From a virus, in IMG/VR virus record IMGVR_UViG_3300030060_006606, positions 1 to 27,694 of that record: 27,694 nucleotides of DNA; one strand, 5' to 3'. Position numbers and translations under genes: made by a program. Numbering within the stretch: the stretch's first letter is position 1; every line of letters begins with the position of its first letter. Of the stretch, positions 1 through 27,694 are shown piece by piece. The notes beneath the pieces were generated by a model, which made no database searches, was not told the origin of the DNA, and worked only from the letters and a program-made list of their open reading frames with translations.

Positions 1-360
1 CACCCACCAAATTCTCTTACCAGTGCCTGCGGTTACATTATCAAGTGTGATATCTCCATTCTTATTTGGGTGAAATTCCTTTACAAGTTCAGGGTGTGTG
101 TTTCTTAATGAGTTTCGACCATCTGAATGTAAGTTACCCTTACGAGCACAACAAGGGCAACCATGTCCCAAAACATTTCTATTTGAGGGAATTGTTATCC
201 ATTCATTTTCACAAGTAGAGCATATCCACCAGACTCTTTTGTGTGAGCCTGCTGTTAAATTATCAGGAGTGTAGTCACCATTCTTTGTTGGATGAAATTC
301 CTCAGCAAGATGAGGATGTGTCTCTCTCATAGAGGGCTTATTACGATAGGTTTGTCTCAT
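1..360 (-). CDS. Tandem zinc-ribbon protein, DUF4379-like (C-terminus outside window)
   Basis: The reading frame is open from ATG at 360 to the window edge (120 codons) and is cut at its C-terminal end. It holds two copies of a repeat with the pattern HP-x-L-x-x-EFHP-x-KNG-x-x-x-x-DN-x-TAG-x-x-K-R-x-WW. In the first copy this is followed by C-x2-C and then C-P-C-C. That spacing and the W-W-x-C signature match the DUF4379 probable zinc-ribbon repeats found in viruses and in some endonuclease-associated proteins. The role is probably nucleic-acid binding, but no catalytic residues are visible in the part present. The start follows an AGAGGA ribosome site that overlaps the end of the upstream micro-protein gene. 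The family call is from pattern memory. Confidence 0.7.
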   Translation of the reverse strand, partial: MRQTYRNKPSMRETHPHLAEEFHPTKNGDYTPDNLTAGSHKRVWWICSTCENEWITIPSNRNVLGHGCPCCARKGNLHSDGRNSLRNTHPELVKEFHPNKNGDITLDNVTAGTGKRIWWV

Positions 361-366
361 TCCTCT

Positions 367-483
367 TCATCCCCTTAAAGGATTAGAGGGACATTTATCA
401 CAAAGATATATTTTATCGCCAAACCCTTCAAGTGGTTTAATTCCTGCATCCTTCTTTTTTGTTTTACATATATTACATTTCAT
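367..483 (-). CDS. 38-residue zinc-finger micro-protein
   Basis: A 38-residue protein with two cysteine pairs: C-x2-C at residues 3-6 and C-x2-C at 28-31. This is the layout of a minimal zinc ribbon. A GAGGA ribosome site lies 6-10 nt upstream of the ATG, and the stop comes 6 nt before the DUF4379-like start, so the two are probably co-translated. No family is recognised. The good ribosome site, the paired cysteines and the tight packing argue that it is real. Confidence 0.6.
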   Translation of the reverse strand: MKCNICKTKKKDAGIKPLEGFGDKIYLCDKCPSNPLRG

Positions 484-492
484 TTTAATTCC

Positions 493-1269
493 TCAAATTT
501 CTAATCTTGGTGCTCTAACTAAAGCACTATTTTCTGTGACCATAAGAATGGGCTGGTCGTCTCCCAAAAAGACATTTATTTTATCTGTCTTATCGAAGAA
601 CCGATGTATTGGTCCACTAAACATAACAGTGGATGATTCTCCAACTGTTGATATAACCTCAATTTCTTCTCTATAAGAAGAGATTCTTTCTTCTGAGGAT
701 ACAATGAATTTAGCATCTGTTACATCATCTTCTTCAAAATAGTTTAATTTGTATATTCCATTATTAACAATTTCACACGCATCTATAGCGTCAAACAATT
801 GTTCTCCTGTCATTTGTATTCCTGATTTAAGATTAACAGCTCCCATTTGTGGGATTCTATCTAACTCATCTTCAAAGGTAAAGGGATAAAATTGAGCGAA
901 TCTACCTATTCTACCATTATATGGATGTTCAACAACAATAGGCATTGTTGCTCTTTTACCATCTGATTTCATTACAACGGTATCTCCTATCTCTAAGGTA
1001 ATATCTTCATTCATTTTTGTTAAGTACTTCTTTAGAGAATCTAAATCTAAAACAAATGTTCCTTCGTTTTCAGATTCAACAGATACTGATTTAATAGCCG
1101 TTGTATTCTCATCGGAATTAATCAATAATAATCTGTTATCTCCTAATTGAAAATGAATATATTTTCCCAAAGACTTTGAAGATAGACCACCTGATGATGC
1201 CCATTTACCTTTCATTTCTACATTTTTCAATGCGTCTACTATTTCTTTTTTCTTTATTTGTATTTGCAT
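493..1269 (-). CDS. pcn: PCNA-like sliding clamp
   Basis: A 258-residue protein with the length and two-domain beta architecture of archaeal PCNA. The C-terminal segment (about residues 220-258) runs from an F-S-G-P-I-H-x-F-F stretch through INVFLGDDQPILM to APRLEI, which resembles the last strands of PCNA, where partners bind. As the sliding clamp it would encircle DNA and tether polymerase, ligase and other PIP-box proteins. The ATG at 1269 is chosen because an AGGTGAT ribosome site lies 4 nt upstream. A GTG three codons earlier is part of that ribosome site, so it is an unlikely start. The gene ends a replication operon with clamp-loader genes upstream. A structured leader element lies directly before the ribosome site. 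The sequence is divergent, so the call rests on the C-terminus, length and context. Confidence 0.75.
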   Translation of the reverse strand: MQIQIKKKEIVDALKNVEMKGKWASSGGLSSKSLGKYIHFQLGDNRLLLINSDENTTAIKSVSVESENEGTFVLDLDSLKKYLTKMNEDITLEIGDTVVMKSDGKRATMPIVVEHPYNGRIGRFAQFYPFTFEDELDRIPQMGAVNLKSGIQMTGEQLFDAIDACEIVNNGIYKLNYFEEDDVTDAKFIVSSEERISSYREEIEVISTVGESSTVMFSGPIHRFFDKTDKINVFLGDDQPILMVTENSALVRAPRLEI

Positions 1270-1282
1270 AATAATCACCTAA

Positions 1283-1420
1283 TTAACACTAAGGGGAACA
1301 ACAGGAAGCAACCACACTCCCTTGTCCCATGCTCCAACGTAATACCTTCAGGAGAGAGTAACGTTGACGTATGATGGACGAACTTTGTTGTTTTTATCTG
1401 GACAAACCCCTAGTGACTAA
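1283..1420 (-). promoter_or_regulatory. Structured leader element A, upstream of the clamp gene
   Basis: This non-coding gap between the Sak4-like and clamp genes is closed by a long-range stem: CACTA (1287-1291) plus GGGG (1293-1296) pairs with CCCC plus TAGTG (1407-1415), with one bulged A. Inside, in transcript sense, CAACGT pairs with ACGTTG, TTGTCC with GGACAA, and AACAAC with GTTGTT. The last two would cross, as in a pseudoknot. The 3' strand of the closing stem ends a few nucleotides before the clamp gene's AGGTGAT ribosome site, so a role in translation control is plausible. This was read by eye; no folding was run. Confidence 0.45.
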
Positions 1421-1423
1421 CTC

Positions 1424-2305
1424 TTAGAACTCCTTTTTCTGCATTTCGGGAATACCATGCCATTCGGCTTTATTCCCTTTTGACTCAAAAATAGTCCATG
1501 TTTTACCAATCATATTTGGATTGGTTTTACTCGCTTTAAGTCTAGCAACATATTTTATGTTGTTTCCTATACTTTCATCTCGTATTGATATCATTTGTAG
1601 CATCTTATCTGGAACGTCTTTGTTCCAAGAAGCGACATAACCCGTTGGTGTAGGGTTCATATGGTCGCCAAATGTAGGCTTCAAATGAGTAATAAATATT
1701 TTATCACACTGTAACTTAATTACACTAATTAGTAATTCATTGTGGTCAATATTTCTAGCACCGTAAGCGGTTGGGGGGATAGGCTCTTGCATCTTTTTCC
1801 TATCTCCTTTCACTCTTTCATAACGAAGTTTATTCGTTACACAATCGTTCCATTTATCCATTCCGTCTACGACTATTGCTCTTACATTAGTTTCTTCATC
1901 TTCAATCATTTCTTCTGTTTCTCTAATGAAGTTAATTGCATTTTGCATTGTTAAAGCATAGTTCTCAGTACCATCGCTGTTGTAATGATTTGGGCAATAA
2001 ACATAGATGTTCTCATCAGAATCCCAACATGTTTTCCATGTAGCTTCTGCACCATCATCGAAATCTAAGAAACGAATAACGTGTCCTTCTTCTATTTCTT
2101 CTTCTGTTCTTATATCCAAACCTAGTCCTGATTTACCTTGTTTTGCTTGCCCTTCAATTGATAGGACCATAAAGGCGTGCTTTCTTTTTATTTGTTCCTT
2201 CCTTGCTTCAGCGGTTAATTTCTTCCAGTGTTGATATTGTAGTTCTTTTTGAACTTCAGAATCAACCGCTTTATTTGGTTGTTTTTTAATTGATGTTAAT
2301 CCCAT
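1424..2305 (-). CDS. RecA-fold ATPase, Sak4-like recombination protein
   Basis: A 293-residue P-loop ATPase. Walker A is GQAKQGKS at residues 52-59, and Walker B is the hydrophobic run AIVVDG ending at Asp147. Its length and single RecA-core organisation match the Sak4-like/AAA_24 proteins encoded by many tailed viruses, where they assist ssDNA annealing and recombination with an SSB. A conserved ITH after the core (FITHLKPTF) is typical of that group. It lies between the RPA-like and clamp genes, which fits a recombination or replication role. An AAGGAGAG ribosome site precedes ATG 2305 and directly abuts structured element B. The C-terminus ends in Phe. A divergent RadA-like protein is the main alternative. 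Confidence 0.7.
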   Translation of the reverse strand: MGLTSIKKQPNKAVDSEVQKELQYQHWKKLTAEARKEQIKRKHAFMVLSIEGQAKQGKSGLGLDIRTEEEIEEGHVIRFLDFDDGAEATWKTCWDSDENIYVYCPNHYNSDGTENYALTMQNAINFIRETEEMIEDEETNVRAIVVDGMDKWNDCVTNKLRYERVKGDRKKMQEPIPPTAYGARNIDHNELLISVIKLQCDKIFITHLKPTFGDHMNPTPTGYVASWNKDVPDKMLQMISIRDESIGNNIKYVARLKASKTNPNMIGKTWTIFESKGNKAEWHGIPEMQKKEF

Positions 2306-2317
2306 AATAATCTCTCC

Positions 2318-2421
2318 TTAAGATAGGTGGGGGAGTAGAGAATACAACCCCTTGTATTCGCCCGACTGATGATAACGGCAGCAGTTTTCTACTATTACTG
2401 GGCCAACCCCTAAACTATCTT
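2318..2421 (-). promoter_or_regulatory. Structured leader element B, upstream of the Sak4-like gene
   Basis: The gap between the RPA-like stop and the Sak4-like start is closed by AAGATAG (2320-2326) pairing with CTATCTT (2415-2421), reinforced by GGGG (2329-2332) with CCCC (2407-2410). Inside is a perfect 8-bp hairpin, GAATACAA/TTGTATTC (2340-2359), with a 4-nt loop. An AGTAGA/TCTACT pairing encloses it further. The 3' strand of the closing stem runs straight into the AAGGAG ribosome site of the Sak4-like gene. The layout is the same as element A, which suggests related cis-acting RNAs. Confidence 0.5.
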
Positions 2422-2423
2422 AT

Positions 2424-3653
2424 TCAGAACCAGCTATAATCGTCGTCCTCCACAGGTGGTACGGATACATCAGCACTACCATGTCTATCCACAACATATA
2501 ACCCTAGAACGTTAATACTAACGTTCGATGGTGCGCCTTCACGCATACTCTGTGATGTTCTTCCAACGACAATAATATTACTACCGATTCCGAAATCGAT
2601 TTCAATATTAGATGGAACCCAACATGCTGTTGAAGAGAATCCTTCACCTTCATAATCGAAGTCAGCATTTAGGTCACTAAGATAGATAACTCTATTTCCA
2701 TTCTCATATGGTTGAAGATTCATATTAGCTACATTACCATCAGTAACTACTATCCTTTCACCATACGGTTTATGTGAATTATCTGAATGATAAGAGTCCA
2801 GAGCAATAAGAGCTGATATCTTATCTCCAAGTTTATCTTGTATAATGCTCAAAACATCTATTTCTTCATCTAGATAAGTCAGAGAGTTTACGGTACTTCC
2901 GTCTTTTCTAGCACTAAGATTAGAAGGATTGTTGGAGTTAGGAACACATTCAAATTCACATAGAGCGAAGGTCCGTGGTTCAAACTCAACAGCTTGCTCA
3001 CCGTTAATCCTCAATTGATATGCTTTATCCTCTCCATCATTTAAACTACCAACAAACATTAGAGTCCTTTGATATCTATTAGCAGGTAGAGGTTTTCCAT
3101 AAGTTGGATTAGGTGTACCATTTCCCCAAGCCTTTCTATTATCTACAGGGATAATCCATCGGTCATCATCAACTTGCATAGGCTCAGTATCTGGTAATTT
3201 CTCCATAGTTTTAGTATTCATTTCTCCATCTTTAATTAGAGATACTTCATATGTACCATCAGTTAACTGAACAGCCATAGCTATCTTACCACTCTGAATA
3301 AGAGTTTGAGAATCTCTATCGTATTCTGCTCGTATATTTTTACGGTTTGTTTCTTCCCAATCTCTACAGTTTTCTACTGCCCAAAAGAAACCTTTTGCCT
3401 TTTGAGTATATGTAGTTCCAGTATATTCAGTCGTTTGTTCCCCGCCATCTTCTTGTTCTTTCTTCATTCGTGCTCTTGCTTGTGCGAATTTAGACCTGAA
3501 AACACTTCGGGCTACTAATAGTCCGTCTTCAGTTTGTATGTCTATTTCGTTTTCAGTCACAATACCGTCAAAAACATTTGAGGCTTCGTCTACAGTAACA
3601 CCGATAATTTCGGCGTATTTTTCTATTTCTTTTTTCATATTTTCATTCATCAT
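2424..3653 (-). CDS. RPA-like single-stranded DNA-binding protein
   Basis: A 409-residue protein that I interpret as the viral RPA/SSB. The middle and C-terminal parts are beta-rich with OB-fold-like stretches (for example RTLMFVGSLND and SNIIVVGRTSQ). The protein ends in an acidic tail with a terminal aromatic, VEDDDYSWF, like the acidic tips by which SSBs recruit partners. It lies directly downstream of the RFC small-subunit gene. ATG 3653 is preferred because a GGA ribosome site lies 7 nt upstream. The frame stays open further upstream only because a poly-A/G tract reads as poly-lysine; I regard that as leader, not protein. No family signature is certain, so the call rests on composition, tail and neighbours. 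Confidence 0.55.
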   Translation of the reverse strand: MMNENMKKEIEKYAEIIGVTVDEASNVFDGIVTENEIDIQTEDGLLVARSVFRSKFAQARARMKKEQEDGGEQTTEYTGTTYTQKAKGFFWAVENCRDWEETNRKNIRAEYDRDSQTLIQSGKIAMAVQLTDGTYEVSLIKDGEMNTKTMEKLPDTEPMQVDDDRWIIPVDNRKAWGNGTPNPTYGKPLPANRYQRTLMFVGSLNDGEDKAYQLRINGEQAVEFEPRTFALCEFECVPNSNNPSNLSARKDGSTVNSLTYLDEEIDVLSIIQDKLGDKISALIALDSYHSDNSHKPYGERIVVTDGNVANMNLQPYENGNRVIYLSDLNADFDYEGEGFSSTACWVPSNIEIDFGIGSNIIVVGRTSQSMREGAPSNVSINVLGLYVVDRHGSADVSVPPVEDDDYSWF

Positions 3654-3660
3654 ATCATTT

Positions 3661-3693
3661 CCTTTTTTTTTCTTTTTTTTTCTTTTTTTTTTC
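3661..3693. repeat. Homopyrimidine tract T9-C-T9-C-T10-C (A/G tract on the coding strand)
   Basis: A 33-bp strand-asymmetric tract lies between the RFC small-subunit stop and the RPA-like ribosome site. On the transcribed RNA it is A10-G-A9-G-A9 followed by GGAAATGATATG, so it forms an unstructured purine leader immediately 5' of the ribosome site. On the opposite strand the T-runs could end plus-strand transcripts. Such runs are also prone to slippage and sequencing-length errors. Confidence 0.8.
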
Positions 3694-4605
3694 TTATCTA
3701 ATTTGTGCAATCACCCAAGAAACTAATACTCTTGGGGTCATTGAATTTCCTCTCCATTCTGCTTCACCAACTGCTCTTAAATATTTGAATTTTAGATTAT
3801 CACTTATGTCGCTTTTAACAATAACTTCATGTAATCCAAAACATATATCTTTCACAGTTTTACCAGAATATAGTGCATTATGTAGTTCTACTAATGCTTC
3901 GTTATATTTTTCTCCTGTTAGTAAGTTTAGTATTTTATCATATCTCTCTAAACTTTTGTCTGTCTGTTTTCTTAGGCTTATACCACTAGCAAGTGCGGCT
4001 TGCAATTCCGTTATTGTTCTACGAACATCACCCTTATAGTGACTTATAAAGGTGGCTAGGTCTTCATCTGAAGGAATCGGAGCATCTTCATTTCTAAGAA
4101 TTGTCTTCAATAAAGTTGAGATGGTAGAGTTATCTAACACACCAAAATAATAGTTAGCACACCTTGATTGAAGAGGATAGATTATCTTACTTCTATCATT
4201 AGCTGTAATAACAAATCTAACGTTATTTGCATATCTTTCCATAATTCTCTTCAAGGCGTTTTGGGCGTCTGGTGTCATACCATCTAATTCATCTAAATGT
4301 ATAATCTTGAAGGGAACATCTCCTATTGCTTTTTGTTGTGCTACGTCTTTGATTGTAGTACGAACAACTTCTAAGCGTCTATCATCACTAGCGTTTATTT
4401 CAAAATAATTTGAATCTATTTCTTCTTTCAATAACTCTAATGCTAATATTCCAGCAGCAGCAGTCTTCCCAACACCGGCAGTGCCATGCAGTAAAACGTT
4501 TGGCATATCTTTATTTTCTATCCAATTTTCTGCATCTAGTTTGAAACTTTCTTGTCCAATTAACTGGTGTATATTCTTCGGTCTATATTTCTCTGTCCAT
4601 AACAT
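3694..4605 (-). CDS. rfcS: Replication factor C small subunit (clamp loader)
   Basis: A 303-residue AAA+ ATPase with the signature opening WTEKYRP at residues 3-9. Walker A is GTAGVGKT (41-48), Walker B is LDELD (104-108, where most homologues have DEAD), and the arginine-finger SRC motif is at 147-149. A C-terminal helical collar domain follows. Together with a large subunit it would open the PCNA-like clamp and load it at primer ends. The gene lies one base downstream of the second ATPase gene (4607-5458) and upstream of the RPA-like gene, within one minus-strand replication operon. Its length is slightly below the usual 315-330 residues. The identification is secure. Confidence 0.95.
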   Translation of the reverse strand: MLWTEKYRPKNIHQLIGQESFKLDAENWIENKDMPNVLLHGTAGVGKTAAAGILALELLKEEIDSNYFEINASDDRRLEVVRTTIKDVAQQKAIGDVPFKIIHLDELDGMTPDAQNALKRIMERYANNVRFVITANDRSKIIYPLQSRCANYYFGVLDNSTISTLLKTILRNEDAPIPSDEDLATFISHYKGDVRRTITELQAALASGISLRKQTDKSLERYDKILNLLTGEKYNEALVELHNALYSGKTVKDICFGLHEVIVKSDISDNLKFKYLRAVGEAEWRGNSMTPRVLVSWVIAQIR

Positions 4606-4606
4606 G

Positions 4607-5458
4607 TTAAAACCATCCTTCTAATTTTAGTGTTCTATCTGGAACAATAGGGGCGTTTCTAGGTCTTTTCCTATCACTCATTCCTACTATTCTACTTTCA
4701 TCGCTTTTCAGTCTTTTCTTTGCCCATTTTTCAAACTCTTCATCTTTTAATAACTGAGGTAACAAATAACCTTGATTGGGTTTGATTTTTAATTTCCTTA
4801 AGATATTCGGGACTTTAGAATAACTTCCTCTTTTTGGAAATGTAATTTTGGAATACATTCTGCCATCGTGACAGTATGCTAATAACTCGTAAAAGTAGTT
4901 CTGTGACCATCTTCTTTTTACTTGACCATCAATAAATGCTAACTTATTTGGGTGTAAATTTAATCCTAACCAAGTCATAATTTGAGTGTCAGCAGGTCTG
5001 TTTTCTTTCAGATTTTCTGCTACTTCATCACGATTTGGGTTCTTTAAATAATCCCCAATTAAATCAAAAACACTCATATCTTTGTTTCTAGGACTACCAC
5101 TTCTTGGAGCTAACTGTTTTATTTCATTTAATAAGTGAGTCTCTGTTCCTGCTCTCCTTATTTTACAAGAGTTCTTTATTTCGTTAGGTACTCCTTTTTC
5201 ATTATCAGAAGTTAAAATAATTCTCCCTTTACAGTATCTAATGATATTCATTATTATATCTTTATTGGGTTTATAGTGTACTTCTTCTATAATGATATCT
5301 TGTTCAACAGACTTCCAATCTTTGTTTTCTATATCATTAGCATAATAGATAATGTGATTATCATCAGCTATTGACTTAGCTAGTGTTGTTTTGCCTGTTC
5401 CTGTTTTTCCAGTTATTAGTATTGGTCTTTCTTTATTCCCCATAGAGACTAGGCCCAT
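4607..5458 (-). CDS. P-loop ATPase, probable RFC large-subunit-like clamp loader
   Basis: A 283-residue AAA+-type protein with Walker A GKTGTGKT at residues 17-24, a Walker-B-like IIIEEVH and a sensor-1-like ILTSDN. The C-terminus TLKLEGWF matches the spacing of a PIP box (position 4 Leu, positions 7-8 aromatic) with Thr in place of Gln. That is where RFC large subunits and other clamp partners carry a PCNA-binding motif. It is immediately upstream of the RFC small-subunit gene, and clamp loaders need both subunit types. It is much shorter than cellular RFC large subunits and lacks a BRCT region. ATG 5458 overlaps the preceding stop; ATG 5443 is an alternative start. A stand-alone replication ATPase is the main alternative. 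Confidence 0.6.
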   Translation of the reverse strand: MGLVSMGNKERPILITGKTGTGKTTLAKSIADDNHIIYYANDIENKDWKSVEQDIIIEEVHYKPNKDIIMNIIRYCKGRIILTSDNEKGVPNEIKNSCKIRRAGTETHLLNEIKQLAPRSGSPRNKDMSVFDLIGDYLKNPNRDEVAENLKENRPADTQIMTWLGLNLHPNKLAFIDGQVKRRWSQNYFYELLAYCHDGRMYSKITFPKRGSYSKVPNILRKLKIKPNQGYLLPQLLKDEEFEKWAKKRLKSDESRIVGMSDRKRPRNAPIVPDRTLKLEGWF

Positions 5459-5880
5459 ACTTTATCACTTCCTGTAAAATTATATTTGAGTTTTAATATC
5501 TTATCAAACCCCTTTTGGGTCAAATGGTGTTTATTTGAAATAATTGTTAGTACTTCATAAAAGGTAGAAAACTTATTGTTGGCATCTAAATCTTTTAATT
5601 CTGAAGGTATTAAGTTGAATAATTTTAATAAATTTTCAACCTTAGCTACTCTAAGTACTGGATACGGTCTAGATGTTTTTTCTTGAGAGCGATAATATGT
5701 TTCTATCTTTTCGTCCTGTAAGCACAGTTGTAGATTTGTTAAGAATGAATTATTCAAAGCTCTAAAATGTACCCTCAATCTTATTCTATAACCGATAGAT
5801 TGTCTGTCATCTTTTTCTATTGAAATTTCTGGATTCGCTAAAGATACAATAATTCCTTCAAGTTGTTCTTTCGTAAACAT
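5449..5880 (-). CDS. LAGLIDADG-fold-like protein without a clear catalytic motif
   Basis: A 143-residue protein whose second half resembles one lobe of LAGLIDADG proteins. It has a beta-strand run (residues about 30-45), then ETYYR, YPVLRVAKVENLL, and a closing F-x-x-V-x-x-II-x-x-K-HLT-x-x-GF-x-KIL-x-LK helix pattern. The acidic motif usually found in the first helix is absent or degenerate (LEGIIVSLANPEISI), so nuclease activity is doubtful. ATG 5880 is chosen because an AGGAG lies 9 nt upstream; a GTG at 5886 would be too close to it. The gene overlaps the clamp-loader-like ATPase by 10 nt, so it is integrated into the replication operon rather than inserted in a host gene. A DNA-binding or domesticated role is possible. 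Confidence 0.45.
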   Translation of the reverse strand: MFTKEQLEGIIVSLANPEISIEKDDRQSIGYRIRLRVHFRALNNSFLTNLQLCLQDEKIETYYRSQEKTSRPYPVLRVAKVENLLKLFNLIPSELKDLDANNKFSTFYEVLTIISNKHHLTQKGFDKILKLKYNFTGSDKVWA

Positions 5881-6214
5881 CAACACTCACTCCTATACAT
5901 TCATTTTTTAGTTTTAAAAACTCTAACCCTTCTGATATTAATTTAATTATTTTCTCTTGGTTTTCTATTTCATTTGGAAAAACCCACTGAATACCTGTAC
6001 CTCTATACATATTGAACATCTCTGCCTTTTCTGAATCTATAATTTCTAAAGTCTGTATGAATTTATTTAATTGAAAGGTTTTCCTTAATGAATAATTTAT
6101 TACAGATATATCCCTTTCTCCTACTTCACCATAAATAATGAAATTAATTGTTGTGACCTTTCCGTATTTTCTTGACCATTCGGCCTTAATAGTACTAGTT
6201 GTATGAAACCCCAT
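5858..6214 (-). CDS. Hypothetical protein (118 aa)
   Basis: No family is recognised. It has a beta-rich N-terminal half (TTINFIIYGEVGERDISVI), followed by helical segments and a final beta run. There are no cysteines arranged for metal binding and no membrane segment. Two starts compete. ATG 6214 has a GAGGAG 9 nt upstream and is used here. GTG 6268 has a GGAGG 9 nt upstream and would add 18 residues. Its 3' end overlaps the LAGLIDADG-like gene by 23 nt, so the two are probably translationally coupled. Position suggests a replication-module accessory protein. Confidence 0.6.
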   Translation of the reverse strand: MGFHTTSTIKAEWSRKYGKVTTINFIIYGEVGERDISVINYSLRKTFQLNKFIQTLEIIDSEKAEMFNMYRGTGIQWVFPNEIENQEKIIKLISEGLEFLKLKNECIGVSVDVYERTT

Positions 6215-6268
6215 TTCGTTGCGCTCCTCTCGATTCCTCGATATGGTAGGGGGTACTAATCTCACCAC

Positions 6269-6763
6269 TTATATCTTGCCTCCGTGAAGTAAAAAATCTA
6301 GTCTCTTCTCTAAATCTCTAGGACTTAGTTTAGACATTAATTTGGCTTCTCTCATCGAAAGCCCCTTTTCTACTAGGACACCTAAAAGTATGAATGTTTT
6401 ATTATCATGATTCCCCCATTTGTTTTTCCTACAGTTTTGACAGGTAACTTCTAAGGGATTATTAGTTACTTTTTTAATTTCGTTTTTCTTAGGTTCTTTA
6501 GAACAAATTGTCTTAAAATCTTTTGTTTTTTCATAATTAATGAACTCCAAAAGTTCCCCCTTCACATCAATGAAATCAAGGAAATTATAATTCAAATGAA
6601 CGTGTCTACCTGTGTGTATTTTAGCTCCTAGTATTTTTAGACAATCTATACAACTAACTACGGACTTATCTGTAGTTATCCTTGCTTCTGAGGTTAATTT
6701 ATCACAAATAACTCCACCGTTATGTATTGTACCTGTGTAATAACAAGCACCTTTCACTATCAC
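6269..6763 (-). CDS. Zinc-finger protein with C-terminal helix-turn-helix-like region
   Basis: A 164-residue protein. The N-terminal part has C-x(n)-C followed by VVSCIDCLK, and the centre has VTCQNCRKNKWG, giving cysteine pairs that could hold one or two zinc ions. The last 40 residues (VEKGLSMREAKLMSK and onward) have the shape of a helix-turn-helix. I infer nucleic-acid binding, possibly in transcription or replication control. The start is GTG, overlapping the ligase stop as GTGA, with AAGGAG just upstream. It lies directly downstream of the DNA ligase gene. Confidence 0.55.
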   Translation of the reverse strand: MIVKGACYYTGTIHNGGVICDKLTSEARITTDKSVVSCIDCLKILGAKIHTGRHVHLNYNFLDFIDVKGELLEFINYEKTKDFKTICSKEPKKNEIKKVTNNPLEVTCQNCRKNKWGNHDNKTFILLGVLVEKGLSMREAKLMSKLSPRDLEKRLDFLLHGGKI

Positions 6764-8304
6764 ATCATCTCCTTTATATCACTTAGAGTGTTTATGTCTG
6801 AAACTGGTTTATCGTGTCTAATCCTCAAAAGGCGAGGGAAACGAAGACCTAAGTTTCCTTTACCATCTCTTGTAATTAAATCACAAGTTACTTCTAAAAC
6901 AACCCTAGGGGAAACAGAATATGTATCCCCATCAACTGATAATATTATTTTCTTAATTTCATTTGTTAAATAGATTAAATCTATTTCTGAAAAACCAGTA
7001 CCTATACTTCCTATGGAAACAAAATCCTGATTATCTTTTACTGATATATCATATGAGGAAAACACCGTTGCTCTTTTGCCATCTCCATATCTAACACCAG
7101 TAACAACTACATCTAACTCAAACCTTGGTGGTTTATATTTAGCCCAAGCAGTTGAGCGTTTACCACTTTCATATGGTGCGTTCAAATCTTTAATCATTAT
7201 ACCTTCATAGCCATCAGCGATTGCTAGATTGTAGAAGACATCGTGTTTCATTTGGGGTGTTCTTTCTATTAGTTTTGGAAACTTATCGATTATCTTAAGT
7301 CTCCTTTGTAAAGATAAATCCATTAGGTTTTCATCATTAAACATCATACAATCGAAAATAGCTAGTTTCACTGGGCATTTTTCAGATGCTTCTTGCACAT
7401 CCTTAGAATGAATACGAGTTCCCATTTTCTTGAAAGGTGCTGGTCTACCATCCTTTTCAATCGGGTATATCTCAGTATCAATAATGAAAGACTCAGGTAT
7501 ATCCCAACTAAGAACCTCTTCTACTATATCGGGGAACTTATCAGTAACAACATTTCCTTTACGATTGAAAATAATAATAGAAGTTTGCCTAACCATCAAA
7601 TCAAAATAATCTCCTTTGTGTATTTGATATCTAGCACCATCGTACTTGTATTCAATAATGAATAACGTAGGCCACTTTTCTTTAGGGACTACTTTTGCGA
7701 GCATAGGTGCTATGTATCTACCAACTTCTAAATTATTAGGTGGTTCTTCTTTTCTATTATAATATAGAGTAATATCTGAAAGGGAATGTAATCTATTATG
7801 TTTCTTGATTTCGTCTTCCTTTTTATCATAAACTTTGGCAATTAGTTTTCTTACTACACCAGTGTTAATTCCATTCCTAGGGGTACGTAACCAATATCTT
7901 AGAAACCATTTCTTTTCTAAAGAAGACATAGATGAAAATATATCCTTAAAGGTAGCATATGAGTTACCATCACTTTTACTACAATCCATACTCAAAAAGT
8001 TAACTACTTGATTTACACTAAAATCAGAGTCATTTTGTTCTTCTGTAAAGTGATACATTGCTTCCCCTATATCCCCATGAATGTAGATAGCAGATTCTAT
8101 TTCATCATCGAACACTTCTAACGCATTAGTTATCCACTTCATAGCCTTCTTACTAGCTAGATTATTTGCGGGTAGTTCTAAACTCAATATTTTAATGAAT
8201 GCCAAATACTCTTCTGGATAATCTTTAGATAATAATCTTATTTTTTTAGTTGGGGTTAATCTTTCTATTGCTTGATTCAATCTACTGAATTCTATCCATT
8301 TCAT
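6760..8304 (-). CDS. lig: ATP-dependent DNA ligase
   Basis: A 514-residue ligase. The adenylation motif KYDGAR places the nucleotide-binding lysine at about residue 220. Further motifs are IIDTEIYP (III), LAIFDCMMF (IIIa), EGIMIKD (IV) and AWAKYKPPR (V). An N-terminal helical DNA-binding domain and a C-terminal OB domain flank the catalytic core, as in archaeal ligase I. It would seal Okazaki fragments on viral DNA. ATG 8304 is used because GGAGAGAT lies just upstream; a GTG at 8325 would put that site inside the gene. The first codons overlap the end of a small membrane-protein gene. The identification is secure. Confidence 0.95.
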   Translation of the reverse strand: MKWIEFSRLNQAIERLTPTKKIRLLSKDYPEEYLAFIKILSLELPANNLASKKAMKWITNALEVFDDEIESAIYIHGDIGEAMYHFTEEQNDSDFSVNQVVNFLSMDCSKSDGNSYATFKDIFSSMSSLEKKWFLRYWLRTPRNGINTGVVRKLIAKVYDKKEDEIKKHNRLHSLSDITLYYNRKEEPPNNLEVGRYIAPMLAKVVPKEKWPTLFIIEYKYDGARYQIHKGDYFDLMVRQTSIIIFNRKGNVVTDKFPDIVEEVLSWDIPESFIIDTEIYPIEKDGRPAPFKKMGTRIHSKDVQEASEKCPVKLAIFDCMMFNDENLMDLSLQRRLKIIDKFPKLIERTPQMKHDVFYNLAIADGYEGIMIKDLNAPYESGKRSTAWAKYKPPRFELDVVVTGVRYGDGKRATVFSSYDISVKDNQDFVSIGSIGTGFSEIDLIYLTNEIKKIILSVDGDTYSVSPRVVLEVTCDLITRDGKGNLGLRFPRLLRIRHDKPVSDINTLSDIKEMM

Positions 8305-8425
8305 TTTTATCTCTCCAAATTTCACTTATTATTTTTTCATCTTGTTTTTTAGAAAACCAGACGTATATGGGCATTAACAGTGAGAAAAATGATATGAGAA
8401 TTATGAACATTAAAGCTCCTAACAT
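8282..8425 (-). CDS. 47-residue single-pass membrane protein
   Basis: A hydrophobic N-terminal helix of about 22 residues (from LGALMFIILISF to PIYVWF) is followed by a charged Lys/Glu-rich tail, so one transmembrane segment is predicted. An AGGAG lies 7 nt before the ATG. The 3' end overlaps the ligase start by 23 nt in another frame and contains the ligase ribosome site, which suggests coupled translation. No family is recognised. Confidence 0.55.
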   Translation of the reverse strand: MLGALMFIILISFFSLLMPIYVWFSKKQDEKIISEIWRDKNEMDRIQ

Positions 8426-8429
8426 ATCA

Positions 8430-8555
8430 TTACTCCTGTAAAATCCCTTTGTATTTATCTTCTAACTTATAGCAGGTACAGTTCTTCATACACTCAAAAC
8501 AAGTGACAGAATTACCGTGACACCAACATCCTCTAATGAATTTTCTCGGCATCAT
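8430..8555 (-). CDS. Cysteine-rich micro-protein (41 aa)
   Basis: Six cysteines fall within about 20 residues: GCWCHG, then TCFECMKNCTC. With one histidine they could bind one or two metal ions. The start ATG overlaps the stop of the upstream gene as TAATG, a coupled arrangement, and its own stop lies 4 nt before the small membrane-protein gene. The family is unknown; I infer a metal-binding or redox micro-protein. Confidence 0.5.
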   Translation of the reverse strand: MMPRKFIRGCWCHGNSVTCFECMKNCTCYKLEDKYKGILQE

Positions 8556-8791
8556 TAATCACTTTTCATCACCATAGTAGCCGCATAATCTATGTTAGCG
8601 TCTTCTAATTCTAATAGAATATCTTGTGCTGTTAAATTACCTTGTATTGACCAATCTAATTCCCAATTTATTCCTTCTGGACTATAACCAGTATCAAAAG
8701 TTGTTCCTAATTTGTTAATTTTTCTATATAGAGCGAGGGCCTTATCTCTATCTTCATATTTGATAATCACTCTATGATACATTAATCCCAC
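8555..8791 (-). CDS. Hypothetical protein (78 aa)
   Basis: An unrecognised small protein with an alpha/beta pattern. A strand (YHRVIIKYED) is followed by a helix (RDKALALYRKINKLG), a Trp-containing strand and a final helix (TAQDILLELEDA). I chose GTG 8791 because a GGAGG ribosome site lies exactly 7 nt upstream. The longer frame to ATG 8827 would run through that site and through the upstream membrane-peptide gene. The GTG overlaps the upstream stop. Confidence 0.55.
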   Translation of the reverse strand: MGLMYHRVIIKYEDRDKALALYRKINKLGTTFDTGYSPEGINWELDWSIQGNLTAQDILLELEDANIDYAATMVMKSD

Positions 8792-8886
8792 TAATATTCC
8801 TCCGTTCTGTTCTTCCACCAAAACCATAAAAGAACACTAGCATACATTATGCCAACAAAAGCACCAATAAACCAATATCCTTTCAT
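8791..8886 (-). CDS. 31-residue membrane peptide
   Basis: Nearly the whole peptide is one hydrophobic helix (GYWFIGAFVGIMYASVLL then WFWW) ending in a short charged tail KNRTEEY. The ATG overlaps the preceding stop as ATGA, and a GGAG lies upstream. The downstream GTG start overlaps its stop, with the ribosome site for that gene inside its last codons. It is a second tiny membrane protein close to the one at 8282-8425. The function is unknown. Confidence 0.5.
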   Translation of the reverse strand: MKGYWFIGAFVGIMYASVLLWFWWKNRTEEY

Positions 8887-9149
8887 TTTTTACTCTCCTC
8901 TCTTAATTCTATTTCTTCTCTTCTCCACAAATAAACATCTGATTTACTTGGTTTAAATCCAGATATACCTACTTTACGTCCATGCATTCTTAGCAAGGAA
9001 GATATAGTTCCCGAAGTGGGAGTTGTTCTAACTCCGTATTCTCCTATATACCAGTCTCTTATTTGGGAGGCATCTGCTGGTTCAGAAGTACTATAGATGT
9101 ATTCTCTTATTCTTTCTAATAAAGTTTCATAACTCTTTTTCATTTTCAT
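8883..9149 (-). CDS. Small winged-helix-like protein (88 aa)
   Basis: The helix pattern is LLERIREYIYS, then ASQIRDWYIGEYG, then SGTISSLLRMHG, followed by a strand-turn-strand and a basic/acidic tail. The spacing fits a winged helix-turn-helix whose recognition helix is near residues 45-57. I infer a small transcription regulator. A GGAGAT ribosome site lies 7 nt before ATG 9149. The N-terminal codons overlap the upstream zinc micro-protein gene by 23 nt. No named family is certain. Confidence 0.5.
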   Translation of the reverse strand: MKMKKSYETLLERIREYIYSTSEPADASQIRDWYIGEYGVRTTPTSGTISSLLRMHGRKVGISGFKPSKSDVYLWRREEIELREESKK

Positions 9150-9255
9150 TTTCTAAATCTCCTATTGTTAGACCACATAGTTTACACCAAGTCATATTAC
9201 GTAATGTTGTTTTTTCATTATGAGAACATTCTTTGGTGTTTTCCCTACTGGCCAT
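9127..9255 (-). CDS. 42-residue zinc-finger micro-protein
   Basis: C-x-H at residues 10-12 and C-x2-C at 24-27 (WCKLCG) give a plausible C-H-C-C metal site of a type often seen in tiny viral proteins. It overlaps the winged-helix-like gene by 23 nt and begins 6 nt after the upstream stop. No family is recognised. Confidence 0.5.
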   Translation of the reverse strand: MASRENTKECSHNEKTTLRNMTWCKLCGLTIGDLENENEKEL

Positions 9256-9260
9256 TAATA

Positions 9261-9482
9261 TCACTCCAGAGGGTGTTCTATATCTTTATCTCCTAAAACC
9301 CATTTAAGGGATTTAATTACTCCCTCTAATGCCTTGTAATTTCTCATGTGGTACATCCTTTCTCCTTTCTTGCAGTCTTGCATTTTAACATAATGATTGT
9401 TTTGTTTTCTTTCTGCAAAGTCAAGCATGTTTTCTATTTCTTCCCACTTTCTATTATAGCTAAAATTACTCAGCGGAATCAC
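9261..9482 (-). CDS. Hypothetical charged protein (up to 73 aa)
   Basis: A helical, charge-rich protein with no recognised family. The start is uncertain: GTG 9482 overlaps the end of the upstream gene, and ATG 9425 would give a 54-residue product, but neither has a strong ribosome site. It ends shortly before the zinc micro-protein gene. Packing without gaps between its neighbours supports a real gene. Confidence 0.45.
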   Translation of the reverse strand: MIPLSNFSYNRKWEEIENMLDFAERKQNNHYVKMQDCKKGERMYHMRNYKALEGVIKSLKWVLGDKDIEHPLE

Positions 9483-9852
9483 CTAACATTGCTGGAGCAA
9501 ACATCTTTAACATTAAAGCATTAGCTAAACCGATAGCGTGTACTGTATCTTCATCCCCACACTGTGCTGCTAAACCTAACATAATAGTATTGAAGGCTTG
9601 CATAAGAGGTATTGTTAAGTCCCATACAAGATATGCGTCTTTAATATATTTGTATCCATCTTCAGGGTCTAAAGTTGATAGATGTAATAAATGATATAAC
9701 ATAAAGGCGTGTCTATCTGTATCATTAATTAGAGATTCTATTTCATTTTCAAAGGCTTCTTTAACTTGTAAAGAGGTATTATTTTCCATCCAATTAGAGT
9801 GTTCTTCCACCCAATCGTTATACACATCTTCATTATATACCCAAAATGTCAT
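9466..9852 (-). CDS. Hypothetical helical protein (128 aa)
   Basis: Largely alpha-helical, acidic and Trp/Tyr-rich at the N-terminus (MTFWVYNEDVYNDW), with a moderately hydrophobic C-terminal half (MQAFNTIMLGLAAQCG and ALMLKMFAPAML). The hydrophobic part is broken by polar residues, so I do not call a membrane segment. An AAGGAG lies 8 nt before the ATG, and the start overlaps the PC4-like stop as ATGA. Function unknown. Confidence 0.6.
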   Translation of the reverse strand: MTFWVYNEDVYNDWVEEHSNWMENNTSLQVKEAFENEIESLINDTDRHAFMLYHLLHLSTLDPEDGYKYIKDAYLVWDLTIPLMQAFNTIMLGLAAQCGDEDTVHAIGLANALMLKMFAPAMLGDSAE

Positions 9853-10091
9853 TCTTCTTTCTCCTTTATATTTTCCTTATGTTCATTGCCATCTAGTTTT
9901 ACTTTTTGTAAGATTTGACTTAAAATTATTATTTCATCTAGATTTAATCTAGCTCCTTTCTTAGTAGGTTTATTTTTTTCATACATTCTAATATCAACGT
10001 ACTCTGTATTCCAATATTTGCCTTTAACTACTTTCCATTCTTTATTAGCATCTCTAGGAATCCTACCTAATAGCTCATCACCATCATTCAT
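9849..10091 (-). CDS. PC4/Sub1-like transcription coactivator, ssDNA-binding
   Basis: An 80-residue protein whose centre matches the PC4 core. It has a strand with Trp, then YVDIRMYE, a basic turn with KPTKKGARL, and a helix LDEIIILSQILQKV. In PC4/Sub1 this fold dimerises and binds single-stranded or melted DNA, helping polymerase at promoters. The protein is close to the minimal core length and has a basic/acidic C-terminal tail. It starts directly after the upstream stop (TAAATG) with AAGGTG as ribosome site. Together with the viral TFB further upstream, it suggests the virus adjusts the host archaeal transcription machinery. A role in replication as ssDNA binder is possible. Confidence 0.7.
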   Translation of the reverse strand: MNDGDELLGRIPRDANKEWKVVKGKYWNTEYVDIRMYEKNKPTKKGARLNLDEIIILSQILQKVKLDGNEHKENIKEKEE

Positions 10092-10598
10092 TTAAGCACC
10101 TTCAAAGTCGAACTCATCCTCTGTGGATACAGAATCAGAGCTCCAAATTACTATCTCTGTGGGTTCTTTACTGCCACCTTCTAATAGTACTGGACTAAAG
10201 GTTACTTCTACAGTAGCTACATAATAATTAGAGGTATCAACACTGTGCATGTTCTTTGCTACTTCTACAGATAAAACTCCGTTGTAAATGGCATCATCAT
10301 ACGTTGCTATAATTTCTCCATTCTTCTTAACGAAATACCTTGTGTCTTGATTTTTAGCGTCAGTTACTGCCTTTGCTATACCAAAATTCCTTAGAATATA
10401 TTTCATATCTTTAATGTTAGATGGTTCTTGCCACATTTCAGGTAATCTATTTTCCATTGCTTTAATTGAATTAGCAAGGGCTTGGCCAATGATAATTTGA
10501 CCTCTCATGGAAAGAATAAATGAAACACATTGTTCCATTTTAGTCATATCCTCTTCTCCTTTCTTCAAAATAACACCTATCTTTTCTTCTTTATTCAT
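10092..10598 (-). CDS. Conserved-looking hypothetical protein (168 aa)
   Basis: No family is assigned. A helical N-terminal half carries the striking stretch SMRGQIIIGQALANSI followed by EPSNIKDMKYIL. The C-terminal half is beta-rich and ends in an acidic tail (STEDEFDFEGA), the kind of tail seen in DNA mimics or SSB-type proteins. A GGGAGG ribosome site lies 7 nt before ATG 10598, so that start is secure. It lies between the PC4-like gene and a small gene below the chaperonin gene. Confidence 0.6.
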   Translation of the reverse strand: MNKEEKIGVILKKGEEDMTKMEQCVSFILSMRGQIIIGQALANSIKAMENRLPEMWQEPSNIKDMKYILRNFGIAKAVTDAKNQDTRYFVKKNGEIIATYDDAIYNGVLSVEVAKNMHSVDTSNYYVATVEVTFSPVLLEGGSKEPTEIVIWSSDSVSTEDEFDFEGA

Positions 10599-10600
10599 AT

Positions 10601-10816
10601 TTATTCCTCCCTTACTTCTTTATCTAAAACATTAAATCCATCTTTACTTGCTAAACCATATACTACGTCTACTCCACATGAGTATTTCTGGTTAATCATA
10701 CCTGCTATGTTTATCACTACTTCTAACCAATCATCAGGCATATCTATTGGAATTCCATTATCTGTAGTAAGTTGTATTGCTAATGTTGGGTAAACTAATT
10801 TATCTTTATTTTTCAT
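10601..10816 (-). CDS. Hypothetical protein (71 aa)
   Basis: A small mixed alpha/beta protein without a recognised family. It has a strand (YPTLAIQLTT), a helix (DDWLEVVINIAGMINQ) and a second strand (GVDVVYGLAS). The start overlaps the upstream micro-ORF stop as ATGA, with GGAGAT upstream. It ends two bases before the next start, in an uninterrupted minus-strand operon. Confidence 0.55.
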   Translation of the reverse strand: MKNKDKLVYPTLAIQLTTDNGIPIDMPDDWLEVVINIAGMINQKYSCGVDVVYGLASKDGFNVLDKEVREE

Positions 10817-10890
10817 TCTTGTTCATCTCCTTTTTCAGGATTAATACCTTTTAAACATGAAAGGCACTTCCTAAATCCCCTATGGGCCAT
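10813..10890 (-). CDS. Possible 25-residue zinc-knuckle peptide
   Basis: It begins one base after the GroEL-like stop and ends with a four-base ATGA overlap into the next gene. It encodes one C-x2-C pair (KCLSCLK) in a basic context. There is no clear ribosome site, so it would rely on re-initiation. It fills an otherwise empty 75-nt gap. It is plausible but weakly supported. Confidence 0.35.
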   Translation of the reverse strand: MAHRGFRKCLSCLKGINPEKGDEQE

Positions 10891-10891
10891 A

Positions 10892-12466
10892 TTAAAACAT
10901 GCCCTGTGGTTGCATAATCTCATTTTCTTTCTCTCCTACTAATACTTCAGATGTAAGAACTAAGGCAGCGACAGAAGCAGCACTATTAAGTGACGAAATA
11001 GTAACTTTAACTGGGTCAATTATTCCTAATTCATACATATTACCAAGCTCACCAGTCTTAGCATTAATGTGTGGTAGACTTACTTTCTTTTTCTGGTATT
11101 TCTTTTCTGTATAATCAATACCCGCATTGTTTAGTATTTGTTCATAAGGGCTCATTAGACATTCTAACAATGCTGCCTTATAGTGTGTATTTGTTTTATC
11201 AATTGCAGTTAAAGAGTATTCAGCTAGTGCTGTTCCTCCACCAGAAATAACTCCCATTTCCATTGCTGCTCTAGTGGCATTAAGTGCGTCATCTATTCTT
11301 TCCATTTTATCTCTCATTTCTATTTCGGAAGCAGCACCCACATTCAATAGGGCTACTCCTCCTAGTAGTTTAGCTATCCTAGTTCTCATCTTATCTGCAA
11401 CAAATTCATTTTGAGCATCATCAATGTGATTAGAAATCATATTGGCTCTTTCTTTAACTTTCTCTTCTTCTCCTCCACCATTGATTATAACTGTTTTAAG
11501 TTCTCCAACAGTTACTTTTTCGGCTTGTCCTAAGTCTTCTATTTTTACTTCTTCCAATTTAATATTGGTTTGATAATCTAGGAACTTACCCCCAGTAACT
11601 ATTGATATATCCTCAAGAATATTATCTGAAACATAACCATAATCAGGTGACTCAATAGCACAACACTGTACAACACCACCCATTACGTTAACGATTAAGT
11701 TACTAATTGCGTGCTGTTCAAGAGTTCTAGAAATAAGTAGAAGAGGTCTTTTTGTTTCTGCTACTTTTTCTAGTATGGGTATTAGTTCTTGGAAACGTAT
11801 AATGTTAAAGTTAGATATAAGAATAAACGGATTTTCCATAACAGTTTGGTTCTTCTCTTTATCTAAAGCTAGGTGATGACTTCTGTATCCTCTATCAATT
11901 TCTAATCCTTGAACAACCTCAATTGTTGTGTTCATATCTTTAGATTCATTAACAGTAATGACTCCATCTTTACCTACAGTCTCTATTGCTTCTGCAATTA
12001 ACTTACCAATATAATCATCATTATTAGCAGCAATAGTTGCTACATTTTTAATCTCCTCAGAGTTTTCTATTAGGTTAGAATTCTTTAGTAATAATTCTGA
12101 CATATCATGTACTATTTCTTTTAGACTCTCGGCAACCTTTACTGGATTTTCTCCCTCTTTTATTAGTTCCATACCCACTTGACAAAAAGCCTGAGCAAGA
12201 ACACAAGCAGTAGTTGTACCATCACCAGCTAAGTTTTGTGCTTGGGTCGCTACTCCGATAAGTAGTTTAGCTCCCATATCTACAAATTCATCTTCATGGT
12301 GAATGGCTCTAGCTACAGTTACTCCATCATTAACGATTATCGGCTTTGAGTGTTCCTTTAGAACAACTGTTCTAGCCATCGGACCTAACGTTGGTTTAAC
12401 TGCATTAGCGGCTAAATTTATTCCTTCTAACATTTTTTCTCTTGCTTCATTTCCTATTACTATCAT
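10892..12466 (-). CDS. groEL: Group I chaperonin (GroEL/Hsp60 homologue)
   Basis: A 524-residue GroEL-family protein. Visible landmarks are the N-terminal ANAVKPTLGPMARTVVL, the ATPase motif GDGTTT at residues 81-86, DRGYRS in the apical hinge region, and a GGGTAL motif in the C-terminal equatorial domain. The C-terminus lacks the Gly-Gly-Met repeats and ends QPQGMF. It belongs to the bacterial-type group I rather than the archaeal thermosome group. With the GroES-like protein two genes upstream it could form a virus-dedicated folding chamber, for example for virion proteins. The start follows GGAGAGGATATGA directly after the coiled-coil gene. Identification is secure; the client is unknown. 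Confidence 0.95.
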   Translation of the reverse strand: MIVIGNEAREKMLEGINLAANAVKPTLGPMARTVVLKEHSKPIIVNDGVTVARAIHHEDEFVDMGAKLLIGVATQAQNLAGDGTTTACVLAQAFCQVGMELIKEGENPVKVAESLKEIVHDMSELLLKNSNLIENSEEIKNVATIAANNDDYIGKLIAEAIETVGKDGVITVNESKDMNTTIEVVQGLEIDRGYRSHHLALDKEKNQTVMENPFILISNFNIIRFQELIPILEKVAETKRPLLLISRTLEQHAISNLIVNVMGGVVQCCAIESPDYGYVSDNILEDISIVTGGKFLDYQTNIKLEEVKIEDLGQAEKVTVGELKTVIINGGGEEEKVKERANMISNHIDDAQNEFVADKMRTRIAKLLGGVALLNVGAASEIEMRDKMERIDDALNATRAAMEMGVISGGGTALAEYSLTAIDKTNTHYKAALLECLMSPYEQILNNAGIDYTEKKYQKKKVSLPHINAKTGELGNMYELGIIDPVKVTISSLNSAASVAALVLTSEVLVGEKENEIMQPQGMF

Positions 12467-12673
12467 TCATATCCTCTCCACTTTATCTTCTATCTCTTCT
12501 ATTCTGTCTGTTACTTGAGTTAACACTTCTTCCATTTCCATCATTACGTGATGTGGCTCTCCGATATTATCTGTCCAACTAATAGTTTGGAAGGCATCTA
12601 TTGCCTGATATAATCCATCTTGAGCACTACGAAGGTTATTCATTTCTTCTTTCAATTCATCCAATTTACTCAT
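12467..12673 (-). CDS. Small coiled-coil protein between GroES and GroEL
   Basis: A 68-residue acidic, helical protein with heptad-like spacing (LDELKEEMNNLRSAQ at the start and TDRIEEIEDKVERI at the end), so a short coiled coil or prefoldin-like hairpin is likely. It overlaps the GroES-like gene by 4 nt and directly precedes GroEL. Its position suggests a chaperonin accessory, client or adaptor protein, but that is inference from neighbours only. Confidence 0.6.
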   Translation of the reverse strand: MSKLDELKEEMNNLRSAQDGLYQAIDAFQTISWTDNIGEPHHVMMEMEEVLTQVTDRIEEIEDKVERI

Positions 12674-12897
12674 ATAGTCACCTTACACAACACACTTTGA
12701 AAATGAATAACGAAAAACTCACCAATGATTTCTTTCTTATTTGGTTCATAGAAGATGTAATCTCCTATGTTTAGATTCTCTACTTTATTACCAACTGATA
12801 TTACTTCTGCTTTATTATTCTCAGTTAGTACAAAGCTCCCTTCATTCGTCTTTGCTTCTCTACAAACTATTGTTTCTCCATACGCTTCTAATTTCAT
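12670..12897 (-). CDS. groES: GroES-like co-chaperonin, shortened
   Basis: A 75-residue protein, against about 95 for GroES. The sequence follows the GroES beta-barrel order: the strand ETIVCREAK, a mobile-loop region ending GSFVL (usual GGIVL), AEVISVGNKVENLNIGDYIFYEP matching the central GD-V region, and a final strand with a V-L-C-K-V ending. The segment that forms the roof hairpin in GroES is cut down. The hydrophobic FVL tripeptide is retained, so it could still dock on GroEL. GAGGA lies before the ATG, and both ends overlap neighbours by 4 nt. Operon context with the GroEL homologue makes the call strong. Confidence 0.8.
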   Translation of the reverse strand: MKLEAYGETIVCREAKTNEGSFVLTENNKAEVISVGNKVENLNIGDYIFYEPNKKEIIGEFFVIHFQSVLCKVTI

Positions 12898-13373
12898 ATT
12901 AATTCCTCTATTGTTTCTCTTTCATTCTCTAAACTAACTATTTCTTCTGAACTATATTTAACCAACATTGCTTCACCCGGTCTTGCTTTTCTCCATAACT
13001 GGTGTTCGTTATCCCCCAATACAATTGCTGTTAACATAATGGGGCTCCAAGTATTAATTGTGGATATATCTGTTCCACTAAAGTAAGCTTTACCAAACGG
13101 ATGGGTGTGTATCCAACACTTGATAGGTAGCTTCATTTTATTCTCATACAGTTCTTTTTCTTGTCCCATAAACGAGACAAATGATGGACTACCTACACTC
13201 ATAAATAAGTTATTATTAGAATCAATTATGACTTGAACTTCTCTAGGTATATCAAAAGCAGTAAGGCTCTCTGTCCATATTGTCTGTAAGAAATCACTTC
13301 TTTCCTTTCTGAATAAATTTTTCAATTCCTTTCCTTCTCTGAAGGATATTTTTATCTTATCTTTCCAATCCAT
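12894..13373 (-). CDS. JAMM/JAB-domain metalloprotease
   Basis: A 159-residue Mov34/MPN-fold protein with a complete JAMM signature. H89-T-H91-P, then six residues, then S99 and D102 (IHTHPFGKAYFSGTD) supply the zinc ligands. An upstream glutamate (Glu35 or Glu45) could be the catalytic acid. JAMM enzymes cleave isopeptide bonds or C-terminal extensions of ubiquitin-like proteins. It lies two genes downstream of an E1-like adenylyltransferase, and a ubiquitin-like protein with an Asn-Cys extension after Gly-Gly is at 18080-18283, so processing or deconjugation is the natural inference. AGGAGG lies 6 nt before the ATG, which overlaps the upstream stop as TAATG. Phage tail JAB proteins are an alternative lineage. 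Confidence 0.85.
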   Translation of the reverse strand: MDWKDKIKISFREGKELKNLFRKERSDFLQTIWTESLTAFDIPREVQVIIDSNNNLFMSVGSPSFVSFMGQEKELYENKMKLPIKCWIHTHPFGKAYFSGTDISTINTWSPIMLTAIVLGDNEHQLWRKARPGEAMLVKYSSEEIVSLENERETIEELI

Positions 13374-13579
13374 TAAACCCCTCCTAAAGCACTAATCATA
13401 ATATCTTGAGCATTTGTAAATTCATGGTAAGTCTGATGACCAGCAATGAATCCCCCTGCTTCTCTAATAATGCCAGTGAATGATTCTCCACAAGCAGCAC
13501 AAGAAACAGATACTACTTCACAATCGAAGTATGTACCTTCTTTAGTTTCTAATTTATCAATAACATCTCCTACTTTCAA
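13373..13579 (-). CDS. 68-residue C2H2-like zinc protein between E1 and JAMM genes
   Basis: C-x2-C (SCAACGES) followed by H-x3-H (AGHQTYHEF) gives a C2H2-type metal site, with beta-strand flanks. The protein ends ALGGV, which at first suggests a ubiquitin-like Gly-Gly terminus. However, the GGA GGG codons are also the ribosome site of the JAMM gene, so that ending may be incidental. The start is TTG, overlapping the E1-like stop as TTGA. The order E1, this protein, JAMM is overlapping and strictly co-directional, so it may be a partner or substrate of that pair. Confidence 0.6.
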   Translation of the reverse strand: MKVGDVIDKLETKEGTYFDCEVVSVSCAACGESFTGIIREAGGFIAGHQTYHEFTNAQDIMISALGGV

Positions 13580-14139
13580 ATGTTCACAACCTTATAATCA
13601 CAAACGTCGCCATTATTAACGAACCATCTTTGAACCCACTCAGCAGCCATTCCAGCTATAGCAACGTGTGTAAAGTGGATATCTTTTGTATCTCCTTCCC
13701 ATTCAGTTCCTTGGCAGGAAAAACTACCATCTGGTCCAGATAATACAACGTCAAACATATTCTTTGGTGTTTTATAACTAATCAACGCTCCATTCCTACC
13801 TTGTGCTCTCAAATCTAACCATTGAGTTGATGACCTATAAAGAAGTCTACGAACATCTAAGTTATCAGCACAGCATATAACTAAATCATATCCTTTTATT
13901 TGTCCTTCAGTTAATACTAAGAAAGGGTCTGCTTTTTTAATAGAACTATATCTACTTCGCATACATTCTACTTTCTTATTCTCAATTTCACTCCTATCGA
14001 AGTTCTGATATGTTATGTTCTTCTTTTCTACAATATCAGGGTCATTAACTGTAATGTTGTATAGTCCAGTCTTATCTAAAAGAGGGATAAGATAACTACC
14101 TATTCCTCCAGTTCCAATAATTAGTATTTTTCTTTTCAT
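13576..14139 (-). CDS. E1/ThiF/MoeB-like adenylyltransferase
   Basis: A 187-residue Rossmann-type protein with the nucleotide loop GTGGIGS (residues 9-15). It has an acidic strand end VNDPD, an N-x-x-x-Q-N element, a conserved-type NKK, and ICCADN followed by R, matching the family's D-N-x-x-x-R region. ThiF/E1 enzymes adenylate the C-terminal glycine of ubiquitin-like or sulfur-carrier proteins. At 187 residues it is minimal and lacks separate catalytic-cysteine and ubiquitin-fold domains. Cys142 and Cys180 are candidates for a thioester. The usual R-Q motif reads Q-N-F here, so activity needs testing. It is in the same operon as the JAMM protease, which supports a modification system. Confidence 0.85.
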   Translation of the reverse strand: MKRKILIIGTGGIGSYLIPLLDKTGLYNITVNDPDIVEKKNITYQNFDRSEIENKKVECMRSRYSSIKKADPFLVLTEGQIKGYDLVICCADNLDVRRLLYRSSTQWLDLRAQGRNGALISYKTPKNMFDVVLSGPDGSFSCQGTEWEGDTKDIHFTHVAIAGMAAEWVQRWFVNNGDVCDYKVVNI

Positions 14140-14492
14140 TTTTCTCTCTCCAAATAATCTTGTAACGTTAATACGTCTTCTCTTATTTCCTTTATATCGA
14201 ATTCAAATGCTGAATTAGATTCACTTTCTTCCACCACTAAAGGTATAAATGGTGTTTCTTTTATTTCACTCACTAATCTTTCTATGAGTTTTATCCTTGC
14301 TGAATCGAACTTATTCTTTGGTCCTTCTTTCCAACCATTATACCAGAAATCATCAACAACATATCCTCTTAGATAAACAAGCAGATTAGTTTTAATTGCC
14401 TTATCTGCTTCTTTAATTGATGAAGGGGGTTTCTCTTCATCCAATTGTTCTATCAAGGAGTTTATTTCTTCTGTTAATTCCTCACTCATCAT
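14136..14492 (-). CDS. Hypothetical acidic protein (118 aa)
   Basis: A helical, strongly acidic protein. A Glu-rich N-terminal helix is followed by an aromatic patch (YLRGYVVDDFWYNGW) and further helices. No family is recognised. It overlaps the E1-like gene by 4 nt, so co-expression is very likely. A partner of the E1-like protein is possible but nothing in the sequence proves it. Confidence 0.6.
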   Translation of the reverse strand: MMSEELTEEINSLIEQLDEEKPPSSIKEADKAIKTNLLVYLRGYVVDDFWYNGWKEGPKNKFDSARIKLIERLVSEIKETPFIPLVVEESESNSAFEFDIKEIREDVLTLQDYLEREK

Positions 14493-14730
14493 TAGACTTC
14501 ACCTTAAAGTCAGGATGGTTTTGAGGGATTCTATGTGTTCTCCTATCTACTATATTACGAATTAATTGGGCCGAAGAAGTTACTCCTGCATTGAATCTCT
14601 TCTCAGCAGCGGGGTCATTAGGAGGAACCATATTGGCTTTCACTCTTTCAATTACCATTCCTATTTCTTTCGACTGTAATATATTCTTCAATATTTCATA
14701 TTCTACGTGTATAACTGTTTTCGCTCTCAT
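14482..14730 (-). CDS. Hypothetical protein (82 aa)
   Basis: An N-terminal strand (AKTVIHVEYEILKNIL) is followed by helices and an Arg/His-rich stretch (RNIVDRRTHRIPQNHP) near the C-terminus. No family is recognised. It overlaps the TFB gene stop by 4 nt (ATGA) and the next gene by 11 nt, so it is translated from the TFB operon. Confidence 0.6.
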   Translation of the reverse strand: MRAKTVIHVEYEILKNILQSKEIGMVIERVKANMVPPNDPAAEKRFNAGVTSSAQLIRNIVDRRTHRIPQNHPDFKVKSNDE

Positions 14731-15572
14731 CTTATTCCCTCTATTATATCATTCACTGTTAAATTAAATGTGTTCTCTATTTCTAATATTGATAATATTC
14801 TGCGATAATTATTCTTCACAGAAGTCAAACCAACACCAAATATTTCTGCTATTTCTTTCTGGTAAGTAGTTACCATTGGTTTAGTTGTTTCAACAAAATA
14901 AACTATCCCTGATAGATAGGCTGAGTTAGGCTGCTTAGGTTCTATCTTATCTAAGTAATAATATATGTTAATACAATCATTAATGTAAGCTCTATCTTTA
15001 TTTAACTTAAGACAGAACTTTTCAAACAAAGAAGAAACATTCGTATTAGCAAATATGTAAGATTTATTTAATTTCCTTGCATATAATTTTGCTAATTTAC
15101 TCAGCCTTTTAGGTGATATTTCTAATATAGCTGACGTTTCTTTTAGTGTGTATTCTTTCCCATACTCTTTCAAAATAATATAACCTAAAGCAGCAGCTCT
15201 TTCTTCTAGAGTCATTTTATTTGTATAGACTCCACTCTTTCTCAGCATAGAATCATACATTAGAATATCTCTTTTTGCTGAATCAGAGAGTTGAAATTCA
15301 CTAAGTACTACATTCATATGTAGTTCTCTTCTCTTTATTGTTCTCTGTTCTTTAGATAAACTATACATAACTGCTAACCTTCTCAATCTAGATGCCGTTT
15401 TAGTTTTACTTCTACCTATGTGGCTACCTAATTCTATATCTTTATGGCGAACTATTTCGTTATTCTCAAATATAGGAGCATCCATTATATTTCCTATAAT
15501 TAGCCCGCATTTCTGACAGGACCATTCTCCTTCTGTATCTACGATATCGCCTTTACATTCGCCACATTTCAT
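14727..15572 (-). CDS. tfb: Transcription initiation factor TFB (TFIIB homologue)
   Basis: A 281-residue protein with an N-terminal zinc ribbon (Cys3, Cys6, Cys19, Cys22). A linker follows with a G-S-x-I-G element and a basic R-L-R-R-L segment at the position of the B-reader, then two helical cyclin-like repeats. The second repeat ends in a helix-turn-helix-like TTYQKEIAEIFGVGLTSVKNNYRRIL. TFB recruits archaeal RNA polymerase to TBP-bound promoters and contacts the BRE. A virus-encoded copy could redirect the host polymerase to viral promoters such as the palindromic elements at 22.4-26.1 kb. A GGGGTGA ribosome site precedes ATG 15572. It is upstream of the E1, JAMM and chaperonin genes in the same direction. 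Confidence 0.88.
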   Translation of the reverse strand: MKCGECKGDIVDTEGEWSCQKCGLIIGNIMDAPIFENNEIVRHKDIELGSHIGRSKTKTASRLRRLAVMYSLSKEQRTIKRRELHMNVVLSEFQLSDSAKRDILMYDSMLRKSGVYTNKMTLEERAAALGYIILKEYGKEYTLKETSAILEISPKRLSKLAKLYARKLNKSYIFANTNVSSLFEKFCLKLNKDRAYINDCINIYYYLDKIEPKQPNSAYLSGIVYFVETTKPMVTTYQKEIAEIFGVGLTSVKNNYRRILSILEIENTFNLTVNDIIEGIR

Positions 15573-15605
15573 TTTGTCACCCCTTGGGATGACCGTTTCT
15601 TTTCT

Positions 15606-16850
15606 CTATTCCGACTGGAACAGCGAAATTCTTTGGTCAGTTTGTCCCAAACTATGTCCACTATTTAATCTTCCTTGAATAGTAGATACTCTTTTGACTA
15701 GCAGGTCGTCGTTTAACAACCCTAATGCTCTAGTTACAAATTGGTCGCCAGTTGGGGATTTATTGTCTAAATTATCCACACAAATAGGCCCATTCCATTT
15801 GCCCTGTTCTCCTTCATTATGTTCCCAAACATAAGTTGAAACATTTTGCTGCCCTTGAGATTTTAAACCTCTATCAGTTAGTTTCCAGTCTGCTAATTTA
15901 CCATGAATATACATGATGGTAGGTTTCTCTGAAACATCTAGTAGTCTATCAGGGCTGCCCCAATTAATTTTGATTCTGTCAGGATAACGAGATTGAATGT
16001 GAATCATCAAATCTCTTGCTCTTTCTTTAACAACTTTAGAAGTTCTATTCTGATGTAAGAAAGAAATCATTAGTTGTTCTTCAGCTTCTGTTGGTAATCT
16101 TTTCATTACTCTTTCCCAAAGAGCCGAAGGACTTAGGTTACTCCAATTGCCCCTTTTCTTTTTATTGAGATAGCTATTCATGTAAACGTTTAACTGTTTA
16201 ATTCCTATTTCTCCCCAAACTCCATCGGAGATTTCAATTGCCACCTTAGTATCACTAATAAGATTAACCTTTAATCTACATTCTATTCTCTTAGTTATAT
16301 ATCCATCTTCACTTTCTAGATAGAAATAATATGGTGCTCTATTCTCTAAAGCATAATGAACGTTCTCTGGTAGATGAATATGCTTTATTAGGAATTTATC
16401 TAACTCTGAGCCATCATCTGTAAAACACGACTTGTAAATCGTTCTGGCTAAGGCTGCAATAAGTACTGACTTATTACCCATCATTCCATTTATGTAATAA
16501 CGAGTTCCTACTTTATTGAATAAAACAACATATCCTTCATCACCAATAGTTATTGAGTGTGAGAATTCAGGAGCTTTGGGTTCTTCTACTACCTTTATTT
16601 TTTCACTTTCAGGCGTAAAGAAACCACGGCTTTCTCTTTTTTTCCAAGTTTGTCCGTAAATCTGTCTTCTGGATATTTTTAACTTATTAGTTAACCAATT
16701 CTTGATAGACTCTATCATAGGATTATTAGCTGTGCGATGATAATGTGCAGAGATAGTCTCTGTTCTATATGTCTTTTCATCACTAAATAATACTAATGTT
16801 GAATCGTATTCTCCTGAATCGTCTGGTCTTTTAATTAATAATTCTGGTAT
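15606..16850 (-). CDS. Hypothetical protein (about 414 aa), start unclear
   Basis: No family is recognised. It is a long soluble protein with a basic N-terminal helical segment, a beta-rich middle (residues about 100-220 of the long form) and a helical region with WERVMKRLPTEAEEQL. The first ATG is at 16718, without a ribosome site. The same frame continues open for 44 more plausible codons to 16850. There an AGGTGAT ribosome site and a GTGA stop/start overlap occur in the neighbouring frame. Either an unusual ATA start is used or one base is missing between GTG 16858 and the frame. It is the largest unknown protein in the window, so it is possibly a key virus-specific enzyme or structural factor. 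Confidence 0.6.
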   Translation of the reverse strand: MPELLIKRPDDSGEYDSTLVLFSDEKTYRTETISAHYHRTANNPMIESIKNWLTNKLKISRRQIYGQTWKKRESRGFFTPESEKIKVVEEPKAPEFSHSITIGDEGYVVLFNKVGTRYYINGMMGNKSVLIAALARTIYKSCFTDDGSELDKFLIKHIHLPENVHYALENRAPYYFYLESEDGYITKRIECRLKVNLISDTKVAIEISDGVWGEIGIKQLNVYMNSYLNKKKRGNWSNLSPSALWERVMKRLPTEAEEQLMISFLHQNRTSKVVKERARDLMIHIQSRYPDRIKINWGSPDRLLDVSEKPTIMYIHGKLADWKLTDRGLKSQGQQNVSTYVWEHNEGEQGKWNGPICVDNLDNKSPTGDQFVTRALGLLNDDLLVKRVSTIQGRLNSGHSLGQTDQRISLFQSE

Positions 16851-16854
16851 GTTA

Positions 16855-17007
16855 TCACCTCAATCTACTCCTATATCTCTCTAGACAAGAAGAGTGTATC
16901 TCTTGTCTTATGTCATTTGGGTGGGTTAGTTGCCCACCACATATTCTACATTTTGTTGCTATGTTCCCTTTAGGCCCACTGATGTAATCTGGATTCCTTT
17001 CTTTCAT
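16855..17007 (-). CDS. 50-residue zinc-finger micro-protein
   Basis: It contains KCRICGG followed by a histidine about 6 residues later, another histidine and a final cysteine (IHSSC), giving a treble-clef-like C-x2-C...H...C site. An AAGTGAT lies before the ATG. The 3' end carries the AGGTGAT ribosome site of the next gene, and the 5' end overlaps the gene at 16970-17173 by 38 nt. No family is assigned. Confidence 0.5.
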   Translation of the reverse strand: MKERNPDYISGPKGNIATKCRICGGQLTHPNDIRQEIHSSCLERYRSRLR

Positions 17008-17173
17008 TTTTATCACTTACTCTTTGTTTAGAGATAAGAAGATGCGGGTGCTTATCTAGCAATGCATCTATATTCTCTAATAATAAACTTTGGGACTCAA
17101 ACTCTTCCATCCAAACACTACCGTTCGCTTTACAGATACTTATTCTGTAGCGATATTGTGTTTGGTTTTCCAA
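16970..17173 (-). CDS. Hypothetical protein (67 aa)
   Basis: A small protein with a beta-hairpin-like N-terminus (YRYRISICKANGSVWMEEF), a helix (SLLLENIDALLDKH) and a basic C-terminal tail. No family is recognised. The start is TTG at 17173, preceded by GAGAGGG; it lies inside the 3' end of the upstream gene. Both neighbouring overlaps exceed 30 nt, so either this frame or its edges may be mis-set. Confidence 0.45.
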   Translation of the reverse strand: MENQTQYRYRISICKANGSVWMEEFESQSLLLENIDALLDKHPHLLISKQRVSDKNERKESRLHQWA

Positions 17174-17448
17174 TCTTTATCCCTCTCTATATATTCCATT
17201 AAATCGAGATATTCATCTCTCTTCTGCTTCAACCAATCCACTACTTCATAAGAACGCACAATTTTGTTCTTTATCAAGACTTGCCTTATTTCTTTATTAC
17301 AAAGTAATTCTTTGGTTTCTGGTAATAAATCGAGTTCTTGTAATTTGTCTATGTATTCTATTACTCTATGGTATGAATGAACTGGTATTAAATCACTTAA
17401 TATGTCAACCATACACTCTCTTAATTCCTTTAAATCTTTAAATATCAT
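17140..17448 (-). CDS. Hypothetical helical protein (102 aa)
   Basis: An all-helical protein rich in Leu, Glu and Lys, with helices around LKELRECMVDIL, HRVIEYIDKLQEL and VVDWLKQKRDEYLDLMEYI. No metal site or membrane segment is visible and no family is recognised. It begins at the stop of the winged-helix gene (one-base overlap, TAATG), so it is expressed from the same mRNA as that regulator. Confidence 0.55.
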   Translation of the reverse strand: MIFKDLKELRECMVDILSDLIPVHSYHRVIEYIDKLQELDLLPETKELLCNKEIRQVLIKNKIVRSYEVVDWLKQKRDEYLDLMEYIERDKDWKTKHNIATE

Positions 17449-17879
17449 TATATTCCCTTTATCTCTTTATGTATGAAGTCCCAGTTATCTCTTTTTACCA
17501 TTGTGGATAAACTGTTTATTTCATTAGTAGTTGTATCTATTACGTGTCTATATCGATACAATGCTGCTCCTCTTCTTGGTTCTGTATCTTCACTCCCATA
17601 TTTTCTTATTAAGTTACTATAGTTTATACTCCATTTACAGATAGTATAACTGTGGTCTAGACTATTAGAAGTTAATCGAAAAGCCTTGTGTTTCCCTGAC
17701 TTATCGAAAATTCCAGTCTTTGATAGTATATTTCCTAACTCTTGAGAAGTTACTCCCAATTTACCTGAAAATAAATCAATTATTTGGTGGGTTGACATCT
17801 CGCCTTCCCTATTCAAAGCTAATACTATTTTCTCTATTTTCCTACACTTTCTTCCTGTAAAAAACAATAACCTATGCAT
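17448..17879 (-). CDS. Winged helix-turn-helix protein (143 aa)
   Basis: After a short basic N-terminus, residues about 12-62 form a winged-helix pattern: KIEKIVLALNREG, then STHQIIDLFSGKLG and VTSQELGNILSKTG, then a strand with FRLT. The rest is Tyr/Arg-rich and unrecognised. It is probably a DNA-binding regulator. AAGGAG lies 8 nt before ATG 17879. Upstream is a 200-bp gap with structured element C, so this gene heads a transcription unit that includes the next genes to the left. Confidence 0.55.
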   Translation of the reverse strand: MHRLLFFTGRKCRKIEKIVLALNREGEMSTHQIIDLFSGKLGVTSQELGNILSKTGIFDKSGKHKAFRLTSNSLDHSYTICKWSINYSNLIRKYGSEDTEPRRGAALYRYRHVIDTTTNEINSLSTMVKRDNWDFIHKEIKGI

Positions 17880-17907
17880 CTTAATTTCTCCTTTTTGGTA
17901 ATCTTTT

Positions 17908-17978
17908 CTACATTTTTTTATCTATATGAAGTCTAGCCTAAATGTTACTGGTAAGGCTATTTTCATTGAAAAATGTAG
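17908..17978 (-). promoter_or_regulatory. Structured leader element C, upstream of the wHTH gene
   Basis: This lies in the 200-nt gap 17880-18079, which has no gene. CTACATTTTT (17908-17917) is the exact inverse complement of AAAAATGTAG (17969-17978), a 10-bp closing stem. Inside it TAGCCT (17934-17939) pairs with AGGCTA (17954-17959). As in elements A and B, the 3' strand in transcript sense is followed within a few bases by the AAGGAG site of the downstream gene. The rest of the gap (17979-18079) holds an AT-rich TATA-like run and a weak GAGG/CCTC hairpin. Confidence 0.45.
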
Positions 17979-18079
17979 TGTTTATATTTTGTTCCTAATT
18001 AATGTTAGAAACCTAGTGTGTGGGAAGAGGGATTACCTCCTTTATCTCTTATTACTTGGTAAACCACAATGTATCTTAT

Positions 18080-18283
18080 CTAGCAGTTTCCGCCAACAAT
18101 AGCGGGAACTAAATCTACATCTGATACGTCATCCCAGTTAACTGCTGAGATGTCAGTTCGGTTAATCATTTCACCATCAACGAAAACCCAATGGGTTGCG
18201 TGTTCGTTTATATGGTCCATTATTTCGCTCACTGCTACTGACATTTCTGTGTGTCCTGTTTCATTCAATATTCTTAGTTTCAT
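18080..18283 (-). CDS. Beta-grasp ubiquitin-like / sulfur-carrier protein ending GGNC
   Basis: A 67-residue protein with the strand-helix-strand order of the beta-grasp fold. Two N-terminal strands (KLRILNETG and EMSVAVSE) are followed by a helix (IMDHINEHA), the strand WVFVDGEMI and a final strand VDLVPAIVGG. The last part resembles ThiS/MoaD and phage tail-assembly ubiquitin-like proteins (D-x-D-x-x-x-P-x-x-x-GG). Two residues, Asn-Cys, follow the Gly64-Gly65 pair, so a protease would have to expose the glycine before adenylation. That fits the JAMM protease and E1-like enzyme encoded at 12.9-14.1 kb. The GG codons do not overlap any downstream ribosome site. The start overlaps the coiled-coil gene as ATGA. 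The fold is assigned by eye. Confidence 0.6.
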   Translation of the reverse strand: MKLRILNETGHTEMSVAVSEIMDHINEHATHWVFVDGEMINRTDISAVNWDDVSDVDLVPAIVGGNC

Positions 18284-18546
18284 TCTATTTTTCCTCCTTT
18301 AATTTCTTCCCTTTGTTCTTTTATTAAGGTGTCTTTTTCTTGGATTCGGCCACTTAGGACCAAAATTGTTTTCTCGTAATGAGACACAACGTTGGCTACC
18401 TCTTGTAGTTTACTCTGCAACTGTGTTATTATGGCCTTATATTGCTCATTAGTTTGCAGTAAAGCTGTCCTACCCAAGTTATTTCCTTCTATTTCGCTTT
18501 CCAATCTTTCTATATCTTTCATTAATTCTAGTTTTGTTTTTCCCAT
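18280..18546 (-). CDS. Coiled-coil protein (88 aa)
   Basis: Heptad-rich throughout (LMKDIERLESEIEG at the start, QYKAIITQLQSKLQEVANVV in the middle, GRIQEKDTLIKEQREEI near the end), with almost no aromatic residues. It is expected to form a long coiled coil. It overlaps the ubiquitin-like gene start by 4 nt, so the two are coupled. No family is assigned; it could be a scaffold or a modification target, which is inference. Confidence 0.6.
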   Translation of the reverse strand: MGKTKLELMKDIERLESEIEGNNLGRTALLQTNEQYKAIITQLQSKLQEVANVVSHYEKTILVLSGRIQEKDTLIKEQREEIKGGKIE

Positions 18547-18672
18547 TTATTTTCCTCCTTTAATTTCTTTTGCTACTAGTGAGTCTATGCAGTCAAAACA
18601 TACTCTATACTCTGTGCATCTCATTCTCATAGGAGCATTATAAAAATCAATCTTACATAATTGACATTTCAT
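18547..18672 (-). CDS. 41-residue zinc-ribbon micro-protein
   Basis: C-x2-C at residues 3-6 (KCQLCK) and C-x2-C at 25-28 (VCFDCID), plus Cys19, match a compact zinc ribbon. The ATG overlaps the stop of the large upstream gene as ATGA, and its stop abuts the coiled-coil gene. Its general form is like the 38-residue protein at 367-483. Confidence 0.55.
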   Translation of the reverse strand: MKCQLCKIDFYNAPMRMRCTEYRVCFDCIDSLVAKEIKGGK

Positions 18673-19919
18673 TTATTTCCCTCTAATAACTCACCAATCA
18701 TATCGCTGGCTTTCTTCTTTGTCAAGTATTGATTGGGTGTGCCACCTAACTTTCTGATATAAGCTAATTGCTTTTCAGTTGCTGACTCATCTAATCTACT
18801 AATTATCTTTACAGTTCTATTTCTTTGTTTAGGTGATATTGACTGTAATGAATTAATCCTTCTAATCATATCTCTTAAGAAAGATACTTCCCAATCATTT
18901 CTACCGCTTTCTTCTGTAAAGTGACTTATTTCGTTCTCGGTACAAAACCGTTCTAAAGCACTATCCATTAGTCTCTGTCGTTCACGCTCCCTCTCGGTCC
19001 TTTCTACTTCTCTGATGCGTAACCTTTCTGCTCTTTCTTCTCTTTCAATTCTCCTTTCTTCAGCAATCCTAGCTCTCTTTTCATTAATTTCTACTATTCT
19101 TGCTTCTCTTGTTAATTTCTTTTGGTTGAAAGTTTCCTTATGTGTTTCTAGGTTAAAGTAGAATATCATTAAGTCGTTCCACAATCTATCGTTTGGATAT
19201 CCCGTAGTATTAATTTGTGCTTTATTATTATCTGGATGATTCCATCTCCAAACAATTGAAGCCATTTTGTAAGATGGTGTACCGTATTTACCTTCTGATT
19301 TTTTACGTAGTAGTAGTTGGTTTTCCATCCATTCGGTGTCGGTATCCCAATATGGTTTGCCCTTTCTGGTATTCATAATTAAATCAAGTTCTTTAATTTC
19401 ATCAAACCATTCTTTGAATTGCTCTCCATTATTCTTCCACCACCATTCTGCTTTCATTGACTTAACGGCTTCTTTAATCCATTCTTTGACTCTTTCTTGA
19501 GTTACCATATCTTCTGGAATGTTTAGATTTTCAACCATGTGTCGAACAATCATCCAAAAACCAATGTGTTCGCTACCAACGATTTCTAGTCTACCATTTT
19601 CGGTATTCTCTATCTCAAAATGCCAAGCTATTTGATGTCCACAAATACATTCGTGTGGATGAGCGTTATTATGTGGCTCTGGTAATACATCGTTTATTGT
19701 ATGATTCAAAGGTATATACCAAACGTTACCTGTTGCTTTCCATTCTTTTCTTGCTTCTGTCCAATCATCTGCTACCGATAATTCGGTTAGATTATTTTTC
19801 AGTGCAACGTTATATGCTCCACTTGGATTATGCCATTTACCTCCAACAGCATCTGAAATAATATCTCCTGTGGCTATAAATTCTCTATCATTCATCCTTA
19901 CGTGTCTTGCTCTATTCAT
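18669..19919 (-). CDS. Large hypothetical protein with Arg/Glu coiled coil and KQLAYIRKLGG tail
   Basis: A 416-residue protein. The N-terminal half is Trp-rich with a HECICGHQIAWH cluster that could bind zinc or iron. Residues about 275-325 form a long Arg/Glu helix. The C-terminus has ATEKQLAYIRKLGGTPNQYLTKKKASDMIGELL, a module like the small KQ-x-x-YI-x-x-LGG domain found at the ends of many phage and nuclease-like proteins. A nucleic-acid-related role is plausible, but no catalytic motif is visible. AGGAG lies 8 nt before ATG 19919, which overlaps the preceding stop region by 8 nt. Confidence 0.6.
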   Translation of the reverse strand: MNRARHVRMNDREFIATGDIISDAVGGKWHNPSGAYNVALKNNLTELSVADDWTEARKEWKATGNVWYIPLNHTINDVLPEPHNNAHPHECICGHQIAWHFEIENTENGRLEIVGSEHIGFWMIVRHMVENLNIPEDMVTQERVKEWIKEAVKSMKAEWWWKNNGEQFKEWFDEIKELDLIMNTRKGKPYWDTDTEWMENQLLLRKKSEGKYGTPSYKMASIVWRWNHPDNNKAQINTTGYPNDRLWNDLMIFYFNLETHKETFNQKKLTREARIVEINEKRARIAEERRIEREERAERLRIREVERTERERERQRLMDSALERFCTENEISHFTEESGRNDWEVSFLRDMIRRINSLQSISPKQRNRTVKIISRLDESATEKQLAYIRKLGGTPNQYLTKKKASDMIGELLEGNK

Positions 19920-20157
19920 TCTGGTCGCTCCTAATTTCCATCAATGGTAATTTTCTTCTTTCTATTTTCTGTACTAATTTCTGTATCTTTTCATAAAATG
20001 AATCACTATGAATACAGTCTTGACAGGCAAACTTACCTCTTACATCATAAATTACTCTTTCATTTTCCCAACAATGAGTACATGTGAAAACATGATGTTC
20101 TCTTTCTGTCTTTTCTAATTCCAAATTATGTTCTTTTAAGTATCTAAAAATTCTCAT
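19912..20157 (-). CDS. Zinc-ribbon protein (81 aa)
   Basis: C-x2-C (FTCTHCWEN) and C-x2-C (FACQDCIHS), separated by about 15 residues, form a classic four-cysteine zinc ribbon, followed by a basic amphipathic helix (YEKIQKLVQKIERRK). Probably nucleic-acid or protein binding. It lies directly upstream of the 416-residue gene and overlaps its start, so the two are co-expressed. Confidence 0.6.
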   Translation of the reverse strand: MRIFRYLKEHNLELEKTEREHHVFTCTHCWENERVIYDVRGKFACQDCIHSDSFYEKIQKLVQKIERRKLPLMEIRSDQNE

Positions 20158-20159
20158 AT

Positions 20160-20408
20160 TTACTCTCCGTATTCTTCTTCTTCCATCTGCATAAAGGCGT
20201 GTTGGTCTGCTAAGTATGCATCTAATATTTCATCTATCTTTTCATATAGACTTTTAGCCACACCGCCAATCATTTTTCTTTTCCACCCCATCCATATTTT
20301 GAAGTGTGAGTTAATGATAACTTTTGGTTCATTATCATCTCCAACTGCAATTACTATTGGGGGCATCGTGCTACTATCTATTAATCTAAATTCTATCTGT
20401 TTTTCCAT
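20160..20408 (-). CDS. Hypothetical protein (82 aa)
   Basis: A beta-rich N-terminus (IEFRLID and PIVIAVGDDNEPKVIIN) is followed by an amphipathic helix and an acidic C-terminus (MQMEEEEYGE). No family is recognised. GGAGGAAG lies just before the ATG. It is the first gene after the tRNA terminator, and only about 17 nt separate the start from that terminator. Confidence 0.55.
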   Translation of the reverse strand: MEKQIEFRLIDSSTMPPIVIAVGDDNEPKVIINSHFKIWMGWKRKMIGGVAKSLYEKIDEILDAYLADQHAFMQMEEEEYGE

Positions 20409-20424
20409 ATTTCTTCCTCCTTAT

Positions 20425-20432
20425 TAAAAAAA
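20425..20432 (-). terminator. Poly-T terminator after tRNA-Lys
   Basis: Directly 3' of the tRNA discriminator base the minus strand reads C then seven T residues. T-rich runs end archaeal transcription, so the tRNA can be a separate short transcript. Confidence 0.5.
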
Positions 20433-20433
20433 G

Positions 20434-20585
20434 TGGGTCTAGAGGGATTTGAACCCCCGACCAACGGGTATCTTCTGGCATGGGAATGGGTGGAGTTGAA
20501 TTCCCCGTCCGTTTGTGTCTTTATTCCCTTTACTGGACAAATGCCATTAAAAGCCCGCTGCGCTACCTGACTGCGCCATAGACCC
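20434..20585 (-). tRNA. tRNA-Lys(UUU) with a 78-nt archaeal intron
   Basis: The exons are 20548-20585 (38 nt) and 20470 minus one to 20434 (36 nt). The acceptor stem is GGGTCTA/TAGACCC, the D stem GCGC/GCGC, the anticodon stem GCGGG/CCCGT with loop CTTTTAA (anticodon TTT), and the T stem GGGGG/CCCTC with loop TTCAAAT. Discriminator A; CCA is not encoded. The intron (20470-20547) sits after position 37. Junctions form a canonical bulge-helix-bulge: bulges TA^A and AT^A flank the 4-bp helix CTTT/GAAG, and the intron is closed by TGGCAT/ATGCCA. It would be spliced by the host tRNA endonuclease. This is strong evidence for an archaeal host. The gene lies alone between T-runs in a minus-strand gene array. 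Confidence 0.95.
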
Positions 20586-20598
20586 CTTTTTTTAAATA

Positions 20599-20838
20599 TT
20601 AACCGAATAATGCTGTATTCGATTCTTCTCCATGTCCGTTATATTTGCCACTCATTACTCTGTGTAAATTACCGGACGCTGTTGGATAGATTGTTTTTAC
20701 ACAATCCATTATTGCTCCTGCTGATAGTAGGACTGCTTCCCACTCATCATCTTTAATTGCCTCAAGCATATTACTTGCTAAGTTCTTAATTACGTCGTTC
20801 AGTTCTGTTTCTATTCTTGTAAAGTATTTGTCATTCAT
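20599..20838 (-). CDS. Hypothetical protein (79 aa)
   Basis: A helical N-terminal two thirds (RIETELNDVIKNLASNMLEAI and WEAVLLSAGAIMDCVKTIY) is followed by a Gly/Asn-rich tail. No family is recognised. It overlaps the next gene upstream by 8 nt. Its 3' end lies 13 nt before the tRNA. Confidence 0.55.
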   Translation of the reverse strand: MNDKYFTRIETELNDVIKNLASNMLEAIKDDEWEAVLLSAGAIMDCVKTIYPTASGNLHRVMSGKYNGHGEESNTALFG

Positions 20839-21385
20839 TTTTTATTCCTCTTATTCTTTTATTCTCACTCTCTAAGAAATTATACCATTCCTTAGTTTTC
20901 TTCTTTATGTGGTCTTTTGGCCACCAATTGGGTGCTCCAAACTTCCAACTTGCTATTCTCCATTTATCTTCTAAATAATATGTTCGGTAAGCAAGGACCG
21001 CATCATCATTTTTGTATTCATCTGGCATCGCTTGAGCAAACTCTGTAAGTCCTTTATTACTCAATAGTGCAGATACTTCTTCAATATCATATTTAAATTC
21101 ATTAAGAAGCAATTCTACTTTATGAACTCTATGATATCTATTAGTATATTCTTTACATAGACCGATTGTATGGTCTACTAACCAATTAAAATTCTTTCCT
21201 GATTCTCTAGCCCATATTGTGCAAGGATGGTTCGCCATAACAGATTTGAATGGGGAGTTGAATCCATTCATTTCCATTATGGTCGAAACCATCTGTAAGC
21301 TTTCTGTAGGCATTTTCACAACATGTTTGTCCATCATCATTTCTGCTGCTGAAAAAGGATTATCATCTAATACAAATATATTCAC
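20831..21385 (-). CDS. Phage-type conserved protein with DKHVVKM and HPCTIWARES motifs
   Basis: A 184-residue protein starting MNIFVLDDNPFSAA, with DKHVVKMPTESLQM (residues about 20-33), HPCTIWARESGKNFNWL, GLTEFAQAMPDEYK and AYRTYYLEDK. I know this set of motifs from proteins common in tailed phages, often adjacent to nucleotide or DNA metabolism genes. I cannot name the activity with confidence. GTG 21385 is used because GAGG lies 7 nt upstream and the GTG overlaps the upstream stop as GTGA. A TTG 12 codons earlier is less likely. It suggests gene exchange between archaeal and bacterial viruses. Confidence 0.65.
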   Translation of the reverse strand: MNIFVLDDNPFSAAEMMMDKHVVKMPTESLQMVSTIMEMNGFNSPFKSVMANHPCTIWARESGKNFNWLVDHTIGLCKEYTNRYHRVHKVELLLNEFKYDIEEVSALLSNKGLTEFAQAMPDEYKNDDAVLAYRTYYLEDKWRIASWKFGAPNWWPKDHIKKKTKEWYNFLESENKRIRGIKNE

Positions 21386-21540
21386 TCTTCTTCCTCTTTT
21401 ATTATTCTTTTTGGAACCCAATAAGCATTAGGTCCATACCATCTTGGGTCAGCTAATACTGCCTCTGGATGTTCTCTATATTTCTTACTTTTAGGCCACG
21501 CTATTACTATTTTAGGTTCTTCATATTTTCTTTTTCCCAT
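21382..21540 (-). CDS. Hypothetical basic protein (52 aa)
   Basis: A basic, Trp/Tyr/Pro-rich small protein (IVIAWPKSKKYREHPEAV, then DPRWYGPNAYWVPKRI) ending in five glutamates after a KRIIK stretch. No family is recognised. It overlaps the DUF1599-like gene by 34 nt at its start and the next gene as GTGA at its end. Its last codons contain the ribosome site of that next gene. Confidence 0.5.
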   Translation of the reverse strand: MGKRKYEEPKIVIAWPKSKKYREHPEAVLADPRWYGPNAYWVPKRIIKEEEE

Positions 21541-21806
21541 TCTGCATCCCTCATCATTATCAATAGTAGGGTGAGATATCCAATTAAATCCTTTACGATA
21601 TCTTCATCTGTTTCTATTGAATCATTCCCCTGCATAAGTCGATTTAACTTATCATCAATTCTAACTCTTAATCCCTCTTGTGGAGTACCTTTTGAGAATA
21701 TACCAATTGGCTCAAAAACGGAATTACCGTATTGTCTATTTTTCTTTAATAGAAAATTTGTAACTTCTTTTCCTGTCTCTTTTATTTTATTTTGTATATC
21801 TTCCAT
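21507..21806 (-). CDS. DUF1599/MazG-like nucleotide-metabolism protein
   Basis: A 99-residue helical protein with LLKKNRQYGNSVFEP near residue 20, RVRIDDKLNRLM near 50 and EDIVKDLIGYLTLL near 70. The K-x-x-x-YG, R-x-x-DK-x-x-R and E-D-x-x-DL-x-GY spacing is that of the phage DUF1599 / nucleotide-modification-associated family. The last two motifs recall the metal-binding helices of MazG-type pyrophosphatases. A role in dNTP handling or base modification is inferred. AGGAGAG precedes ATG 21806. It is the first gene left of the large non-coding region. Confidence 0.65.
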   Translation of the reverse strand: MEDIQNKIKETGKEVTNFLLKKNRQYGNSVFEPIGIFSKGTPQEGLRVRIDDKLNRLMQGNDSIETDEDIVKDLIGYLTLLLIMMRDAEWEKENMKNLK

Positions 21807-22355
21807 ATTTGCTCTCTCCTTGAAAAATGTTCATTATTCTACTTCGTTATACTAAGAATCTGCCCATCTATAATAATGAAAACGCTGTACTGAGTTACAT
21901 TTTTTTATTATTCTATTAATTCTAGTTATTATACACATTCTATACTATGTAAGATAGAGATAGAGAAAGAGAGAGAAAAGGAGAATAAATAATATATATA
22001 TATTGTATAATAACTATAATAATATAATAATAACAAAATTGTCCTTACCAGTCACACTTTTTATTCTACTTTTTATTCTACTTTTGTATAATTAGTAGAA
22101 TCATACCTGATTTCCTATTCTTTTATGCAATATTTGGTATTTTGTACTTATATTTATACATTATACAATACTGTATATAGTCAATTGAAAGACATTAGTA
22201 AAATAACTATTGAAAATGGGTAGTTAAAATGACTCCCATGTGGTAGGTGGTTGTTATATTTGGGATTGGTATTACTTGCATTGAAAGGGTCACTTTCCAT
22301 GTGAGAATACAGAAGGGTGCGATTTTGCACTAATCACCTAGGGGAGCCAGTTTAG
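21807..22355. other. AT-rich non-coding region, possible replication origin or control region
   Basis: No gene is visible in about 550 bp. From 21953 there is a purine run (GATAGAGATAGAGAAAGAGAG) followed by nearly pure A/T (ATATATATAT, then repeated AATAATA) to about 22032. Next are tandem copies of CTTTTTATTCTA and an ATTCTACT/AGTAGAAT inverted repeat (22075-22101). After about 22200 base composition returns to normal, with small hairpins such as GTGC/GCAC (22318-22331). Easily melted DNA next to repeats is what an origin looks like, but it may simply be the promoter region for the left-hand operon. Confidence 0.4.
22057..22080. repeat. Tandem repeat, two copies of CTTTTTATTCTA
   Basis: Two perfect 12-bp copies (22057-22068 and 22069-22080) are followed by a partial third (CTTTT). 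The second copy also forms one arm of an 8-bp inverted repeat with AGTAGAAT at 22094-22101. Confidence 0.7.
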
Positions 22356-22363
22356 TATATAAA
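22356..22363 (+). promoter_or_regulatory. TATA-box-like sequence TATATAAA
   Basis: The best TATA-like octamer in the non-coding region, in a non-AT-rich setting (AGTATATAAAGGCGG). If used rightwards, transcription would begin near 22385-22390 and enter the hairpin-rich sequence. It can also be read as TTTATATA on the minus strand. Confidence 0.35.
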
Positions 22364-22435
22364 GGCGGAGGGACCAAAATGCAGGGCCATTTTCAAACCC
22401 TTAATAAAAATCATTTCATGTTTAACTACGTACCA

Positions 22436-22450
22436 ACCATATGGTAATAT
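22436..22450. promoter_or_regulatory. Palindromic element copy 1
   Basis: Core ACCATATGGT (22436-22445). The CAAAG arm is weak here: reading leftwards it is followed by TGGTACGTAG, matching only TAC of the TACTTTG arm. No gene of reasonable size follows on either side. Confidence 0.5.
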
Positions 22451-22461
22451 TGACTAACTTT

Positions 22462-22578
22462 TCAACATTGTTTATTTTTCGTTTTTACTTTCACACGTCC
22501 TAGACATTTTTCACAACCATATGGCTTTACTTTGTATAACGAGCCGGACAATTGTATCCGATGGGAGGCCATCTCCAT
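22462..22578 (-). CDS. Possible 38-residue zinc-finger peptide
   Basis: The frame from ATG 22578 encodes a basic peptide with PYGCEKCLGR and a final KQC, giving three cysteines in a zinc-knuckle-like pattern. There is no ribosome site, and the frame runs through palindromic element copy 2, whose bases encode Pro-Tyr-Gly. The start codon lies in hairpin CGATGG/CCATCG. It could be real, or an accidental frame within regulatory or RNA sequence. Confidence 0.25.
   Translation of the reverse strand: MEMASHRIQLSGSLYKVKPYGCEKCLGRVKVKTKNKQC
22516..22534. promoter_or_regulatory. Palindromic element copy 2
   Basis: Core ACCATATGG (22516-22524), with the arm TACTTTG at 22528-22534 on the right. Its core with flanks AAAGCCATATGGTTG (minus strand) is shared exactly with copy 8 at 26.07 kb. 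Confidence 0.55.
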
Positions 22579-22790
22579 CGAATACTGATTTAGAGGAACA
22601 TAACTAACTGAGGGACGTGTCGAAGAAGTTCTTGGTTTTGAGGTGCATCCTTCATTCTCTAGAAAAATGTTGGCTCATTACCGTGACTACTTGAGGGACG
22701 TATGCGGGTTGTGATGTTCTTGAATCATGTCCTATATGCACACAATATTATTTCCCCGAGAGGTAATAGTTACTGTGTGCTGTACCTAGG
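22540..22790. other. Hairpin-rich non-coding region
   Basis: No convincing gene. Visible structures are CGATGG/CCATCG (22559-22580) and a long hairpin closed by GCACACA (22738-22744) with TGTGTGC (22774-22780). In the latter, ATTATT pairs with AATAGT further in. The 10-mer TGAGGGACGT occurs twice (near 22610 and 22692). ACACGTCC at about 22494 is complementary to GGACGTGT near 22613. It lies between element copies 2 and 3, so it could encode one or more structured RNAs on either strand. Confidence 0.4.
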
Positions 22791-22820
22791 TGTCTATTAT
22801 TTGTTATTTAAGGTAGTTTA

Positions 22821-22849
22821 CAAAGTAACAACCATATGGTTTGGCTTTG
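22821..22849. promoter_or_regulatory. Palindromic element copy 3 (full, both arms)
   Basis: CAAAGTAACA then ACCATATGGT (22831-22840), TTGG and CTTTG. This is a 29-bp near-palindrome. No gene follows to the left for 1 kb. To the right a pseudoknot-like sequence starts 19 nt later. Confidence 0.65.
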
Positions 22850-22867
22850 CCCGTTAACCCCGAAAGG

Positions 22868-22940
22868 TACTCTTGCTTCTTATCGGTGGGAGATGGAACC
22901 GATATTCATTTGGTGAGCAAGAGTAATTACCGACCAAATG
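22868..22940 (+). ncRNA. Three-stem pseudoknot-like structured element
   Basis: Three perfect complementary pairs interlock. TACTCTTGCT (22868-22877) pairs with AGCAAGAGTA (22916-22925), 10 bp. Nested inside, TATCGGT (22881-22887) pairs with ACCGATA (22898-22904), 7 bp. CATTTGGT (22907-22914), inside the first stem, pairs with ACCAAATG (22933-22940) outside it, 8 bp, crossing the first stem. The region is non-coding and starts 33 nt right of the centre of element copy 3, about where a plus-strand transcript from it would begin. It also lies 12 nt past the stop of the gene at 22952-23194, so on the minus strand it could be a 3' structure or terminator. Strand is uncertain. Confidence 0.5.
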
Positions 22941-22951
22941 ATATGTTTGTT

Positions 22952-23194
22952 TTAACGTATGTATTCTTTCAAGGCTGATTTTGTAAACCTTGCCTCTTCT
23001 CCCCTCCAGTTTTGGAGGTTAGCGAGAACGTAAGGTATTTGCATTCTTAATCCATCATCAGAGAATATGACAAACGCTTCATATGTTGCCTTTGCATATG
23101 TCTTAGCGTATTCAGAAAACTTGCCTTCTGCCCTTGCTATTACTATACCCATTAATTCAAAAATGTCTTCTATTTGTTCATCTGAATAAGCCAT
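22952..23194 (-). CDS. Hypothetical helical protein (80 aa)
   Basis: Starts MAYSDEQIEDIFELMG; mainly helical, with a short hydrophobic centre (YEAFVIFSDDGLRMQIPYVLANL) and a basic C-terminus. No family is recognised. ATG 23194 is chosen because an AAGGAGG lies 7 nt upstream; the longer frame would run through the next gene. It ends just before the pseudoknot-like element. Confidence 0.6.
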   Translation of the reverse strand: MAYSDEQIEDIFELMGIVIARAEGKFSEYAKTYAKATYEAFVIFSDDGLRMQIPYVLANLQNWRGEEARFTKSALKEYIR

Positions 23195-23295
23195 CTTTTT
23201 TCCTCCTTGATTTCTTGCAGTAAGTTTCGTTCTTCTTTTTCTAGCCATTTCATTCTTTCTATTCTAATTTTTTCATGTATTGTCATTCGGTTCAT
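23170..23295 (-). CDS. 41-residue charged helical peptide
   Basis: One continuous Lys/Glu-rich helix (EKIRIERMKWLEKEERNLLQEI), probably a short coiled coil. AAGGAG lies 10 nt before the ATG, which overlaps the upstream stop as ATGA. Its 3' end overlaps the next gene by 25 nt and carries that gene's ribosome site. Confidence 0.5.
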   Translation of the reverse strand: MNRMTIHEKIRIERMKWLEKEERNLLQEIKEEKRWLIQMNK

Positions 23296-23504
23296 TTTGT
23301 TCTTTCTCCTTTTAATATGTGGAAATCCTGTAATGCCAACTGAAGGTCTGATATACAGTTTTCCAAGTTTTCTCCACTAACCCTCAATTTTTTGATGATT
23401 AGTTCGTTGTTCCGGTTATGTCCTACTTCAATTACAAAACGTTGTTCTGTAACTGCATTTTCAATGCTATTTTTTCTATTAAACAGTCCCATGTAACTAA
23501 GCAT
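23292..23504 (-). CDS. Hypothetical protein (66-70 aa)
   Basis: A beta-hairpin-like middle (QRFVIEVGHNRNNELIIKKLRV) is followed by a helix (LENCISDLQLALQDFH). Two starts are possible, ATG 23504 and ATG 23492, and neither has a good ribosome site, so a short-leader mRNA is possible. The centre of element copy 4 is 42 bp upstream. It is the first gene of a three-gene unit. Confidence 0.55.
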   Translation of the reverse strand: MLSYMGLFNRKNSIENAVTEQRFVIEVGHNRNNELIIKKLRVSGENLENCISDLQLALQDFHILKGERTK

Positions 23505-23532
23505 TCATAATTAGTAGATATGGGGTTGCTGA

Positions 23533-23561
23533 CAAAGTAGAACCATATGGTCCTAACTTTG
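23533..23561 (-). promoter_or_regulatory. Palindromic element copy 4 (full), promoter of 23504 unit
   Basis: CAAAGTAGA, ACCATATGGT (23542-23551), CCTAA and CTTTG, 29 bp. It is centred 42 bp upstream of the start at 23504. TATGGTCC within it can also pair with GGACCATA at about 23569. Confidence 0.65.
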
Positions 23562-23606
23562 AAAAAGGGACCATAATCGAAATAAGCGAAAAATGACCGA
23601 AAAGGC

Positions 23607-23627
23607 GAGCAGTTTTGTAACGTGCTC
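23607..23627 (-). terminator. Hairpin after the 23661-23915 gene
   Basis: GAGCAGTT (23607-23614) pairs with AAC-g-TGCTC, giving an 8-bp stem with a TTGT loop and one bulged G. On the minus strand it is followed by T-rich sequence (GCCTTTTCGGTCATTTTTC). It separates the gene at 23661 from the next element, so a terminator is likely. CTCAGG/CCTTGAG next to it (to 23651) offers an alternative fold. Confidence 0.4.
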
Positions 23628-23660
23628 AGGTTGGTTCCCAAGTAGCCTTGAGTGTGTCAT

Positions 23661-23915
23661 TTAACGGTAATCTTGATTCACGTTAACCTTTCTAACTGTG
23701 TAGGGTGGTTTTGCTACGTCATCAATCATCTTTAGGAACTCTCCTTTGTTTGCTCCTCTGATGGCTCCGTTCATCCTGTTTGCTTCAAACATTATTCTTG
23801 TTATTACATTTTTATTCAAATTATGTGCTCTTGCCTCTGCTACTGTTTTATGAGTATAGAAACTCCCTCCGTGTAGCGTTTGTCCGTCTTTTAGTACTTC
23901 ATATATCGTTCTCAT
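23661..23915 (-). CDS. Hypothetical basic protein (84 aa)
   Basis: A basic small protein with a strand-rich N-terminus (TIYEVLKDGQTLHGGSFY), a helix around KTVAEARAHNLN, a further helix containing RIMFEANRMNGAIRG, and a C-terminal strand PYTVRKVNV. No family is recognised. ATG 23915 has AAAGG 8 nt upstream. It is a single-gene unit: element copy 5 upstream and a hairpin downstream. Confidence 0.6.
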   Translation of the reverse strand: MRTIYEVLKDGQTLHGGSFYTHKTVAEARAHNLNKNVITRIMFEANRMNGAIRGANKGEFLKMIDDVAKPPYTVRKVNVNQDYR

Positions 23916-23952
23916 CACTATAACCTTTGATGTTAATATATATTGGGTATTA

Positions 23953-23981
23953 CAAAGTATATACCATATGGTACTGCTTTG
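23953..23981 (-). promoter_or_regulatory. Palindromic element copy 5 (full), promoter of 23915 unit
   Basis: CAAAGTATAT, ACCATATGGT (23963-23972), ACTG and CTTTG, 29 bp. It is centred about 52 bp upstream of the start at 23915. A TATATATT run lies between it and the gene. Confidence 0.65.
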
Positions 23982-24000
23982 AATGTACCTTATAATTATT

Positions 24001-24028
24001 AAAAAAGTAACCCACCCCCCGAAGGGGG
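24001..24028 (-). terminator. GC hairpin plus T-run terminator
   Basis: On the minus strand GCCCCC, a TTCG loop and GGGGG(G) form a 5-6 bp all-GC hairpin, followed 8 nt later by six T residues. It lies 36 nt after the stop of the 24064-24588 gene. It looks like a bacterial-type intrinsic terminator. Confidence 0.6.
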
Positions 24029-24042
24029 CGAGGTTAGGTAGG

Positions 24043-24057
24043 TGAGAAGTGGGACAA
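24043..24057 (+). repeat. Left arm of a 15-bp inverted repeat flanking one gene
   Basis: TGAGAAGTGGGACAA; its exact inverse complement is at 24615-24629. The gene at 24064-24588 lies between them with only 6 and 26 nt to spare. Confidence 0.85.
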
Positions 24058-24063
24058 GAGGTT

Positions 24064-24588
24064 TTAGCCCTCTACCTCGGGGTAGGTTATCCCAGTTGGG
24101 ACACCTTCGTCATCCATTGTTCCATCCCACTGTGGTTCATCACTAACTTTATTGATGTAATTCTTGTATCTTGTTGTTAGTGTTGAACGTAGGTTCTTTC
24201 CTTGTGCTTTACCATAGGATTCAGCGTCATTATATGCTGTGTATCCTGCTTTTCCTCTTGCACGTAGTGTTTCAACGTAAAGAGGGTGGCTTGCATAAAG
24301 TGTTTCATGTCCTTCTGCATATACTGCACAAATCTTATCCAAGTTTGCTTGGACTGCTGCCGGTAGGTTTGACCTCTTTCCAATTTGAATTGGTGAGTTA
24401 TCTACGGTTGCGAAAAGATTTGTGATGTTCTGCCAGTATCTTTTTCGATTCTCATAGTCTTGCGTTCCTTGTTCTAAGTTCCACTCTACTACCGGTTTCA
24501 TACTGCCGATATCATTCACTGCCATGTGGCTTTGAATTAGTGCGGTTCTTGCTTCCCATTTTTCATCTTCCATTGTATAGTCTGCCAT
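24064..24588 (-). CDS. Hypothetical protein (174 aa) enclosed by an inverted repeat
   Basis: A soluble, Tyr/Ala/Asn-rich protein with no recognised family, mainly helical with an acidic, Gly/Pro-containing tail (DGTMDDEGVPTGITYPEVEG). Base composition is less AT-rich than its neighbours and the ribosome site (AGGAG, 11 nt before ATG 24588) is good, which suggests strong expression. It has its own promoter element (copy 6) and a GC-hairpin terminator. A 15-bp inverted repeat in its 5' and 3' untranslated regions could join the mRNA ends. An abundant virion or host-takeover protein is possible, but that is only a guess. Confidence 0.65.
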   Translation of the reverse strand: MADYTMEDEKWEARTALIQSHMAVNDIGSMKPVVEWNLEQGTQDYENRKRYWQNITNLFATVDNSPIQIGKRSNLPAAVQANLDKICAVYAEGHETLYASHPLYVETLRARGKAGYTAYNDAESYGKAQGKNLRSTLTTRYKNYINKVSDEPQWDGTMDDEGVPTGITYPEVEG

Positions 24589-24614
24589 ATTTTTTCAACT
24601 CCTGTGGACTCTTT

Positions 24615-24629
24615 TTGTCCCACTTCTCA
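24615..24629 (-). repeat. Right arm of a 15-bp inverted repeat flanking one gene
   Basis: TTGTCCCACTTCTCA, the exact inverse complement of 24043-24057. It lies in the 5' leader of the enclosed gene, 26 nt before its start codon. Confidence 0.85.
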
Positions 24630-24667
24630 TTCCAAGGGGTGTTAATTAGACTTTAACAGGTCACTGA

Positions 24668-24715
24668 CAAAGTAGGACCATATGGTAATGCGTTTAGGCG
24701 TAACGACTAACTTTG
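24668..24715 (-). promoter_or_regulatory. Palindromic element copy 6, promoter of 24588 unit
   Basis: CAAAGTAGG then ACCATATGGT (24677-24686). The second CTTTG arm is displaced to 24711-24715 (ACTAACTTTG). It is centred about 93 bp upstream of the start at 24588, farther than the other copies, with the inverted-repeat arm in between. The rest of the 24630-24737 gap holds small hairpins (GTTAA/TTAAC). Confidence 0.55.
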
Positions 24716-24737
24716 AGATTAGAAGTGAAGCCGGGTA

Positions 24738-24917
24738 TTACCCCGACAACTCCCCTTCAAAGCTTTCGCAGGCTTTTTTGAACTTCTCAGGTTTGAAGTG
24801 TGGGCTATAATATTCAAATAAAGAACATAAATAATCCACTATTTGCCTTTTTGTCATGGTTTTATCCCATGTCATAACCTCATTAGCCATAGCCTCAAAA
24901 TGTCGTCTCTGGAACAT
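24738..24917 (-). CDS. Hypothetical protein (59 aa)
   Basis: A helical protein with aromatic and basic residues (TMTKRQIVDYLCSLFEYYSPHFKPEKFKKAC) and no recognised family. GGTGAT lies just before ATG 24917 and overlaps the stop of the upstream gene, so the two are coupled. Its stop codon lies in the hairpin CGGG/CCCG (24732-24745). Confidence 0.55.
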   Translation of the reverse strand: MFQRRHFEAMANEVMTWDKTMTKRQIVDYLCSLFEYYSPHFKPEKFKKACESFEGELSG

Positions 24918-24921
24918 TATA

Positions 24922-25257
24922 TCACCAATCCTGTACGATGAACCCTTTGTTATATCTTGAGAGCTCTCCTTCTACAACTCCAATAACTTCAATCTCTATA
25001 ACTTGAGTATAGTCTCTAACTTCTTCTAAATCTTCAAATTCTTTCCCGTAGGCTTCGTTTAATTCCTCAAGGCTTTCATATTCTGAGAATTCACAACATA
25101 GGGCGATAGGGTCGAATTCTATTTGCTGTCCTGTGTCTTCTTCGTACTCTTCTAAGTAATTAAACAGTGCAACTCTGCCCCACGGGGTGAAATTCTCACT
25201 TCTTCCTATTTTGTCAAATCTTAATACAAATTCTTGTTCGGTTACGGTATCTATCAT
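24922..25257 (-). CDS. Conserved phage-type small acidic protein (111 aa)
   Basis: Contains ALFNYLEEYEEDTGQQIEFDPIALCCEFSEYESLEELNEAYG, a pattern I recognise from a widespread family of uncharacterised phage and bacterial proteins (LF-x-YLEEYEEDTG, then IA-x-CC-x-x-SEY). The function is unknown to me. It is very acidic and ends with a strand (NKGFIVQDW). ATG 25257 is used; a TTG three codons earlier (25266) is possible. Neither has a clear ribosome site. Element copy 7 is centred about 61 bp upstream. Its presence in an archaeal virus points to gene exchange across domains. Confidence 0.65.
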   Translation of the reverse strand: MIDTVTEQEFVLRFDKIGRSENFTPWGRVALFNYLEEYEEDTGQQIEFDPIALCCEFSEYESLEELNEAYGKEFEDLEEVRDYTQVIEIEVIGVVEGELSRYNKGFIVQDW

Positions 25258-25302
25258 CTTAATCAACTATAGTTTACTAATTAACGTATAAGGTTCGTCT
25301 AC

Positions 25303-25334
25303 CAAAGTTGCTTACCATATGGTTCGGTACTTTG
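25303..25334 (-). promoter_or_regulatory. Palindromic element copy 7 (full), promoter of 25257 unit
   Basis: CAAAG (25303-25307), ACCATATGGT (25314-25323) and TACTTTG (25328-25334), 32 bp, with slightly longer spacers than other copies. Confidence 0.65.
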
Positions 25335-25342
25335 TCACCATA

Positions 25343-25356
25343 GAGCCCTAAGGCTC
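25343..25356 (-). terminator. Hairpin after the 25361-25543 gene
   Basis: GAGCC/GGCTC with a CTAA loop, starting 5 nt after the stop codon of the gene at 25361. There is no long T-run. It marks the border between two units and may be a weak terminator or mRNA 3' end structure. Confidence 0.35.
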
Positions 25357-25360
25357 GTTA

Positions 25361-25543
25361 TCACCAATGGTCAACCTCATCCATTGCGTCTTGCATTTCT
25401 TGCATACAGCAACCACACGTTATTTGATTACGTGGTTGCCAGTAAAAATATGTATAGTTCTTGGTAGTGTGTTCACAATACCTATAGTTACTACATTTGC
25501 GTTCTTCATCAGTCTCTTTTATCTCAATGTGTTGTTTTCTCAT
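25361..25543 (-). CDS. Cysteine-containing hypothetical protein (60 aa)
   Basis: Cysteines occur as KCSNYRYCEH and TCGCCMQ, with His and many aromatic residues, so a zinc site is likely (C-x6-C ... C-x-C-C). An acidic C-terminus ends in His-Trp. ATG 25543 is chosen because GAGAGG lies 7 nt upstream; an upstream ATG would extend through the neighbouring peptide gene. No family is assigned. Confidence 0.5.
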   Translation of the reverse strand: MRKQHIEIKETDEERKCSNYRYCEHTTKNYTYFYWQPRNQITCGCCMQEMQDAMDEVDHW

Positions 25544-25605
25544 TCTGAATCCTCTCCAAACTCTAAACATCTTAAACAGGTATTATTCCAAGTGCAAGTG
25601 CACAT
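25540..25605 (-). CDS. Possible 21-residue four-cysteine peptide
   Basis: MCTCTW at the start and TCLRCLE in the middle give C-x-C and C-x2-C. It sits exactly between two genes: it starts one base after the upstream stop and ends with an ATGA overlap. The ribosome site is weak. The perfect packing makes it plausible as a minimal metal-binding peptide. Confidence 0.35.
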   Translation of the reverse strand: MCTCTWNNTCLRCLEFGEDSE

Positions 25606-25606
25606 C

Positions 25607-25810
25607 TTAATCATAAATACCATTCCTCTCTTCTTTTGCTACTAACATAAGATAATCTTGATGATTATCGTGTGCTTCTTCAATCTCTGCTTCATCTTTA
25701 CATTCTTCGGTGCAAAATGCCCGATTTTTTGAATCCCAAATCATCTCTTCATATTTATCAAACCCTTTACATCCGTGACATTGGGTAAATTTCAAATGGA
25801 AATCGCTCAT
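25607..25810 (-). CDS. Treble-clef zinc-finger protein (67 aa)
   Basis: TQCHGCKGF at residues 10-16 and AFCTEECKDEAE at about 31-40 form a C-x2-C...C-x3-C site with the FC-x-x-EC shape of small treble-clef fingers. An acidic helix follows. The protein probably binds a partner protein or nucleic acid. It is the second gene of the unit that starts at 26020. Confidence 0.6.
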   Translation of the reverse strand: MSDFHLKFTQCHGCKGFDKYEEMIWDSKNRAFCTEECKDEAEIEEAHDNHQDYLMLVAKEERNGIYD

Positions 25811-25813
25811 TCT

Positions 25814-26020
25814 TCATTCAACTCCCGTATTGATTCTATTCATTGCTTCCATAACCTCAATGAATGGTATTCCACAGAAGGTAACGAGGTAAGAAACCTT
25901 AGAGTTAACCGATTGATGTTGAGATGTGTCCTTTAGTATCTTACACATCCTTTCCATCTTCTGTTGAGGGTCCAACCTCGCTATTTTTTCTCTCGTTTGT
26001 TTCTGTAATTCGTCCATCAT
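25814..26020 (-). CDS. Hypothetical helical protein (68 aa)
   Basis: Entirely helical. It has a basic N-terminal helix (QKQTREKIARLD), another with QQKMERMCKILKDT, and a C-terminal helix after VSYLVTFCGIPF. No family is recognised. It begins ATG ATG after a GGGG-containing leader. It is the first gene of the unit controlled by element copy 8. Confidence 0.55.
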   Translation of the reverse strand: MMDELQKQTREKIARLDPQQKMERMCKILKDTSQHQSVNSKVSYLVTFCGIPFIEVMEAMNRINTGVE

Positions 26021-26055
26021 ACATACCCCATCATTCTAGTATATCAGGGTTGGTT

Positions 26056-26080
26056 CAAAGTACCCAACCATATGGCTTTG
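26056..26080 (-). promoter_or_regulatory. Palindromic element copy 8, divergent region
   Basis: CAAAGTACCCA, ACCATATGG (26067-26075) and CTTTG, 25 bp. It is centred about 51 bp upstream of the minus-strand start at 26020, in the 26021-26182 gap where transcription diverges. The rest of the gap holds TTAATAAAAATCATT (26095-26109, also present at 22401-22415) and an AATAGAT/ATCTATT inverted repeat (26110-26138). Confidence 0.65.
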
Positions 26081-26182
26081 CAGAAAATTTTCTTTTAATA
26101 AAAATCATTAATAGATATGCCCAAATTAACAATCTATTTCTAAACCATACCTCTATTAATCAGATTCTTCTGCCTTTTTAAC

Positions 26183-26230
26183 ATGCAGTTCGGATATATG
26201 AGCAAATATAACCCTGCTAATGTGTTGTGA
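26183..26230 (+). CDS. Possible 15-residue leader peptide
   Basis: An ATG at 26183 (with a second in-frame ATG at 26198) opens a frame that ends at a TGA overlapping the GTG of the next gene as GTGA. That overlap is the standard coupling in this genome, and the next gene lacks a ribosome site of its own. It may be a leader ORF that delivers ribosomes to it. Confidence 0.3.
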   Translation: MQFGYMSKYNPANVL

Positions 26231-26550
26231 TTATTTTGACAGTAGATGAACAAAAACGAAAAGATATTGATATCCTTAATTCCAAATTAACGTATTTAGT
26301 TGAAACATTGAGTAGAATGAATAAAATTGCCAGTTCAATAAAAGAACAAGGTATTCGCTCTGAATTAAAAAATGTAGAAGATAGATTAAGTAATGCTATT
26401 GGACGTATAAGAGAATTTGTTAGACAAGATGCTCAAACCCAATTACCAATAACTTTGAAAGGCCATTCCGGATATGCTAATAATGAGACTTTTGTTGCTA
26501 AACAAAAGTTGGACTTGCAAGTTATTACCGAGATGATAAACGATTTGTGA
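26227..26550 (+). CDS. Hypothetical coiled-coil protein (107 aa)
   Basis: The first plus-strand gene after the divergent region. It is mainly helical with heptad-like spacing (DIDILNSKLTYLVETLSRMNKI, then VEDRLSNAIGRIREFV), followed by a loop containing HSGYANNE and a final helix. No family is recognised. The start is GTG 26227 without a ribosome site, overlapping the end of a short leader frame. Its position before the MSW-protein genes suggests a virion or assembly role. Confidence 0.55.
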   Translation: MIILTVDEQKRKDIDILNSKLTYLVETLSRMNKIASSIKEQGIRSELKNVEDRLSNAIGRIREFVRQDAQTQLPITLKGHSGYANNETFVAKQKLDLQVITEMINDL

Positions 26551-26574
26551 TTAACACCTATTGGCTGGAAATAG

Positions 26575-26676
26575 ATGAAAAGGAGAAAAAAATTTTTTGC
26601 TAGTCCCACACAAATTACAGGTCATTTTTTGAAAAAGTTAGGTAAGAATAATTCCCCCCAAGAGAAGATAATATGA
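26575..26676 (+). CDS. 33-residue basic peptide
   Basis: Begins MKRRKKFFASPTQITG; strongly basic with no acidic residue until near the end. The stop overlaps the next start as ATGA. GGA lies 5-6 nt before the ATG. It is probably a small DNA-associated or virion peptide, but the evidence is limited to packing and composition. Confidence 0.4.
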   Translation: MKRRKKFFASPTQITGHFLKKLGKNNSPQEKII

Positions 26677-27014
26677 GTTGGGAAGATATTCTAAAAAAGG
26701 AACCAAGAAAAGGAACAGGAAAAAAACCAAAGGATTCTACTAGAAGACTATACACTGATGAAAATCCAAAAGATACTGTTCCTGTTAAATTTAAAACAAG
26801 AAAGGATGTGCAAGAAACTTTCTCAAGTGCTTCTTTCAAATCAAAATCTCATAAGAGACAATCTCAGATAATTAATTTAGTAGAACAGAGAGCGAGAGTT
26901 GCGGCAGACAGGGCTAAAGACCCCGAAGCGAAGAAAAGACTGAAAGCGGCACATGCTTATGCGTTATCTAGAAAGGAAGCCAGTAAGAGGAAAACACAGA
27001 GGATGAAAACATGA
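26673..27014 (+). CDS. Basic MSW-tagged protein 1 (113 aa), putative virion protein
   Basis: Starts MSWEDILKKE, then a Lys/Arg/Ser/Thr-rich disordered segment (residues 10-60) and a basic helix (LVEQRARVAADRAKDPEAKKRLKAAHAYALSRKEAS). High positive charge suggests DNA binding or a tail or capsid-interior role. The N-terminal eight residues recur, slightly varied, in the next two genes. Start overlaps the upstream stop; its stop overlaps the next ATG as ATGA. No family is assigned. Confidence 0.6.
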   Translation: MSWEDILKKEPRKGTGKKPKDSTRRLYTDENPKDTVPVKFKTRKDVQETFSSASFKSKSHKRQSQIINLVEQRARVAADRAKDPEAKKRLKAAHAYALSRKEASKRKTQRMKT

Positions 27015-27412
27015 GTTGGCAAATTATCCTAAAAGAAATGGCTTGTCCTAGAGCAACGCAGGATTTAGAGTTAAACACTAAAAATAGAGATAGTGCGGTT
27101 AAAGCCGAACATATTCAATATGGTCCCCTTAATTTAAGTGATGAAGATTATTGGAAAAGGTATGCTGATAGATGGAATACTACTGCGGAAGTAGCAAAGA
27201 AATCTAACTGTAGTAATTGTGTAGCGTTTGATATTTCTCCTAGAATGGAAGATTGTATGCCCTTAGAATTAGATGATGACGGTCGTTTAGGTTATTGTTG
27301 GATGCATCATTTCAAATGCCACTCAGCGAGAACTTGTTATACTTGGGCAAAGGGTGGCCCGATAACGGACGATAAGAGGTCAAAGGAAAACCAAGAAAGA
27401 GGTGAACAATAA
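27011..27412 (+). CDS. MSW-tagged protein 2 (133 aa), cysteine-rich, HiPIP-like pattern
   Basis: Begins MSWQIILKEM. The C-terminal half has CSNCVAFD, then EDC, then GYCWMHHFKC and CYTWAKGGPI. This C-x2-C...C...C...C order with a final GGPI is a pattern I know from small phage proteins encoded near structural genes, sometimes likened to high-potential iron-sulfur proteins. A metal or Fe-S cluster is likely; its function is not known. GAGGAT lies upstream of the start. It is placed between two other MSW-tagged genes. Confidence 0.6.
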   Translation: MSWQIILKEMACPRATQDLELNTKNRDSAVKAEHIQYGPLNLSDEDYWKRYADRWNTTAEVAKKSNCSNCVAFDISPRMEDCMPLELDDDGRLGYCWMHHFKCHSARTCYTWAKGGPITDDKRSKENQERGEQ

Positions 27413-27694
27413 ATGAGTTGGGAAGACGTATTGAAGATACATTGTGGAACGCATGAAAAGACAGACTATGAAGAAAAGACACTAACTGGTAATCAAAAAA
27501 GAATTGATGCTGATGGTGATGGAAAAATAAGCGGAAAGGATTTCAAGATGCTTAGAGATGAAAAGAAAGCAGTAAAGAGCGATTCAGATATTGAGAAAGA
27601 AATCCTTGCTGAAATTAAAAAGGAAGGTGGAGCATTGGGGATGAAGAACCTAAAAGCAATTTGTCCTCCTAAAGATTTGAAAAGAGTCTTAGAT
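27413..27694 (+). CDS. MSW-tagged protein 3 with an EF-hand-like loop (partial)
   Basis: Starts MSWEDVLKIH, directly after the upstream TAA, with AGGTGA 7 nt before. It is open to the window edge (94 codons) and so cut at its C-terminus. Residues about 32-43 read DADGDGKISGKD, a full calcium-binding EF-hand/dockerin-type loop with acidic residues at positions 1, 3, 5 and 12. A charged helical region follows. Calcium loops often stabilise virion proteins, so a structural role is inferred from that and from the gene neighbourhood. Confidence 0.65.
   Translation, partial: MSWEDVLKIHCGTHEKTDYEEKTLTGNQKRIDADGDGKISGKDFKMLRDEKKAVKSDSDIEKEILAEIKKEGGALGMKNLKAICPPKDLKRVLD

Follow-up and report, generated by a model that had tools for sequence, protein, structure and literature searches.

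Conjugation of ubiquitin-like (Ubl) proteins by an E1 and a JAMM protease without an E2 has precedents in the SAMP/UbaA/HvJAMM1 system of Haloferax volcanii (PMC4443979) and the TtuB/TtuC/JAMM system of Thermus thermophilus (PMC3980101). In the former, an archaeal beta-grasp modifier ending in Gly-Gly is served by one E1-like enzyme, and the deconjugase HvJAMM1 cuts exactly after the glycine; the system is cellular, and UbaA also takes part in sulfur transfer. In the latter, a small ThiS-like Ubl is conjugated to lysines by a single E1 with no known E2, a JAMM protein affects the conjugates, and TtuB is also a sulfur donor for tRNA, through TtuA. Sporadic bacterial E1-E2-JAB-Ubl operons, CBASS Cap2/Cap3 and Bil also co-encode an E1 with a JAB/JAMM protein outside metabolic pathways, but these include an E2, which in Cap2 is part of a fusion, and work on behalf of the host (PMC1779556, PMC10097602). 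E1-Ubl-JAMM sets have been described in cells and in the antiviral defence of bacteria. On the viral side, Bacteroides phage crAss001 carries adjacent genes annotated as metalloprotease and ThiF, and a ThiF gene is among the most prevalent auxiliary genes of archaeal viruses (PMC8276007). We found no earlier report of the full three-gene set in archaeal viruses in the papers searched.

Here we analyze such a set in IMG/VR record IMGVR_UViG_3300030060_006606, of which positions 1 to 27,694 form the window. The observation of the first-pass annotation, which had named an E1-like protein (13576-14139), a JAMM protease (12894-13373) and a 67-residue beta-grasp-like protein (18080-18283) on one strand, is confirmed; all three lie on the minus strand, as does every other feature located below. 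Its suggestion that they could form an activation and removal cycle in an archaeal virus gains support from the predicted fold, the conserved Gly-Gly and the co-occurrence of the genes, the three points on which it could have been refuted. With no recognised E2, a separate Gly-Gly Ubl and a viral genome, the set stands apart from the E1-E2-JAB, CBASS and Bil systems, and we consider it fairly probable that the virus has its own, self-contained cycle of reversible ubiquitin-like protein modification, one that runs without an E2.

The window covers part of the genome of a magrovirus-like, tailed virus of marine archaea. Magrovirales/Aoguangviridae have genomes of ~90-100 kb with cpn60/GroES, TFB, RFC-S, PCNA, ligase, PolB and TerL genes (PMC10768690), and the window together with an 87 kb relative, G001, matches this gene set, the assignment being one of gene content in which some genes are named by resemblance. 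Relatives of the three genes occur on hundreds of IMG/VR contigs. Cellular relatives of the Ubl were considered and rejected, the only candidates being three contigs in one Altibacter MAG, evidently viral contigs binned there.

The 187-aa E1-like protein is a minimal Rossmann domain of the ThiF/MoeB superfamily. It exceeds the Pfam ThiF cutoff (PF00899; E=7.7e-18, 64.9 bits against 28.1), and its profile matches PDB structures of UBA5, MccB, Cap2, Uba4, UBA3, MoeB and ThiF. The GxGGxG nucleotide loop, the catalytic Asp of CxDN and the SCQ cysteine (Cys142) are each present in 146/146 distinct homologues. The arginine of NxxRQ is replaced by Tyr (NxxYQ) in 143 of the 146, with NxxRQ found in none, and a conserved Lys precedes the Asn of this motif. 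The enzyme is truncated, beginning at the Rossmann loop and lacking the N-terminal region, which in MoeB-type enzymes contributes an Arg to the active site of the partner. Its scores fall below the NCBIfam equivalog cutoffs for ThiF (50.4 against 275), MoeB (32.4 against 377) and SAMP-activating UbaA (29.4 against 450 bits), the last being a point of difference from the Haloferax system. Among annotated phages, its best matches are the ThiF proteins of crAss-like phages (~28-32% identity over half its length), whose gene pair differs in encoding larger proteins and in having a bacterial host.

The single-domain JAMM/MPN+ metalloprotease, predicted to process the Ubl and to deconjugate it, had been credited with a full HxHP-x6-S-x2-D motif, which we find intact together with the upstream Glu. 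Of 153 distinct homologues, 150 carry the set E...HxHPx6[S/T]x2D; the remaining three stop short of its end. Taken alone, the window protein matches Prok-JAB weakly (PF14464; E=2e-4, 21.7 bits against a cutoff of 25), and the family profile matches structures of AMSH-LP, AMSH, Sst2 and Rpn11 (best E=2.2e-4, AMSH-LP). The viral enzyme is predicted to cleave after the second glycine of its Ubl.

The Ubl open reading frame is a real gene, as its low dN/dS (~0.04-0.06 against three relatives, indicating purifying selection), its strong Shine-Dalgarno sequence (AAAGGAGG) and its 106 distinct homologues establish. The beta-grasp fold, set beforehand as a test, is predicted with moderate confidence: in both AlphaFold2 models, whose mean pLDDT is 75 and 70, the elements follow one another as in a beta-grasp and the Gly-Gly tail is disordered, and the deeper alignment used for one of them did not raise confidence (70 against 75). 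The nearest solved structures belong to the ubiquitin family. For the first model, the best 50 PDB matches found by Foldseek are all ubiquitin, NEDD8, SUMO or UBL domains, and for the second, the top TM scores among the matches listed are those of the small chains of 5ztb (0.63 and 0.60) and of H. pylori MoaD (0.56), although no match of either model to the PDB reached E<0.001. The 5ztb entry, a TtuA-TtuB structure, is titled 'Structure of Sulfurtransferase'.

The proximity of the second model to 5ztb and MoaD bears on the main rival explanation, namely that the Ubl is a sulfur carrier. After adenylation by the viral E1, its Gly-Gly would be converted to a thiocarboxylate by a cysteine desulfurase or rhodanese of the host. 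A host enzyme would then draw on this sulfur in a way that benefits the virus, such as tRNA 2-thiolation, and the JAMM would tune side-conjugation. Such a role would accord with the dual function of TtuB, Urm1 and SAMP2, which serve both jobs (PMC3980101), and host enzymes could provide the missing sulfur-transfer steps. Aligned by hhalign to individual ThiS and MoaD sequences of E. coli, the Ubl profile also falls into register at the C-terminal Gly-Gly (P = 0.004 and 0.012), but with low hhalign probabilities (8% and 3.5%). Furthermore, rhodanese (PF00581), TtuA/TilS-type ATP_bind_3 (PF01171) and PAPS_reduct (PF01507) domains are absent from 27 large related viral genomes in searches that gave matches in 13-14 of 14 control genomes, the lack of a TtuA-like gene being a point of difference from the Thermus system, and the JAMM is kept in every flanked locus, those with a cap-less Ubl included. 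We therefore regard a sulfur carrier as improbable. Of the uses proposed in the first-pass annotation, namely host-protein modification, sulfur transfer or virion assembly, reversible protein modification is favoured, sulfur transfer is less so, and tail assembly is unlikely.

Sequence comparison of the Ubl yields less than its predicted fold. The window protein alone has no meaningful match in Pfam, PHROGs or NCBIfam, a tblastn search of annotated phages returned noise only, and the Ubl profile finds nothing significant among PDB sequences. Pfam ThiS (PF02597) is reached weakly, below its cutoff, by 8 of 77 Ubl members (best E 0.0014) and not by the window protein, whereas a phage PinA inhibitor model matches 19 of the 77 (best E 1.4e-4), although this model gave no match when ten members were scanned singly. 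As ThiS matches fewer members than the PinA model, sequence alone leaves the homology of the Ubl unproven. This weak similarity to known Ubls, the better score of the PinA model in some members and the position of the gene 4 kb from the E1, outside its operon, would agree with a small protein of beta-grasp or similar fold on which this E1 does not act, the genes being merely ancestral neighbours. The C-terminus is hard to explain on those terms, and we hold this explanation to be highly improbable.

The Ubl ends PAIVGG-Asn-Cys, with Gly64-Gly65 encoded at 18089-18094, a two-residue cap, Asn66-Cys67, at 18083-18088 and the stop codon at 18080-18082. All 106 distinct homologues have the Gly-Gly without exception, with variable residues on both sides of it; divergent relatives ending EEVVGGY or EQVQGGC keep it with the preceding residues changed. 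The cap is variable in sequence and measures 0-2 residues in 105 of the 106 and 4 in one. SAMPs, by comparison, are synthesised without cap residues. Cap-less Ubls occur in 16 viral genomes, the trait having changed at least five times across the E1 tree. Because all 16 of these genomes keep the JAMM, the protease probably does more than trim precursors and has a role beyond maturation, as expected of a deconjugase.

In the modification cycle that we favour, a small acidic Ubl (net charge ~ -9) would be made with 0-2 residues past its Gly-Gly, and the cap, where present, would be trimmed by the JAMM. The exposed glycine, predicted to be Gly65, could then be adenylated by the E1-like enzyme using ATP, and the Ubl handed straight on to lysines in viral or host proteins, perhaps via Cys142 of the E1 and with no dedicated E2, much as SAMPs are by UbaA and TtuB is by TtuC. 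The JAMM would later take the tag off again. The Ubl itself has 0-1 lysines in 99/106 (93%) of the distinct sequences, and this near absence of lysine argues against chains and for a single tag.

The first-pass annotation saw no E2 or E3, and none is recognised here. The search for E2 domains (UBC, UQ_con PF00179) gave no match, but neither did its control, and no E2-like Pfam match was found among the neighbour genes scanned. One universal neighbour, p370, has a single invariant Cys, but as a hidden E2 it has no supporting relative in Pfam, PHROGs or the PDB.

The co-occurrence of the three genes holds in related genomes. Among loci with 7.5 kb or more of flanking sequence on each side of the central gene, 46/46 JAMM-centred and 42/42 E1-centred ones hold all three genes, and the full set is present in 33 of 35 whole JAMM-bearing records, the exceptions being explained by contig ends; the E1 occurs in 26 of 27 large related records. 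In one set of loci compared, all three genes lie on one strand, and in another their order is Ubl - E1 - JAMM. As all loci belong to one virus lineage, this co-occurrence partly reflects common descent. That the set is kept in essentially every relative makes it probable that the virus tags proteins reversibly. The broader proposal, that a capped Ubl, an E1 and a deconjugase form a core, virus-owned cycle of covalent, reversible, single tags without E2 or E3 across the whole of this abundant lineage of marine archaeal viruses, is plausible but more tentative.

The same distribution speaks to a counter-defence explanation, in which the JAMM strips host SAMP-like tags off viral proteins while the viral E1 and Ubl compete with the host E1 or serve as decoys. 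Borg elements, which are extrachromosomal and archaeal, carry many AMSH-like JAMM enzymes that are proposed to be deSAMPylases removing host tags, and are not known to have a complete E1-Ubl set; in bacteria, Ubl conjugation is directed against phages (PMC12660748 and the studies it cites). Counter-defence genes are, however, normally patchy and fast-evolving, whereas all three genes are near-universal here, and decoys would need no strict conservation of the Gly-Gly and of the ATP-site residues of the E1. Indeed, the E1 and Ubl belong to the slow-evolving genes of the lineage, with 59% and 58% identity between remote members against 40% for cpn60 and 29% for PCNA. Counter-defence thus seems unlikely.

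Gene context bears on a further alternative, a virion or tail assembly module like lambda gpI/gpK. Lambdoid and T1-like phages pair a Ub-like TAPI, with a C-terminal Gly, with a JAB-NlpC TAPK (Iyer et al. 2006, PMC1779556), but that JAB domain forms one protein with NlpC/P60, its gene neighbours tail genes, and the description lists no E1. In the present set a single-domain JAMM adjoins GroES/cpn60, an E1 is always present, and the genes sit in a replication-side cluster with TFB, cpn60, ligase, RFC and PCNA; in G001, the terminase side is on the other strand. A lambda-type tail function is rejected by this context, and a virion or tail role of any kind is scarcely to be expected.

Within the gene string of the E1 and JAMM, a TFB-like factor (14727-15572; N-terminal zinc-ribbon pattern and analogy with PMC10768690 Fig. 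1), p82 (14482-14730) and p118 (14136-14492) lie upstream, and the genes from TFB to E1 overlap by 4-11 bp. A GroES-like co-chaperonin (12670-12897), named by resemblance and magrovirus gene content (PMC10768690) with no Pfam match, overlaps the JAMM gene by 4 bp, and a cpn60 chaperonin (10892-12466; Pfam Cpn60_TCP1, E=3.1e-45) ends the string. Given this co-encoding, the E1 and JAMM would be expected to be expressed with replication and proteostasis genes and not with virion genes.

If the proposed cycle is correct, finding the complete set near-universally at the core of one archaeal virus lineage would reverse the roles known from defence, and the prevalent ThiF gene of archaeal viruses (PMC8276007) would acquire a concrete function. 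Three proteins without an E2 would also make a very small conjugation system for study, in which the choice of targets by prokaryotic Ubl conjugation lacking E2 and E3 becomes testable with few parts.

Between the E1 and JAMM genes lies a 68-aa C2H2-like zinc-finger protein (13373-13579), which has no Pfam match and occurs in a minority of related loci, roughly a third. It was considered as a second Gly-Gly modifier and ruled out, its Gly-Gly not being conserved. Its CxxC...Hx3H pattern is invariant in 8 aligned homologues, which share the position of the second Cys.

The E1-like enzyme of the ThiF/MoeB superfamily (13576-14139), the JAMM metalloprotease (12894-13373) and the 67-residue ubiquitin-like carrier (Ubl; 18080-18283) that the first-pass annotation grouped together are correctly placed, all on the minus strand, and they recur as a set in related viruses. 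Profile searches of viral contigs recovered 219 Ubl, 279 E1 and 311 JAMM loci. When the best 80 E1 and the best 80 JAMM loci were taken and at least 7.5 kb was required on both sides, all three genes were present in 42 of 42 E1-centred and 46 of 46 JAMM-centred loci, bearing out the proposed co-occurrence, with the qualification that these sets overlap within one virus lineage and are not independent trials. E1 and JAMM share a strand in 155 of 155 pairs. Searches of whole records found Ubl in 30 of 32 and 33 of 35 records and E1 in 26 of 27, and in the exceptions the expected place of the missing gene lies at or past the contig end. Shared descent alone probably does not fully explain this co-occurrence, because accessory neighbours (the zinc finger, p82, p118 and, in the related genome G030, cpn60) are gained or lost while Ubl, E1 and JAMM persist. 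Between remote members of the group, E1 and Ubl are 58-59% identical where PCNA is 29% and cpn60 40% identical; Ubl dN/dS is about 0.04-0.06.

The E1 scores far above the Pfam cutoff for the ThiF superfamily. UBA5, MccB, Cap2, Uba4, UBA3, MoeB, ThiF and two recent THIF-type proteins are among the solved structures closest to it in sequence. It is, as initially described, a minimal Rossmann domain, without rhodanese. All 146 distinct homologues keep the catalytic Asp, the nucleotide loop and a cysteine (Cys142, in SCQ), and the arginine of the usual NxxRQ is replaced, giving NxxYQ in 143. The JAMM motif, E...HxHP-x6-S/T-x2-D, is complete, being intact in 150 of 153 homologues, and the family profile matches AMSH-like proteases.

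Both AF2 models of the Ubl adopt the suggested beta-grasp at only moderate confidence, with ubiquitin, NEDD8 and SUMO as nearest structures; for the model from a deeper alignment, these are, among the hits listed, a small chain of 5ztb, a TtuA-TtuB structure (TM 0.63), and MoaD (0.56). As the models are moderately confident and none of the PDB matches reaches E<0.001, support for the predicted fold is good but short of proof. Of 77 Ubl homologues, 19 match Pfam's model for PinA, a peptidase inhibitor of phage (best E 1.4e-4), a better score than with ThiS.

Both glycines of the terminal Gly-Gly are invariant in 106/106 distinct Ubl sequences, even where the preceding PAIV becomes EEVV, QEAV or EQVQ. 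The cap that follows has no residue in 10 sequences, one in 32, two in 63 and four in 1, and varies in kind, with Tyr, Leu or Cys commonest at the end. This pattern would be expected if only the Gly-Gly end matters and the remainder is a removable cap. Mapped on an E1 tree of 120 genomes, the 16 genomes with a cap-less Ubl require at least five changes of this trait, and since all 16 retain JAMM, the protease appears to be kept for more than cap trimming; the obvious second job would be removing Ubl from proteins. The Ubl carries a net charge near -9 and no more than one lysine (0-1) in 99 of 106 sequences, which speaks for single tags over chains.

By analogy, the set probably serves reversible protein modification. 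It resembles SAMP/UbaA/HvJAMM1 and TtuB/TtuC/JAMM, two systems that work without an E2; HvJAMM1 cuts exactly after the C-terminal Gly (PMC4443979), and TtuC-dependent TtuB conjugates on lysines are altered in a JAMM mutant (PMC3980101). No E2 was recognised in the viral set, which is not a firm absence given a silent UQ_con control. Because SAMP and TtuB modifiers double as sulfur-transfer proteins, sulfur carrying by Ubl and E1 is the main rival, and host sulfur enzymes could act in place of viral ones; CysH is reported from some magrovirus genomes (PMC10160649). Searches of 27 large relatives found no rhodanese, TtuA/TilS-type or PAPS-reductase-type families (controls positive in 13-14 of 14 genomes), and we regard sulfur carrying as rather unlikely.

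TFB (14727-15572), p82 (14482-14730), p118 (14136-14492), E1, zinc finger, JAMM, GroES (12670-12897), a coiled coil and cpn60 (10892-12466) follow one another with 1-11 bp overlaps or no gap, a layout that reads as an operon. The Ubl lies in a separate string 4 kb upstream on the same strand, as first noted, preceded by an overlapping coiled-coil gene and a strong Shine-Dalgarno; a carrier expressed separately from, and more strongly than, its enzymes would suit a modifier role. In almost every related locus the gene for p370 (370 aa; 15606-16718, minus strand) sits next to Ubl and E1. The protein has one invariant Cys (C313) and QNR and GDQ motifs, and no relative in Pfam or PDB; this unassigned core gene of magroviruses could encode a partner. 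Almost all relatives also encode, immediately before the string that holds the Ubl on its upstream side, a conserved protein of 416 residues (18669-19919, minus strand), which shows a CxCGH...HF motif and matched no Pfam family. The C2H2-like zinc-finger protein between E1 and JAMM (68 aa; 13373-13579, minus strand) occurs in about a third of loci; it ends in ALGGV, close relatives in MGGA, and remote relatives have no conserved GG.

The 27.7-kb window, an IMG/VR virus record, encodes cpn60, named by Pfam, and DNA ligase, RFC small subunit, PCNA, GroES-like and TFB-like proteins, identified from their resemblance and position. G001, at 87.4 kb the nearest of its long relatives, additionally encodes PolB, nucleases of the ERCC4/XPF and PD-(D/E)XK types and the large subunit of a terminase. 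Magroviruses (Magrovirales) have genomes of 90-100 kb with GroEL/GroES, TFB, RFC-S, PCNA and PolB (PMC10768690), and the combined gene set is that described for them, the lineage being assigned by gene content alone. Also present are a pyrimidine dimer DNA glycosylase (20831-21421, minus strand; PF03013, E=1.4e-7) that related genomes have also conserved, and a PC4-like transcription coactivator domain (9849-10091, minus strand; PF02229, E=5e-5, slightly below cutoff). In G001, a 384-residue protein (L038:1410-2564) carries a T5orf172 domain together with repeats of the DUF4379 treble-clef zinc finger.

RaFAH placed MoeB/ThiF, linked to ubiquitination, among the most prevalent auxiliary genes of archaeal viruses (PMC8276007), and tail assembly in lambda-like phages involves a Ubl domain paired with JAB (PMC1779556). 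In crAss-like phages metalloprotease and ThiF genes are adjacent, a possible bacterial-virus counterpart; in Bacteroides phage crAss001, Gp77 is annotated as metalloprotease and neighbouring Gp76 as ThiF. None of the papers searched brings magrovirus and ubiquitin together, and those examined on magroviruses or archaeal viruses make no reference to ThiF, JAB or ubiquitin. The enzyme families are known, and the chemistry is probably of a known kind too; what appears to be new is the complete, virus-owned, lineage-wide form. Three contigs of the GTDB genome 'Altibacter sp. EAC109' (NZTP01000030, NZTP01000027 and NZTP01000016) carry the viral Ubl, one also with E1 and JAMM, evidently as viral contamination of a bacterial MAG.
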